From: Acorus gramineus
Lineage: Eukaryota; Streptophyta; Magnoliopsida; Acorales; Acoraceae
Assembly (NCBI GenBank): GCA_030737835.1
Contig: CM060850.1
Location: 23,167,774 to 23,231,773, forward strand
Length of the DNA stretch: 64,000 nucleotides
Direction of reading: 5' to 3'
Part shown: piece after piece, positions 1 through 64,000 of the stretch
Layout of the letters: every line of letters begins with the position of its first letter
Position numbering within the stretch: position 1 is the first letter of the stretch
Notes under the pieces: generated by a model
Told to the model about the DNA's origin: nothing
What the model saw: only the letters and a program-made list of their open reading frames with translations
Database searches by the model: none
Position numbers and translations under genes: made by a program

Positions 1-1303
1 TCTGACTCTCGCCACGCTGAGTACTTCTCATCTCTGCCATGAAAATGTGATTGAGAAATGCTGGGATCCACTTCTCACGATTCCTGAATTGTTTAGACAA
101 CCATTCATTAGAATTCAAGGAAAAATGTGTTATTATTTTCTCCCATGTCTCCTCAAATTCACCAGGAGTCTCAGACCCGTAAATGCATTTCTTGAAAGAC
201 ACCAAAAAATCCGATTCGCAAGACAATGCACCCACTTTTTCTGGCAACTTCTTCATTATGTGCCAAATGCAAAACCGATGAATTGTTTGTGGTTACATTC
301 TTGCAATTGCAACAGCCATAGCAGGGTCTTCATCTGTAATAATAGCCTTCGGTGCACATTTTCCCATTGCATCTTGCCATTTTGTAAACAACCATACAAA
401 TGACTCAATTTTTTCATCTTTCAAGATTCCACAACCAAGAGAAATGGATTGAAAATGATGATTAACTCCAGTGAATGGTGAAAAAATTAAGGAATATTGG
501 TTGGTTTCATAAGTTGTGTCAAACACAACTACATTACCAAAGTAAGCATAAGCCTTTCTTGCACCCCCATCCGCCCAAAAACAGTGTGTTAGCCGATTCT
601 CATCATCTACCTCATACGCAAAATAAAAAGAAGGATTCATTTCAGCCTTTTCTTTGAAAGAATTAAGAAACATTTGGGCATCATATTCTCTCACTTCATT
701 ATGAATTTTTCCTTGGTAGTTTCGGATATCCCTTTCAGTACAACCAACTCTATCATATCCCCCTGAATCCAACCCCAGTATAGTCATCGTCTGTGAAGGG
801 CCTACATTTGCTTCTCGAAATGTATTAATTAAAGACTTTTATGTACCGGTAACCTCTCGATGTGACCTCAATAGATGTATTTTATGAGAAGTGGTTAATA
901 CATGAGCATGACCCTCAATGAAATCATGTATTTTCCATTTCCCCTCCTCAGCTTTTAAGAATTGCGCTTTGGCCTTACACCCCACTCTTGTATGCCCTCT
1001 GTTTCTCATCTTGATTTTCTTGTTAACATCTGTGTTTTTGAACCCTTCTTTTGCACAAACCATCCTTCTCTTATACAATTCTTCTCTACCATCTATGTCC
1101 TTACGATACTTAGTAGTTGATTTCCGAACACCAAATCCAGCTACTCTAGCATAATCGGTGTAAAATTTCTCCCCTTCCCCAAGTGTGTCAAAACACATTC
1201 CAATAACTGGTTTTACACCATCATCTATATCTGGAATCCAAACCCCCTCTTTCTCAAATATTTGTTCAAAACATTCTGCAGACTCTCCCTCATCAATACT
1301 CAT
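1..1303 (-). pseudogene. FAR1-related / MULE transposase-like gene, disrupted, runs off the window edge
   Basis: Starting at the ATG at 1303-1301, the minus strand encodes a FAR1-type DNA-binding domain (FYTDYARVAGFGVRKS, CAKEGF, GCKAKAQF, then HAHVL), followed by a MULE transposase core (VVFDTTYETNQY, then AIITDEDPAMA) and, beyond the second stop, HRFCIWHIMKKLPEK. The family consists of Mutator-like transposases and domesticated FHY3/FAR1 transcription factors. The frame is interrupted only by two TAA codons, at 839-841 and 293-295; reading simply continues in the same frame after each, so there is no frameshift. The SWIM zinc finger would lie beyond base 1. An unannotated intron around either stop is possible, but coding similarity runs right up to both stops, so point mutation is likelier. 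Upstream GC-rich DNA resembles the arrangement in the intact element at 26.5-33 kb. Domain assignment is firm; loss of function is inferred. Confidence 0.85.
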
Positions 1304-1417
1304 CTATTTGAAATTAAAAAACAGAGAAACAATAGCAACTTATATATTTGAAATTAAGCAACAGAAACATCATATATAATATAAATAAATAAATGAGAAC
1401 CAACAAAATACCAACCT

Positions 1418-1811
1418 TTGCAATTTTTTAACATACACGCAGAGAGGTTAAAAACACCAAGACACAAATCTGGAGGCGCTAGTCGTTTTCGCAAAGGAGG
1501 GGGGAGGAGATGGGGGAGACATGCCGGAGGTGCGGGGCGGTGGAGATGGACGAAGGGCTGCTGCGGATGGCCGGATCTGGAGGAGGAGAAGGTGCGATGG
1601 TGGCCGGATCTAGAGGGGCGGTGGCTGCTTGTGGATGAGGAGGGGGGGGGGGGGAGAGAGGGGGGAGACGACGCCGAGACGCGGGATGGCCAAAGATGGA
1701 GGTGCGGTGGTCGGAGATGTCGCCAGTTTTTGGAGGAGCCGCTGCAGGAGGTCTGAGAGAACGAGAGGTTTTTTGTTATGGGGGTGGAGAGAGAAGATGG
1801 AGGGTTTTTAA
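1418..1811. other. GC- and purine-rich tract upstream of the FAR1-like pseudogene
   Basis: Glycine/arginine-type GGA- and GGCGG-rich DNA sits in otherwise AT-rich surroundings and opens artefactual ORFs in more than one frame. It lies just 5' of the minus-strand FAR1-like pseudogene, the same relative position as the GC-rich tandem array in the terminal repeats of the intact Mutator-like element at 26565-33005. It may therefore be the inner part of a terminal inverted repeat whose partner is outside the window. No protein family is recognisable. Confidence 0.4.
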
Positions 1812-1830
1812 AACCTCCATCTAAAGCTTT

Positions 1831-1937
1831 GAAGGATCTGGACCGTCTAGATCGATCGGACGGTCCAGATCCTTCACAACTTAAAAAAAAAGGAACATGA
1901 ATCTGGACCGTTCAGATGTGATCGGACGGTCTAGATT
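1831..1937. repeat. Two adjacent palindromes (GGACCGT...ACGGTCC)
   Basis: The first palindrome, 1831-1875, has 16-bp perfect arms (GAAGGATCTGGACCGT and its complement) around a short centre. The second, about 1900-1937, repeats the theme with one mismatch in 12 (AATCTGGACCGT / ACGGTCTAGATT). Either could form a cruciform, or be subterminal sequence of a DNA transposon. Function is unknown. Confidence 0.7.
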
Positions 1938-2411
1938 TAGGCCGCACCTAAGCTAGTCGGACGCATGGATCCACCTTATCATAACTCTATATATATAGAC
2001 GCGCACACACACATTATGTGGAGTGAAAAAATGGTGGATTCATTCTTTGGTAACATTTGGAAATGGAGATTAACAAATAGTTCTACACTTAAAACATCTT
2101 TTGAAATTAGCTTTCGAAGAAGCTACATAATTTTTATTAGATTCATGGGGTTAGGTCCAACAGACGTTGAACAATTTGATTGTTAAACGCATTTGTGACT
2201 ATTTGATTTTATAATTTTAAGATATACAAATTAATTGAATCTTAAAAATAAGGTTTATAATTTAATAGAATTATAAGTTTAATTTTAAAATCTTATAAAG
2301 TATTTCAATCACAACAAAATAAAAAAATCGGACAGTGACCAATACCTTGGACAATCAAATTGTCCAACATCTGTTGGACCTAATCCCATCCCTCTATAAG
2401 ACTATTTCTTA

Positions 2412-4428
2412 GAGCATCTCCAACCGAGATGCATATCTCCAAAATGAATCCTGGGGAGGCTCCAACCGAGCTATATTTACAACTTCAAAATGCAGATGGA
2501 AGGGATTTTGCTGCAAATATGCAGCTCGGAGGATGAAATGCAAACTGACTGCATTTCACTGTTCATTCTATTTAAAACCCCTAAATACCCTCCCCAATGC
2601 ATACATTTTTTTTTAATTCCATTTATATCTTTCATCATAAATTCAATTATTAACTCTTTGTAAGTTAAGTTTTAATCTACCCTTTATTAATTTACTAATA
2701 TTATATTATTAGAAAGGTCTCGTCAAGACTTTCAAAATAAGTCTAATATTGATTAAGTTATTACGCATTCATTTTAATTAATTATATCATATCAATTAAT
2801 TTTATATGTATTACTTGACATTATAATAAGTCATACAATTAAAAATTTAAAAAAATTTCTTATTTTAAAATAATTCAAATAACAATTTTCATACATTAAC
2901 TGAATAAACACTAAAATTGAAATACATTACGCTTGGATTAATACATCGAACTTAAAATAAAAATATTACATCGGTTCATTGTCACTTCTTTTTCACAAAT
3001 GTTCAATCAATACATTTCAAAATGTAAAGTGAATATCTTTGTCTTTAATTCTTTTATGTTGAGAAAGAAATCTATTTTCAAAAGAAAAAGCAACAATTTC
3101 TAAATAAGAACACTAGCAATCATGATGTAGGAGGATCATCATAAAAAACTAGTGGTCAAGATGGATCCATGGAAAGTGATTATGCAGGAGGTGAATCATT
3201 GGGAGGTCTATCTGGAGGAAAAAATTATAGAGGTGAATACGGAAGGGGTCAGTACGAAGGTAGTGGTTATGGAGGAGGAAGCGGATTCAACGATGATTTA
3301 CTAGAATATTGGCATTTTCCTATATCTTATCAACTTTTTTATTTCTTTTTTTTTTTATGTATTCTTCATTGTTCTTGTTATTTTCCTTGGGACGGGTTAA
3401 ATAAATCCCCAATTTAGTTTAAATTTTTTTTGTTAAATTTAACCATATTATATTATATTAATTATTTATATATTAAAATTTAAAAAATAAATAAATAATA
3501 TTAATTTAATCAATTTTATATTCATTATTATATTATTATCTTATTATTTAAGTTAATATTTATAAATTAAAAAAAATTGAAGATAAAAATGGAGGGGGTG
3601 GATTGGAGGAGGGAGGGAAACCCTAAAATGTTTTTGTTTGACTAGAAAGAGTGTAAACGAGGGAATCATTTTGTTTTTGTTTCTTTTATTCTTTTATTAT
3701 TATTATTGGGGGATTTGTTGATGAAGTGGATCTGTCAAAAAGGCATGACCGTTGATGAAGTGGAATTTGTAGATTGTGGTGTTGCTCGGTGTTGGAAGTT
3801 GGATCTGGACTGTTGATGAAGTAGAATTTGTGGAGTGTGGTTTTTGTGGACCTTATATGCATATGAATATATGTGTATTTATATATGTATACATATACGC
3901 ATCTATATGTTTTATAAGAGTACTTTATTAGTTTTTATAGAGATAAAATGAGAAATTCAAAGGCATTAATTAACACACTTTGTATTACAATACCCATATT
4001 GTTGTATGCTTTAACAAAAAAAACTTATATTTTAGCCAAGAAAGGATATTTATATAGTTTTCTCTTTTTTCTAAAAAAATAAATTAAATTATAGTCTTTT
4101 TTTTTATTAATTCGATGATATAAAAAAAGTTCAAAAGGATCTTAGTCAGATAGCGATCCAGTTTAGATTTCACATTCTGATTTTGCAAGAAATTAAATAT
4201 TTTAAAAATCAATAATAAAAAAATGATATCGCAGCAAAAAGGTCATACTTTCTGCAACGAAAAATTATTTTGTCGAGAATGACTAAACTATTCCCTACGA
4301 ATTAATATTTCGTCGGTAAAAGTTAACTTTAGCTACGAAATTCAATTTCGCAGAGAAAAGCTCGTAGCTAATGGCCGAATTTGTTGTAGTGACTGCCCCC
4401 CTTTCATTCTCCAAAAATGGAGATGCTC
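2412..4428. mobile_element. DNA transposon with GAGCATCTCCA termini and TTA target duplication (PIF/Harbinger-like, non-autonomous)
   Basis: The left end GAGCATCTCCA (2412-2422) is matched by its reverse complement at 4418-4428. Both ends are flanked directly by TTA (2409-2411 and 4429-4431). A 3-bp TTA/TAA duplication is typical of PIF/Harbinger elements, but the superfamily call rests only on this. The interior is AT-rich and encodes no recognisable transposase. A glycine-rich ORF at 3169-3417 matches nothing I know. A CACTA-type terminus lies near the right end, so the interval may be a nest of two elements. Confidence 0.6.
4250..4391 (-). mobile_element. CACTA-type (En/Spm) transposon terminus
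   Basis: Read on the minus strand, the sequence starts CACTACAACAAATTCGGCC at 4391 and continues with short subterminal motifs of the ACGAAAT / TTCGTCGG type, the usual organisation of a CACTA terminal region. No matching opposite terminus is visible, so this is a fragment or one end of a heavily decayed element. It sits 37 bp inside the right end of the TTA-flanked element. Confidence 0.6.
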
Positions 4429-4431
4429 TTA

Positions 4432-7400
4432 ATAGATTATGTAGAGCAAGTTGCCTTGCCTCAGTTTTTTTTTTTTTTTTTTTTGGGTTGTGTGTGAAAT
4501 ATAGATTCACTCACATGCATGGGTGTGTAATACATCAATAATGATATGATGGACTTGTTTGTGTGAGATTTGAAGAAAAGAGGAACTCAACAGTAAAGTT
4601 TTGATAAGGATTGGATTTATAAAATGTCTATGATGTATGTAGTACTCTTGGAGGGGATACCAAGGAGACGTTAATGCACGTAAATTTCAATAATAATTAA
4701 AGAAAAATAGAATTTGAATAACAAAGCTTGATCGAATTGCCGAGCTTTTATAGGCACATTCCCCCCCTCGTTGATGATTGCACATGTCACGTGTCAGTAT
4801 AACTTATTCTTGTTTTTAGACTCAATTTGAAAACGGGTTTAAGCATCAGCTTTTATCTAAAAATTAAGTTTAAAATTAAATTTCTAAGAAGCTACCTCTC
4901 CACATATTATGAAAAAGTTAGCTTTTGAGTTTTTTTTGCAAAAATGTGTCTGAGCTTTTAATTATGCTGTAGTTTTTATTTATTTATTTAGAAATGGGTT
5001 TGAAAAAACTCAACATCCTGCAAACTCAAAAGCTCCCCAAACTAGTTTCCAAACAGAGCCTTAAGAACAATGAGTATTTAATGCAAAACAAGTTTGATCA
5101 TGTGTATATAAACAATTTTGAAAAAAATTAAAGATGTTATGATCAAATTTTTATAACCCATTATTTTGAAATATTTATTTTATGGATAAAAACCCAACAT
5201 ATATATTATATTGGGTTAATTAAGAAAAATAATGTGGTTTAGTTGAAGCCATTATAATAGTAAGCGATCGAGTGATAGTAAGCCAAGAACTATCAGACGT
5301 CATATCATGGGATGCACCAGAATAAAAAAATCAAAGAGATAAAAGCACCCGTTGTGGAAGAGAAGGCAGAATGAGTAGAAGGACAAGACGGAGGCTGTGG
5401 AAGTAGAAACTGATTGAGGTGTTGAAGTAGAATTTGAGTTTGGCCAATTTTTTGGTTTGCATGAAATTGTTTTTTTCAAACCTGTTTTCAAACAAAAAAA
5501 TTAAAGCTAAAAGTTACAAACAGATTTTTGTAAAAAAATATTCAAAACCTAAGTTTTCTAGAAGCTGTGGAAATACAACTTCCTATAGGATCAGTTTTAA
5601 ACCCATCTTTTGTAATCATGCAACCAAACGCAGCCAACTAATTTCCAGAGATTTTCATATAGGTAAATCACTAAATTGTGTGTGTTTGTTATGTTTAGAA
5701 ATTCAAACAGTTCTATATATTCCAAAGATGGGGATGGACTAACACGTTCGTAGTTCTCAAAGTAGTAGTCTCAAACGGAAAAAAAAAATTGTTTTGGAGT
5801 GATAGTTTGGATATGCTATTTTTTTAATTATCTAATTAGGAGGGACAAACCCCTAATTGCATGCATGGCAAGACAAAAAAAATAAAAAAACTATGAAAAA
5901 ATGTTGAATTATTTTCTGAAATCATGTTTATACCTCGTGACACATTTCATTGTAATAACATACATATTTCATCAGTCACCTGCCCAACTCAAAAGTAATA
6001 TATAAGGCAAATGATAATATATATACTAAAATAGTATACATAGTCAGTGGCGGATCCATGATTTTTTCCTAGTGGGGGCCATAACTTATAATTAAACATA
6101 AAGAATGATGTTATGTACAATCTTTTTTTCAATCTCAATTACAGTATACATGTGTTTTTGAATTTTTTAAAAATATTGTATTCCATCTAATGAGGTATAT
6201 GCTTTTAAAAAAATGTTAAACATTTTAGAAGAGACATATACCTTATTGATGTTAGCATATGATGCTAACGAAGTACGTGTGACTAGAATTAGAGCTGAAA
6301 AAGATAATGTGTAACAGAGTTCTAAAATTTTAATAACATAATACGTTTCACACAATTTTTTTAGCCTTAATCTAGTCCCACATAAGTTTATAGAAAATCA
6401 TCGAAGCACGTACTCACATTAACGAGGTATATGTATCGATAAAAATTTGAAATTTTCTATAAATGCATCAATGCAATTCATTAGAGCATATATTTCATTT
6501 TTCATAAAAGTATGTATCTTATTAGATGATGTATACTATTTTAAAAAAATTCAAAACATATGTAAACTTGAAATAGGGTTGAAAAAGGAGTTGTACATAA
6601 CATTATTAAACACAATAAAGATACTTGATATCATGTCTTTCATTTTATTTTTCAGATCCTCAATTATCTCAACTATCTAAAAGATTAAAACCCTTAACCC
6701 TTTACTAGGTACATAATTGTCTTTGTTCTTTATAATTTCCTTCTGCTATCAAAGTTACTGATTGCATTGTCATTGTATTTTTTTTTATAAATCTAGTGTG
6801 GGCCACTGCCCCTCTGGCTCCTTCTTGGGCTCACCCACGTATATAGTGTTAAGCGATTTCATATATTATATTAATGATGTAACAATCATAAAACTAATTG
6901 AGAATCACAAAACTAATTGAAGATATCAACAACCATGTAATGTCATGAATTTGATGACCTTAATAACTTAAATCTCAAATCATATAGCGGTAAACCATCC
7001 ATTTTCATTGATCTCAATGATTTGGATATCAACATTATATATCGCAAATTCAAATTTACTCTAAGGGTCCGTTTGAAAGTACGGTGAGGAAGTACACATT
7101 TTGAAAATCCTAATGTTAAAAACCAGTGTGGCAGCTTATCCAACACTAACTTTTTTGTGGAAAAAATGCGTAATGCACTTAATTGTGTCTGATTCAGAAA
7201 ATGAAATATATGCTCAAATGAATTTAATGTATACTTTTTATTATTTCAGAAAATAATAAGGCTGTGGAGGTATAAACATGATTTCAGAGTCTACTTCAAT
7301 AATTCACCATAAGTGGTCACTTAAATTTGGAGTTAATGATACATATCCAACTATTTGTTCCATCAATGTTGCCTAACCAATCTAAGTGAAGTGTCACTTG

Positions 7401-9299
7401 AACACCCATGAAGGTTTTACAACTGTACTGTGGAAGTCAGCACTCCCTATGGAGCATCAAAACTCATGTCATCGTCTTCTTCTTTTCATTACATTAATTG
7501 GTGTTTTCATCAACAGAACTATTGAAACTTAAACAATATACAACAGCATAAAAATGGGTTGAATATGTAGTATATCTCAAAAAATAAGTCCTGATGATCT
7601 GGTCTTGCAGATTTGTTGTCAACAAAGCCAACCCAAGCTAATAGTCTTCAGCCAATTAAAAGATTTTCCACTAGATTTTCTTTGATCACTGTGTGATTCA
7701 ACTGGTTATTTTATGGTATATACTTCATTAACAAATAAAAAATTGGGAATTTGATCAAACTCTCCACGCATATACCTTGAAGGTGGTTAATTAGTCAAAA
7801 GAATGTAGGCATCACCTCCTCGTTTTTATCTTTTATTCTGCAGTTCTCCGAGAATCTTGCATTTCAAGTGACAATTCTCATTTATATAATGTTAATCTAT
7901 TAAATATATATCACTATCCCTGCTAACAACCATTAGACCAATGTTGCTTTGTTTCATAAAATGTAAAATTTCCATGGTTTTCTTGCTCTACAGTGCTTTA
8001 ATGAAAATGAATAGGAAACCAGTAACTTCATTGGTTTCATTTAGTCAGATGATTCATCCAGACAAGAATTATGACCTTATAGACAACTATTATGGTTCAC
8101 TCTAGCTTACAAAACCAAAAATTATGCAAGTCAAAGGAGTGGATTCCGGAACTATTTAATCTTTGTTTAACTGATTAAAATCTAGAAGACTTATTTCTGC
8201 ATCCATCTAACTTTCAGAAATGAAGTCTAATGTAATCTGGATTATATTGCTCAAACACAAAACTTGCTTTTCATTATAGTGCCAACACCAACTTCTAAGG
8301 ATCTTTCAACATCTAATTAACCATGGTAGAGGCTTTTCTGATATCGGAAAATAATTGTACAAAGACAAACGTAAAATTAACTGCATAATTACCATATTCA
8401 ACAAGTGAAGATCGTGATAGATCATGCATTAATGTTAAAAAGAACCAGGATTGAGTCTTATATGTAGATGCTTTGTTCAAACGAATCTGTTTTCTATAAA
8501 AGTTTAGAGTATACAATCTATACAATTTCATTAAAGTGTCAAATCATTCACAAAAAATCAATAGAAATCAGATATTGAAAGAAAAGATGGAGAATATATA
8601 TATATATATAACCAAGAGTGTTTAAACTTCATAATGCATTTTTTATTTTTTTTTGGCTTGGGAGATTGTTATTTGGAAAGATTGAGTACACTCTCAAACA
8701 AATCTTATCTAATTTTGTTATATATCCGCTTAAAAATCGTTAAGTCTGAATATTTTGTTTCAAATTAAAGATATCAATATTTTTGTTATAACAGTCCATA
8801 TCTTATTAATATTAATATATCCTTTTTTGAGTTGCTCTTGAAAAAAGAGTATCAATAAATTCAACAAATCCTGATAGTCAATAGAAATCCCTTTCAATTA
8901 TCCTACTTGGTTATGTTGGATAAGATTGAGTAATTACAATATAACGAATTAAGACCCTGAAGCTAATGAGTAAATATTCTTAGTATGAATTCGTATGATC
9001 TGAAATTTTTAATACCTATTTTATGTAATTTGACTTTTTCAAAATATTTATTAACATATCCTATGATTTATTGATATTTTCATTTTCACACACATTGAGG
9101 TGTTGGTTTTGACTAGTTTCATCCTACCTATTAAAAAAACAAAAACAACACAAGCCACCAGATCTACAACCACAAATGATAAATATGAAATTTGACATGG
9201 GATAAAAGAAGAAAAACATCATGAGACATGGAAATGATCCAACATTCATTATCGATCCTACAGCATGAAATAATACAAAACAAATACTCAATAAATTAC
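4432..9299. other. Intergenic AT-rich region with degenerate repeats
   Basis: No credible coding exon was seen. The stretch holds poly-T and (AT)n runs, hAT-like ends of the 'CTCTGTTTGG' type near 5040-5065 and 'GGTCCGTTTGAAAG' near 7065-7080, and the repeat described at 6053-6840. ORFs here are short and low-complexity. The part closest to 9300 should contain the 3' end and terminator of the BTB gene, but no clear polyadenylation signal could be singled out. Confidence 0.6.
6053..6840. repeat. Degenerate DNA-transposon relic with CAGTGGCGGATCC-type end
   Basis: The left edge reads CAGTGGCGGATCC...AGTGGGGGCC; the right part reads GGGCCACTGCCCCTCTGGCTCC, a degenerate reverse counterpart. The interior is AT-rich, with inverted pieces containing ACATATACC / GGTATATG that recur near 39.2-39.4 kb and 51.6-52.6 kb. 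A related pair of ends occurs at 41831-42374. Confidence 0.4.
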
Positions 9300-10616
9300 T
9301 CATAGGCTAACCGTGGGATTGCCGACTCCATCAAAACCAACCACCAATCTCCTCTTTGCCGATTTGGTTCTATAACACCAGACTTCAAAAGCCTCACTTA
9401 AATCTGGATATTTCAATTGCTCGGTATTCATCCAATCCGTCAATATCTCCGCTTGGTCATTCGATGGCAATGCCAAAACAAGTGAAATGACAGCCCCTTC
9501 AATGGACTGGCACAGATCAGAATCCATCTTGTACATAAAAGATTCATCTTCAGCTCCCTTCAAATCAAGTAGTGGCTTGATCTTTCTTATATATGGAAGC
9601 CAAATTTTCAGAAACTTAACCCTTGTTGGTGCTGGAAGGATCACGTTTCCATAACCCACAGCTTCCAAAACCTTCCCCACAACACTCATGAGCTTCGCTT
9701 TCACAACCCAAATCCCGGATTCAAGCTTCTCATCTTGAACTACTGCCAACACATTATTGGACATATCCACCCACTTCATTACAAAATCCTTCATCATATC
9801 CAATTTTGGAAGTATACTACACATCCACTCGATGTCCAGTAGACTCTGCAGGACTTTCTGCTCCGTGGCCTCTGGAGACTCGACAAACCCAGATGGCAAC
9901 CGATTCAGTGCAGTCTCAAAAGCAGAGAACATTTGGAATAGGCCCGTCTTCGTGGCAGCTTTTACATCAGTGTCTGCCATCACCAGAGGAGCATCTTCAT
10001 CTTCGGAGAGCATGTATTCAATCTGTTCCTGGGCTGAAGTCTTTAGTTCATCAGTGAAAGGAGGAAATGATTCATCCAGTGAGGTTGCAAAGCGGATTGC
10101 TGAGATAATAACGTTCTTTGCAGCAGTTTGATTTACTGGATGAAGTCGGGCTAATATATGCATGGCTTCTGGACCAAGATGGGGGGCAATTTTCAAGATC
10201 TCTTCCTCTTCTTTCTCGTCCCAAGGCATTGCCTCCAAATACTGGATGCAGCTCTGGGCAATTTCTTCACAACAAAGAGATATCGCTACCTGGAGAACTC
10301 CAAGAGCACTTTTAACAGAATCACAAGAATCTACTACTGAATCATTGGGGAGATAAAGCAGCCTCAGGAGCTTAGCATGATGGTCATAGTCAGATACTGA
10401 GCATTGTATTTCAATGCAGAGTGGAGCATCTAGGCTTGGATGGTTAGAGCTGAAAGCGGAAAGGCGGTCTGCAAAGAACTTGCTCTTTCTTTTGAGGATG
10501 AAAGAGTGGCAGTAGAACCACTCAGGTCTTCTGTCACTATTTATTAAGCGGACAGTGATGTCACTTGTGATGCGATCACCAAATTCACAAGTCTCAAGAG
10601 GCTTGGCTTCCTCCAT
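9300..10616 (-). CDS. BTB/POZ domain-containing protein (At3g05675-like)
   Basis: This is a single-exon coding region of 438 aa. I chose the ATG at 10616-10614, in good context (gccATGG); upstream in-frame codons are non-ATG. Residues about 16-120 form a BTB/POZ fold (SDITVRLINSDRRPEWFYCHSFIL, then KRKSKFFADRLS), followed by a long helical C-terminal half without an NPH3 signature (DIEWMCSILPKLDMMKDFVMKW, LPAPTRVKFLKIWLPYIRKI). The layout and length agree with the plant BTB family represented by At3g05675. By family knowledge BTB proteins often act as CUL3 ubiquitin-ligase adaptors, but the partner here is unknown. The frame is uninterrupted with no sign of decay. Possible 5' non-coding exons lie upstream to about 14.8 kb. 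Confidence 0.88.
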   Translation of the reverse strand: MEEAKPLETCEFGDRITSDITVRLINSDRRPEWFYCHSFILKRKSKFFADRLSAFSSNHPSLDAPLCIEIQCSVSDYDHHAKLLRLLYLPNDSVVDSCDSVKSALGVLQVAISLCCEEIAQSCIQYLEAMPWDEKEEEEILKIAPHLGPEAMHILARLHPVNQTAAKNVIISAIRFATSLDESFPPFTDELKTSAQEQIEYMLSEDEDAPLVMADTDVKAATKTGLFQMFSAFETALNRLPSGFVESPEATEQKVLQSLLDIEWMCSILPKLDMMKDFVMKWVDMSNNVLAVVQDEKLESGIWVVKAKLMSVVGKVLEAVGYGNVILPAPTRVKFLKIWLPYIRKIKPLLDLKGAEDESFMYKMDSDLCQSIEGAVISLVLALPSNDQAEILTDWMNTEQLKYPDLSEAFEVWCYRTKSAKRRLVVGFDGVGNPTVSL

Positions 10617-12004
10617 GGCACTAAGCAATAACTATTGAGATTCATGCTTTATAACAACAAATGAAGTCTGCCAAAATTTACATAAACAAAGAAAACTACA
10701 TACAGTAAGAAGTGTAGCAGTAAAAATCTGACACGTGATCATAATATCGAAAAAGCATCATATATTTAAACAATAAATTTCAATATCAGGGAAAAACAGT
10801 CAGAATACTGCATTTGTTGAGTATTAAATTATTCTTAGGATGGATTTTTAATATGACCTCCATATGGACAATAATATGAAGACATGATATGTCAAGACTA
10901 ATTGGAAAAACTGCATAACATTTCAGGTTCATGTCATATATTTAATGCAAATGATCCATGTCGTAACCTACTGCCAGACGAGCATCAGAAAATGATCATA
11001 ACAATTTGCATATATCACTTGCAAAATTGTTATTACAAATTATATAGGCAATACACATTGTTGAATGCTGATAAAACTGCAATACAATCTAACAAAGACT
11101 CATAAATCAACAGAGATCCAAGCACAGAGAGGAATACTTGTAAATTCTGAGTTTCATGCCACTTATTCTGCTCAGCTCTTGGGCTCATTATCACCCCTTC
11201 CTCTAGAGAAAATTTATTGCATTCATTAAGGTATCGAATAAACTATTGCTAAGTTTTTTATGTTTATTTTTCAGCATTCCATAACACAAAGAATAATGTA
11301 ATTGTGGAAGGTACTTTGTTGCCTGGCAACAAATGTCATCATGAAATAAATGTAGTTTGCAAAACCTAAACATCCAGGCTTTCCGAATTTTCCATTGTGC
11401 TTCATAATTTGTGTGGCCTCCCACAATTCCTTATTATTATTTTTTTCAGCTTTATGCTGGCCTTTGTATAGTTTTGTGTCACAATGACTAGAAGCTAGAG
11501 CAGGGAGTTGGGAACTTGTCCAAGAAACTCATATATCACGCAATATGAAAATGGCACATAAAAGCCATCAAATCCATAGTATGGCTTACCCATTAATGGA
11601 GCTAATACTTTGTGTCATTTCCTGACCTATGGGATATTGCAGGAGCAAGAGTCAGAAAAAATGTGTTCCATATACCGGATACTAAAACCTCTATTTCCTC
11701 ACCTCTGCCCCCCATTTTCCAGGTACAGTAGAGTTGTTGAGTTGATAGGTCATCCTCTCCCTCCCTTCTGGTCTTTCGATCGAATTAGAAAAAAAAAATA
11801 GAATTATGGAGTTTAAGATACACCAATTAGTGTGACCGAATCAATCAATATAAGAGGAAATCAAGTCAGACAGAATGGTTAAAGTAGATTTCCAACAGCT
11901 CTGTAGATTAAATAAGATCGATAAGTTATTGACTCCACATTATTCAAGAATATGAAGACGCACAAGGAACAACTTATGCACCAAAAAAATAATAATAATA
12001 ATAC

Positions 12005-12097
12005 CTCATCACTTCTCTTCCATATATTATTTTGCCCCTCGATCATCTTTTCCAATTCCAGCTGTCCTTGTTCCGAGGTCCACCACATATGGAATCA
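12005..12097 (-). other. Candidate 5' UTR exon with a short upstream ORF
   Basis: The minus-strand segment lies between an atttag acceptor and a GATGAG|gtatta donor. An ATG inside opens a small ORF (MWWTSEQGQLELEKM...) that reaches the donor. If the exon is in the leader, this would act as an upstream ORF. Evidence is splice-signal quality only. Confidence 0.25.
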
Positions 12098-13538
12098 CTA
12101 AATAATAATTTAAGAGTCATCCATAATTTTGAAATCCGTAAATTTTCTTCACCTAGGAAATTTTTAAACAGAGTAAATTATCACTGCCAGACTTTAGTGG
12201 ATAATCAATATTCTTCCAATGCCCCAGGCAGAAAAGTCTATAGGCGATAATTTGGCAGCCCTATATGTTGGAAAGAGTATTCTTTTTTCCAAAATTCCTT
12301 TCCATCACGATATTTTATAATCCAAATCTCAAATTTCTCCTTCAAATAGCAATGTCACGTGTGCCCAGTCACCTCATCATCCAATGGGTAAATCCTGCAA
12401 ACTTTTAAGGATGGGACATGGACTAAATTTGCATATTGAATGATGAAGAATGCCATGCAACATGGGATATAAAAGGTCCTTAAAACGACTTGAGGGTTTG
12501 ACATATCTAATCCATCAATATAAACAGTAACAGGGATTATAAACCGATATTATTTCCGAACCACTCCTTGAATGCTGAAAAATATACTAGATAACACTCT
12601 GTCACTTCTCAGTCCTGATGCTGGAGATGTGGCAGGTTGTATGTCAGGGTAACATGAAATTGCATCATTTTAGTCAAAGACAATGGATGATTTTTCAGGC
12701 AACTCCCCTTGTGGGTCACACCATTTTACTCAAAGAGGACAATGAAATGGCAAAATATGTTATCAACATTTGCAAGAGATACTAACAATCCATTCTTGTG
12801 CATGCCTTAGAGAATATATAGAAACCCAATAGGCATCAACATACCAAAATTGATGTCATGGTTCTCCATGGAAATGGGCATCATTTAATTTTTAAGTTGA
12901 CAAAAAAAACCTCATGAATCTCAAGGTACATGGTTTATCAAGCACTTGAACAAATGCATTTGCAGGACAAGAACTCCCAAGCACAATTAACAAGAAGTCG
13001 AAATGAATATTTAATCTAACTATAAATATAACTGGAGAGAGTGAGTAAAACTAAAATAATTTAGAGCACAGATGTAAGAAAATAATACAAAAATGATATT
13101 AGAAGGGACATATAGCAAAAGAGAACAGTGAGGCTGAGTTGCATCTACTCTTCCGAACTGATGGAAGCACTTTTAAAACCAAAAGTTCATTCAAATTGTG
13201 AATTAGGAATTATGTATTGGCGATATTATTTCAAAATGCAAATGTGGAATTACATGTTGGTGATTTTACTGAGTTAGTTCTACTTAGAACCAACGTTGTG
13301 GGTCATATCATGAATTGCAAAAGCAATAACTTAAAGTACAAATGATGATGCTTTAAGAAGACAGTTTAATAACTTATTTCAAACCATAGTTTTCAGACAA
13401 CAAGTGTTAGTATGTTTGAACTACAATTAAAGTTTTCTTGCAAATCCCATTGCCAATATGGACAAGCAACAACATTCCGATAAGTGCACAGTTAAAAAGG
13501 ATATGAGAAATAAATGAGAAACCATAATTTTATTATAC

Positions 13539-13600
13539 CTATGGTCCATAAATTGAGCAGACTTTAGATTTTGGTGATAGTTGGGAACCAATGTCGTGTC
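13539..13600 (-). other. Candidate 5' UTR exon of the BTB gene
   Basis: The minus-strand segment is bounded by ctgcag upstream and by ATAG|gtataat downstream. It is open in one frame, but no continuing coding frame was found, so a leader exon is the preferred reading. Confidence 0.25.
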
Positions 13601-14879
13601 CTGCAGTAACATATGCGTCATTTAAAAAATAATGGAATCAGAGACAAGCAAAAAACAAAGGAATGCCAACCACCAATGAGAGGAAAAGTAACATAAATCA
13701 ATCTATGTTGTTCACAGAAAAAGAACAAACAACAAAATTATCCTTTCGAAAAATTTAGCAGGCCAAGAGCCTTACATTACCACAAATTTTGGAGCTTGCA
13801 ATTCAAAATAGTGCAATATTCATTCAATTATATTTAGCATAAAAAGAATTAATTGAAAATGAAACATATGATTTCTTTAGAGGTCATAGGTTCGAGTCTT
13901 AGCATCCACCTAGCAAGAAAAAACAAATAATCCAAATCTCCTATCAAACCTTGTGACCCGCAACTTTTTGAGTGAATTAGACTTTACAGATATATAGATG
14001 AGTTGTTCTAGAATTAATAATCTGGGCAACTTGAGTTGGCTAGAGATATTGATTTCTTTAAAGACACGGACAACACCAAAAATATAAATTTCTTAATTTC
14101 ATGACAGGATTGGATTGGATTGGAATGGGTTTTCCACATGACCCATCTGATTATCATTCCATCATTCATAATGATATTCATAGCTCTAAAGCATTTAAGT
14201 TTTTTTCATAGAAATGTGAGATCACCACAAAAAAAAAACCCAATCTTTTCAGCAGCAGCACATTCTAATTCATCCATATATACAGACTGCAAAACTTCCA
14301 GAACCGAAAAAAAACATGTTTTTTTCCAAGAAATCACATAGAGCAATCTCAAAAATCATTTTGGGTTCACCAAAACAGACCCTTTTATACATCTAAAGCA
14401 AGAACCGAAGCATATAAACAAAACCCAAATACCTACCCCAAAGAAAATCTGAAAGACCTCGCCATATGAGAGGATTACAACAAAGACCCACTTTGCGGAA
14501 AAACCAACAAAGCAAGGTAAGAGAAAATGAAGGGCCTTTTCTCTGTCAATATCATGTGAGAACGAGTGAAAGCCAAACAAAAAAAATAACAAACAAAAAA
14601 TACAACAAAAGGAGGATTGTATCATCATCATCATGATCAACATCATCATAAACTGGGAGCTCTGAACCTCCCCTCGCAAATGATTGGTGGGAACTGAAAA
14701 AAAAAAACAAAAAAACAAAAAACAAAACAAATAAATTGAAGGGTCCCGATGAGCTGTAGTTGATGGAAAACATAAATTTCAACGGTTCTGATTTATTCTG
14801 CTTTGGGTTAGGGTTCAGTGAATCTATCGAGGATGGCCTTCTTTTTTTTTTTGGGTGGCTGCGACAAATTATATTATAT

Positions 14880-15740
14880 ATTTTAAGTGGGTATAAGTTT
14901 ATAGAGAAAAGGCAAATCTTTTTAAGATTATAAAAAATCCTTTTAAAATCAGAAAATTATCATAGGTCCCATAAAATGTATATGTTTAATGAATTTAATC
15001 CTTTGATAAAGAGTACATTGAAATAACTTCTTAAAAACTTATTAAAAATATAAACTTTATTAAATCAGATTTAGTTCTTTTGTAAGACAAAAATACCCTC
15101 GTCATATTTTTAACATCTCCATCTCTTGAAATATCATCACCATCTGTAAAAATATATATATATACATCAAACCTCATTTGATCTATAAGATTGAGTTATT
15201 TTTTAACATTTTCACCTCCTCAATCTCATCACATAAACTAAACAAAAAAAATTACAGCTTTATCAACTCCATTACAAAATCAATAGAGAAAACAATTTAA
15301 AAATCCAATCAAAATTCTATAATACATTCTTAACTCAAAATTATTAGCAATAAAAAGCATAACACCTTGTTTATAAAACTATAATTTGTTTAATAAAATT
15401 TAAATAAATCAGTATATTTTTAGATAATCACATAGATTTTTTATAATTTTAAGAAGATTTTAGAGAGTTAAGACGATTTTTAAATTTCACATGGACTTTT
15501 TTTAATTTTCATAAGTTTTCAAGGAGTTGTGTCAATTTTTTTAAAGAAGAAAATAATTTTAAAATAGCATAACAATAATTTATCATGCATGGTTAGAGTT
15601 AATTATACATCTAGTTAATTATAAGAACTAAAATATATATTATCTAATAAGATAGAGACCTAAAAAAAATTATCAATTTGATAAAAAAAAAATTTATTTT
15701 CATAAATTTTCATGGAGCTAAATCGATTTTTCCCAAGTTT
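14880..15740. repeat. AT-rich dispersed repeat related to 20.5-21.5 and 36.7-37.9 kb
   Basis: Phrases of the type 'ATTTTCATAAGTTTTC...GGAGTTGTGTCAATTTTT' recur in diverged form in the two larger blocks near 20.5-21.5 and 36.7-37.9 kb. No ORF of note was seen. The superfamily is unknown. Confidence 0.4.
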
Positions 15741-15857
15741 TTAATTCACCAACTTGTGCTACAAGTGTAAAGTGTAAGTGCAAATGCCAATGTGATGAAA
15801 TGCTAAAACAAGTAATCTTTATTGATTTTTTTTTATTATTATTTTGGACTTTGGGGG

Positions 15858-15886
15858 ATGGGGGGACCGATGGGATTTCGGTCCCC
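15858..15886. repeat. Short hairpin (GGGGACCGA / TCGGTCCCC)
   Basis: A perfect 9-bp inverted repeat is separated by a few bases, in DNA 5' of a copia-type LTR. It might be the relic of a terminator-like or transposon-terminal structure; function is unknown. Confidence 0.5.
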
Positions 15887-16014
15887 ACTTTTTTTCTTTC
15901 ATTGTATCATCCCTTATACGAAGGGCCAGTATTTATTCAGGAATTTTTTTTTTTTATGAAATTTGATAAGCCTCCTACTTTCTTTAATTCAAGATTAAAA
16001 AAAGGAGTAGACGC

Positions 16015-16452
16015 TGTTAAATGTATATATATGCTAGGGTTAAGGGTAGATTAGTCTTTTCCTTGTTTCCCTTTTGTACTATAAGTATTGGCTACAAACC
16101 CTAATAATACAATTGATTCATTCGTTTCATATTCTAACATGGTATCAGAGCTTGAATCAAATTTTTTTCTTTGATCGTCGACGTCCCGTCGCCCCGCGCC
16201 GCCGTTGCGCCACCGTCGTGCCGCCGCTGCACCGCCCCGCGCCGCCGCTGCGCTGCCGTTGTGCCGCCGCTGCACCGCCTCGGGCCGCCGCAGATCCACC
16301 CCGCGCCGCCGCTGCGCCACCCCGCGCAGCCCTGCCGCTGCTGTGCCACCCTGCCGCACCCTGCTGCGCCACCCTGCCGCAGCCCTGCCGCGCCACCCTG
16401 CCGCAGCCCTGCCGCTGCTGCACCACCCTGCACCACCCTGCGCCACCCTCAG
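16015..16452 (+). mobile_element. Short copia-type LTR (125 bp) with primer-binding site and GC-rich leader, truncated
   Basis: The LTR at 16015-16139 begins TGTTA and ends TAACA. Directly after it is TGGTATCAGAGC (16140-16151), the initiator-Met-tRNA primer-binding site usual for Ty1-copia elements. An LTR this short is reminiscent of TRIM-type elements. The following 300 bp are a C-rich, GCCGCCGCTGC-type imperfect repeat, comparable to the proline/alanine/arginine-rich leader or gag start seen in some copia elements. No RT, integrase or second LTR was found. The element is cut off at about 16452 by the next MITE. The many ORFs in the GC-rich part are compositional. Confidence 0.75.
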
Positions 16453-17033
16453 GTAGGCCTGTCAATGAGTCGAGTTCAGATAGATTCGAACTCAATTTAT
16501 TTGATTGTCGGATCTTTAGGATCAGGTTCATATCGGATATTGGGTTGGATCGAGTCAGGATAGGTCGGATCGACTTACTAACAAGCCTAGGTCAAACTAG
16601 GAAAAGTCAATGAACTTTTTAAGGACCTACAATGGTTTCATTTGTTTTTGTTTTTTTTTTAAATAGAGTCTAATATATTATAAATATTTCTCCACTATTT
16701 TGATTTTTTAAATAGAACATTTGGAATACAGTTTGTATTATTATGTTTTTACATGGAGTAAAAGTATTATAAAAATATTTTAAATGCTTAAAATTTTAAT
16801 GATTATTCAATATTTTGTCATAAATGTTGGGTTGGATCATAAAAAAAAAATCACATGGTATTTAGGTTGGGTCAATTGGGTCCATTAGATCCATAAGATC
16901 GGATCAGGGTGGACCCAGACCTGACCACCCTGACCCGTTTTGATTGTTGGGTCCTTCTAGTAAGGTATTTATGCCTTTTATCAGGTTGGGTTCGTGTCAG
17001 ATCCGGATCGATCCGCGACTCGTTGACATGCCT
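16453..17033. mobile_element. MITE with TAGGC-TGTCAA-GAGTCG terminal repeats (hAT-like)
   Basis: The left end TAGGCCTGTCAATGAGTCG is matched by the reverse complement of CGACTCGTTGACATGCCTA at the right end (17 of 19 positions). The interior is non-coding and full of GGGTT/GGATC/GGGTC phrases. I did not find a convincing target duplication, so the superfamily is tentative. The element lies directly against the copia leader. Confidence 0.65.
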
Positions 17034-17159
17034 ATCCCAAGGAGATTGATGGAATAGATAATGAAGTGGAAATAAGAAAACTGATTCTTGTTGTTTTCCA
17101 TCACCCTGACCTTTGGCCTTCTGTGGGTTGGGTCACTGCTACACAAAAAGAAAAAACAA

Positions 17160-17435
17160 GGGTTTTTTATTTTTAAGTCCCCACAAATCATCATATTTAG
17201 TGATTGATCCCTTTCTTCTTCGTATTTAAGTTTTAGTCCCCAAATTTGAAGGATAATTCATGGATAGGTCCCTCTCAGGGACTAAAAAGAAAATTAAATA
17301 ATTTATGGATAGGTCCCTCTCAGGGATTAAAAAGGAACTATCATTTAAATCTGGAGATTAAAACCCAAATACGAATAAGTGAAGGATCGATCATTAAATA
17401 TGATGGTTTATAGGGACTTAAAAATAAAAAAACTC
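17160..17435. mobile_element. Foldback MITE, Mutator-like, copy 1
   Basis: Nearly the whole 276-bp element is an inverted repeat: the left arm (GGGTTTTTTATTTTTAAGTCC...) returns in reverse complement at the right (...GGACTTAAAAATAAAAAAACTC). The centre holds two direct copies of ATGGATAGGTCCCTCTCAGG. Flanks AAAAAACAA and ATAAAACAG match at 7 of 9 positions, consistent with a decayed 9-bp Mutator-type duplication. A second, better-bounded copy is at 23493-23730. Confidence 0.75.
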
Positions 17436-17444
17436 ATAAAACAG

Positions 17445-18094
17445 ATATTGACAGCCACGTGGGTTGGGTCCTTTTGTGGGATATGGCTCACCTTCTGCTT
17501 TGATGTCGGCTTATGTCTGTCTAGTATTAGTAGTGGATTATATTTGTATTTATTAGGACTGTATCATATTGTGCAGGCTTTTGTACCAAAAAGTCTTTTT
17601 AATTTTCAGATATACCTTTTTTATTTTCTGATGGTGAGAATCAGATGGGTCATGTGGAAAACCCATTCCAATCCAATCCTATTCGAATAGGTATGATTTC
17701 TAACTATTAAACCAGATACAAAATAAACTGTTAGAGACAATAACTCAAACGGTTTAAACTTGTTTGAGTAGATCAAAGATTGTGCTTTGGGTCATCTAAA
17801 CTTGGAACTTCAATTTACGACCACTTCCCTCTTGAATGAAAATGTTGGTCTTTTAATAGCAAAACATGTCGTCTAAACTCATCACGTTAACCTGAAAATA
17901 CATCATGTGTATCATTCAAAATGAAAAACTTTGATGTGTCTTGAAATGTGATTTTAGTTCAATATTTTTAATTTAGATACGTGCACATAAAAAATGGTTA
18001 AATTTAAAATTTTGGATCAAATTTCAAAAATCGGATATAAAAATGGTTGGAAAATTAGAAATTATCAATGTCAGAATGCACTTAACTGTTGTAA

Positions 18095-18127
<33 letters not shown>

Positions 18128-18365
18128 GCATCAATTTATTTTTCTTATCTTTTTTAACAATTAGTGAAGTACCTAAGTATTTATCAAATAATTTTATACA
18201 AAATAAAAAATGATTTGAAACAATTACTTATCTTCTAATTAAATAAAAATAATAGAAAATATGAAAAATATTATAAAATCATTATTCTAAACTCGATCTG
18301 ATCTAAATGGAATATTACGAAATTGGTTCAGGTTTTTTAAGTTTTTGTTTAAATGTGTTTAAAGC
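17445..18365. other. Intergenic stretch without recognised gene
   Basis: AT-rich DNA with an AAT microsatellite at 18095-18126. The part just after 17445 (near the GCCACGTGGGTTGGG phrase) is slightly less AT-rich, but no domain can be read in it. Confidence 0.5.
18095..18126. repeat. (AAT)n microsatellite
   Basis: About ten uninterrupted AAT units. Confidence 0.95.
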
Positions 18366-18369
18366 TAGA

Positions 18370-18600
18370 TAGCGTTTGGAAACACGTTTGAAAAATAAGA
18401 TTTGAATAAAATGACTTAAATAGACTTCGATTCCTGAAAATCACATTTTCTGCTCTTTTTAAAAGCAGTCTCTTTGCACTAAAAGTTGTAAGTAACTTTT
18501 TAATTAAGTTTGCTTTCTGAAATGCGTTTAATAACACGTTTGAGCTTTCTTCTTAATTAAAAAGCGGAATCACCCTAAACTTTGTTATCAAACACCCGTA
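18370..18600. mobile_element. hAT-like MITE relic
   Basis: The left edge AGCGTTTGGAAACACG and right edge GTTATCAAACACCC are loosely inverted, the pattern of the common plant 'GTTTGG' hAT MITEs. The interior is AT-rich and non-coding. Borders are approximate. Confidence 0.4.
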
Positions 18601-18680
18601 AATAGTCAATCATATCTTGGGTTTGGCACCAGATGTGATTTTGTTAATAGGTTTGGATTTGATCATATTATCCCAAATTA

Positions 18681-19181
18681 GGGCTGCAACTTGGTTCGGT
18701 TGAACCCGAACCCGACAAGTTGAACTGATTTTTACATGGATTGGGTTGACCAAATCAGATTCGGGTTGACCAATTCGGGTTAACTCAGAAATCGGGTTAG
18801 GTTCGGGTTGGCCTCACTCCCAACCCGACCCAACCCGAACCCGTAAACTAATACTTAAAAAAAAAAGATCATAGCCGTTCATTTTGTAGCTTCTAATCTG
18901 GGTAGTCCAAATTTTATGTAAACCTAGTTAATCTTACGAGTTTGAGGGGTTGATTTATTTAATTTGCACATCATGTTAGAAATTCGGGTTGGATCGGGTT
19001 GGTCCAATTCGGGTTGAAAATCGGGTTGGGTCGGGTTGGTTTATTTAATTATGGGTTGGGTTCGGGTTGGTCCAATTCGGGTTGAAAATCAAGTTGGGTC
19101 AGGTTAGGGTTGAGTAGTTTGGAATTCGGGTTAGGTTCTGGTTGGGGTCAACCTGAACCCAATCCGTCTGAGTTGCAACCC
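18681..19181. mobile_element. hAT-like MITE rich in CGGGTTGG motifs
   Basis: Terminal repeats are GGGCTGCAAC (left) and GTTGCAACCC (right), one mismatch. TATCCCAA occurs just left of the start and TATCCCAG just right of the end, 7 of 8 matching, which fits an 8-bp hAT duplication if a few bases of left-end sequence are allowed between. The interior consists of repeated CGGGTT/GGGTTGG phrases with no ORF. Confidence 0.65.
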
Positions 19182-20505
19182 TATCCCAGACCATCTCGTA
19201 GGGTGGCCTAGGATTATGTGACATGACATTTCAGAAAATCAATGCTTACCAAAAATGTATTTCAGATTTTCTAGATGCCACACAGTCTACTTAGCTCTAC
19301 CTTGCATCTATAAGTGGGCTGGCCACACTAGTGTAGTTTGAAGTGTATTCAGCGCTTGTACAATTAGTCCCAATTGCAATCTTATTTACACTCTGATACA
19401 TTATAATAGAGCAGTATATATCTATCATAGTGTATGATACGATTTTTTTTTTCATTTTTTCAATTTAAAAAAAATATATTATTGTATCTCAGGATATACA
19501 TTATTTTATATAACAGCATATACTTTAAAGGGAGAGTGTATGACTTTTTTGAAGAAAAAAATAGTACAGACTGTAATTAGGGCTACAATGGGGGCTGGAT
19601 GTATCCTTTTCTTTGTTCTGGTAATGTAGATAGTCTGACTTGGTGTTCATTGGTACAAAGAACACCAAGCTTGCACATGTCTCATATGGGATGGGTGGCA
19701 CTCACTTTGTTGAAATTGTGTGAAATTTAACTATTGGGTAATGCAGGTGTTGGATTATAAGCTTGTTGGAACATTTAAACTTGCATTTCAATAATACCAA
19801 TAATATGAGCTTTCGTTTCAATTTCAGTGATTCCAATACTTCCATTATTGTCGTGACAAGCAATCTTAATTTCAGTTTCAGTTTTAATTTGTGAGTAGTA
19901 TGTTTTTTTTTTATTAGGAAGTTTTTTTTCTTGGTAAAATATTATCATATCAGTAAATGACAAGACTCGAACTCAAATATTCTAACTAAAAAGATGTTCT
20001 TATACTTCTATCATCCTACCAAGAAGATATTTGGTAGTAGCTTTAAGTCTGAGTACATGTTTTTTAAAGCCCACATTAGTTCAGCAACGGCTTGGTTGGG
20101 CAATGACTCAGGCGAGGGAGGGCAATGGGAGGATGGCAATGCGTGGGAGGAGCAACGGCTAGGAAGGCTGGCAGTGGTGGATTTTGCAACAATTTAGTGG
20201 CCAGGGGCAAATACATGATGAAGAAGATGATGGGGTTAGGGGCAAAATTGTAATTCATAGGGGGTTTATTTTGATTTTTTTAACCAGTTTACAAGGGCTT
20301 ATTGTATACATTGCAAATAACCTAGGTTAACCTAAAATAATATTTCAATGGTTTTTTAATTAAGGGATTGATTTGGATTTATGTAAGGGTTTCGAGGGGG
20401 TTATTTGGATTTTACTAAAATACAGGGGTTATAGGGATATCAGGGTGATCAGAGGGGGTTATATGAAATTTTATCTTTATTTTAAAAAAATCATATACTT
20501 TAGTA
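19182..20505. other. Intergenic region without recognised gene
   Basis: Mixed AT-rich DNA. A slightly GC-richer piece near 20090-20210 gives short ORFs on both strands without family resemblance. A B-box-like antisense motif (GACTCGAACT, about 19962-19971) hints at a decayed tRNA-derived element. Confidence 0.45.
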
Positions 20506-20509
20506 TTTT

Positions 20510-21490
20510 TATAAAGGGAAAAATTGCTTTGACTCTCGGGTCCTCAAAAATTCAAAAATCGTCACAGGTCTCTGTGTTATTAGAAAAATATGCTTTCAGT
20601 CTTTACCGTCACCTCAACTAATAGATAAACCTATTAATGGCTAACCCTAACAGGCAACTGCATATTAAAGTTATCATAATGCCCTCACCCCTTATTTTTC
20701 AAAAATTGATATAGTTCACTAGAAACTTATAAAAATTGAAAATTGTCCTTATAAATTGGTAAATCTCCTCATGTCCTTATCTTTTTAGACAATATTTGTT
20801 TGGAAAAAATCGATAGGATTCTCTTAAAATTTAGCTAAATCGGTTTTAGTCCCTATAATATTAAAAAATAACTATAAGTCTCTATGTTATTAAAAAAATA
20901 TCGTTTGAGTCCTTACTGTCACCATAACTAACCAGGTACATGGTAAACCTTAATTACATATTAAAAGTTATAAGAATGCCATCACCCTTTATTTTTGAAA
21001 GCTCCCTAAAAACTTACCAAAATTGGAAAAGGTTTTTATAAAATCAGTAAATCCACTCATGTCTCTATCTTATTAAACAATATTTATTTTAGTCACTACT
21101 GTAACCGAAACTAATTAGATTTGTGGTTGACTCTAACTATATATGATAAATTACTGTAATACCCTTTTAAAATTAACTTATAAATTTTTGTAACACACCA
21201 ACCAAAATTGTGGTTGATTTTAAACGAATTTACTGATTTTACATATACTTTTTTTTTATTTTGATAAGTTTTTAGGGGGTTATATCAATTTTTTCTCAGG
21301 AAAAGGCACATGCATTTTTATCATCAAAAGGACTAAATCAAAATTTTCATATTTTACGGAAACTTATTTGAATTTATTTATTAGAACAATTTAACTCAGG
21401 GACTAAATCCATTTACTATACATATTTTCTAGGGACTTGTGATAATTTTATAATTTTAGAGGGATTAAAACTGATTTAGAGAGTTATATC
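20510..21490. repeat. Large dispersed repeat (copy near the first DEAD-box-like gene)
   Basis: Phrases such as GGGACTAAATC, AGGGGGTTATATCAATTTTT and TGTGGTTGA-TTTAA recur within the block and again at 36740-37930, so the family is both dispersed and internally repetitive. No protein coding was seen. The element class is not recognised. Confidence 0.6.
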
Positions 21491-21519
21491 TATTTTCCCT
21501 TAAATTTAACTCCATGCTC

Positions 21520-23430
21520 TCTAGTAAGATCGAGTTCCATTTTAAAATTTAAATTTTATGTCATTCTTATTTATTACTAAAATATAATTCAAATATAAAT
21601 TTTAAAGCAATATTTATCTATGAAGATTTCATGTGATTTCAAAATCTCATAGAACTAAAAATTCGAAATTTCAATCTGATTGGTTAAGATTGAGACAAAA
21701 TTCAAACTAACCTTATCCACTAATATTGAGAAACAATTAAATATTTAAATTTTTTTTCAATCTTATTATTTGATTTCAATAAGCTTATTTTCAATGTATA
21801 ATATACTCCCCAGTACCCCTTAAAATTCGGTTTCCATATATATCTTCTTAAAAATCAAATATCACCGAAGCTTAAATATCAATCAGCTCAACAAACTTCT
21901 AACGATCACCCTAATTAGATTCAATCAACGATGTGTTGACCGTTAAGTCCATGAATTTCTTAATAGGTAGGACCATAGTCAACATTACAACTGTCCGTAA
22001 TAAATGCAGTGTCTTAACTAATTGAAGATAAATCAAAATCAATCAACGATTTTGATTGAATCCCAATAAACCAAACAAACTTCAAAACACCTTAAATACC
22101 CCTTCACATAACAAACTTCATCAACTCTCTCTGTTTCTCTCACTTCAATTCAATAAACCTCTTCAAAACCCTCAAATTAACTATCTGTCTTTCAATGCCT
22201 CCCACCCTTGAAACCACCACCACCACCACCAACGCTGCTCAAAAGCGCCTTTGGTTCACCTCGGCAACAGAGAACGACAGCGTCCAAAGCCCTCCGAAGA
22301 AGCGCATTGTGGCCAAGGGGATGTCCCTCCTTGAATGGGGAATTCTCTGCAAAGACCACGGCATCAAATACAGCAGCTTGCGCGCCGACCGACCCCGGCC
22401 TCACCCTATGCGCAGATGGTCCGAGAGCGGCCTACGACCGAAGCTCATCAACGCCGTTGATCCATTCGGGGACCGCGATCCATTGCCGATACAGATGGTC
22501 GCGGTTCCGCTCGGCGTGCAAGAGAGGGACCTCGTCGCGTTGTGCGCGCCCGTGCCCGGCAAGATCGCCGCGTATCTCCTCCCCATGCTTCAACATATAT
22601 GCCACTGTAGCCGCCTCGATAGAGAAGCTTGTTCGCACCCCCTCGCAGTCATCGTCGTCCCGAATCGAGAACTCGCGGAGAAGGTCGTGCGCGTGATGGA
22701 GAGACTCTCGCGTTATATGGCCGACGTGAAGGTGTCGTTGATCCTCGACGAGGTGGACGCGCTTAACAAGCTTGGACGGGGATCCCATGTCATTGTTGGG
22801 ACGGTCGATCAGCTTGGAAAATGCATTGAGAGGAGTACGTTAGTGATGAGACAGAGTTGTGGTTATCTCATCCTGGATGAGGCAGATTACATGGTGAAGA
22901 TGGGGTTCGACAAGGAATTAGAGGCAATGTTGAAGGCCATGCCTCGCAGGAGAACGATCCACGTTTATACGGAGACCATGCCAACATCCCTAGAGAAGCT
23001 CGCGAGGAGGCATCTCCATGACCCGATAAATGTTGCGGTGGACAGAGAGAATTCGAAAGCATTGGAGCAGCGGGCGTCGGAGAAGAAGGTTCAGATGCTG
23101 AAGAAGCGGGCAGCGACGAAGTTATTGTTTCATTGATTGTTTGTTTGCCGAGATGATTGTTAATTCATTGGTAGCAATTTTTGTCAAGTCTACATTCTTT
23201 ACTTTGTAAATTTTCATGAAATATGTGTATCAATGATATATAAGTTTGGATCAGTTGAATTCAAGTTTTGCTTTTTATCTCTGTTATATTAATGATTTCT
23301 ACATATATTGACCAAATGATATATCAATAGATATATTAGTAGTTCCTGAGAGAGAACAGATAACCTCCACAATATCCAGATCAATGTCTATTAACATTTC
23401 CCCTAATCTGACAATATTTTCCATTTTTAT
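21520..23430 (+). repeat. Segmental duplication, copy A (uninterrupted)
   Basis: From about 21520 the sequence is recognisably the same as 26230-26564 and then, without a break, as 33006-34595. The block includes promoter, truncated DEAD-box gene and 3' flank, ending near CACAATATCCAGATCAAT in both copies. Copy A carries the single AACGATCAC target at 21902-21910, so it represents the site before the Mutator-like insertion seen in copy B. Flanks differ by many substitutions and indels, while the coding part differs by very few. Confidence 0.9.
22195..23136 (+). CDS. Truncated DEAD-box helicase-like protein (PRP28/RH21-related N-terminal lobe), copy A
   Basis: Single-exon ORF, 313 aa, ATG at 22195. 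A Thr-rich start leads into PRP28/RH21-like sequence (RPRPHPMRRWSESGL; Q motif DPLPIQMVAVPLG at 95-107). Motif I, normally GSGKT, is degenerate (APVPGKIAA, 118-126). Motif Ia is near normal (PNRELA, 156-161), motif II is intact (LDEAD, 227-231), and the SAT of motif III is replaced (TETMP, 259-263). The second RecA lobe is absent. Without a proper P-loop, SAT and C-terminal lobe, ATP-driven unwinding is unlikely; a binding or dominant-partner role, or an unconstrained relic, are alternatives. The gene is GC-richer than its flanks. The twin copy at 33344-34303 keeps the same defects, so they predate the duplication. Confidence 0.8.
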   Translation: MPPTLETTTTTTNAAQKRLWFTSATENDSVQSPPKKRIVAKGMSLLEWGILCKDHGIKYSSLRADRPRPHPMRRWSESGLRPKLINAVDPFGDRDPLPIQMVAVPLGVQERDLVALCAPVPGKIAAYLLPMLQHICHCSRLDREACSHPLAVIVVPNRELAEKVVRVMERLSRYMADVKVSLILDEVDALNKLGRGSHVIVGTVDQLGKCIERSTLVMRQSCGYLILDEADYMVKMGFDKELEAMLKAMPRRRTIHVYTETMPTSLEKLARRHLHDPINVAVDRENSKALEQRASEKKVQMLKKRAATKLLFH

Positions 23431-23492
23431 TATATGTTCAAGAAATTGGAAGCAGAGATGTTATTGGGTAAACTAGGTTACAATAAAGATTA

Positions 23493-23730
23493 GGTTTTTT
23501 TTTTAATTTTTTAGTCCATGTAAACTATATGGTTTCCAGATTTAAATGATATGCTCATTTTTAGTCTTTGGGAGGACTAAAAAGAAAACCAAATAATTTA
23601 GTTGTAGGTCCCTTTTAGGGACTAAAAAGAAACATGCTCTTTAAATTTATGGACTCAAACTATAGTATGAAGAAGTGAGGAATTGATCACTAAATCATAT
23701 AGTTTATGAAGACTTAAAAATAAAAAACCT
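23493..23730. mobile_element. Foldback MITE, Mutator-like, copy 2, with perfect 9-bp duplication
   Basis: Inverted arms match those of 17160-17435 (AGTCC...TAAAAATAAAAAACC type), with the same central TAGGTCCC.TTTTAGGGACTAAAAAG phrase. TAAAGATTA occurs at 23484-23492 and again at 23731-23739, a perfect 9-bp target duplication as expected for Mutator superfamily transposition. Non-coding. Confidence 0.85.
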
Positions 23731-23845
23731 TAAAGATTATGAGTAAATGACATGATAGTTAGTAATATTCAGTTACTCATTGTATAGTTATAATTAGTTT
23801 TGTAGGTAGTTATGTTATAGGAGTAGTGGTTACTGGTTGGTTATT

Positions 23846-24725
23846 ATAAAAAGGCGCGTTTATCCCCATCAATCATTTCCCTTAACCCACCAATCGAAAA
23901 AAAAAAAATGATGTTTTTTCTGTTTCCACCAATCCGGCTAGTTTGACCAGACTTGATCGCTACTTTAAGTTTCGGGCGATCGGATTTGGTCGTTATTTTA
24001 TGTTTTGGGTGACCTATCTTGTTCGTCATTTAAGGTTTTGAACGACCAAACTTGGTAAGACAGGGTTTGTGATAAAATTTATAATTTCTTTCTTGGAAAC
24101 TTAAACTCATGACGTGTATCCTCCTTGAATCTTTCATACCATTCCAAGTTTGAGTTGTAATATAGGGAGAATCAATCATTATTCTTAAATATAAAACATA
24201 GGAATAATTTTTTTACATAAATGAGGGACAAATTTTCAAAATCCAGATATAAAATGTGTTTGGATCAATTGGTAGCTAGGTTTTTTTTTTTAAACAAAGA
24301 ATCCGCTTAAGCACAAATTTAAATGAAGCTTAAAAATGATATATATTTATCTAATAAGATATTTTCTATAAAAAATTGAATTAATTAAAAGTATACCTAA
24401 CTTACATTTTTTTTTTTAGTTCCTTAGCTGTTGTTTGGATAAAAGAATAAACGTAGAATATGATGGATTAACCGAATAATTAATTTGTTTACAAAGAATA
24501 GGTAGATATAGTTCTGGATCCTGTTCGATCAATTTCGGTCGCCCAAAACTTGAAATGGCGATCAAGTTCGGTCGCCCAAAACCTGAAATGACGATCAAAT
24601 TCGATCGACCTGGATTGGTGGGAACAGCCAAACACTGATTTTTTTTTTTTTTTTTTGCTGGTGGGTTAAGAAAAATATTTGGTAAGGGATAGACACGCCC
24701 ATTATAAAAAACAGTTATTATGATG
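23846..24725. repeat. Inverted pair of ~200-bp repeats with internal GGGCGACCGAACTTGATCGCC-like units
   Basis: The arm at 23846-24050 (TATAAAAAGGCGCG, CTTAACCCACCA, CCACCAATCC, then repeated GATCG / TTTTGGGCGACC phrases) is found reverse-complemented at 24500-24715. Each arm contains about three tandem units of roughly 35 bp. A T-rich spacer of about 450 bp separates them. Both outer parts carry a TATAA-like box next to GGCG-GT-TATCCC, so they could be two opposed LTR-like promoters or long terminal repeats of a DNA element. No ORF of known family lies between. Confidence 0.65.
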
Positions 24726-26215
24726 GGTCTTTATACTGTCCCGATATGATCATGTAAATAAAGGAGAGAAGGTTTTATCTTATAAACGAAGAATTTTGTG
24801 TGTTTCCATTCTCTCTCTGTCTGTGGTTTACACTACTGCAGATTATTATTTATATTTCTTTATGACACATGATGCTGCTGATGTTGGCTTGTCTTAAGTG
24901 TTTTTAACAAAATTATGTTACTGGCAGATGGCGAAATGATTTTCAGAACCTCAATATTACCATTTGAGTTTTAGATGCTTTTTAATGTTCCACAGGTTAG
25001 TATTTTTTTTTTTTTTTCATTTTGTTAGCATGGAATGTCACCAAGTTTTATATTTCTTTCCATGAATTTCATGCCAAGATGAATTTTTATTGTATGTGAT
25101 TTGTCTGAGCATCACATTATGTGAGAAAATGAATATCAGAAAGATATCTGATAAATTTGATGTCATATAGTTTCTTTTGATTTCCTTTCATCTGTACTCT
25201 TTTTGTTGGCATTGGATATTTGGATATTGATTTAATTTTTTGAAGGAGTGGATCTTTGGTCATAATTTTTTCCCTTGTTTCCACATGACCAATCATGTAC
25301 AGTGTTATGCTTCTGAGAACTGGATATCCCTGCTTTTATAAGATAGAGAATTTTGATTGTAGTTGCCCATGCCGCATTAATGTTTTTAAACTATAATCAG
25401 ATGGATATGATTGATGAAATGCCATATATGTGAGTCTAAAAATGGTTCCCTTTTTTTATGTTTCTACAGCAGTTCAGATTGTTTGGGTGTGCGATCAGCA
25501 CCACCGCTATGGCCGAATCAACCCAGCAACATAGAAGCGGAAGCGTTGTTTCAACGTAGAAGTGTTCAATGCACCGCCAACGTCGACATATTACGCGGAC
25601 GCCTTTTCTTTTGTTTGGTTGGTTGGGAGCTCGCATCGGCCAGTGTCTACGAATGCGGACGCCCCGGCAACACTTAGCTAAACGAAGCCTTAGGTTAATT
25701 GAACTTGCTTCATTCGACTGACTTGATAAAACAAACTTTTTAGTTCCCTTCTATGAACCTGTTGTAGTGTTACTCGTCATAGAAATCTTTTGTAGGATAT
25801 ATAACAATATGTGGGTGTACTATAGGATTTTTTTCTTTTGTTTGGTTTTCTCTCTGTTTTTTTTTTTTTTTTAGCTTTTCTTATTGAAAAATGTAAAATC
25901 ATCTTTTAATGTTTGTTTCACTTATGGATAAATTGAAAGTAGATAATGGTTTATAACTTTTTAAATGACACTAACACCCATATTTTATTATTTGTGTTTG
26001 GCAAAATGTGTGTTAGATAAGTAATAAATATGACATGTTTAACTATGTGTGCTAGTATATATTAGGTATAATAATTTTCAATATGACATGGAAGACAATT
26101 GGGAATTTTGTGTCCCAATGTCAATTTTGGGTCTCGGGTAAGGAAGGGAGAGACCAAAAAATCAGATAAAGCTTCAAAGGAATTTTTTAATTTATTTCAA
26201 TTTATATTTTAAATT
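24726..26215. other. Intergenic region without recognised gene
   Basis: AT-rich sequence with a less AT-rich island at about 25480-25690 whose short ORFs match no family. The island ends CGAAGCCTTAGG, reminiscent of hAT MITE ends. Poly-T runs occur at about 25000 and 25860. Exon-like bits with CAG/GT signals occur near 24920-25000, but no domain can be read. Confidence 0.45.
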
Positions 26216-26564
26216 CAACCTGATTTTATCTACTAAGTTCCATTTTAAAATTTAATTTTTACGTCATTCTTATCTATTACTAAAATATAATTCAAATTTA
26301 AATTTAAAAGCAATATTTATCTGTGAAGATTATCTGTGATTGCAAAATCTCTATAACTAAAAATTTAAAATTTCACTGTTATTTGTTAAGATTGAGACAA
26401 AATTTAAACTAACCTTATCCCCTAATTTTGAGAAACAATTAAATATCTAGTTTTTATTTCCATGTATATACTCTTAAAATTCGGTTTCCATATATATCTT
26501 CTTAAAAATCAAAGATCACCGAATCTTTAAATATCAATAAGCTTCACAACCTTCTAACGATCAC

Positions 26565-27273
26565 GGGTTCGGAACCTCTGTTTCGAAATAACAGAGGTCC
26601 TCTGTTTCGACCAACAGGAAGGCGACATCTGGCGAGTTGTTCACGTGCTCTCACGTGACAGAAACCTCACGTTTTCACTCCGTCTGTTTCGAAATAACAG
26701 AGGGTCTCTCTCCTCCCTCAAAACAAACCAAACCTAACCCCTCTTTCGAAACCCCAGTTCAGACCGCCCCTCGTCGAAGCTTCAGACCGCCCCTCGTTCG
26801 ACCGCCATAACCACCGCCTTCCGAAGCCGTCGCCCCTCGCCACCACCGCCTTCCGACCGTCCGTCGTCGAAGCCCCAGTTCAGACCGCCCCTCTTTCGAA
26901 ACCCATAACCACCGCCTTCCGAAGCCGTCGCCCCTCGCCACCACCGCCTTCCGACCGCCCCTCGTCGAAGCCCATAACCACCGCCTTCCGAAGCCGTCGC
27001 CCCTCGCCACCACCGCCTTCCGACCGCCCCTCGTCGAAGCCCCAGTTCATCTTCCTCGGTGGGTTTTCGAGCTCTTCGATCTTCTTTATCAGCTCTTCGG
27101 TGGGTTTTATTGGGAGGTACATCTCTGCTTGGAGCCCCACTTGCATTTTTTTTTTTTTTCTGTTTTGGGTTTTCAATTATAAGTAATAAATTGAGATTGA
27201 ATGCCTACCCTTCACTTGAAAAAAGAAAAAGAAAAAAACTGTGATGCTGATGATGACATGAATTGAATGGGTC
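26565..27273 (+). repeat. Left terminal inverted repeat of the MULE
   Basis: It matches the reverse complement of the right end over its full 709 bp apart from scattered changes and one missing internal unit. It contains a GC-rich tandem array (about 26757-27050) with three copies of the core CCGCCTTCCGAAGCCGTCGC. It probably supplies the transposase promoter, since the gene begins about 230 bp downstream. Confidence 0.9.
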
Positions 27274-27501
27274 CTGAAGTTGGTATGATATATTTGTGTG
27301 TGTGTGTATTTGAAGATTATTTTTTGTGGAGTTATTTTAATTTGTTGTAGATGATATAGATTTTTTGTAATTTAGAGTGTCATATTTTTGTGGTTTTTAG
27401 ATCTAATCTGATATTTTTTTATGAGTTATTTAATTTCATGCCAATATATAATTATGTTTTTAATTATGTCTTTTTCTTAAAAGGTGATTGTTGATATCAA
27501 T

Positions 27502-29868
27502 ATGGAAGGTGACAATGAGTGTATTGATGAACGTAATGATAATGGTGTGCCTGAAGTTGGTATGGCATTCGATTCCGAAGAGAGTGCATATCAATTTTAC
27601 AACGCATATGCAAGATCAGTTGGATTTAGCATCCGAAGAAGTGGCGTATCGAAGTCTAATGGTATAGTGACAAAGCGAAAATTTTGTTGTTCTAAAGAAG
27701 GGATGAAAGGGGTTGATAAGCGAAAAGTCTTGCACCCGCAGCCAGATACAAGAACAGGATGTGAGGCACATATAGTTATCATTTATCAGTCTTCTGGTGC
27801 TTATTGTGTCACTAAATTTGAACAAAACCACAATCATGATCTTGTAACAACCCCTTTGCGTCACAATTTGAGGTCTCACAGAAAAATTGAAAATGCTCAA
27901 GCTGCTCAGGTTGATATTATAGATGGGTCAGGATTGGCACCAAAAACCGTTATGGATTTGATGAGTGGACAAGTTGGAGGCAGAAGGAATCTTGGTTTTG
28001 TCTTAAATGATGTGAAGTCTTACTTGCGCACTAAAAGAGAAAGTAGAATGGAAAATGGTATTGCGGGTGCTCTTTTTCAGTATTTCAACAACAAGCAACA
28101 GCAAGATCCATCATTCTTTTACTCAATGCAACTTGATGCCGATGAACAAATAACTAATGTGTTTTGGGCTGATTCTAGGTCTATTGTCGATTATGCACAT
28201 TATGGTGATGTAATTTGTTTCGACACGACCTATCGCACAAATAATCATGGGAGGCCATTTGCACCATTCGTTGGAGTGAATAATCATAGACAAACAATTA
28301 TTTTTGGGGGTGCATTGCTTTATGATGAGACAGCCGACTCATTTATTTGGTTATTTGAAACTTTTCTTCAAGCAATGTCAGGGAGACGTCCGAAGACTAT
28401 TCTAACAGATCAATCAGCGGCGATGGCCAAAGCTATTTTAGTTGTCCTACCAGATACTCATCATCGGCTATGTCTGTGGCACTTGACCCAAAATGCAACA
28501 AAACATCTTGGACATCTTTATTCTATCGAAGGCTTCAGAAGTTCCTTCTATGCTTGCATTTATGGGTACGAGACGGAGGATGATTTTCTATATGCTTGGG
28601 ATAACATGCTTGAGAAATACAATCTTCGAGATAATAAATGGCTTCAACAAACTTTTGTTGAGAAGGAGAAATGGGCTCTAGTGTATGGGAGAGACACATT
28701 CTGCGCGGATATGAAGAGTACACAACGTAGTGAAAGCTTCAATGCTCTTCTGAGACGCTACTTGAACTCAAAGCATGATCCATTGCGTTTCTTTCAGCAT
28801 TTTGATAGGGTTATGGATGATCGGCGTGAAAGTGAATTGAGTGCTGATTTCAAGATGATGAATACAGTATCGGTAATTCCATTTAATGCTTTGATGATGA
28901 CATGTGTTTCAAAGGTTTACACGCCCGAGATATTTGAGTTATTTCAAGCAGAGTATGAAAAATTTTTGAATTGTTCTATCTACATTCATCGGGAGGTGGG
29001 ACATATGATAGAGTACAAAGTTCGTAGAGATTGTGGCAGTGAAAGAACCATTTTTTATAATTCATCTAATGAGATGGTCACTTGTAGCTGTAAAAAATTT
29101 GAATTTATGGGTATCCAGTGCTGTCATGTTCTAAAAGTTCTTGATCACAGAAATATTAAGGAGCTTCCACAACAGTATATCTTGAAGAGGTGGACAAGAT
29201 ATGCAAAATCCGGTGTTGTGCATGATATGTGTTCTTCTTCAGTACAAGTTGATGCTATTTTTGATTTGGGAAGACGATTTCAACAATTAAGTCATGGTCT
29301 CATTCAAGTGGCATCCAAGGCATCTGAAACAGATCATTCCACAGAGCTACTTAAACGTCGCACAAAAGAGATAATGGAGGAGGTTGAGATAGATTTGCGG
29401 ACATCATCTCAAAATTTGCAAGATGACAATGAGCAACATGAGGTAGAAAGCAATCTGAACAATGAGATTGCTAAAGGCTTTAAAAGAAGAGGAAAGAAGA
29501 CTGTGGGAGGGAAGCCTCAAAAAAGATGGATCGGCGCGTTGGAGAAGGGATCACGAGGTCAAAGCTCTCAAACTCAACGTGTGTCCCAACATGCGTCCCA
29601 CATTGCGATTGAGAGCCCTCAAACATTTGCGCAAGGAATGAGAGCCCCCATAGTTGAGAACTACGATAGCAGTCAAGGAATGACTTCAATGACTCAATTG
29701 CTTCAGGTACATTTCATTTTTTTGTCGTGGATGGAATTTATATTTCATATATACTTCAACGATGTTAAATCAATTCTATCGCAGGCACAGGAATCCCTTT
29801 TTTATCCTACTCAAATGAGTGAAGCGTCAAATTTTTCTGAAGAATGGAGGAGGAGCACAGATTTTTGA
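27502..29868 (+). CDS. FAR1-type Mutator-like transposase (MURA family), apparently intact
   Basis: ATG at 27502; an acceptor-like tract (cttaaaag) just upstream suggests a leader intron. Unspliced it reads 788 aa. Residues about 23-130 are a FAR1 zinc-binding domain (CCSKEG, GCEAHI, NHNHDL). Residues about 235-330 are the MULE catalytic core: D241 (FDTTY), D303 (ILTDQ), CLWH (324-327); E411 in the TQRSESFN stretch is a candidate third catalytic residue. A SWIM zinc finger C528-x-C530...C540-x-H542 follows, then a basic, low-complexity tail. A 78-nt GT-AG intron (29707-29784) is in frame, so spliced (762 aa) and retained forms are both open. Expected role: excision and insertion of the flanking element by binding its TIRs in the nucleus. 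No stops or frameshifts; catalytic residues are present by eye. Confidence 0.9.
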   Translation: MEGDNECIDERNDNGVPEVGMAFDSEESAYQFYNAYARSVGFSIRRSGVSKSNGIVTKRKFCCSKEGMKGVDKRKVLHPQPDTRTGCEAHIVIIYQSSGAYCVTKFEQNHNHDLVTTPLRHNLRSHRKIENAQAAQVDIIDGSGLAPKTVMDLMSGQVGGRRNLGFVLNDVKSYLRTKRESRMENGIAGALFQYFNNKQQQDPSFFYSMQLDADEQITNVFWADSRSIVDYAHYGDVICFDTTYRTNNHGRPFAPFVGVNNHRQTIIFGGALLYDETADSFIWLFETFLQAMSGRRPKTILTDQSAAMAKAILVVLPDTHHRLCLWHLTQNATKHLGHLYSIEGFRSSFYACIYGYETEDDFLYAWDNMLEKYNLRDNKWLQQTFVEKEKWALVYGRDTFCADMKSTQRSESFNALLRRYLNSKHDPLRFFQHFDRVMDDRRESELSADFKMMNTVSVIPFNALMMTCVSKVYTPEIFELFQAEYEKFLNCSIYIHREVGHMIEYKVRRDCGSERTIFYNSSNEMVTCSCKKFEFMGIQCCHVLKVLDHRNIKELPQQYILKRWTRYAKSGVVHDMCSSSVQVDAIFDLGRRFQQLSHGLIQVASKASETDHSTELLKRRTKEIMEEVEIDLRTSSQNLQDDNEQHEVESNLNNEIAKGFKRRGKKTVGGKPQKRWIGALEKGSRGQSSQTQRVSQHASHIAIESPQTFAQGMRAPIVENYDSSQGMTSMTQLLQVHFIFLSWMEFIFHIYFNDVKSILSQAQESLFYPTQMSEASNFSEEWRRSTDF

Positions 29869-30871
29869 TTGTCATGTGTAATGTTAATTTTTAAAATTCA
29901 CTAGTATACTTGATTTCATTTAATGAGTTCATCACAAAAATTAACATAGATAAATTTATATTACAGGTACTAGATGGAGTTTGGAGTCTTACACAATTCA
30001 AGGTTGTCTGGACTGCTTTTGTCTCTTGGAGTTGCATCAATTTCCATATTCAGTGGAGTGGAGTTGTCCTCAAACATTATAGTGTGTGTGTTCTGCATTT
30101 TGCGATTGTATTATGTATTGTGGAATTCTGATATAATTATGTATTGTGGAATTCTGATTATATTATGTATTGTGGAATTCTGATTATATTATGTATTGTG
30201 GACTTTAAGAATTGTGGCATGTTTGGAGAAGATTTTAAAGTGTTTTGACTTTAGAGTGTCTACTTGTTCTAGAATTAGGACAGTATCTAGTAATGAAGCT
30301 CTTGCATCTACGTTGTAATTTCTAAAGAGGCTTTAGCCTGTACTTCTAATGAATGGAACATCTGATCCATGGTTCATTTCCACAAAAGAAGGGGGACTTT
30401 GGTTTGCTAAATTGCAAGGCCACCATGCACCCCTGGTGAAAATTGTATAAACTTATGTCTGGGCTTCATGTACATATTGCATTGGATTGTAATTCCAATT
30501 CTGCTACGATTCTTTGCATTGGATTGTTTTTTTAACCCCACCCCAGTTCATTTTGTCACTATTGTGATAACAGGAGGTTTTGGGAGTTACTTACTGGGTA
30601 TGAGCAGCAAGATTGCCAAGCAAGCAGATGAACAGAGTGTGCTCTTATATCCCATGTCTAGGATGCTAGTAATATGCAATTATGATTGAATGTAGTTCCT
30701 TCTGTGATAATTCCTGAATTATGTTAATGAAAATGTGGGGCCTTTTCCTTTGTGTTTTTTACTGGATAAGTTTAAACTGATGCTGTGTATGATAAAGTGG
30801 TTTCTTGACAATGGTCTAGTGAATTAAAATGTTACAGTGATGGTTCATGTCACCTGTATGGTTGTCTGCAG
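29869..30871 (+). other. MULE interior between transposase and PPME1 fragment
   Basis: Contains the transposase 3' untranslated part and a three-fold tandem of a TTATGTATTGTGGAATTCTGA-like unit (about 30105-30200). An unassigned piece at 30380-30760, less AT-rich, may be further captured DNA, but no coding family is legible. Confidence 0.5.
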
Positions 30872-31110
30872 CATGGGAGGTGCAGCGGCCATTCATGTGG
30901 CTGCAAAGAAAGTGATACCAAGTGTCGCTGGATTGATAGTTGTAGATGTTGTGGAGGTTTGTTTATTGCATATCATGCCTTAATTTTACAGTACTCTTAT
31001 TTAAGTTGCTGGAGAAAATGTTACTCATCTAAATTACCTGTGTGTAACTCCAGGGAACAGCAATGGCATCATTGATTCACATGCAAAAGATCCTCTCCAG
31101 CAAAAAATAT
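30872..31110 (+). pseudogene. Captured fragment of protein phosphatase methylesterase 1 (PPME1), two partial exons with intron
   Basis: After a gtctgcag acceptor, 30872-30956 encodes MGGAAAIHVAAKKVIPSVAG and then LIVVDVVE. A GT-AG intron spans 30957-31053, and the frame resumes with GTAMASLIHMQKILSSK before a stop. This is the nucleophile-elbow region of plant PPME1, the alpha/beta hydrolase that removes the C-terminal methyl ester from PP2A catalytic subunit; the serine of GHSMGG would straddle the upstream exon junction. Preceding and following exons are not found, so no enzyme can be made. Retention of the intron shows capture at the DNA level, as in Pack-MULEs. Orientation is the same as the transposase. 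Confidence 0.8.
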
Positions 31111-31513
31111 TAAAGACCCAAGTTTTATTTCAGATCAAGGAGGTTAAAGTTGATTACTTATGATCATTGAGTTGCTGTTTAAGGTACCCTTATTAATTTT
31201 TTTTTAAAATGTAATCTTTCCAGGAAACAGTATGAAGGAAAGACTTAGATGGGAACAGACATTAAATCACAAGCCTCATGTTTTTTTTTTATGCAATATC
31301 AAGATTTTCCATCATCATTCACCAACCAAATCATTCATTCATTCAAATACTTTGTGCATTGACCGTGTCAATACTAATGAAACATTCGTTCAAATACTAA
31401 TTCAAATACAAACTTTCATAACCATACACATTCCTTCAAACACCGATGTCCACAACCATAACCTATTGTCCCAAATCAAAATTACAACTCCAAGGCATCA
31501 AAACCAACCAAAA

Positions 31514-31930
31514 TTACATGTGATAAAAAATGAGGATGAGAATTGTGAGAATCAGGACCAACAAGAAAATAGTACAACCGAACATGGCAAGTATGATATG
31601 AGTGATAGGCAAAACAACTGATGTAGGTGGGCATTCATGTGGATGCTGAGCTTGTACTACCTCTCTTTGCAGTGGATCAGTTTGGGAATTCATGCATGTA
31701 GGTGCTGGGCTTGAACTACCTCTCTTTGAAGAGGTCAGCAATGGAGTGGAATGGTCAGTAGTGGAGTGGATGGCATGCTTGGTAACAAATTCATTGGCCT
31801 CTTCAAAATTTTGAAAGCCCTTGAATATTGGCTCTCGAAACTCATGTATTTGTGCTTTGCATTCAGGCCAATTCGTATACACGCCTGGGGTCCTGCCTAT
31901 TGCAACTGCGTAATACTTAAATTTTGCCAT
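31514..31930 (-). CDS. RNase H1-type hybrid-binding domain protein with C-terminal membrane helix, carried by the MULE
   Basis: 138 aa from the ATG at 31930-31928; an ATG nine codons upstream (31957) is possible, but a tattgtag acceptor lies between the two, so the inner start is preferred. Residues 4-50 (KYYAVAIGRTPGVYTNW, CKAQIHEF, IFKGFQNFEEANEF) match the N-terminal RNA/DNA-hybrid-binding domain of RNase H1, also the fold of the caulimovirus viroplasmin family. No RNase H catalytic domain follows. A polar Ser/Thr/Pro middle leads to a strongly hydrophobic helix at about 106-134 and a two- to three-residue tail, a tail-anchor layout. It runs opposite to the transposase, toward the captured fragment. 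Function unknown; nucleic-acid binding at a membrane is inferred. Confidence 0.7.
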   Translation of the reverse strand: MAKFKYYAVAIGRTPGVYTNWPECKAQIHEFREPIFKGFQNFEEANEFVTKHAIHSTTDHSTPLLTSSKRGSSSPAPTCMNSQTDPLQREVVQAQHPHECPPTSVVLPITHIILAMFGCTIFLLVLILTILILIFYHM

Positions 31931-32197
31931 AAACCTACAATAAAACATATCATTCATCTCATATCATTCCAAAAATTAGTACATGATTCAAACCAACTCA
32001 AATAATGAATCCAAATGAGCATACATAAAAAACCGTATGAACCAAACTATCAAAAATTACATACCCACTAAAGATTTCAGTGGAAAATGAGAACTAAAGG
32101 CAAACAGAAAAAAGAAAGCTACTACAAACAGCATTAGAATAAACCCAAGAAGCAAAAGAAAAGAAATTATACAAAGGACCACAAGAGAAGAGAATAA

Positions 32198-33005
32198 GAC
32201 CCATTCAATTCATGTCATCATCAGCATCACAATTTTTTTCTTTTTCTTTTTTCAAATGAAGGGTAAGCATTCAATCTCAATTTATTACTTAGAATTGAAA
32301 ACCCAAAACAGAAAAAAAAAAAAAAATGCAAGTGGGGCTCCAAGCAGAGATGTACCTCCCAATAAAACCCACCGAAGAGCTGATAAAGAAGATCGAAGAG
32401 CTCGAAAACCCACCGAGGAAGATGAACTGGGGCTTCGACGAGGGGCGGTCGGAAGGCGGTGGTGGCGAGGGGTGACGGCTTCGGAAGGCGGTGGTTATGG
32501 GTTTCGAAAGAGGGGCGGTCTGAACTGGGGCTTCGACGAGGGGCGGTCGGAAGGCGGTGGTGGCGAGGGGCGACGGCTTCGGAAGGCGGTGGTTATGGGC
32601 TTCGACGAGGGGCGGTCGGAAGGCGGTGGTGGCGAGGGGCGACGGCTTCGGAAGGCGGTGGTTATGGGTTTCGAAAGAGGGGCGGTCTGAACTGGGGCTT
32701 CGACGACGGACGGTCGGAAGGCGGTGGTGGCGAGGGGCGACGGCTTCGGAAGGCGGTGGTTATGGCGGTCGAACGAGGGGCGGTCTGAAGCTTCGACGAG
32801 GGGCGGTCTGAACTGGGGTTTCGAAAGAGGGGTTAGGTTTGGTTTGTTTTGAGGGAGGAGAGAGACCCTCTGTTATTTCGAAACAGACGGAGTGAAAACG
32901 TGAGGTTTCTGTCACGTGAGAGCACGTGAACAACTCGCCAGATGTCGCCTTCCTGTTGGTCGAAACAGAGAGCCTCTGTTATTTCGAAACAGAGGTTCCG
33001 AACCC
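32198..33005 (-). repeat. Right terminal inverted repeat of the MULE
   Basis: 808 bp, the reverse complement of the left TIR. Its GC-rich array (about 32425-32830) has four copies of the core unit against three on the left; one extra ~98-bp unit explains the ~99-bp length difference. The array yields glycine/arginine-rich ORFs on both strands that are compositional, not genes. It faces the minus-strand RNase H-like ORF and could drive it. Confidence 0.9.
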
Positions 33006-33343
33006 AACGATCACCCCAATCAGATTCAATCAACGATGTGTTGACCGTTGAGTCAATGAATTTCTTAATAGATATTAGATAGGACCATAGTCAACATTAC
33101 AACTGTCCGTAATAAATGCGGAGTCCGTTATAAAGAGTTTGGAGAGATTAATTGATTGAAGACAATTTATCGAAGATTACGATCACGATTTTGATTGGAG
33201 CCCAAGCAACCTAACAAACTTCACAACACCTTAAATACCCACCACTACACATAACCTTCACTCTTTCATCAACCCTCTCTATTTCTCTCACTTCGATTCG
33301 ATTCAATAAACCTCTTCAAAACCCTCAAACTCTCTGTCTTTCA

Positions 33344-34303
33344 ATGGCCCCCACCCTTGAAATCACTATCACCACCACCACCACCACCACCACCACCAAC
33401 GCTGCTCAAAAGCGCCTTTGGTTCACCTCGGCAACGAAGAACGACAGCGTCCAAAGCCCTCCGAAGAAGCGCATTGTGGCCAAGGGGATATCCCTCCTTG
33501 AATGGGGAATTCTCTGCAAAGACCACGGCATCAAATACAGCAGCTTGCGCGCCGACCGACCCCGGCCTCACCCTATGCGCAGATGGTCCGAGAGCGGCCT
33601 ACGACCGAAGCTCATCAACGCCGTTGATCCATTCGGGGACCGCGATCCATTGCCGATACAGATGGTCGCGGTTCCGCTCGGCGTGCAAGAGAGAGACCTC
33701 GTCGCGTTGTGCGCGCCCGTGCCCGGCAAGATCGCCGCGTATCTCCTCCCCATGCTTCAACATATATGCCACTGTAGCCGCCTCGATAGAGAAGCTTGTT
33801 CGCACCCCCTCGCAGTCATCGTCGTCCCGAATCGAGAACTCGCGGAGAAGGTCGTGCGTGTGATGGCGAGACTCTCGCGTTATATGGCCGACGTGAAGGT
33901 GTCGTTGATCCTCGACGAGGTGGACGCGCTTAACAAGCTTGGACGGGGATCCCACGTCATTGTTGGGACGGTCGATCAGCTTGGAAAATGCATTGAGAGG
34001 AGTACGTTAGTGATGAGACAGAGTTGTGGTTATCTCATCCTGGATGAGGCAGATTACATGGTGAAGATGGGGTTCGACAAGGAATTAGAGGCAATGTTGA
34101 AGGCCATGCCTCGCAGGAGAACGATCCACGTTTATACGGAGACCATGCCAACATCCCTAGAGAAGCTCGCGAGAAGGCATCTCCATGACCCAATAAATGT
34201 TGCGGTGGACAGAGAGGTTTCAAAAGCATTGGAGCAGCGGGCGTCGGAGAAGAAGGTTCAGATGCTGAAGAAGCGGGCAGCGAAGAAGTTATTGTTTCGT
34301 TGA
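33344..34303 (+). CDS. Truncated DEAD-box helicase-like protein (PRP28/RH21-related N-terminal lobe), copy B
   Basis: Single-exon ORF of 319 aa, twin of 22195-23136. It is 18 nt longer because of an expanded ACC (threonine) tract near the start. Beyond that tract I count about 14 base differences in roughly 900 bp, about half of them changing residues (E to K, M to I, E to A, N to V, T to K, H to R). The same motif losses are present: no GKT P-loop, SAT replaced by TET, no second helicase lobe; the DEAD box stays intact. The upstream region now begins only about 340 bp from the right end of the Mutator-like element, so its more distal promoter has been displaced by 6.4 kb. Confidence 0.8.
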   Translation: MAPTLEITITTTTTTTTTNAAQKRLWFTSATKNDSVQSPPKKRIVAKGISLLEWGILCKDHGIKYSSLRADRPRPHPMRRWSESGLRPKLINAVDPFGDRDPLPIQMVAVPLGVQERDLVALCAPVPGKIAAYLLPMLQHICHCSRLDREACSHPLAVIVVPNRELAEKVVRVMARLSRYMADVKVSLILDEVDALNKLGRGSHVIVGTVDQLGKCIERSTLVMRQSCGYLILDEADYMVKMGFDKELEAMLKAMPRRRTIHVYTETMPTSLEKLARRHLHDPINVAVDREVSKALEQRASEKKVQMLKKRAAKKLLFR

Positions 34304-34595
34304 TTGTTTGTTTGCTGAGATGATTGTTAATTCATTGGTAGCAATTTTTGTTCGATTCTTTGTTAAGTCTATGTTCTTTTCTTTGTAAATTTTCATGAGA
34401 AGACATGAACATGCATATCAATGATACTTCACCTGCAATTATATATATTTTTTGGATCAGTCAGAATTCATGTTTTTTTTTTTAATCTATTCTCTTATAT
34501 TTGAATGATTTCTATATATGTTGACCAAATAATAGATCAATAGATATTACTAGTTCCTGAGAGAGATCAGATAGCCTCCACAATATCCAGATCAA

Positions 34596-35144
34596 TAGAA
34601 TATCACAATTCTCATGCTGCAGTCTATTAATTGGATCATTCAGATTTTTCAAGTTGTTGTGAGTGGACTTTTAGTCATTCTTTCTTTTCTGTGTTTTATT
34701 TTTCATATCATTATAGAAGATATCACTATATATTAAGGTATTCAAAATATTTATTGTAAATGTCCTTGGCGACAATTTCTCATTCGAAATGTTAATCATC
34801 TTCTTTTGATTTTGATAAATTAATATTTGTGGGTCTCATAATAGTATATATGGAGCTTTTTTAGCCTCCAATTAATTTATTATTATCTTTCTTAGATGTA
34901 AAAATAAAAGTTTTTCAGATGATGTCTTTTTGATAAGTATTATTACTAATTCCATGTGCTTTCTGATCATTTTTTGCATATAAATTAGCATAGAACATTC
35001 CATTTCACTGGCTTGATTACTGGATCTGTTTGACACCATTCATTTTCTTAAATTGCAGACTTTAGAAAAATCATTGATTATCCATGCTTCATTTGAGCTG
35101 GGAATCTGTTTTCTGTTGTTCATTGTTCACTACACATGCGACGT
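34596..35144. other. Intergenic DNA without recognised gene
   Basis: AT-rich sequence following the segmental duplication; nothing recognisable beyond poly-T runs. Confidence 0.5.
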
Positions 35145-35152
35145 GTGTACTC

Positions 35153-35670
35153 TAGGGGTGGTAAACGAGTCGAGTAGCCAGGGCTTGGCTCAGACTCGAC
35201 TCGGTTAAAGCTCGTTCGGGCTTGTTCGATTAGACAAATGAGCCGAGCTTGAATATTTTTTAAAACTCGGTTTGTAAATGAGCCAAATTCGAGCCGAGCC
35301 CGAGCCTATACGAGCTCGTTACTTAACATAAAAAAACAAAAAACCCGAGTCGAGCTCGATCCTGAGTTTATGTCATTTTCACATGTATAAGATGCTGTGA
35401 TTTGTGAAAGATGACTTCTCAAATGCTAAACAAATTTCTTTTTATCTAAACAAGCCCAAGTCGAGCCTTGGTTCGAGCTTCTGCTTGGCTCGCTTAACAA
35501 ATGGGCCGAGCCGAGCTTCAACCAAGCTTTTCACAAGCCAAATGAGCCGAGCTTGAACAAGAAATTAAGATCGGTTTCGAGCCAAGCCAAGTCCAAGCCG
35601 AGCTTGATACTAAACGAGCCAAACCTGAACAGGTTAAAGCTCGGCTCATTTGGTTCGTTTACCACCCCCA
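35153..35670. mobile_element. hAT-like MITE with perfect 8-bp duplication
   Basis: Termini TAGGGGTGGTAAACGA (left) and TCGTTTACCACCCCCA (right) are inverted with one mismatch. GTGTACTC flanks both sides (35145-35152 and 35671-35678), a perfect 8-bp duplication as for hAT elements. The 518-bp interior is non-coding and dominated by GAGCCGAGCTTG / GAGCTCG phrases on both strands. Confidence 0.9.
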
Positions 35671-35678
35671 GTGTACTC

Positions 35679-36428
35679 TGTATCTCTGTTGTGCACTCTG
35701 CAGTTCCAAAATGCACCCATTAAAACTAATAAGACAATTTAAAGTGGCTAATTACCTTATAAATGAACAATTGAAATAACTGACCTTGTATTTCTTTCTT
35801 ATCATAATATTTTTTTAATTAAGAGTTGATGATTGAAATCTTTTTAACATATATATCAGAAGAAAAAAAAATGGAATTCCTAGTAAGACTACAATGGGAA
35901 GTTTGTTATGAATTCTGAATCTTGGGATACGATCGATCAAGAGAAAATTAAACACCTCAAAAGAGACACACAGAGAATTATGTGGCGTGACAAATCTTGC
36001 GACTCTGCATAGCGCCAACAATCCTCTTTGCATATCATCACACTTCGTAATATAATAAAGTTTTTAGTTGTTACGCGATGAAAATGCTTTTTCGTTCTCT
36101 CCCCCCCCCCCCCCCCTTTTTTAATTTTAATGCTGTTATTGATATATAAACTTTTAATGTGTATATTTATGTGATGTGAAACATTAGTTTTCACTTTTTT
36201 TATGGGTGGGTGTTATGAGTAGGTCCACACACAGGAGTGGGCCGGGAGTTGGAGGTAATTGCCCGCACGAAAAAAGAAGAAGCAAAGTTTCTAATGTGGC
36301 TGTCCAAAGTTTTTAATGTGCACATACTATTACACGATAATAATTATTTTAACGAGATTTTGTATAAAAGTTTTAAATATTAAAAAACTTAGAAAATTAC
36401 ATAAACATTTTGTTCATGGACTAATAAG
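35679..36428. other. Intergenic DNA with a C homopolymer
   Basis: AT-rich, with a run of 16 C at 36101-36116. A less AT-rich phrase near 36210-36270 (CACACACAGGAGTGGGCCGG) has no recognisable identity. Confidence 0.5.
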
Positions 36429-36429
36429 A

Positions 36430-36660
36430 AAAAAACACTTGAAGTTGATGATTTAAAATGAAATATGAAGGAGGGAGAGACTGATAACTAAATAACATAG
36501 TTTATAAAGATTTAAAAATAAAATCACATTTTACAAACTAACAATCAAATAGACAGTTAAATTTAAGGACTTCAAAAAAAATATGAAGAAGGGATGGATC
36601 GATCTCTAAATAGACATGTTTCCATGGGCTTAAAACTAAAAATCATTTTTTTTAAGAACA
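36430..36660. repeat. Degenerate relative of the foldback MITE
   Basis: Two direct, diverged copies of the right arm of 17160-17435 are visible: 'ATGAAG-AGGGA-AGACTGAT-ACTAAAT' followed by 'TTTAAAAATAAAA', then a second version near 36580-36650. No target duplication could be seen. Confidence 0.5.
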
Positions 36661-36739
36661 TGGATGAAGACTTTACTTTAAAGAGATCTCTTACATTTTT
36701 TTTACAATTTTAAAAACAGTCTTTTTTATATTTTACTTT

Positions 36740-37930
36740 AGAGAAAACTCAATATAACTCACTCGAAAGTTAGGTAAATCGGTTTTAGTCCCTACAAAAT
36801 TGAAAAATCGCTACAAGTCCCTATGTTATTAGAAAAATATCGTTTCAATCCTTACTGTCACCAAAACTAATCAGAAACATGATAAACTTTAATTACACAT
36901 TAAAATTTATCGGAATGCCCTCATTTCTTATTTTCGAAAAATCGATATAGCTCCCTAAAAATTTATGAAAATCGAAAAAAGTCTCTATAAAATTAGAAAA
37001 TCCCCTCAGGTCCCTATCTTATTAGACAATATTTATTTTAGTCACTACCGAAACCAAAATTAACCATATTTGTGGTTGACTCTAACCATGCATGATAAAT
37101 TACTGTAATGCCCTTTTTAAAATTAACTTAATAAATTTATGTAACACTAACTAGATTTGTGGTTGACTTTAGGGGGATTTTATGATTTTACAGGGACCTT
37201 TTTCGATTCTCATAAATTTCTAGGGAGTTATATCGATTTTCCCAAGTAAAAGCAGGGGCATTTTTATAATCAAAAGGATTAAATCGGATTTTTCATATTT
37301 TGTAGGGACTTATTTGAATGCATTTATTAGAGCAATTTAACTTAAGGAATAAATCTATACCATACATACTTTTTGGTGACTTGGGGCGATTTTACAATTT
37401 TACAGGGACTAAAATCGATTTAGCTAACTTTCTAGGGAGTTATATTGATTTTTCCTATTTATTTTAGTTTCTACCATAATCAAAACTAATCAGATCGGGG
37501 TTAACCATAACATACATGATAAATTATTGTAATGTCTTTTTAAAATTTACTTTATAAATTATTGTAATATACTAACTAGATTTGTGGTTGACTTTAAGGA
37601 ATTTATTGATTTTACAGGGATAATTTTTTATTTTTCATAACTTTTCATGGAGTTATATTAATTTTTTTTTTTTTATCTTTCCTGAGTATAGGATAGAAGG
37701 ATCATTTTAAGGAAAAGGAAGGAACATTTTTGTCATCAAATAAACTAAATTGAATTTTTCATATTTTGTAAAGACTTACTTCAATATACTTATTGGAGCA
37801 ATTTAACTCAAGACTAAATCCGTTAACTATACATACTTTATGAGGACCTATGATGATTTTTCAGTTTTATCGGGACTAAAACCAATTTAGATAACTATTC
37901 AAGGAGTTATATATATATTTCCCATTGATA
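36740..37930. repeat. Large dispersed repeat, second copy
   Basis: Shares ordered phrases with 20510-21490 (AAATCGGTTTTAGTCCCTA, TGTGGTTGACT, AGGGAGTTATATCGATTTT). The block itself seems to contain at least two tandem versions of the same module. No coding was seen. Confidence 0.6.
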
Positions 37931-38049
37931 AATGTGATATATTCCTATGAATTGAATGATATTATTTATATAAAATCTGAAAAAATTCTAGTAAAGTATA
38001 TATAACTCAGTGAGTGGAGAGAGATAATAAGAATACGAGATCGTTGCAT

Positions 38050-39130
38050 TTATGATAGTAAAAAAGACCAATCAGTGTAGTAACATTTTTTTAGGGGATT
38101 GTTATTTGAACCCCCATTTAATGGAAAACCATCTCTCTTGGAAATCCACCCAACATATTTTTTTAAACCTACAAAACCACCCCCTAATAAATACAAGTGT
38201 GTGACTAATGTAAAACCACCCCAATCCATTTCTCTAGTTTCGACCCAATCAGCCATCATGTGATCACGCCACACGCAGAAAGTCCTCACCCACCTAAATG
38301 TTCGCCGTGCCTGCCAAACCTCGACCCCATTGCAAAAAAGAGTCAAAATAGAAAGGGGAGCCCAAGAAGACTACCGCATTCCTTGCGTGCCATATAGCCC
38401 AAACGCAAGCAGGGAGAATAGATAACAACACCTTCCCTTATGCACTTTTGCCCCCCTTCTTCTTGATAACCACTGCCGTCCAAAAGTCCTCCAATGAAAT
38501 GAAGCTTAACCTCGAGTTGGTGAGCTTCTCTGCAATAACCTAGGTGCGCGAGATCTTGGGACAACTACATAATAAATGGAGGACAGTTTTGGGACCCCCC
38601 TACAAAGGGCACATTCCACATTCACCGTCGGTTGCCACTTAGCGTGGTAAACCCTAGTCACCAAGCGCTCCAAAAACAACCAAATAAAACTCTTGACCCT
38701 AAGTGGGATGTTTTCCACCCAAAAAGACATGGACCACTCCGCCCGATTAGCGTTAATGGGTAAATTCTGTGCCCACCCATTGTAACCACCATGCACAGAG
38801 TAGTCTGCCCACGGATTAACAAGCCAAAAGACCTCGTCCTCCCTATTTGGTAACGGCTAAACGACCCCAATAGCTCTATGAGTCGGACGAATTGTGACAC
38901 ATTTTCCCTATGCAACCCACGTCGGAATAGCGTGTCCCAAGCCTTGTTCAATCCCTCCTCGATCCAGAAATCACGAAGACACCCCTCTACTCGCGATGCC
39001 TTGCCTCACAACCGAGAAAAAAGAGTACTTGGAGCCTAGTCCGTGCACCATTGGTTGTACCAAAAAACGGATTGAGCTCCCGTTCCCTAGCGACCAGCGG
39101 AAGCCAATGACGTTCTCCTCTCAACAGTCG
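38050..39130 (-). pseudogene. LINE (L1-type) 3' fragment with reverse-transcriptase zinc-binding region, frameshifted
   Basis: Read on the minus strand, three overlapping frames together resemble the C-terminal part of plant LINE ORF2: GNGSSIRF-like start, then LNKAWDTLFRRGLHRENVSQF, then VENIPLRVKSFIWLFLERLV and VNVECALCRGVPK, which is the zf-RVT zinc-binding pattern. Frames switch several times, so it is dead. The reverse-transcriptase palm and endonuclease are not present. The 3' end lies near 38050. Confidence 0.75.
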
Positions 39131-39189
39131 TGGTAAATTAAATCATAGAAAATGTTACACGCAGTCACATTCATCAATCAAAACACAGA

Positions 39190-39480
39190 CCTCACATGTT
39201 TTCATTTTTTAAAAAATAGTAAACATCATTTAATGAGGTGATGTTTTGATAAAAAGTGCATATCACTCTATTTCGAGTTGAATGAATCCATTTTTAATAA
39301 GTGTAAGAAAATATTTAATGAGGTATATACAATATCTAATGAGGTATATACCTCACTGGATTTCTAACGAGGTTTATAAGACTGTGTTTTGGACTAAGAA
39401 AAAAATCGAGTGTAACAACACTCTTAAATCATCTCTTGAATTCCAAATGCATATTGAGAACCATCCCCACCTTATATTGT
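39190..39480. repeat. Dispersed repeat with TGAGGTATATAC motifs
   Basis: TAATGAGGTATATAC is repeated and shared with the blocks at 6120-6690 and 51590-52610. It ends with TCGAGTGTAACAACACTC, which resembles the end of the 52.6-kb copy (GAGTGTAACAACGCTC). Confidence 0.5.
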
Positions 39481-39520
39481 GAGCCCATTGACCCAACAAC
39501 AACAAAAAGCTGACGTCCCA

Positions 39521-39770
39521 ACGTGCATTAGCCGAGTGGTCAGTAGACATCACCGCTTTGCGGCTTGCTCAGGTTCAACTCTTGCCTTAGGCAAGGTTGG
39601 CCAAATGTTGTTACCAGCCTTGTTGGGCTGTAGACTATTGTGAACTTTGTTCCACCAGGTTCCGAAGGGCCCTGGATCCTGTCTCTTATACAAGTAGGAG
39701 GGGTAGTCTTGTATGTTGGGACCATAAATCGTCCTGTCCAGGCCTTGTATACAAAAAAAAAAAAAAAAAA
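39521..39770 (+). mobile_element. tRNA-derived SINE with poly-A tail
   Basis: An A-box-like TTAGCCGAGTGGTC (39529-39542) and a B-box-like GGTTCAACTCT (39572-39582) are spaced as in a tRNA gene. They are followed by a tRNA-unrelated body of about 170 bp and an 18-nt A tail (39753-39770). No tRNA cloverleaf with normal ends can be drawn, so it is a SINE rather than a tRNA gene. A target duplication was not clear. Confidence 0.75.
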
Positions 39771-41401
39771 CACCCTGACAATCTCATTATAATTTGTAAA
39801 CATTCAATGCAACATAAAAATCAAATAATTCCACCAATCCAGAAAATCCAAACCACTTGATATCCACCCCCACCCCCGTCAATCTCTCAATTTCTTCGTC
39901 CATGGTCAAAGTCGGGGGCTTGTAGAGGTTTCTGTGTTTCGCAAAGGGTGATGTGCTAGCAAGCCAACAACAAAGTTTGATTAGAGAGAAAAAAATAAAC
40001 CGTCATGGAACTATGAGGGCGGTAGGTGAGGCGAGGGATCTGTGGAGAAGTGCGAGAGAGGGTTTGTGGGAGAGTCAGAAGCTTGAATGGGTGAGAGTTA
40101 GAGTTTGATGAAAGATGGGCTTACTAATTATTTAAATATGGGGTTTAATATATGATGGACTTATAAATTAAGTCATGAAAATATGAGGGGCTTACTTACA
40201 ATTTAGAGGGACTCAAATAGAGCAACCCTAGTTCTTGTGATGTGGGGGTGGTGGCTCGGTTCTAAACTACTCGGATCCGGGTCGTCTAAAGACCGGGAGC
40301 TTCAATCAGGCAGGGGAACGTTCGATGACGAGTTTAATCTGATGGCCATGAATTGGACTCCCCCCTCCCAACCCCAAGACACTCATATCTGCAACCCTTC
40401 AAAAGATTAAAAAAAGAAATAAAGAAAGTAAAAAAAAAACTGGATTCTTTGTTCCCAGGTGAGAATCTTCAATCACCTCTTAGATTTTTTTTTATTAGAT
40501 TCACTGCGCAATGCAAATTGATGTTTTTATAAATTTATTTGGATTGTTTCGATTAACTTGGATTTGGTATGGTGAACTTGAATTGTGTTGATATTGTGTT
40601 CTACAATGAAATCCCACTTTGAAAAAAGAGTCATCCATTCTTGGTATGGGCTTTCCAGTTTGATCCATTTTGAACCCATGTAGGAGGGATTGGCATATTT
40701 TAAGAGGAATCTCTTGCAGTAAACTGAAATATTTCTAACTACTATTGATGCTCCGTTTTCCCAATATATAGGTCATTTGGATTTTTTTTTTGTTTATGTA
40801 GAATCAACATTTTCTTTGTATGATAAATAGAAAAAAAATCTCAGTCATTCCCGCAGTCTAACTCTATATTAAAGCTCTAATAGATTATATACTCCTCTAT
40901 ATTTCCTCTAATAGTAAAAATGTATTCAATTCATACTGAGTATGTGTTTTTTCTTGTGAAATATACACTTCATTAGACAAATTTATATTAAAAAAAAAAA
41001 ATTAAAACATGTTCGGATTGCAAAAGTGACTGTTTGGAAAATCTTCCGATGTGCAGAATCACATAAACCCTGTGGGATTCGAACATGGAATCTATGGGGA
41101 GCAAACCCTTGTCTCTAGCCTGAGCACCAAACCCATGTGGGTTCCATTTTTTAGATATCAATGTTAAATCGTGAGAGATCTTTCATTTTTTAATTTCTTT
41201 CGGCCCAATTTCATGTACTTTGAGGTTAAGATTTGTTATGGTTGCTTAACTGGGTATGTCACTGAATTATAATTGTGATCTCAATTATGTATGTGTGACT
41301 TCTTGGTCTTTTGTATGTAGATTGACTTTCCTCTTCAAAAGAAAGATGAAGTAGCTCACTTTGCATTATGTTTGTGTTTTCCTGTTGAGGTGGGTTGCAG
41401 T
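39771..41401 (+). other. Upstream region and probable leader intron of the Ycf20-like gene
   Basis: A CAG|GTGAGA donor at 40458/40459 and a pyrimidine-rich acceptor ending GGTTGCAG just before the ATG at 41402 suggest a 5' non-coding exon and an intron of about 0.94 kb. The promoter would then lie near 40.0-40.3 kb. An unusual less AT-rich piece at 40230-40380 could be part of the leader. The inference rests on splice signals alone. Confidence 0.35.
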
Positions 41402-44400
41402 ATGGGAGCAATGGTTGTGCAGTGTCCAATTATACCTCCAAATCTGGAGAACGAAGGTCTTGAGGCATTTTATATGGCATTCACTGAATTTCGGGCTACG
41501 CGAGGCCTAAACTTTAAACCTTCTTCTTGTGTGTGTTTAGCAAAGTTTGGTATAATGCCTGTTCTTATTCATGAAAAGAGGTAATTGTTAGCTTTCTAAC
41601 TTCGAAGTTTTCATTCCCCATATAGGACCTTTGGGTTATTAATGCATATTCTGAATAGTGGTTCATGATGGGCAACAAGAATAAGGGGGTTTGTTGCAAT
41701 CATTACACTGCGCTTCTCAATGTTTCCTTTCTCTGCTGTTTTGGTATCAACTTCCTTTTTTTGTTTTTTTCAATGAATTATATAAAACCTATTGAGATAT
41801 TGCAGTAATATAAAAGATTACTATTGTGTCCAGTTATGGAGCCACATTAAGGCCAGCGGGAGTAGCTGCCCCCATTCAAATTTTTTGTTAATTTTATTGG
41901 TGTTCGGCTTGATGAATTTAGTTAGTTATGATTGATTAACAGTTAATTTTAATTGTTGGTTAAATTGTATTACTACGATAATAGTACATGATTAGTCCCG
42001 TTTGCTTTACAGATAGCTTATTAAGCATAAAATAGTTATATAAAGATAGAGGAGAATTAGATGATTTTTGTTTGACTGTATTCTTTTATTTGTTTGGATA
42101 ATTTTTGTGTTTATCTTGTCAGAATTTCTCTCTTTTAGCTTGTTGAAATTGCACATGAGGTTTCTATTTATTTTTAAAGTTCTTTATAGTAATGTAGAAA
42201 ATGTGAACAATTTATTATTGTTTATGCCTATTGTGATACCAGATCTTTGATTGTCATTTGTCCTTAATGAAAATGAGTATTTTCTTTGAAAAATTATCAT
42301 TTATAAAAAAATTTAAAGATCGTATTTAAATTCCCCCCCCCCACTAGAATAAAATCCTTGCTCAGCCCCTGATTGTGTTCTTAAGGTAGCATTTGGAAAC
42401 CTGTTTGAAAATCAACTTTTCACTTAATATTACTTTTGAAATTAGATTCCCAGAAAACATATTTATGTTAAATTCCTGAAAATCTCCTTTTCATTGTTTT
42501 AACTAAAAGTTGTTCTCTCCTTTTTAAAAAAGCTGTGACCAGTTTAATAATAATAATAAAAAAAGCATGTGACCATTTGGGGCGTTTGGAAATGCATTTG
42601 GTTTATTCCTGCAAAAGTAGAATCAACCAAAAAAGTATTTTAGAACATTGTAGTTTCCTGGGAAATAGTTAATTGGGAATGAATCCAACATTATAAATAA
42701 CTGACACAATCATTCAAAATGTCTTATTCCTAGGAAAATGTTACTCATAGCTCAGGCCTTTGTGTAGAACATTCACTCCTTGCCTGCAGGTGCACTATCA
42801 TAGCAGTCGGGTTGTCTTTGCACATCTTGAATGATTATTCATTGCATCTTGAATGAAAGGCAGGGAAATATGAACATAGACCAAATGTATCTTTTCATAG
42901 GTGGCAGAGGTATTAGAACTAAATATTGATTAGTTAAGTCTAGTCCTAGTGCCGTTTAATTTTGTGTCTGGATTCTTAACGCATTTGAAAAGTAACTTTT
43001 GCGACTGTATTGGGGGTGAATCCAATTTCCACTGTAAAAAAAAAAGAGACACCTTTTCGAGATTGACAACTTAAAACAATGGAGCTTGTGAAAATCTGGA
43101 GAGAGGTTGAAGAATTGAGGTAGTGATGTAAAAATAGGCCATAGAGGTGTTTTTTTCTGTATTGATGATATTGTGTGAGTTATGCCTTTTAGTTGTTGTG
43201 GATCCAAGGATCTAAATTTGCTTTTATTTCATGGTTGGCAAGGCCTGTATCTCGGCTGGACTACTAGATTCATGATAAATGAAATTTTGAGGTCCCACTC
43301 ATGAATAGTTCAAAATTAAAATATTCATATTATTGGTTGAAATGAGAAGTGGCCAGTCAAAAAATGATAGAATAAGAAATGAGTATATTCCTGAAAAGTT
43401 AAGGTTGTTCCACTAAAGGATAAGATGAGAGGATCATTTGAGACAGTTAAAGAAGTTTGGACATGTACAACTGAGATCAATGGATGTACTGGTTCAGAGT
43501 AATATCATCGTAATTGAAGGAGCTCCAAGTACATTTCCATATTTCAGAGGCGACCCTTAATGGAGTTGAATAATGAAAAATGATTCATGTAGCCAATCCA
43601 AAAATTTTGGGATAGATATTTTGTTATTGTTGTTGTTGAAATTGGATGTATGTTGGATGCTATCATGTGGATACTATCATGTAGCCAACCTTTAGTATTG
43701 GATGTATATTGGAAAAGGCAATAAAAATTGCAATCTGAAATTAAATTTCCATGAATTGATCAAATAATGCAGTACTTGTGTCAAATTGCTACTGCTCAAT
43801 TTTAATCACCATTCACGAGCTGCTTCATACAAGTCCATGGAAAGTCACCAATGGTCAAAGAAGGCAAAGGTTGAAGACAGGTTGTTCAAACTAACTTCGC
43901 CTGCAGTTCCCACAGAGATATGTAGATGGTCTAGATAATTTATCCCCCAATTGCATTCTCATTAACTGACTGGCCTAGCTTGATGATGACAATGAACCCT
44001 CTGCTTCATGAAGATAATGGTCTACATTTGCATTAGATTACTTGAATAAACAATGAGAGTAAATCGAGCTTTGGTCAAGGCGGCAAGCACCTTCCACCTT
44101 CTTGAATGAGGTCAAGAGATCAAACCCTGGGGAGTACCATTTTTCAAAAAAAAAAAAAAAAAAAAACGAGAGTAAACCATGTTGTCTTATTGAGTAAATA
44201 TTATGAATAACCACTATTATGAAAGAGCATAAATTGGATAATTGGCCATTACTAAATCTAGACTCTCCACAATTCAAATTCAAGCCCCATAGCTTTGCTT
44301 CAACTCTTGTTGCTGAGTGCCAATTTCTTGATTATCAGCCATAATAGACCTAGCTCAAAGTGAAGCCATTGACAGCCATTACAATGACAGAGAAGAATAT

Positions 44401-45921
44401 AAACTCTGAAACACACACACACACACGCACACGCACGCGCACACACGAAATTGATTGGCTTCCACCAAAAGTTGAAGTGCACTCTGCAAAACCTTCTCCT
44501 ACAAAGCCATTTGGTTCTGATTAAGTTGCATTAGTAAATCATATTACTGCCAAAGTTGATGTGATTCAATAATGAACAACTGCACTGCATTAAAGCCAAA
44601 AAGTTTTCATTCTGTAGAATTTATTTATCAACTAGGGCAGTCTCCCATGTAGCAGGGTGCTGAGAGGGGAGAGACAAGGTATGCACAAAGTGGTTGCTCT
44701 CAGTACTAAATCCAGGATTTGGTCTTCTTAGTTCGAGCATTTTAACATTGCTCCATTATTCCAAATGATTTGACTTCATCCGTTTGTTAAATGTCATATG
44801 TTGTTATGCTTGTTTCACATACATGGATGTGGGCATGAGTCATCTTTCCAAAGACAATGATCAATGCAAGTACTTGATGGAGAATAACACTATTCTACAT
44901 AATATTCAGATAATTTTGAATCTGGAATATAGTTTAATGTTTTTATTTGTGCTCATCTACCTCATCCTTATGAACATCTTCACCCCCAAAGTCATCTAGC
45001 TGGCCTAGAATTTAGGTCTGTGAAATATTTTTTTTCATATATATGTTGAAGATGAACAATTTTTTAGCTCAAACTACTACATTTTTTCCGCGGACAGGTT
45101 GGCTTTCCAATGCATTAATCATTTGCAAATCTCTACTTTTCATGTAGTTTCTTTCACTACCCTAGTTCTTCCCAGCTGTGTAGCTTGTCACCATATGCAA
45201 ATCTCAATTGTTTTTTGTAGTTACTCTCAGTACACTTGGCCTAGTTTGAAAAATGGATAAATGGTGGGTTGAGGAGATATGTTTGGAGAGATCAACTTAT
45301 TCTGTTTGTTAAAGAAAAATAACATTTTTCCCCTGATGAAAAATTGTTAGAATCTCTATCTTCTAAAATTAGCATAAATTTATCCTCAAACTCTTACTCT
45401 CTTGCCAAACTAGCCCATGCATTTCCTACACTTGATTACAACAGTAGTTGTTTTCTGTACCAATATGTAGGCATAAAATAAGAAGATGGAAGTGGAACCC
45501 CGTGTTTGCTCTGAATACGAGCGGGGGAGCTCCCGATGAAGGTGGAGGCCAAGAGAACCTAGAAACAGAAGGTCCGGGCACTGGCCAGACGAGATTGGGC
45601 GCCATAGTTGGGGCCGCGAGCAGGCAACTACTGGAAAAGCTGAACACGGCCAGGAAGAATTTTCCAATGAAGATCTTTCTCCTGCTGTTGGGTTTCTACA
45701 CCGCCAACGCATTGGCTACCATTTTAGGACAGACGGGCGATTGGGACGTCTTGGTTGCAGGTGTTGTTGTTGCTGCGATCGAAGGCATTGGCATGCTTGT
45801 TTACAGGAAACCCTCATCTATGTCCGTCGGGAGGTTGCGCTCCTTGTTGTTCATGGTCAACTACTGGAAAGCTGGGGTTTGTCTGGGACTCTTTGTAGAT
45901 GCTTTTAAACTGGGGAGTTGA
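41402..45921 (+). CDS. Ycf20-like chloroplast protein (DUF565 family; NPQ7 relative)
   Basis: Two exons, 41402-41580 and 45471-45921, separated by a 3890-bp GT-AG intron; the split AG|G codon joins in phase to give 209 aa (HEKR-HKIRRWKWNPVFAL). Exon 1 looks like a plastid transit peptide, without acidic clusters after its first 25 residues. Exon 2 carries the Ycf20 core: LLEKLNTARKNFPMKIFLLL, GFYTANALATILGQTGDWDVL, then a second helix (VAGVVVAAIEGIGMLVY) and a third C-terminal hydrophobic stretch. The family is named for a chloroplast-genome ORF of algae; Arabidopsis NPQ7 affects non-photochemical quenching and the proteins are thought to sit in plastid membranes. Length fits the family. Exon 2 identity is strong; exon 1 is supported by phase and context only. 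Confidence 0.85.
41831..42374. mobile_element. DNA-transposon relic in the Ycf20-like intron
   Basis: Left edge CAGTTATGGAGCCACATTAAGG...CTGCCCCC and right edge CCCCCCACTAGAATAAAATCC...TGCTCAGCCCCTG are the usual paired ends of a common plant non-autonomous element. The interior is AT-rich and non-coding. Related ends occur at 6053-6840. Confidence 0.5.
44070..44167 (+). mobile_element. Short SINE-like insertion with poly-A tail in the Ycf20-like intron
   Basis: TTGGTCAAGGCGGC resembles a tRNA A box and AGATCAAACCCTGGGG a degenerate B box, followed within 30 bp by a run of about 22 A. Same strand as the gene. The B box lacks one canonical T, so confidence is moderate. Confidence 0.5.
44410..44447. 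repeat. (CA)n microsatellite with CG interruptions
   Basis: Alternating CA with interspersed CG dinucleotides inside the Ycf20-like intron. Confidence 0.95.
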
Positions 45922-46641
45922 ATGAGGTGTATCAGATATATTATTGTTGGTTATATTACATCCATTTCTTCATATGCATGATTCGGTAGGGTTTGTTGCA
46001 TCAGACCAATACCTAGTGTTTTAGATAATGAAATTGGATTGTGGTAGGAAATAAGGGATACATGCTTCATTTTTCAGAATAGAGGATGATCATGATTAAT
46101 TGAGAGAGATCAGTAGGACAGTTCTGGATGGTGAAACTTGTAATACATAGTTTTTGAAGCCTTACAATATAATATTCAATAGATGTATGTATCTATAACT
46201 ATTTTGAAGAATAGTTGGAATTATCAGGGTTCATCTATGTCAATGCCAATGAATTAAAATTAAATTATCTTCATAACATCAAAAAACAATCTCACCTGAT
46301 ATTTACACATCTAAAAGAATATCACATCTGTTAAGTTAGTACACTTGACAACTTGTCAACAAAGATTATTGTTACTTCATATAACAGAGAAAAAGAGAGT
46401 ATATTTTTATATTATATTGGACAAAATATCCAGAATAGGATTTTTCATGTTCTAGTATAAAAAATGTGTAGATAACATATAAATATTAATAATAATAATT
46501 AAAAAAAACACCTTGCAGGATCCCTGGGTTGCACAAACAAACATCTATTGGAAAAAGAAAAAAAAAACATGTTAGATTTTGTTGTGTTACATGACAGAAA
46601 GGATTTACAATGCCCAATAACCAAAACCATGTGTTTAACTC
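45922..46641. other. Convergent intergenic region (3' ends of the two flanking genes)
   Basis: About 720 bp separate the stop codons of the Ycf20-like gene (+) and the CDC14-like gene (-). It should hold both 3' UTRs and terminators; AATAAA-like stretches are frequent because the DNA is AT-rich, so none can be singled out. Confidence 0.6.
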
Positions 46642-49600
46642 TCAATCAATAAAATCCAAGGACTCCATCACCCTGCGAGCTTGAATATGTAGGGCTGTCT
46701 GTCTCTGCTCAGGGTCTAGGGTTGACCCAAACTGACTCGCAGCCCATATAAGGGAAGCAGATTTCTCACCAAGAAGTCTGTTTATGTCTTCATATATGGT
46801 AGCCATGGGAGGCTTTTCCCTTCCATTTACATGTCCAATCAGCAATAGAAGAAACTCTGCACATTTCAACCTGAAAGAAGACATATATATAATCGTTCTT
46901 CTCAGTACCGGTCCGGTCACATGATAACTCGGAAATTATACTTATAAATGATTAATTATTCTATATTTCTTTACTTCGTGATATACAAAAGAATAGAACA
47001 TGCAGACCTTATATTCTCGTCACTGTGTTCATCTTTTAAAATCTCTGTGATTTTCTCGATGCTGTGACATGCTTCGAAATCCTGTAAACAAGTAAAGACA
47101 ATCCAAACTGAAATCATTAAAATGATATATAAAGACGTGGAACAGGATTTGAGCTGTGGATTCTGGCAAGGTAATCAACACACAGGATCAAAGGTTCAGA
47201 TGGTAATACACATAAATGTAAATTGATCATGAATAGCAAATTGTGCAAAATTTGTTCTCAAGAAAATCATAATAGAACACTATATACTCCCAAAAGAATA
47301 GTTTTCAAAACTTCTTAAAGAATATTTGCTAGTTGCATTTAACTAAATGAGTATCACAGGCTGCACAGTTTCTCAATTGTAACTTGCTCACATCAATTTG
47401 GATTGACTAGTCCAATCTGGAGATATCAATCTCAGTAGAAAACCAGTAAATACCTACCAGTCTCTAGAGTTGCACTCCGCCTGTGGTTTTCTTAGACACA
47501 AGATTTATACTATGGGCATCAAACAAACAATCTTCCATCCACGAAGGCAAAGACAAATCAATCAAAATCATTGAATAAAACCCCTATGAGACTATTGGAA
47601 TGATATATAATAGGAATTAATTTCTCACAATTAATTTCTTATATAGAAGATAATACTCAAATCAAATATTTCTACAATTAAACCGTCCACTCTTATGTTT
47701 ATGTTAAATAAGAGGCCTAACAGATACAATCTAACCACTTAGAAATGTTTATGAAGCAACCCTAGGTTAATACTTATGTTACCAGATTAATGAAGTTCAA
47801 GCCACCCATGAACTCTCATGTAATATGAAAAAAGGAAAAGCTATATGTGTCTTGAACTAATAACTGAGTGTTTAACTGTTATCTAAAACTTCTACATGAT
47901 TACTCAGATTTAAGTAGCCCTCAAATGCGCACATTTGGCTAAAACTCAAATGATCAAGCCGTGTTGAGTTCTCACCGTGATCATGTCAGAATGAACATTT
48001 AAACACTGCTCAAATGAACATGCATTACGTGCAGGGCATTTCCACTTGAATACAACAAGTACAAAGATATTTATAATCCCATTGAAAAACACCATGATCA
48101 AGAAAAAAGAACTCATTGCAATATGGCAGATCGATAGAGCCAGTCATGAAGTGTGCGTAAAAGCTGGTGATTCATCAGGAGATATCTTACTGTCTGATTA
48201 GCAGAGCAATCCAACAGCAAAGATATGAGAGCGTCTAAGCAAGCCCCTTGCTCAAGTATTCCTCGAGTTGACAGAATATTCATCAGCACCTGCATATATA
48301 AAAAAAGAATATTTTAGAGTTTATGAAATTGAGACTCAAGCACAACTCATTAAACCAGACCAAGGCAACTGAAGAAAAGGAATCCCATGCTTTCTAAACA
48401 TGAATCAACCACATAGGTTATTTGCTTGGCCCATCACCCAGTGCCCCATCTCAGGCACCTTCCTAGATGCAGGTGTTGGCTACAGCCTGTATATCTTGAA
48501 ATGAAAAAGAAAACCTAAATCCTTCCCATTTTAGCACCGCTTACCGTCTTTTAAACATCGCACCAAACAAATTGGCTAACTTGAAAATTGACTTTGGAAG
48601 CTAGTGACATCAATCGATATGGAAGCATGGAACAAAAGGCTAACTCAATTCTGGGATGGCACCACAAGGAAAAGACTGACAAGTTCATTTATAACTCAAG
48701 TTTAATATAATGATGAAAAGTTTTCTGAAGTGAACTAAAATCTTTCTCCTCCAACAGAAGAAAAGTTTAAGGTTGGCTTGGCACCTGGATCCCATTGCTC
48801 TTTCACAAACCTTGAAAAAATGTTGGGGTGGGTTCAGATGCGGCAAAAGAGAGGGTATCAAAGAAACCTTGCCAAATTTCAATGGTTGGACCTCACATGG
48901 TGTGCTGAAGTATATGGATGCAATGAATGTTTTCCAACAAAAGAGGTTTTACGTGGAAAATACTTGGGCCACAATCTCTTCCCTCCTTAAGAGTTACAAT
49001 GATTTTATGTGTGTATATACTATTATCATGGACAGTCTTTGGTTTAGGAGGTGACGAATCAGAGACTATTTCTTACAATCTTCCGGAAGGTTGCTAACAT
49101 TTATCCAAAAAAATCAGAATTTCTGTACTACCCCCAACAATTAAGACATGATTCTCAAAAATAACTTTCAGGAGGCAGTCAATTAGGTTAACATGCATCA
49201 ATTTCCAAGCCCAATAAAGTAAATGTATCCACAAGAGATGCAAAAGAAAAACTAAATAAGTCTCAACATATACATAACAAAGGACTCTATTTCGAAAGGC
49301 ACTCACAACACAATTACGACACAGAGGAATTCAAAATCGTTCCAGTATTTACACTGATCGCGTTGTACCGATGAGCCAAAACCTTGCTCTCCCCGCCGAG
49401 GAGGCAACACCCCTCCAAAACCCGAAGAGCGAGACAGACCTCACCGTCCGTCGCCGGGCTACTTATCTTCATCGGCTCCACCCCGAACACCCGATCAAGA
49501 TCCACCACCGGATCCTCCACCTTCGACGGCCTCAACGTGTTCTGGAACAGAACGGGAACCACTGGTTTTTTTACCAAGGCTTTCCACGGTCAGTCTCAAA

Positions 49601-49952
49601 ACGGGCGAATCGAATTCAAGAAACCCTAGATCCGGAGAGATGGGAGAGGAGACGGACCTTGGAGGTCGGCGATCGACTGTGAGTGACGGAAGAGGCGGAT
49701 CGAGTCGTCGGAGGCGGAGGCGGAAGACTGAAGGAAGCGGAGGAGGTTCTTGAGGCCTCGGTGTCTGAGGAAGGAGAACTCCGCCTTGGCGTCGCGGAGG
49801 CCCGACCGGAGGGCGAGTGTCACCTCTCTGTAGGACCTTCGCCTCTCCAGCGACGCCACCAGATCCTCCACCACCGCCGGCTTCTGAGACGGCGGAGGCG
49901 GGGACGATCCTTCCCTTCCAACACCTCCTGCGCCGGTGGCCGGCGGCTGCAT
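46642..49952 (-). CDS. Helical-repeat protein resembling the CDC14/SIN-component family, five exons
   Basis: Exons (transcript order) 49658-49952, 49353-49561, 48191-48289, 47008-47081 and 46642-46870 all have GT-AG borders and sum to 906 nt, giving 301 aa in one frame. Start MQPPATGAGG; the first ~25 residues are Gly/Pro-rich and disordered, then helices: REVTLALRSGLRDAKAEFSF, IADLQVVPVLFQNTLRP, CLALRVLEGCCLLGG, VLMNILSTRGILEQGACLDA, FEACHSIEKITEILKDEHSD, RLKCAEFLLLLIGHVNGREK, ending GSTLDPEQRQTALHIQARRV. The pattern is armadillo-like and, from memory, agrees with plant proteins annotated as 'cell division control protein 14, SIN component', a family named after a fission-yeast septation factor (unrelated to the CDC14 phosphatase). 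Role in plants is not established. Gene structure is firm; the family name is moderate. Confidence 0.75.
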
Positions 49953-51297
49953 GTCTCTCCCTCCCTCTCACCTTCTTCAGACGCCTTCCCCTGTATGTGG
50001 ATTTCGCGGTGGCGGACAACGTTTTTTAGGTGGGGGTAGTCAGTCCCGGACTTTCATCGACAAAAATCCTACGTCCATGGATTTCTAAATCCTAAGTTAT
50101 TCGGACCTCAATACGTGGATAACAAATCAATTGTTGTTAGTTGAAACATTAGTTGGATTGAAACATAAATTCATGGACAAAAATTTAAGCGTTATTTAAT
50201 TAAAACTTTTCAACGTAAATATATTGTCATATGTTATTCAATTTCAGCATGATTTTTAAAGATTTTTATAAATAATAGACTTTTGTGGACTCTAGAAAGA
50301 GAAATAGAAATGAAAAATGATTTTTCACAAAACTCTCTTCTTTTTATACTTTTTTTTTTTTTTACTTTTATGTTTTTTTTATTTTTATTTCTCTATAGAT
50401 GTTTGGTTATCTCATGATTTCATATTTATTTCAATTTTTTATAATTTGTCATTTTGATGAACACGTGTATATGCATGAAATATTGATATTATTTTATATA
50501 ATTGATAAATATATGAGAATAGTGAATTTGTTTGAATTGCAATCTATCATGTTTGTATTGTTTATTATATGTATAATGATGCCTAGATCCACCATCATTT
50601 TGGAAGACATATATTTATTTTATTATATAGTTAATTATATGTGCAATAATTTCATAATCTTTTATTTGATTTCCTTTTGGATGCTTATGTTTTTCCACGA
50701 TATTAATTAAGGCCTAGAAGGAATTTTTAAAACATTGGTTGAGCATACGTGGGATAACCATGACACCAATATTCATGGTAAACTAATGTCATAATTATCT
50801 AATTAAAAATAATATTTTTAATGATAACATTATAAGAGTATGCATTTGTGATATGTGAAGATAGTTATTAAAAAATTGCAATTCACGTTGGGTATGAATA
50901 ATTTGGGTTGAATTTTATAAATTTTGTTTTTTGTTATTTATTTGAAATACATATTTTTATATAATGATTCTTACCTTAGATATATTGGATAAACTTGTGT
51001 TTGAATTTGTTAATTTAAAAATACTAAAAATTAAGTCTATGAAAATCTATGAGAGTCAATAATTGTTCATTTGTGCAAAAGTTTATGAAAATCTATGAGA
51101 GTTTATCTAAAAGTCTACAAAAGTCTATGAAAGTTTATCTGTAAAAATCTGTAAACCCACCCCTTCTTTCATAGACAAAAGTCTATGAAAGTTTATATGT
51201 AAACCGGTTTATTTATTTTTTCTTTCAAAACGAGGCCTCTGATCATAGTCATTGGATGGACGGAACAAAGATCAAGCGGCTAACAATCAAAGTCGCA

Positions 51298-51350
51298 CGA
51301 TGGGGTGCACGACCGCAGGCCGCACCCCATCGATCCCCTCTATATATATG
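51298..51350 (+). promoter_or_regulatory. 11-bp hairpin next to a TATA-like sequence
   Basis: CGATGGGGTGC (51298-51308) and GCACCCCATCG (51322-51332) form a perfect 11-bp stem with a 13-base loop. TCTATATATATG follows within ten bases, then a CT-rich stretch and an ATG at 51381. It has promoter-plus-leader appearance, but the downstream ORF (83 aa) has no family and soon enters repeat DNA. It may be the stump of a gene cut by an insertion. Confidence 0.35.
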
Positions 51351-51589
51351 TGTGTGTGTGTTTAATGTTCTTGTGAAACAATGAAAACCCACCCCTTCTC
51401 TCTCACACACTCTCCCCAGTCTCCTCCACTTACTGTCAGTCAGGAATTGCTCCAGCAATGTGAAATCCCAAAACAAATTCAAAGATTCAACTTCAACCAA
51501 ACATTCCCCAAATTGGTACCACCTTTTCAATCCACCAAAACACAATGGATAATATTACGTCCAGCCCATTTTCAGTCTCATTTCCAGTT

Positions 51590-52610
51590 TACATGTATTT
51601 CAAATTTTTTAAAAATAATATACTTCATTTAATAAGGTACATGCTTTTATAAAAATGAACATGACCAAAAAAATCTTCTAAAAGTTAGAAATACCAAAAT
51701 CAATTACTTTTTAAAATTATACCCAAAAAGTCTTATTTCACAATTTTAAAAACATAAAAGATCAATTTACCCTTATGCAATTAGATTCTTAATGTATTCC
51801 GTACCTCCTTAACTTTGTTAAAATATTTCACCCTCTTAATTTTGTTAATGTATTTCACACATTTTCATATATATAAACTTTTTTTTATTCTAAATTTTTT
51901 GTGGTTAGATGAATTTTGTGAAATATGTATCAATATAATTTAAGTTTTTTTTATGATGAACTCCAATAAATGTTGGTGCTTCTTTAAAAAAATAGATTTG
52001 TATTAAGGATGTAAAAAAATATGTGAATAGCAAAAAAAAATGTAAATAAGGATTTAGAATATTAAAATATTATCTATTGCATTGAGGCACAATACAGATT
52101 TAGATTACATATTATGATTATACACAATGAAAAATGATAAATAACATCATGGAAGATGTATATAAGAAACACACAATATGATATATAACAATAAAACCTC
52201 TAAGAGAATTGATTTTGGTCATGTATAGAGAGATCGTTGTTTTGTATGAAAAATAGGTTTTTGGTGTGGAATAACCTAAGAGGGTTAGAGGGATGTTAAA
52301 GATTTAATTACATAAAGGTAGATTAGTCTTTTGTATTTCTAAAATTGTGAAATGAGACTTTTTTAGGTATAATTTTAAAAAGTGACTAATATGGATATTT
52401 CTAACTTTTAGGAGATCTTTTTGGTCATTTTCCCTTTATAAAAAATGAATCATACACTCTAATGAAATGCATTGATGCATTTATAGAAAATGTAAATTTT
52501 TTTTTTCGAAGCACATGCATTGTTAACGTTAACATATGCGTCGTTAATTTTCTATTGACACGTATAAGACTGGAAATGGATCTGAGTGTAACAACGCTCA
52601 AAACAATTCA
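51590..52610. repeat. Dispersed AT-rich repeat with inverted ends
   Basis: The left side (CTTCATTTAATAAGGTACATGC) and right side (GCATTGATGCATTTATAGAAAA) repeat phrases also present at 6120-6690 and 39190-39480. TCTAACTTTTAGGAGATCTT near the right end mirrors AAAAATCTTCTAAAAGTTAG near the left, indicating a long, decayed inverted repeat. Confidence 0.55.
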
Positions 52611-53764
52611 TTCACCAACATAATAAATCTAATTTTGGCTTCAAATCTAACCACACACATAAATATCCAAAATAAAAAGAGACCCAGATCAATTCCTACC
52701 TCAATCAAACATTCCGTTTAAAAAAATCACCTTCCTTTCAAATCAACAAAACGCAATTTGATTCACCAACCCAAAAAAAATTGACTCCAAATCTAAACAC
52801 AAAAATGACATCAAAAAAGTTTTTTTCGACATGCAAGTCAAAGTTTTTCTGCATCAAAATACTTACAATATACTATTATTTTACAAAAATAGTATCTGAC
52901 TTCTAGGCAGAATTGAAATATTTTAATAATATACAGTTTGCTTTTATCAATGAACATCACAGAAAAACAATATTGTTTCATGGTATCACATTTTTGCAGC
53001 CTCATTGCAGCACACAATCTGTGGCAGTAAAAAATGTCTTAAAAGCGACAAAGTAATATGCCTTAAAACAATCATTGTATTTTCAATTTATTTGTATTCA
53101 GCGTGTGTTCCAAATTCTTTCACCCAAAATTATCCAACAATGAATGTATAAGTATTTTGTTTAACCTAGTCTATATTATAAAAAATTTATGTCTTTCAAA
53201 TCACCTGCATCCTAATAACATAAAAAAAATCCTTAACTGCCCTCAAAATTCTTCTACCAGAAGAGGCAACTATTACACTAAATCAAAAGAAGTGAAAATT
53301 ATTTAAAAAATAGAAAAAATAACTTTCAACAATCAATTCGACATCTGAGACGATATTCGATTGAACCAAAGTTTACCATAGTCATAGCTACTTGTGTAGT
53401 ACTCGTCGATACAAATACATGGATATATAGAAATAATGATTCTGATTTACGGTTTGAAAGCCATGGCCTCCTGAAATTACGGTGTCATAAAATCATTCGA
53501 TTATGTTTTCTTCTTTTCTTTTGGTCCATCTCGTGCGTTCATAAAACTTGCAGTTATGATACCTGTATCAATTTATATAGTTTATCCATATATGACATAG
53601 TTTATTAGAATTGGATAACAATTGAAGTTTGGATATTTTTTATTTAATTGAAAATTGTCTAATATTTTGTCGTCTAAATGACATTGCAAATAGGTTGAGC
53701 AATATGTTTAAACAGTCCTCACATTACGATATATTAATGTGGGCAAGTTTCCATATTCATGCAG

Positions 53765-54235
53765 GCTGGTAGTGGACCCATAGCTCCAGCTATGAGAATT
53801 TTTTATTTTTTTTTATTATTATTTTTACGGGCTTTGGATGAACTTTTAAAGCGAGGCCCTATATACATTCAATTCACAAAAGAAATTGTTGGAGAGATTT
53901 GAAAATAGGAAGCGACACTTAAAAAGAACAAAAAGGCAGACATGGCTGATTGATTGAGAGATTTTTAGAGATTTGGTGGGATACAATGGGGGATGATTTT
54001 TAGGGATTTTAATGAGGATGAAATGGTTTGAAAAAATGTATTGTGGGAAATGAAATGTAGGGTGGGTTTGGGGACTTAGGGAATATAATATTCTGTTGTG
54101 CGTAGGGTGGGTTTTTAAGTATTCAGATTAACAATTTTTTATAGGTCCAACCCTATTGGGCTCTACAGGCCTAGGGGCCCTCCTTAGGTGGGGCCAGGGT
54201 AACTACCCTGGGCCGACCCTGAGTGGACCCTTCTC
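53765..54235. repeat. MITE-like segment ending GGGGCCCTCC / GGGCCGACCC
   Basis: A GC-rich end (GGCCTAGGGGCCCTCC, CCTGGGCCGACCCTGAGTGGACCC) closes an AT-rich, non-coding stretch whose left side carries GTGGACCCATAG. These are familiar ends of plant MITEs; borders are approximate. Confidence 0.4.
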
Positions 54236-54440
54236 GTACCTTGGGGCACTTGGCATCAAACCCTCTTGTAATAAAAGTTTGAAAAGTTTGTTTGGAATGT
54301 ATAATGTGGGTCATCTCTAATCCTCCGATTAGTTGTATTATGGTTCGGAGGGCCTAATGTAAAATTATAAATAGTTGTTGTAAAAAAAAATTACATACAC
54401 AACTTTGAACTTTAAGCGAAGTGCCACTGATTTATCTAAA

Positions 54441-54791
54441 TGTTGTGAGATGTTTTGCATTATAACACAAAAGATCTTTTCGCGAAGACCTAGGATTGAG
54501 CTGATAGGGGTAATTTTATAATTTGATTCATTTGTACCTTATTTATTTACTCCCTTCTTGAAGAACTTTATTTCTCTGAGAGGTAGCCGTTCTAGGGTTT
54601 CTTCTCAACTGTGTTGGGGAGAGAGGTTGAGAGTTTTGTAATCTGATTATTTAATATAATGAATCAATTTCTGCTCTCCTCCGTGGATGTAAGCATATTT
54701 TGCCAAACCACGTAAATATGTGAGTTCTCTTGTGTGATATTGTATTCTCTTGACCATTCTATCGGTGTGGAGATCTAATCTTACATGCGTT
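54441..54791 (+). mobile_element. Copia-type LTR relic
   Basis: Sequence of the type GGGTTTCTTCTCAACTGTGT...AATCAATTTCTGCTCTCC, CGTGGATGTAAGCATATTTTGCC, ACCACGTAAAT is the characteristic R-U5 part of many plant Ty1-copia LTRs. TGTTG near 54441 and TTACA near 54781-54785 may be the LTR edges, and the following TTGCATCAGCAC matches the Met-tRNA primer site at 8 of 12 positions. No internal coding region follows, so it is a solo or truncated LTR. Confidence 0.55.
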
Positions 54792-55069
54792 GTTGCATCA
54801 GCACTAAATAAATCCAATGAGGGCTTGGTTCAATTATTCTCACCTACTGGGGTCTTGTTTGAAACCAATTTTTTTTTTAAGTTTCTCTCAACCAATTTTT
54901 TTTATATCAAAACAATGCTTAATCGGTTTTTTCATAAAAATAAAAAATAAAAAATAAAATTTTTTAAAATATGTTTGAAACTGATCATTATTTGAAAGCT
55001 ATTGTTGAAGCAAAAGCTCCAAATGGAACCTTAGCATCATCCAATAATGATTTTTAGGCCCCAATTGGT

Positions 55070-56550
55070 AGACCCCATCTCAAGCCCCATGAGGTGGCAA
55101 GATTGAATTACCCACTTTACCCTTCCTATCTAAATAAAGAAGTTTTTTCTATAACCGATTTCTTAAATCTCGAGGTAGTTATGATTTAGGATATTCTCTC
55201 TCTCTTTAAAGTAATCAATTCAATTGAATATCAAAAAAATAAGATTTACATTTTTTTATTCAGATTGATATGTGAAAAAAATATCGAATTCAGTTTTGGT
55301 GGGGATTGGAGGAGAAGATTATAATTGCTCTAGTAATTTTTTTTTATTTACGATTTGATTGTGGTGCAAACAATGACGATCCATTCAGGTTAAGCTTTTC
55401 ATATTGTTCTGATTTTACATTCATCTTTGAATCATCAATACATTTTTGAGATCGAATTTAATTTAAATTCAGATACATTGTCACTGTATCTGAATTTTTA
55501 GCTTTGCATAATATTATTCAGTACGATTTTTGAGATCTGAATAAGTACGATTTGTATAATCATTTTTGTTGTTGTGTATGTGTATAAGTATGCATATTGA
55601 GTCGTTCAGTATATTTTTAACCTTGCATGATCATTATTTAACTCATTCAGATTCAAGATACATTGTTATATAATGTAAAGTTATTAATTCAGATTCCAGA
55701 TACATGTGTATCTTAATTATTTATCCACCCCAATTTGTTGTTTGTTATTTTTCTTTTGGTGGATTTGATTAATGTGTATCTGAATAATATTTAATTATTT
55801 TTTGACATCTATATTTAAAGACTTTTATTAATCATCTATGCAATGTCTCATTAGCATATAAACCATAATTGTTTCATTTTTAAACTCATTCAGATTTCAG
55901 ATACACTTGTATCTAATGTAAAGTTGTTATTTCAGATTTCAGATACATGTGTATCTGAATTATTTACCCAGCTCAATTTGTTGTTTGTTATTTTTCTTTT
56001 TAATGGATTTGATTAATGTGTATCTGAATAATATTTAATTGTTTTGCCATGTATATTTAAATATTTTTATTAATCATCTAAGCAATGCTTCATTAACAGG
56101 TAGAATATAATTGTTTCATATGAATATACTCATCTGTATCTGAAATTCTAATATATTCATTTGTAGCTGTATCTGAAAAAAATGGAGGTAGAGGTCGGAG
56201 GAGATGGGGGTCGGAGGAGTGCTCGAAAGATAGTCGATCCACATATCATATAATAGAGGGCGACGAGAGCAATCCAAAGGTAGTGATGCCGATCGCCGGA
56301 GATGAGAACGCCGGCCGGAATGAATTTTTAAAGTAGTGGATGCCTTATGAGGGTAAAAAAAAAAAATTTTCAAAGAAGGAGGGCTAGAGGCAGTTATTCA
56401 ATCCCAATTAACGAGGGATTGTTTATTATAATGAAAAATTCAAATATAAAGGAAGGGTAATATTGTCTCTGCACTTTTTACCTTTAAAGAAAGTCAAACA
56501 TGTAACCAATAAATTAATGACACCTATTGGGGCTTCTCAATGGGGCTCAA
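55070..56550. mobile_element. Putative DNA element with GAGCCCCAT-type inverted ends
   Basis: The left side ACCCCATCTCAAGCCCCATGA is similar to the reverse complement of the right side TTGGGGCTTCTCAATGGGGC. Between them are a 243-bp tandem duplication (55641-56126) and a less AT-rich patch at 56160-56335 without a recognisable protein. Class is unknown; inverted ends are imperfect. Confidence 0.4.
55641..56126. repeat. Tandem duplication, two units of about 243 bp
   Basis: Unit 1 starts ACTCATTCAGATTC at 55641 and unit 2 starts ACTCATTCAGATTT at 55884. They share ordered blocks (ATGTAAAGTT, GATACATGTGTATCT, CAATTTGTTGTTTGTTATTT, TTGATTAATGTGTATCTGAA, ATTAATCATCTA). A partial third start follows near 56130. 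Short GATACA / TGTATC inverted motifs are spread throughout. Confidence 0.85.
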
Positions 56551-56559
56551 ATTTTAGGG

Positions 56560-59500
56560 TCCATGTAGCAAGACCCTAACATCATGACCCTTTGTAAAGC
56601 TCAATCTGAAAACCGAATGCACGACATGCGGTGGTGATTTAAAGTCCTCAATTAGGCTTTCGGCGCTCTCTGCATATGATTAACCTACTAATCCCATGAA
56701 CAAGAACTAATTGTGTGGATGAGAGGGACACATATAACATTCCATCAATCAATCCCTTTATGATAGTAGGGTTTGCTTTTTCAAACAAAAACAATATTGC
56801 ACTTCCAGAAAACTCTTTAATTAGTTTCTTCTTCATCCCTTCCCCATGAGAGATAAGTGCTGTTCCTTCTCATACACAAAGAAAAGCAAATGAAAAGGCA
56901 ATAAAAAACCTAATTGACAATCCAATGCATGCGCACTTAAATGCAGCTAATGCAACAGTTAAAATAACAAATACTAACAACAATAGTTCCAAAAAAAAAA
57001 GTGTATATAGCCCTTTTCCATCGCTAATGGATGACCTAATTTTTTTTCTTTAACCTAAGGTGAAGAGAAAAAGCATGACATGCAATTCCTCATAAAGGCA
57101 CTCTCACTGTGTGCTTATGTTAATTAAACTAAGGAAAAACATCATGATATTCTGTGGGTCCTTATGTGGATATTAAAGTTGTATCCAAAATGGCATTTGA
57201 TGGTTTTCCACTCCAATGGAACCCCCACTATGGAAAGGAATGATATTAGGTTAATCCTAACCATAGATTTTAGGTCTCCATCATATTAAAAGTGTATGAC
57301 CATTTTTTCCCCTTCTATTGGAAAGAGAAATCAAAGCTCCTCTCCTGTCTATTTTTCAGTGATTTTGTAATTTACAGCTTGTCGATCCATTGCGCCGCCA
57401 TTCATGAACTCGAGCATCCGTTCAAATCGTACATGCTACTCAATAAAACCTAGTGCGGGGAAAAGAATGTCTAGCTTGTCGGTTGGTGGTTTAATGGTGC
57501 GCCACCATTCATGGTCTCGATTGTTCATTCAAATCGTACATGATAGCTCAGTAAAATACAGAGTGAAGAAAAAAAGAAATAACAGAAAGTAACCCTGACG
57601 ATGGACTGATATATGACCATAAATGTCACTAATCGGACATGTTAAGCACGTTGATGAGTTACATGTCAGTTTACAATTAGGAACTGATGATTCCCTCCTA
57701 TGCACAGTGATCTTCAATGCTCTATGTGAATTTATATTATCCTGAGTAGAATTGAAAGATCATTATCAAACAAAAGCTTTAGTACATTCAACCTTTTCTT
57801 ACAAAGTTATTAATCCATGAAAATACTAGACATAAATTTGTGTGCTCTGCATGTTTCACTTCAAATGGTTTGTTATAGTCAGTTGTCATGACCTAACTAT
57901 GAGATAAGCAATGAGATAAGCAACACTTCGTTTCCATTATGTGAAATGGGGTTGAAATACTATATTGCTGGAATAAAATATTTCTCATTAGTATTATATA
58001 AATATGCTCTATTATGCTCTGAAACCTCCTCCTCCTCTTCTTCTTGCTTTTGTGTGTGTGGAAGGTATATTACCACTTCAAGTTGTTTTGTCCTTTCTAA
58101 AGTTGATTGTTCTATGCTTTTAGACAACAAGTTGTTCTTAAAGTTGTTTTTCCCTATCTAAAATTTATTTTCCATGCTTGAACACCACAAGTTAAGTTTG
58201 TAACCATTAGATTTTAGACTTTATTTTCCAATGACATCAATGAATGGTTGTGATTATTCATATAATAACAATAAATGGACAGATGCAAATGTGCATTTGA
58301 ATACACCATACTACCATTGATCATCTGTTTCACCTCTGCTTTTCTAATGTCACTTCACATATATTTTGAGAAAACCAACTTTTAACAAGCATTTCACTAA
58401 GTGCTAGTAGGTGGCAAAGGTGCATATGCCCATCAAATTTGAAAATGTGACATATTGTCTCTAAAAATCCTAACATGCAAGTGGATCTAAAGATGTACAA
58501 TCGTGCAAGAGCCACTAATGGGGACTCCCTTGAAGATTTTCTTCGATAGAAGCTCTCAATTGGGAAACCTTCTGGGAAGATCAAGATGATAAGCAGTCAT
58601 TAGGAGATATGGATCCAATTTGGATGGGATCAATCCAATCAGATTTTATTAATCCCTGATGCAGAACTAACATGTTAACTATAAATGTAACAAAATTTGC
58701 GTACTAAACATGAGAGGTGACACATGTTAGTTTGAGTTGACAAATTAGCCACAAGTTAAATATCTTATTAGAAACTGAGTAGACGTGATATAGGTCTAGC
58801 TTAATTGATTTCATCATTTTAGACAAGATGAGATTCATTGCATGAGGTAGATCACATGTTAAACATGTAAAGTGAACATGTCAGTATATCATTAAGAAAC
58901 AATGTGATAAAATGATGAGAGTTAACGCTGATTAGATCTCACTTGGGATGCAGTCAGGTTTTGACAAATATGCATGATACTAAGTGTTAGTTAAAAATGT
59001 CACAAACATCTTATATTAATTAAACATGCAATGGAGTTACATATATAAGTATCTTATCCCAGATTGACATGACTTAATGGGATATAGCTCTAATTGGAAT
59101 ACATTTCGTTCAGATGAATGGATCATATCAAGTTTCTTATACCCCAATGAGAAGAGAAACAAGTTATGACGGAATATCTTATTAGAATATGACATGTGAA
59201 ATGACACATGTTAATATCTCATTAGAGAAAAAATGAGTCATGATGGAAGATAGTCTAGATAGTCTGACACATGCATGTTTTTTTCTTTTTTCTTTTTTTT
59301 AAGTTTAATGGCTCCTTTCAAATATATATAGTTAAAACACCAACCTAATTTATTTGGGTGATGAGCACCTTGATAAAAGTATATCCAAGAGGTTTTATAT
59401 TGAGCTCGTGCTGTTTCCAACCATTGTTTAACTTTATATGCCATGAGGAGGCTAAAAGTGACGCCTTTTGAGAATGGGCAATGTTGGAAAATTCTTATAA

Positions 59501-60750
59501 AATATTGTTTGTAATGACATTTAGGTAGAGGAAAGATCATCCTTAATCCACAAGTCCCACAACCTGGTAGAATGGATCTTATAATTTTGATTTTGTGCTA
59601 TATATGTTTGACAATATATACCCACACAATTATATATTTCTTCAATTATAATTTTTCCAGTATTGGTATATGATGACATCTTAATTTGATGGCAGCCTTC
59701 AGAAATTGAAACGAATTGAAGCAGAAGACAACAATCATGTCAGAGAGTTTAATTAACAAGTGAATTTATTTAATTGAACAACAAGTGTTCAAATTTGGGA
59801 GGGGTGCTTTATTTGGTAAATATTTAATTTGTCTAAAACAATTGTAACTGTCTTGAAATTCCAAGAAACACTGGGTGCACCGAATCACCCACAAATCTTT
59901 CATTGTAAATCCAGTGGGTTAATCCATGACAATGTTTCATATACAATTTATTAATCCCCAAATGGGATGATGATTAGTAATGAATCACTGAATGAGCTCA
60001 TTTTTATTCTTAGTTCACTGAAACAGAAATCTCTCTAAAGGTGACATTTCATGTAAAAAAACAACTAGGTTTGCACTGAAAGTTAAAGAAAAAGAAAAAG
60101 AAATTGAGAGTAGATAAAGTACTCTTGGTGAGAAGTTTGCATCTCCCATATATTCAGGTAAGCATGATATTCCAATCCCTTTAAAGTTTAATTTTGTTGT
60201 TTTTACATTATTGATTAATTATTATGTTTAGTCTTCAAAATTATTGTTTGCTGAGATAAAATATTTTTTCATAATTTTTTAATATATTTCTAACATCTCC
60301 CAGCATGCCAAGAGATAATGAATTTATCATTAATACCATCTAAAGATTTCGATAATGCGATTACATATTTAAAAAATCTGATTCCCTCCGTGGACTCCGA
60401 CAGATATAACTATTGAAACAAATGAATTAAGAACAATTAAAGAGGCTGACAAACGAATATTACACAAAGTGGTATTAGAAACCAAAAAAGAGCAATTCCA
60501 CTAATAAATCATACATTGTTTAATGAACAAAAACTACACGACTCTGCATATTAATATTCCATGTAATGAGAGAGACGTATTACATATGCTCAAATGTGAC
60601 AAGTGACCCAGACACACATGGCACAACATGAAGATGATAAGCAATTTAGTCTCTTTAGGTCACCATGATCATATGTACCTTCTATGTAGGTGAAGCACTT
60701 AAACATTATAATATATTTATATAAAGTGGACCATAGGATAATAGCCCTCC
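56560..60750. other. Intergenic region upstream of the ALMT gene
   Basis: AT-rich with no credible coding exon. It contains the short tandem repeat at 57393-57570, several direct CATGTTA / ACATGTTAA phrases around 58680-59230, and ordinary poly-A/T runs. The last few hundred bases should be the ALMT promoter. Confidence 0.55.
57393..57570. repeat. Two tandem copies of a ~106-bp unit
   Basis: GCGCCGCCATTCATG...TTCAAATCGTACATGCTACTC at 57393 is repeated as GCGCCACCATTCATG...TTCAAATCGTACATGATAGCTC at 57499; CTTGTCG precedes each. Function unknown. Confidence 0.7.
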
Positions 60751-60757
60751 AACCCCT

Positions 60758-60769
60758 TATATATATAAA
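60758..60769 (+). promoter_or_regulatory. TATA box of the ALMT gene
   Basis: TTATATATATAA lies about 140 bp before the ATG at 60910, leaving room for a start site near 60790 and a leader of roughly 120 nt. Assignment is by position and consensus only. Confidence 0.55.
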
Positions 60770-60909
60770 GCATGCATGCCCAAAACATCGATCCAATACA
60801 ACAACATAAGTTACACTAAAAAAAATACAACATTAGTTATCCATTTCACTCTACATTAGACTCATCTAACCCTGCTTAATTAGCCCCCCAGTCAGACTCA
60901 CCAAAAGGA

Positions 60910-63399
60910 ATGTCGAGCGGGCTAGAATGGAGGGTCACGATGCCAGACGGGGCTTCGGTGAAGCTTTTGCCCGAATTAGGTATAATTGGGAGAGTGTGGA
61001 CAATGATGTTAGCTTTGTTTCTAGCCTTGAAGTCTAAAATGACAAATTTTGCTAAAAAGGCGTGGAAAACTGGCGTGGATGAGCCGAAGAAAGTCATCCA
61101 TTGCTTAAAAGTTGGGATGGGACTTAGCCTCGTATCGTTATTTTACTATACGAGGCCATTGTATGATGGCGTTGGAGGCAACGCGATGTGGGCAGTTATG
61201 ACCGTTGTGGTTATCTTCGAATACACTGTAGGTACGTATAGTTTCACATATTCATGTTTCAATTATTGTACCATATCAGTAACATATATTTTTATAGGAG
61301 GGACACTCTACAAGGGATTCAACAGAGCAACAGCAACATTGCTTGCTGGTTCTCTTGGTGTGGGAGTTCACTGGCTCGCGTGCAAATCGGGAAACGATGG
61401 GGAGCCAATAATCCTCGGAATCTTTGTCTTTATCTTAGGTTGGTAAAATCGCGGTCACAAAGTATTCTTAATTCTTTCGAATGATATATTTTTTCATGGA
61501 ACAGTGCGTTTAATGCATTCAGGATGGTTTATCACGTTATGCATGATCTAAAAAACTAAAACATATAAAATATTGCATGTGATATCATACATTTAGAAAA
61601 TAGTTTATGATTCACGGATGTACATGTACCGCACTGAATGGAATCCTTGTAACTGTGTGTAAAACTAGCTAGTACTCCATGTTGCATGTCATGATTCATT
61701 GGCAAACAAACCTCTAAAACTGATAAATTGTGCTGGTTAATTTGCTGTGTTTCATGTCTCAGCTTCGGCTGCTACATTTTCTCGGTTCCTTCCGGAGGTG
61801 AAGAGCCGGTTCGACTACGGGGTTACGATCTTCATCCTCACCTTCAGCTTGGTTTCGGTATCCGGGTACCGGGTGGACAAGCTGTTTGATTTGGCGCAGC
61901 AGCGACTATTGACGATCGCGATAGGGACCTCGATGTGCATCCTTATTAGCATCCTTGTCTTCCCCGTCTGGGCGGGCAACGATCTTCATCTCCTCATCAC
62001 TCGAAACTTGGATAAACTCGCAGAGTCAGTTGATGGTATGACTTTTTAACGTACGAAATTATCAAGTAATAAAAAATTTGATCAATTTGACCATAGCTGA
62101 TGTGGATTAATCACAAATATGATTGCATCTCATCTAAAAAGTGATAGGATGACATGTGATTATGTGAATGATATGGGTCACCAAATTGATTAAATCACAT
62201 GGATCAATATTGTTTTAATGCATGGACTTACCATATACTTTTTGTACGGACGTGAATGCAAAAGCTATAACACCAACTAAAGTTAACCAAGTCATGTGAT
62301 TTATAGATTTGCAATTTATCATGTTTTGGAGAAGGAATTCAATCAAGAATGAGTCTCAGTAAATCTTATTAGTCACCAATAATGTGGATTGACGCGTGAA
62401 TAAAAATTTTATATATTAAAAAGTGCAACACATGTCAATCTTTTACTTAGAATTGATAAGGCCTGATACATTGACTGGTTTTGGCAACAGTTTTTTCATT
62501 TGATTTTCCTCTAAAAAAATTTTAGTTGATGAGTCTAATGCTCTATGCACATTGCATGTCCTTTTCATATATTAAGTTATATTCAAATGTTTGATTTTCT
62601 TTGTGAACTTTTATTTAATGAACCATCCATTTAACTATTATTATATGGATTTTAAAGTGAGAAAAAATTATGAGTGCCTTTTTGGTGCATAATATCTTAT
62701 AATATCTTATATACGCAAATCTTAGAAGGTGCTTGTACACAAATTAAACATTAAAAGTCCTATTGTCTTTCTTGTGAATATAGAAATGAAAATCACCCAA
62801 ACATTATTCTAACATGTTATCCTAAATAATTCAGGTTGCATATCCGAGTATTTCAATGAAGGGAACGCAAGGGAAGAAGAAGAACCAACATGCAAGAAGT
62901 CACAGAGCTATAAATGTGTTCTTAATTCAAAGGCCTCCGAGGAGTCTCTGGTGAATTTCTATATAAGAAAATGATATGTCTAATTAACCCCGTTTGCAAC
63001 CATGTCTGTAGCCCCAACCATTTTAAGTATTTTTAGAGTACAGAAGTATATACTATTGTAAAAAATAAAGTATATACGTAGATAAACCAATATAAATTTT
63101 AAAATTTTTTGGAAAAAAATTTAATTGAGCATAAAGTGCAATAGTAAAATACATATTTCATTTGAACAATATGTATTTTTTACTAGTAGAGTGTATATTA
63201 AACTGTCTTTAATTTTGATAATTGGATTTTAACAATTTGTGATGTTCATAAACAGGCCAATCTAGCAAGATGGGAGCCTGGGCATGGGCGATTCGGATTC
63301 CGGTATCCATGGAAGCAGTACCTAGAGATCGGTGCAGCGATGCGCCACTGCGCTTGTTGTTTGGAAGCTCTTAGTGGCTGCATTAACTCAGAAATTCAG
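60910..63399 (+). CDS. Aluminium-activated malate transporter (ALMT) family anion channel, 5' part
   Basis: Five exons with GT-AG borders: 60910-61231, 61298-61438, 61763-62035, 62835-62950, 63256-63399, encoding 332 aa in one frame; the gene then runs off the window. The start ATG sits before [13 protein letters not shown]. Membrane region: [58 protein letters not shown], then [29 protein letters not shown] and [20 protein letters not shown], i.e. about six helices. The family signature WEPGHG is at 290-295 in exon 5. ALMTs are plasma-membrane or vacuolar anion channels for malate, chloride and others; the N-terminal type resembles the ALMT10/12 side of the family, but the exact clade needs a tree. 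The cytosolic C-terminal part (usually 100-200 more residues) is missing here. No defects seen. Confidence 0.93.
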
Positions 63400-64000
63400 G
63401 TTGGGCTAATATTCATAGAAAACTAGACTTTAAAAAACACATAAATGACTATAAATATGAAAACACTTTGGAAGTTGCATTGATATATAAGATGAGATGT
63501 TCAACTAATGCATGCCCCATTAGCAATCAATTGTCTTTAACTATTTCTATTTCTACAAAATCCATTTTTAGTTAAACAATTCAAAATGGGGTTTTAAAAC
63601 TTTAGTTTTTTTTATTTCAGATTATGATTTTTACGAGTTGAAAGACTCCCATTATATTGATGGGAAAGCTGATTGAGAACAGCAAATTGGTTTTAAAAAT
63701 TGATTCCAAATGGGATCTAAACAGAAATCAACTTTGCATGGTAATGGGCATGAATATGGTGTTTGATTATAATTGTCACTAGATTTGTTTGTTTGTTTGA
63801 TCATATATATTTTTTGGGTTATTGTAGAGGAGAGTGGGTTTGTGCTGGGATTTTGTGAGAAGAATATCTTCACTCTCGTTTAGCTCTTGCAGGGCAAGAC
63901 AAGGTTGCGTAGCTCCTCTTACTTTGCTCTTTTAATGTATTTTCATTTTCAATTTCTTCGATTAAATTAAGAGATCGAAAAAATATTTGAACCATTCTAC
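63400..64000 (+). other. ALMT intron running off the window
   Basis: After the donor at 63400 (CAG|GTTGGG) no sequence resembling the expected last ALMT exon appears, so the remaining 600 bp are read as intron. A CAG acceptor-like site near 63893 does not open the expected frame. Confidence 0.6.

Follow-up and report, generated by a model that had tools for sequence, protein, structure and literature searches.

The interval 26565–33005 of the window, the whole 64,000-nucleotide stretch of Acorus gramineus DNA analysed here, is very probably a young, structurally complete Mutator-like element (MULE) of the FAR1-transposase type with two genes, the second of which, HBD-TM, we regard with the same confidence as a genuine transposon gene. 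The anatomy of the element is firm, and from its sequence we infer that it is mobile.

Structure and age of the element

The element is flanked by identical 9-bp target site duplications (TSDs), AACGATCAC, at 26556–26564 and 33006–33014, and its terminal 16 bp are exact at both ends. The left terminal inverted repeat (TIR; 26565–27273, plus strand) contains 69/98-nt tandem repeats, and the right TIR (32198–33005, minus strand) carries one additional 98-nt unit. Their lengths, 709 and 808 bp, differ by this unit and 1 nt, and the 709 aligned bases contain 6 mismatches (99.2% alike). An empty paralogous site with a single AACGATCAC is present inside the window at 21901–21909 (plus strand), upstream of the tandem twin of a DEAD-box gene. 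These observations bear out the recent insertion claimed in the original prediction, which had named strong TIR divergence as the result that would speak against it. TSDs in the 8–11 bp range, TIRs and a MULE-type DDE transposase together place the element in the MULE superfamily. Among 13 copies, L015 has no TSD, those of L014, L019 and L020 are imperfect, and that of L018 lies within a poly-C run.

The transposase gene occupies 27502–29868 on the plus strand as an open frame, with exon 1 at 27502–29706, an in-frame intron at 29707–29784 and exon 2 at 29785–29868. A 5′-UTR intron is predicted at 27117–27483 (plus strand), with its donor, GGGAG/GTACATC, within the TIR; the splice-donor motif is found in both TIRs. 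The MULE domain (PF10551) scores 102 bits against a Pfam cut-off of 27.6, and the N-terminal FAR1 domain (PF03101) and C-terminal SWIM finger (PF04434) likewise exceed their cut-offs, confirming the FAR1-type transposase with SWIM residues that had been predicted. A comparison of the transposase with PDB sequences gave 0 matches. Over 11 copies, 92 nonsynonymous (N) and 79 synonymous (S) changes were counted in the transposase, compared with a neutral N/S of 3.84 (binomial p = 7e-14); the copies are mutually related, so that counts in this and the corresponding HBD-TM test are not independent. Consistent frameshifting of the transposase elsewhere, which had been proposed as evidence against an active element, was seen in part: the gene is often broken, but not always, since L013 and L015 lack frameshifts and stops among the nine other copies with alignments spanning exon 1 (L009, L013, L014, L015, L017, L018, L019, L020 and L024).

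With its transposase and both ends intact, the element appears to be autonomous at the level of sequence, as originally suggested. A reading that we consider possible, though the less probable one, is that it inserted recently yet is silenced and non-functional, and that sister copies could mobilise it only in trans. Most of the sister copies examined are broken, and excerpts of PMC6446971 associate siRNAs with long MULE TIRs; against this, both genes and both ends of the window copy are intact as sequence.

Nested capture of host DNA

Between the two genes lies a fragment of an OPT-type transporter gene (30201–31229; host copy on C10), of which 30201–30639, 31101–31125 and 31135–31229 are retained and which is split by a 465-bp fragment of PPME1 (30638–31102, plus strand) comprising two partial exons with introns. 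The PPME1 piece differs by 1 mismatch from its donor gene in the same genome (C3:8335802–8336278), and 45 of its encoded residues match human PPME1 (E = 8e-9). The predicted PPME1 capture is thus substantiated, and the element does carry host DNA, but PPME1 is not the sole source: the transporter match surrounding it rules this out, and the two captures are nested, PPME1 inside the older transporter capture. A sister copy holds the transporter capture without PPME1. An 88% match at C10:11530207 was rejected as another element, as it sits between OPT-matching exons of the transporter gene.

Each PPME1 junction shows 2 nt of microhomology (TG and CA), and 3 acceptor bases were lost. The transporter fragment was acquired first and PPME1 then copied into it via these microhomologies, which fit template switching in gap repair, where they are expected. 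Two derivatives, L010 and L011, contain the same cargo without the transposase, each with its own TSDs, and have moved as well. With both donors and a PPME1-free sister known, the nested arrangement provides a clean case of host-DNA uptake by a MULE.

The companion gene encodes a hybrid-binding domain and a membrane-type helix

HBD-TM (31514–31930, minus strand) is convergent to the transposase gene and encodes 138 aa, consisting of an RNase H1 hybrid-binding domain (HBD), a disordered linker and a C-terminal hydrophobic helix of membrane type. The likely start codon is at 31930, and a 5′-UTR intron is predicted at 31935–32355 (minus strand), its donor motif, identical to that of the transposase gene, lying within the right TIR. 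The HBD is supported in three ways, by Pfam (Cauli_VI, PF01693; E = 2.6e-19), by PDB sequence and by predicted fold, the model superposing on the human RNase H1 HBD (3bsu) with an rmsd of 0.7–0.8 Å over 44–46 columns. The Pfam match establishes as real the second, opposite-strand ORF noted originally, and the description of it as a companion other than mudrB also holds, the comparison with mudrB being by description. It had been presented as an extra ORF of this element; the ORF is there, but it is not private to the window copy and occurs clade-wide.

In the closest clade of the A. gramineus genome, a convergent HBD gene lies beside the transposase at 21 of the 23 loci with 93–100% transposase identity, and the same is true at 3 of 5 loci with 87–92% identity. 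This recurrence excludes a chance ORF or single-copy cargo. None of 33 transposase loci of 68–86% identity has an HBD match within 10 kb (134 HBD matches checked), yet several keep open frames of 757–780 aa, which argues that an HBD-free MULE lineage also amplifies. The HBD-TM protein itself is found at 24 loci with 90–100% identity; at 8 of 14 other loci examined the gene is frameshifted, interrupted or truncated. Over 11 copies it has accumulated 17 N and 16 S changes (neutral N/S 3.37; binomial p = 0.001); for single pairs, N/S exceeds 1 with L012 (1.47) and L017 (1.17). Judged by these changes, HBD-TM is under purifying selection, a gene of the clade and not cargo of one copy.

Related genes beside PIF/Harbinger transposases

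A PIF/Harbinger transposase is found no more than 7 kb away at 57 of the 70 loci where more distant HBD genes have the same layout, compared with a mean of 1 in a shift control using all 120 HBD loci. In the surroundings of HBD groups iii–v, Pfam identified DDE_Tnp_4 near L048, PF12776 near L047, and DDE_Tnp_4 together with Cauli_VI at P0127; a DDE_Tnp_4 transposase with a Myb/SANT-like ORF, the combination that defines PIF/Harbinger elements, is thus present in this context. L051 contains an ORF resembling its counterpart in L047, together with a second ORF that looks transposase-like. L047 and L051 are ~94% alike for more than 500 bp beyond the HBD gene, and L047 is a derivative that has lost its transposase. 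Harbinger ends (TIRs and a 3-bp TSD around the HBD gene) were not found in the stretches fetched. For HBD loci of 49–89% identity, one search for a nearby transposase left 25 of 26 merged loci unlinked and another gave 3 MULE partners; no MULE transposase match was found for L045 or L046.

The two settings could reflect one exchanged module or at least two independent captures of host RNase H1 sequence; we think independent capture rather doubtful. It would agree with the low identity between MULE-group and Harbinger-group proteins (31–33%) and with the difference in gene order, convergent beside MULE and on the same strand or convergent beside Harbinger transposases. However, all six aligned HBD groups share the start, the HBD, the linker and a hydrophobic helix ending 3–9 residues before the C terminus, and to our knowledge the RNase H1 proteins among the PDB matches have no comparable hydrophobic tail.

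It is unlikely that HBD-TM is structural baggage, an RNase H1 exon captured once, kept by hitch-hiking and dispensable for transposition. Amplification of clades without the HBD, the many broken copies and the single-pair ratios above 1 are what such a passenger would produce, but the pooled constraint, the 24 closely similar loci, the recurrence of the HBD-linker-helix layout beside Harbinger transposases and the retention of the HBD gene in L047 after transposase loss all argue against it.

Relatives of HBD-TM in named plants other than Acorus were absent from 36 matches out of 3797 candidates, which is weak evidence because the search requires shared 5-residue words. In the open-licence full text of PMC, no paper turned up that connects either MULE or Harbinger elements with PF01693, with viroplasmin or with the N-terminal domain of RNase H1.

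Comparison with known systems

Maize MuDR has long TIRs and a 9-bp TSD. It pairs the mudrA transposase with mudrB on the opposite strand, according to the parts of PMC9168764 and PMC6446971 used here, and to that extent resembles the window element; the latter differs in its FAR1-type transposase and its HBD-membrane companion, mudrB being compared by description. With the Jittery/FAR1 sub-group the element shares an N-terminal FAR1 and a C-terminal SWIM domain. Table 1 of PMC6446971 (group 36) gives that sub-group one ORF, TIRs of 39–292 bp and a TSD of 8 bp or not indicated, in contrast to two genes, TIRs of 709/808 bp and a 9-bp TSD here. Having two genes, the element is a variant and not a typical member, judged by domains and gene count.

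Abermu (Hvu_Abermu) MULEs likewise carry an opposite-strand companion, ORFR, that differs between lineages; their transposase is MuDR-like, and ORFR has no stated domain in the excerpts of PMC9168764, whereas HBD-TM has a domain of known fold. Arabidopsis VANDAL elements encode the anti-silencing companion VANC and have fast-changing noncoding tandem repeats (PMC10398659 and PMC5735166, in part). The window family similarly combines a companion with TIR repeats and fast TIR divergence, but VANC is by description another type of protein, and the repeats here lie in long TIRs. The uptake of intron-containing pieces of host genes recalls Pack-MULEs, although the window element retains its own transposase; the strict sense fits only L010, which lacks transposase and HBD, and, largely, L011. 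PF01693 is common to HBD-TM, the RNase H1 N-terminal domain, caulimovirus P6, which the title of a work cited in PMC7102451 links to suppression of the silencing factor DRB4, and Pleurotus capE, carried by one Helitron copy in the section of PMC4289320 consulted. RNase H1 and P6 contain other regions, whereas HBD-TM is just an HBD and a membrane-type helix, and HBD-TM differs from all three in being clade-wide in a MULE family and recurring beside Harbinger transposases.

Proposed role and significance

In our model, the long TIRs carry the ends and probably also supply promoters and the first 5′ splice sites for both convergent genes, and the FAR1-MULE-SWIM transposase would cut and paste the element, leaving 9-bp target duplications. 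The HBD-TM protein is predicted to be tail-anchored, and its hybrid-binding domain is of the RNase H1 type. Our lead guess for its role, a tentative one, is that it binds RNA/DNA hybrids or dsRNA arising from convergent long-TIR transcripts, with less silencing or transcript protection as the outcome. The remaining probability is shared among R-loop control at excision or integration, roles at the nuclear envelope or membranes, and no role in transposition.

MULE companion genes often lack a recognisable domain, which makes their function hard to guess. In HBD-TM the domain is known, and the structure of a relative has been determined in complex with RNA/DNA. A similar gene also recurs beside transposases of another superfamily, and the same genome harbours transposase clades that have HBD-TM and others that lack it, so that what a transposon helper does can be tested directly. 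More speculatively, two unrelated DNA transposon superfamilies in the Acorus lineage may share HBD-TM as a tail-anchored, RNA/DNA-hybrid-binding helper that has moved from one to the other between Mutator and Harbinger elements. Such a helper would represent a new class of factor encoded by transposons, and its targets would be hybrids or duplex RNA formed from transcripts of the element itself, with evasion of silencing or promotion of transposition as the effect.

Structure and insertion of the element

The MULE at 26565–33005 is flanked by an exact 9-bp target duplication and has exact 16-bp termini, as the original prediction held, and the recent insertion proposed for it fits the alignment of its TIRs, which contains 6 mismatches in 709 bases, two of them adjacent. 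The outermost 485 bases of both arms form a single ungapped block with two mismatches, and the right TIR exceeds the left by one additional 98-nt unit plus 1 nt. On contig C4, which holds the window in the 398.6-Mb genome searched, the insertion lies ~330 bp from the likely start codon of a downstream DEAD-box gene copy (Pfam DEAD). The region upstream of a tandem twin of this gene (22096–23136) is the same sequence, free of the element and with a single AACGATCAC, which indicates that the MULE inserted after the gene duplication. Coding parts of the twins (22096–23136 and 33215–34303) are near-identical and their upstream regions far more different, with indels; either conversion or constraint could account for this pattern.

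An ORF at 27502–29868, with an in-frame GT-AG intron (29707–29784), matches Pfam FAR1, MULE and SWIM, and carries a CxC-CxH SWIM motif together with FDTTY and TDQ, which we take to be the catalytic residues. Database relatives of this transposase show 39–55% identity (120 listed of 1123 hits, 4917 candidates); the named proteins among those listed are mostly FAR1-RELATED SEQUENCE 5-like and come from many plants. The genome itself holds at least 61 transposase loci (E up to 1e-60; 61 of 1648 candidates scored). A second transposase, of another family and matched by the Pfam models FAR1 and MULE, occupies two ORF pieces at 293–1303 (minus strand), near the window's start.

The HBD-TM protein

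HBD-TM, the companion gene, has its likely start at 31930 on the minus strand (MAKFKYY) and ends at 31514. Its product matches Pfam Cauli_VI and, in both yeast and human RNase H1, the hybrid-binding domain (HBD); its closest named protein, from Acorus calamus, is 85% identical over 68% of the query, which points to an Acorus as the source. The AlphaFold model, built from a 3-sequence alignment with the first two residues left off, is modest as a whole (mean pLDDT 67, pTM 0.38). Block pLDDT is 84–93 across the HBD; the linker is disordered, and residues 107–135 form a helix. The top five Foldseek matches were chains of 3bsu, the human RNase H1 HBD with RNA/DNA, at rmsd 0.7–0.8 Å, followed by the yeast domain at 2.4 Å; E was <0.001 for the first match only. 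Hydropathy over 19 residues peaks at 3.08 in a segment ending three residues before the C terminus, a predicted layout that is tail-anchor-like.

HBD-TM in the MULE family

HBD matches in the same genome numbered 134 (150 of 153 candidates scored), 24 of them at 90–100% identity. A convergent transposase match lies 0.7–6.3 kb from 21 of these 24, the exceptions being C43:650243, C6:10444047 and C10:5032023, the last a deletion derivative (L011). Conversely, among the matches listed, a convergent HBD accompanies 21/23 transposase loci of 93–100% identity, 3/5 of 87–92% and 0/33 of 68–86%; when all 134 HBD places were checked, none lay within 10 kb, in either orientation, of the 33 listed loci in the lowest class. 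By this distribution HBD-TM is the mark of a single clade, and its gain or loss took place inside the MULE family. Since clades without HBD-TM also have open transposases, their sequences indicate that it is not generally required by the family.

Codon changes over 11 related, and hence not independent, copies comprise 17 nonsynonymous and 16 synonymous in HBD (neutral ratio 3.37) and 92 and 79 in the transposase (neutral ratio 3.84), with two further stop changes in each gene. Single-copy changes alone gave p = 0.016 (HBD) and 2e-11 (transposase), and by these counts both genes are under constraint. Being a short gene, HBD gives single-pair nonsynonymous/synonymous values against the window copy that scatter between 0.24 and 1.47.

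Whether the transposase is consistently frameshifted in other copies had been posed as a check on the original prediction. Seven of nine copies spanning exon 1 are broken, and L013 and L015 are free of frameshifts and stops, so that disruption is frequent and not consistent. Among 14 loci besides the window, an intact HBD frame is present in L009, L012, L015, L017, L018 and L024; the other eight have a broken or truncated one. L015 has both genes whole, as in the window, but no TSD; both frames are also open, by match tables only, in a copy at C10:104928/108856.

An identical 1-base deletion at transposase CDS base 1422 is present in L009 and L017, although their TIRs differ strongly; it could reflect either inter-element recombination or a C run that changed more than once. 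At its right end L009 carries other sequence in place of the outermost 41 bases of the TIR, with the target duplication seemingly retained. The L018 copy (C1:26438962-26446650) sits in a poly-C run and has an extra partial TIR-like stretch within its left end.

HBD-TM beside Harbinger transposases

The 134 HBD matches merged into 120 loci. Among the matches listed, 70 loci show less than 49% identity, and 57 of them have a Harbinger transposase match within 7 kb. The transposase is upstream and in the same orientation at 44 of the 57; 12 pairs are convergent and 1 is divergent. Over all groups at least 72/120 HBD loci are linked to a transposase (the MULE list being incomplete in that count); when every locus was moved 50–500 kb, 1000 rounds averaged 1.0 linked of 120 and never exceeded 5. 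L051, on C6, reads as a set of three co-oriented genes: a Myb/SANT-type ORF, a transposase and HBD-TM. Its ~94% similar copy L047 has lost ~2.8 kb including the transposase, with the HBD gene retained. L048 and L050, both in convergent order, are 94.4% alike in the HBD block and 89.5% in the transposase block, and the L050 HBD frame has a stop. One A. calamus gene model, P0127, combines DDE_Tnp_4 with Cauli_VI, and reading of the sequences places the same transposase tail next to an HBD in P0128 and P0131. TIRs with a TSD for these Harbinger elements were not found in the stretches examined. These arrangements strongly indicate that the HBD gene is situated inside Harbinger elements.

A profile search gave 36 hits, 11 from A. 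calamus (P0003 via its tail only) and 17 with an RNase H domain; the remaining 8 have Cauli_VI alone and are bacterial or lack an organism name. P0003 (79 aa) has the HBD-TM membrane tail and no HBD. At L046 (C10:9543500-9549500), HBD-TM is convergent with a Myb/SANT (PF12776) ORF and a MULE transposase match is absent from the stretch; this locus may be either a further context or a derivative.

Captured host DNA

The predicted PPME1 capture was recovered at 30638–31102, 465 bp with one mismatch to its donor (C3:8335802-8336278). It is nested in DNA captured earlier from a C10 transporter gene, presumably yellow-stripe-like, in which OPT exons flank the captured part on both sides; the captured exon by itself has no Pfam match. 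L009 has the transporter capture in a PPME1-free state (4100–4943 versus 4708–5594 of the host locus L040, 93.3%), and the remnants of this capture in the window are 30201–30639, 31101–31125 and 31135–31229. Compared with L009, the window is missing 3 bases at the junction as well as two stretches close by; at the PPME1 junctions it has TG (left) and CA (right) in common with the donor. L010 and L011, elsewhere in the genome with their own TSDs, lack the transposase and have the cargo block in common at 99.5%; HBD is frameshifted in L011 and absent in L010. The simplest order suggested by these copies is transporter capture, PPME1 capture, transposase loss and HBD loss.

Discussion

The inserted element retains its two ends and combines a convergent pair of constrained genes with captured fragments of host DNA. 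Host-gene capture by MULEs is already known, as are opposite-strand companions in MuDR and Abermu (noted in PMC9168764), and a PF01693 gene is mentioned for one fungal Helitron copy (PMC4289320). In open-licence PMC full text we found neither a MULE clade with an HBD-membrane companion nor the same layout beside Harbinger transposases.

GGGAG/GTACATC occurs a single time on each strand of the window, and both occurrences fall in the TIRs, which may supply promoters and first splice donors to both genes; movement would be by cut-and-paste. The TIRs of the window copy and L012–L020 contain 69/98/167-nt tandem repeats in variable number. In the left TIR, the outer 200 bp diverge 2.7-fold more than four-fold sites of the transposases when every pair among 9 copies is counted (0.138 versus 0.052), with values of 9.6% versus 0.6% for window–L012 and 17.0% versus 13.2% for window–L020. 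TIR exchange among elements would give the same picture as such fast divergence, which is similar to the fast-changing tandem repeats described as VANC targets in PMC10398659 and PMC5735166. According to PMC6446971, silencing targets long MULE TIRs, which can form hairpin RNA, and work cited in PMC7102451 links the caulimovirus protein that has this Pfam domain to suppression of a silencing factor. HBD-TM could hold RNA/DNA hybrids or duplex RNA, and so might blunt hairpin-directed silencing.
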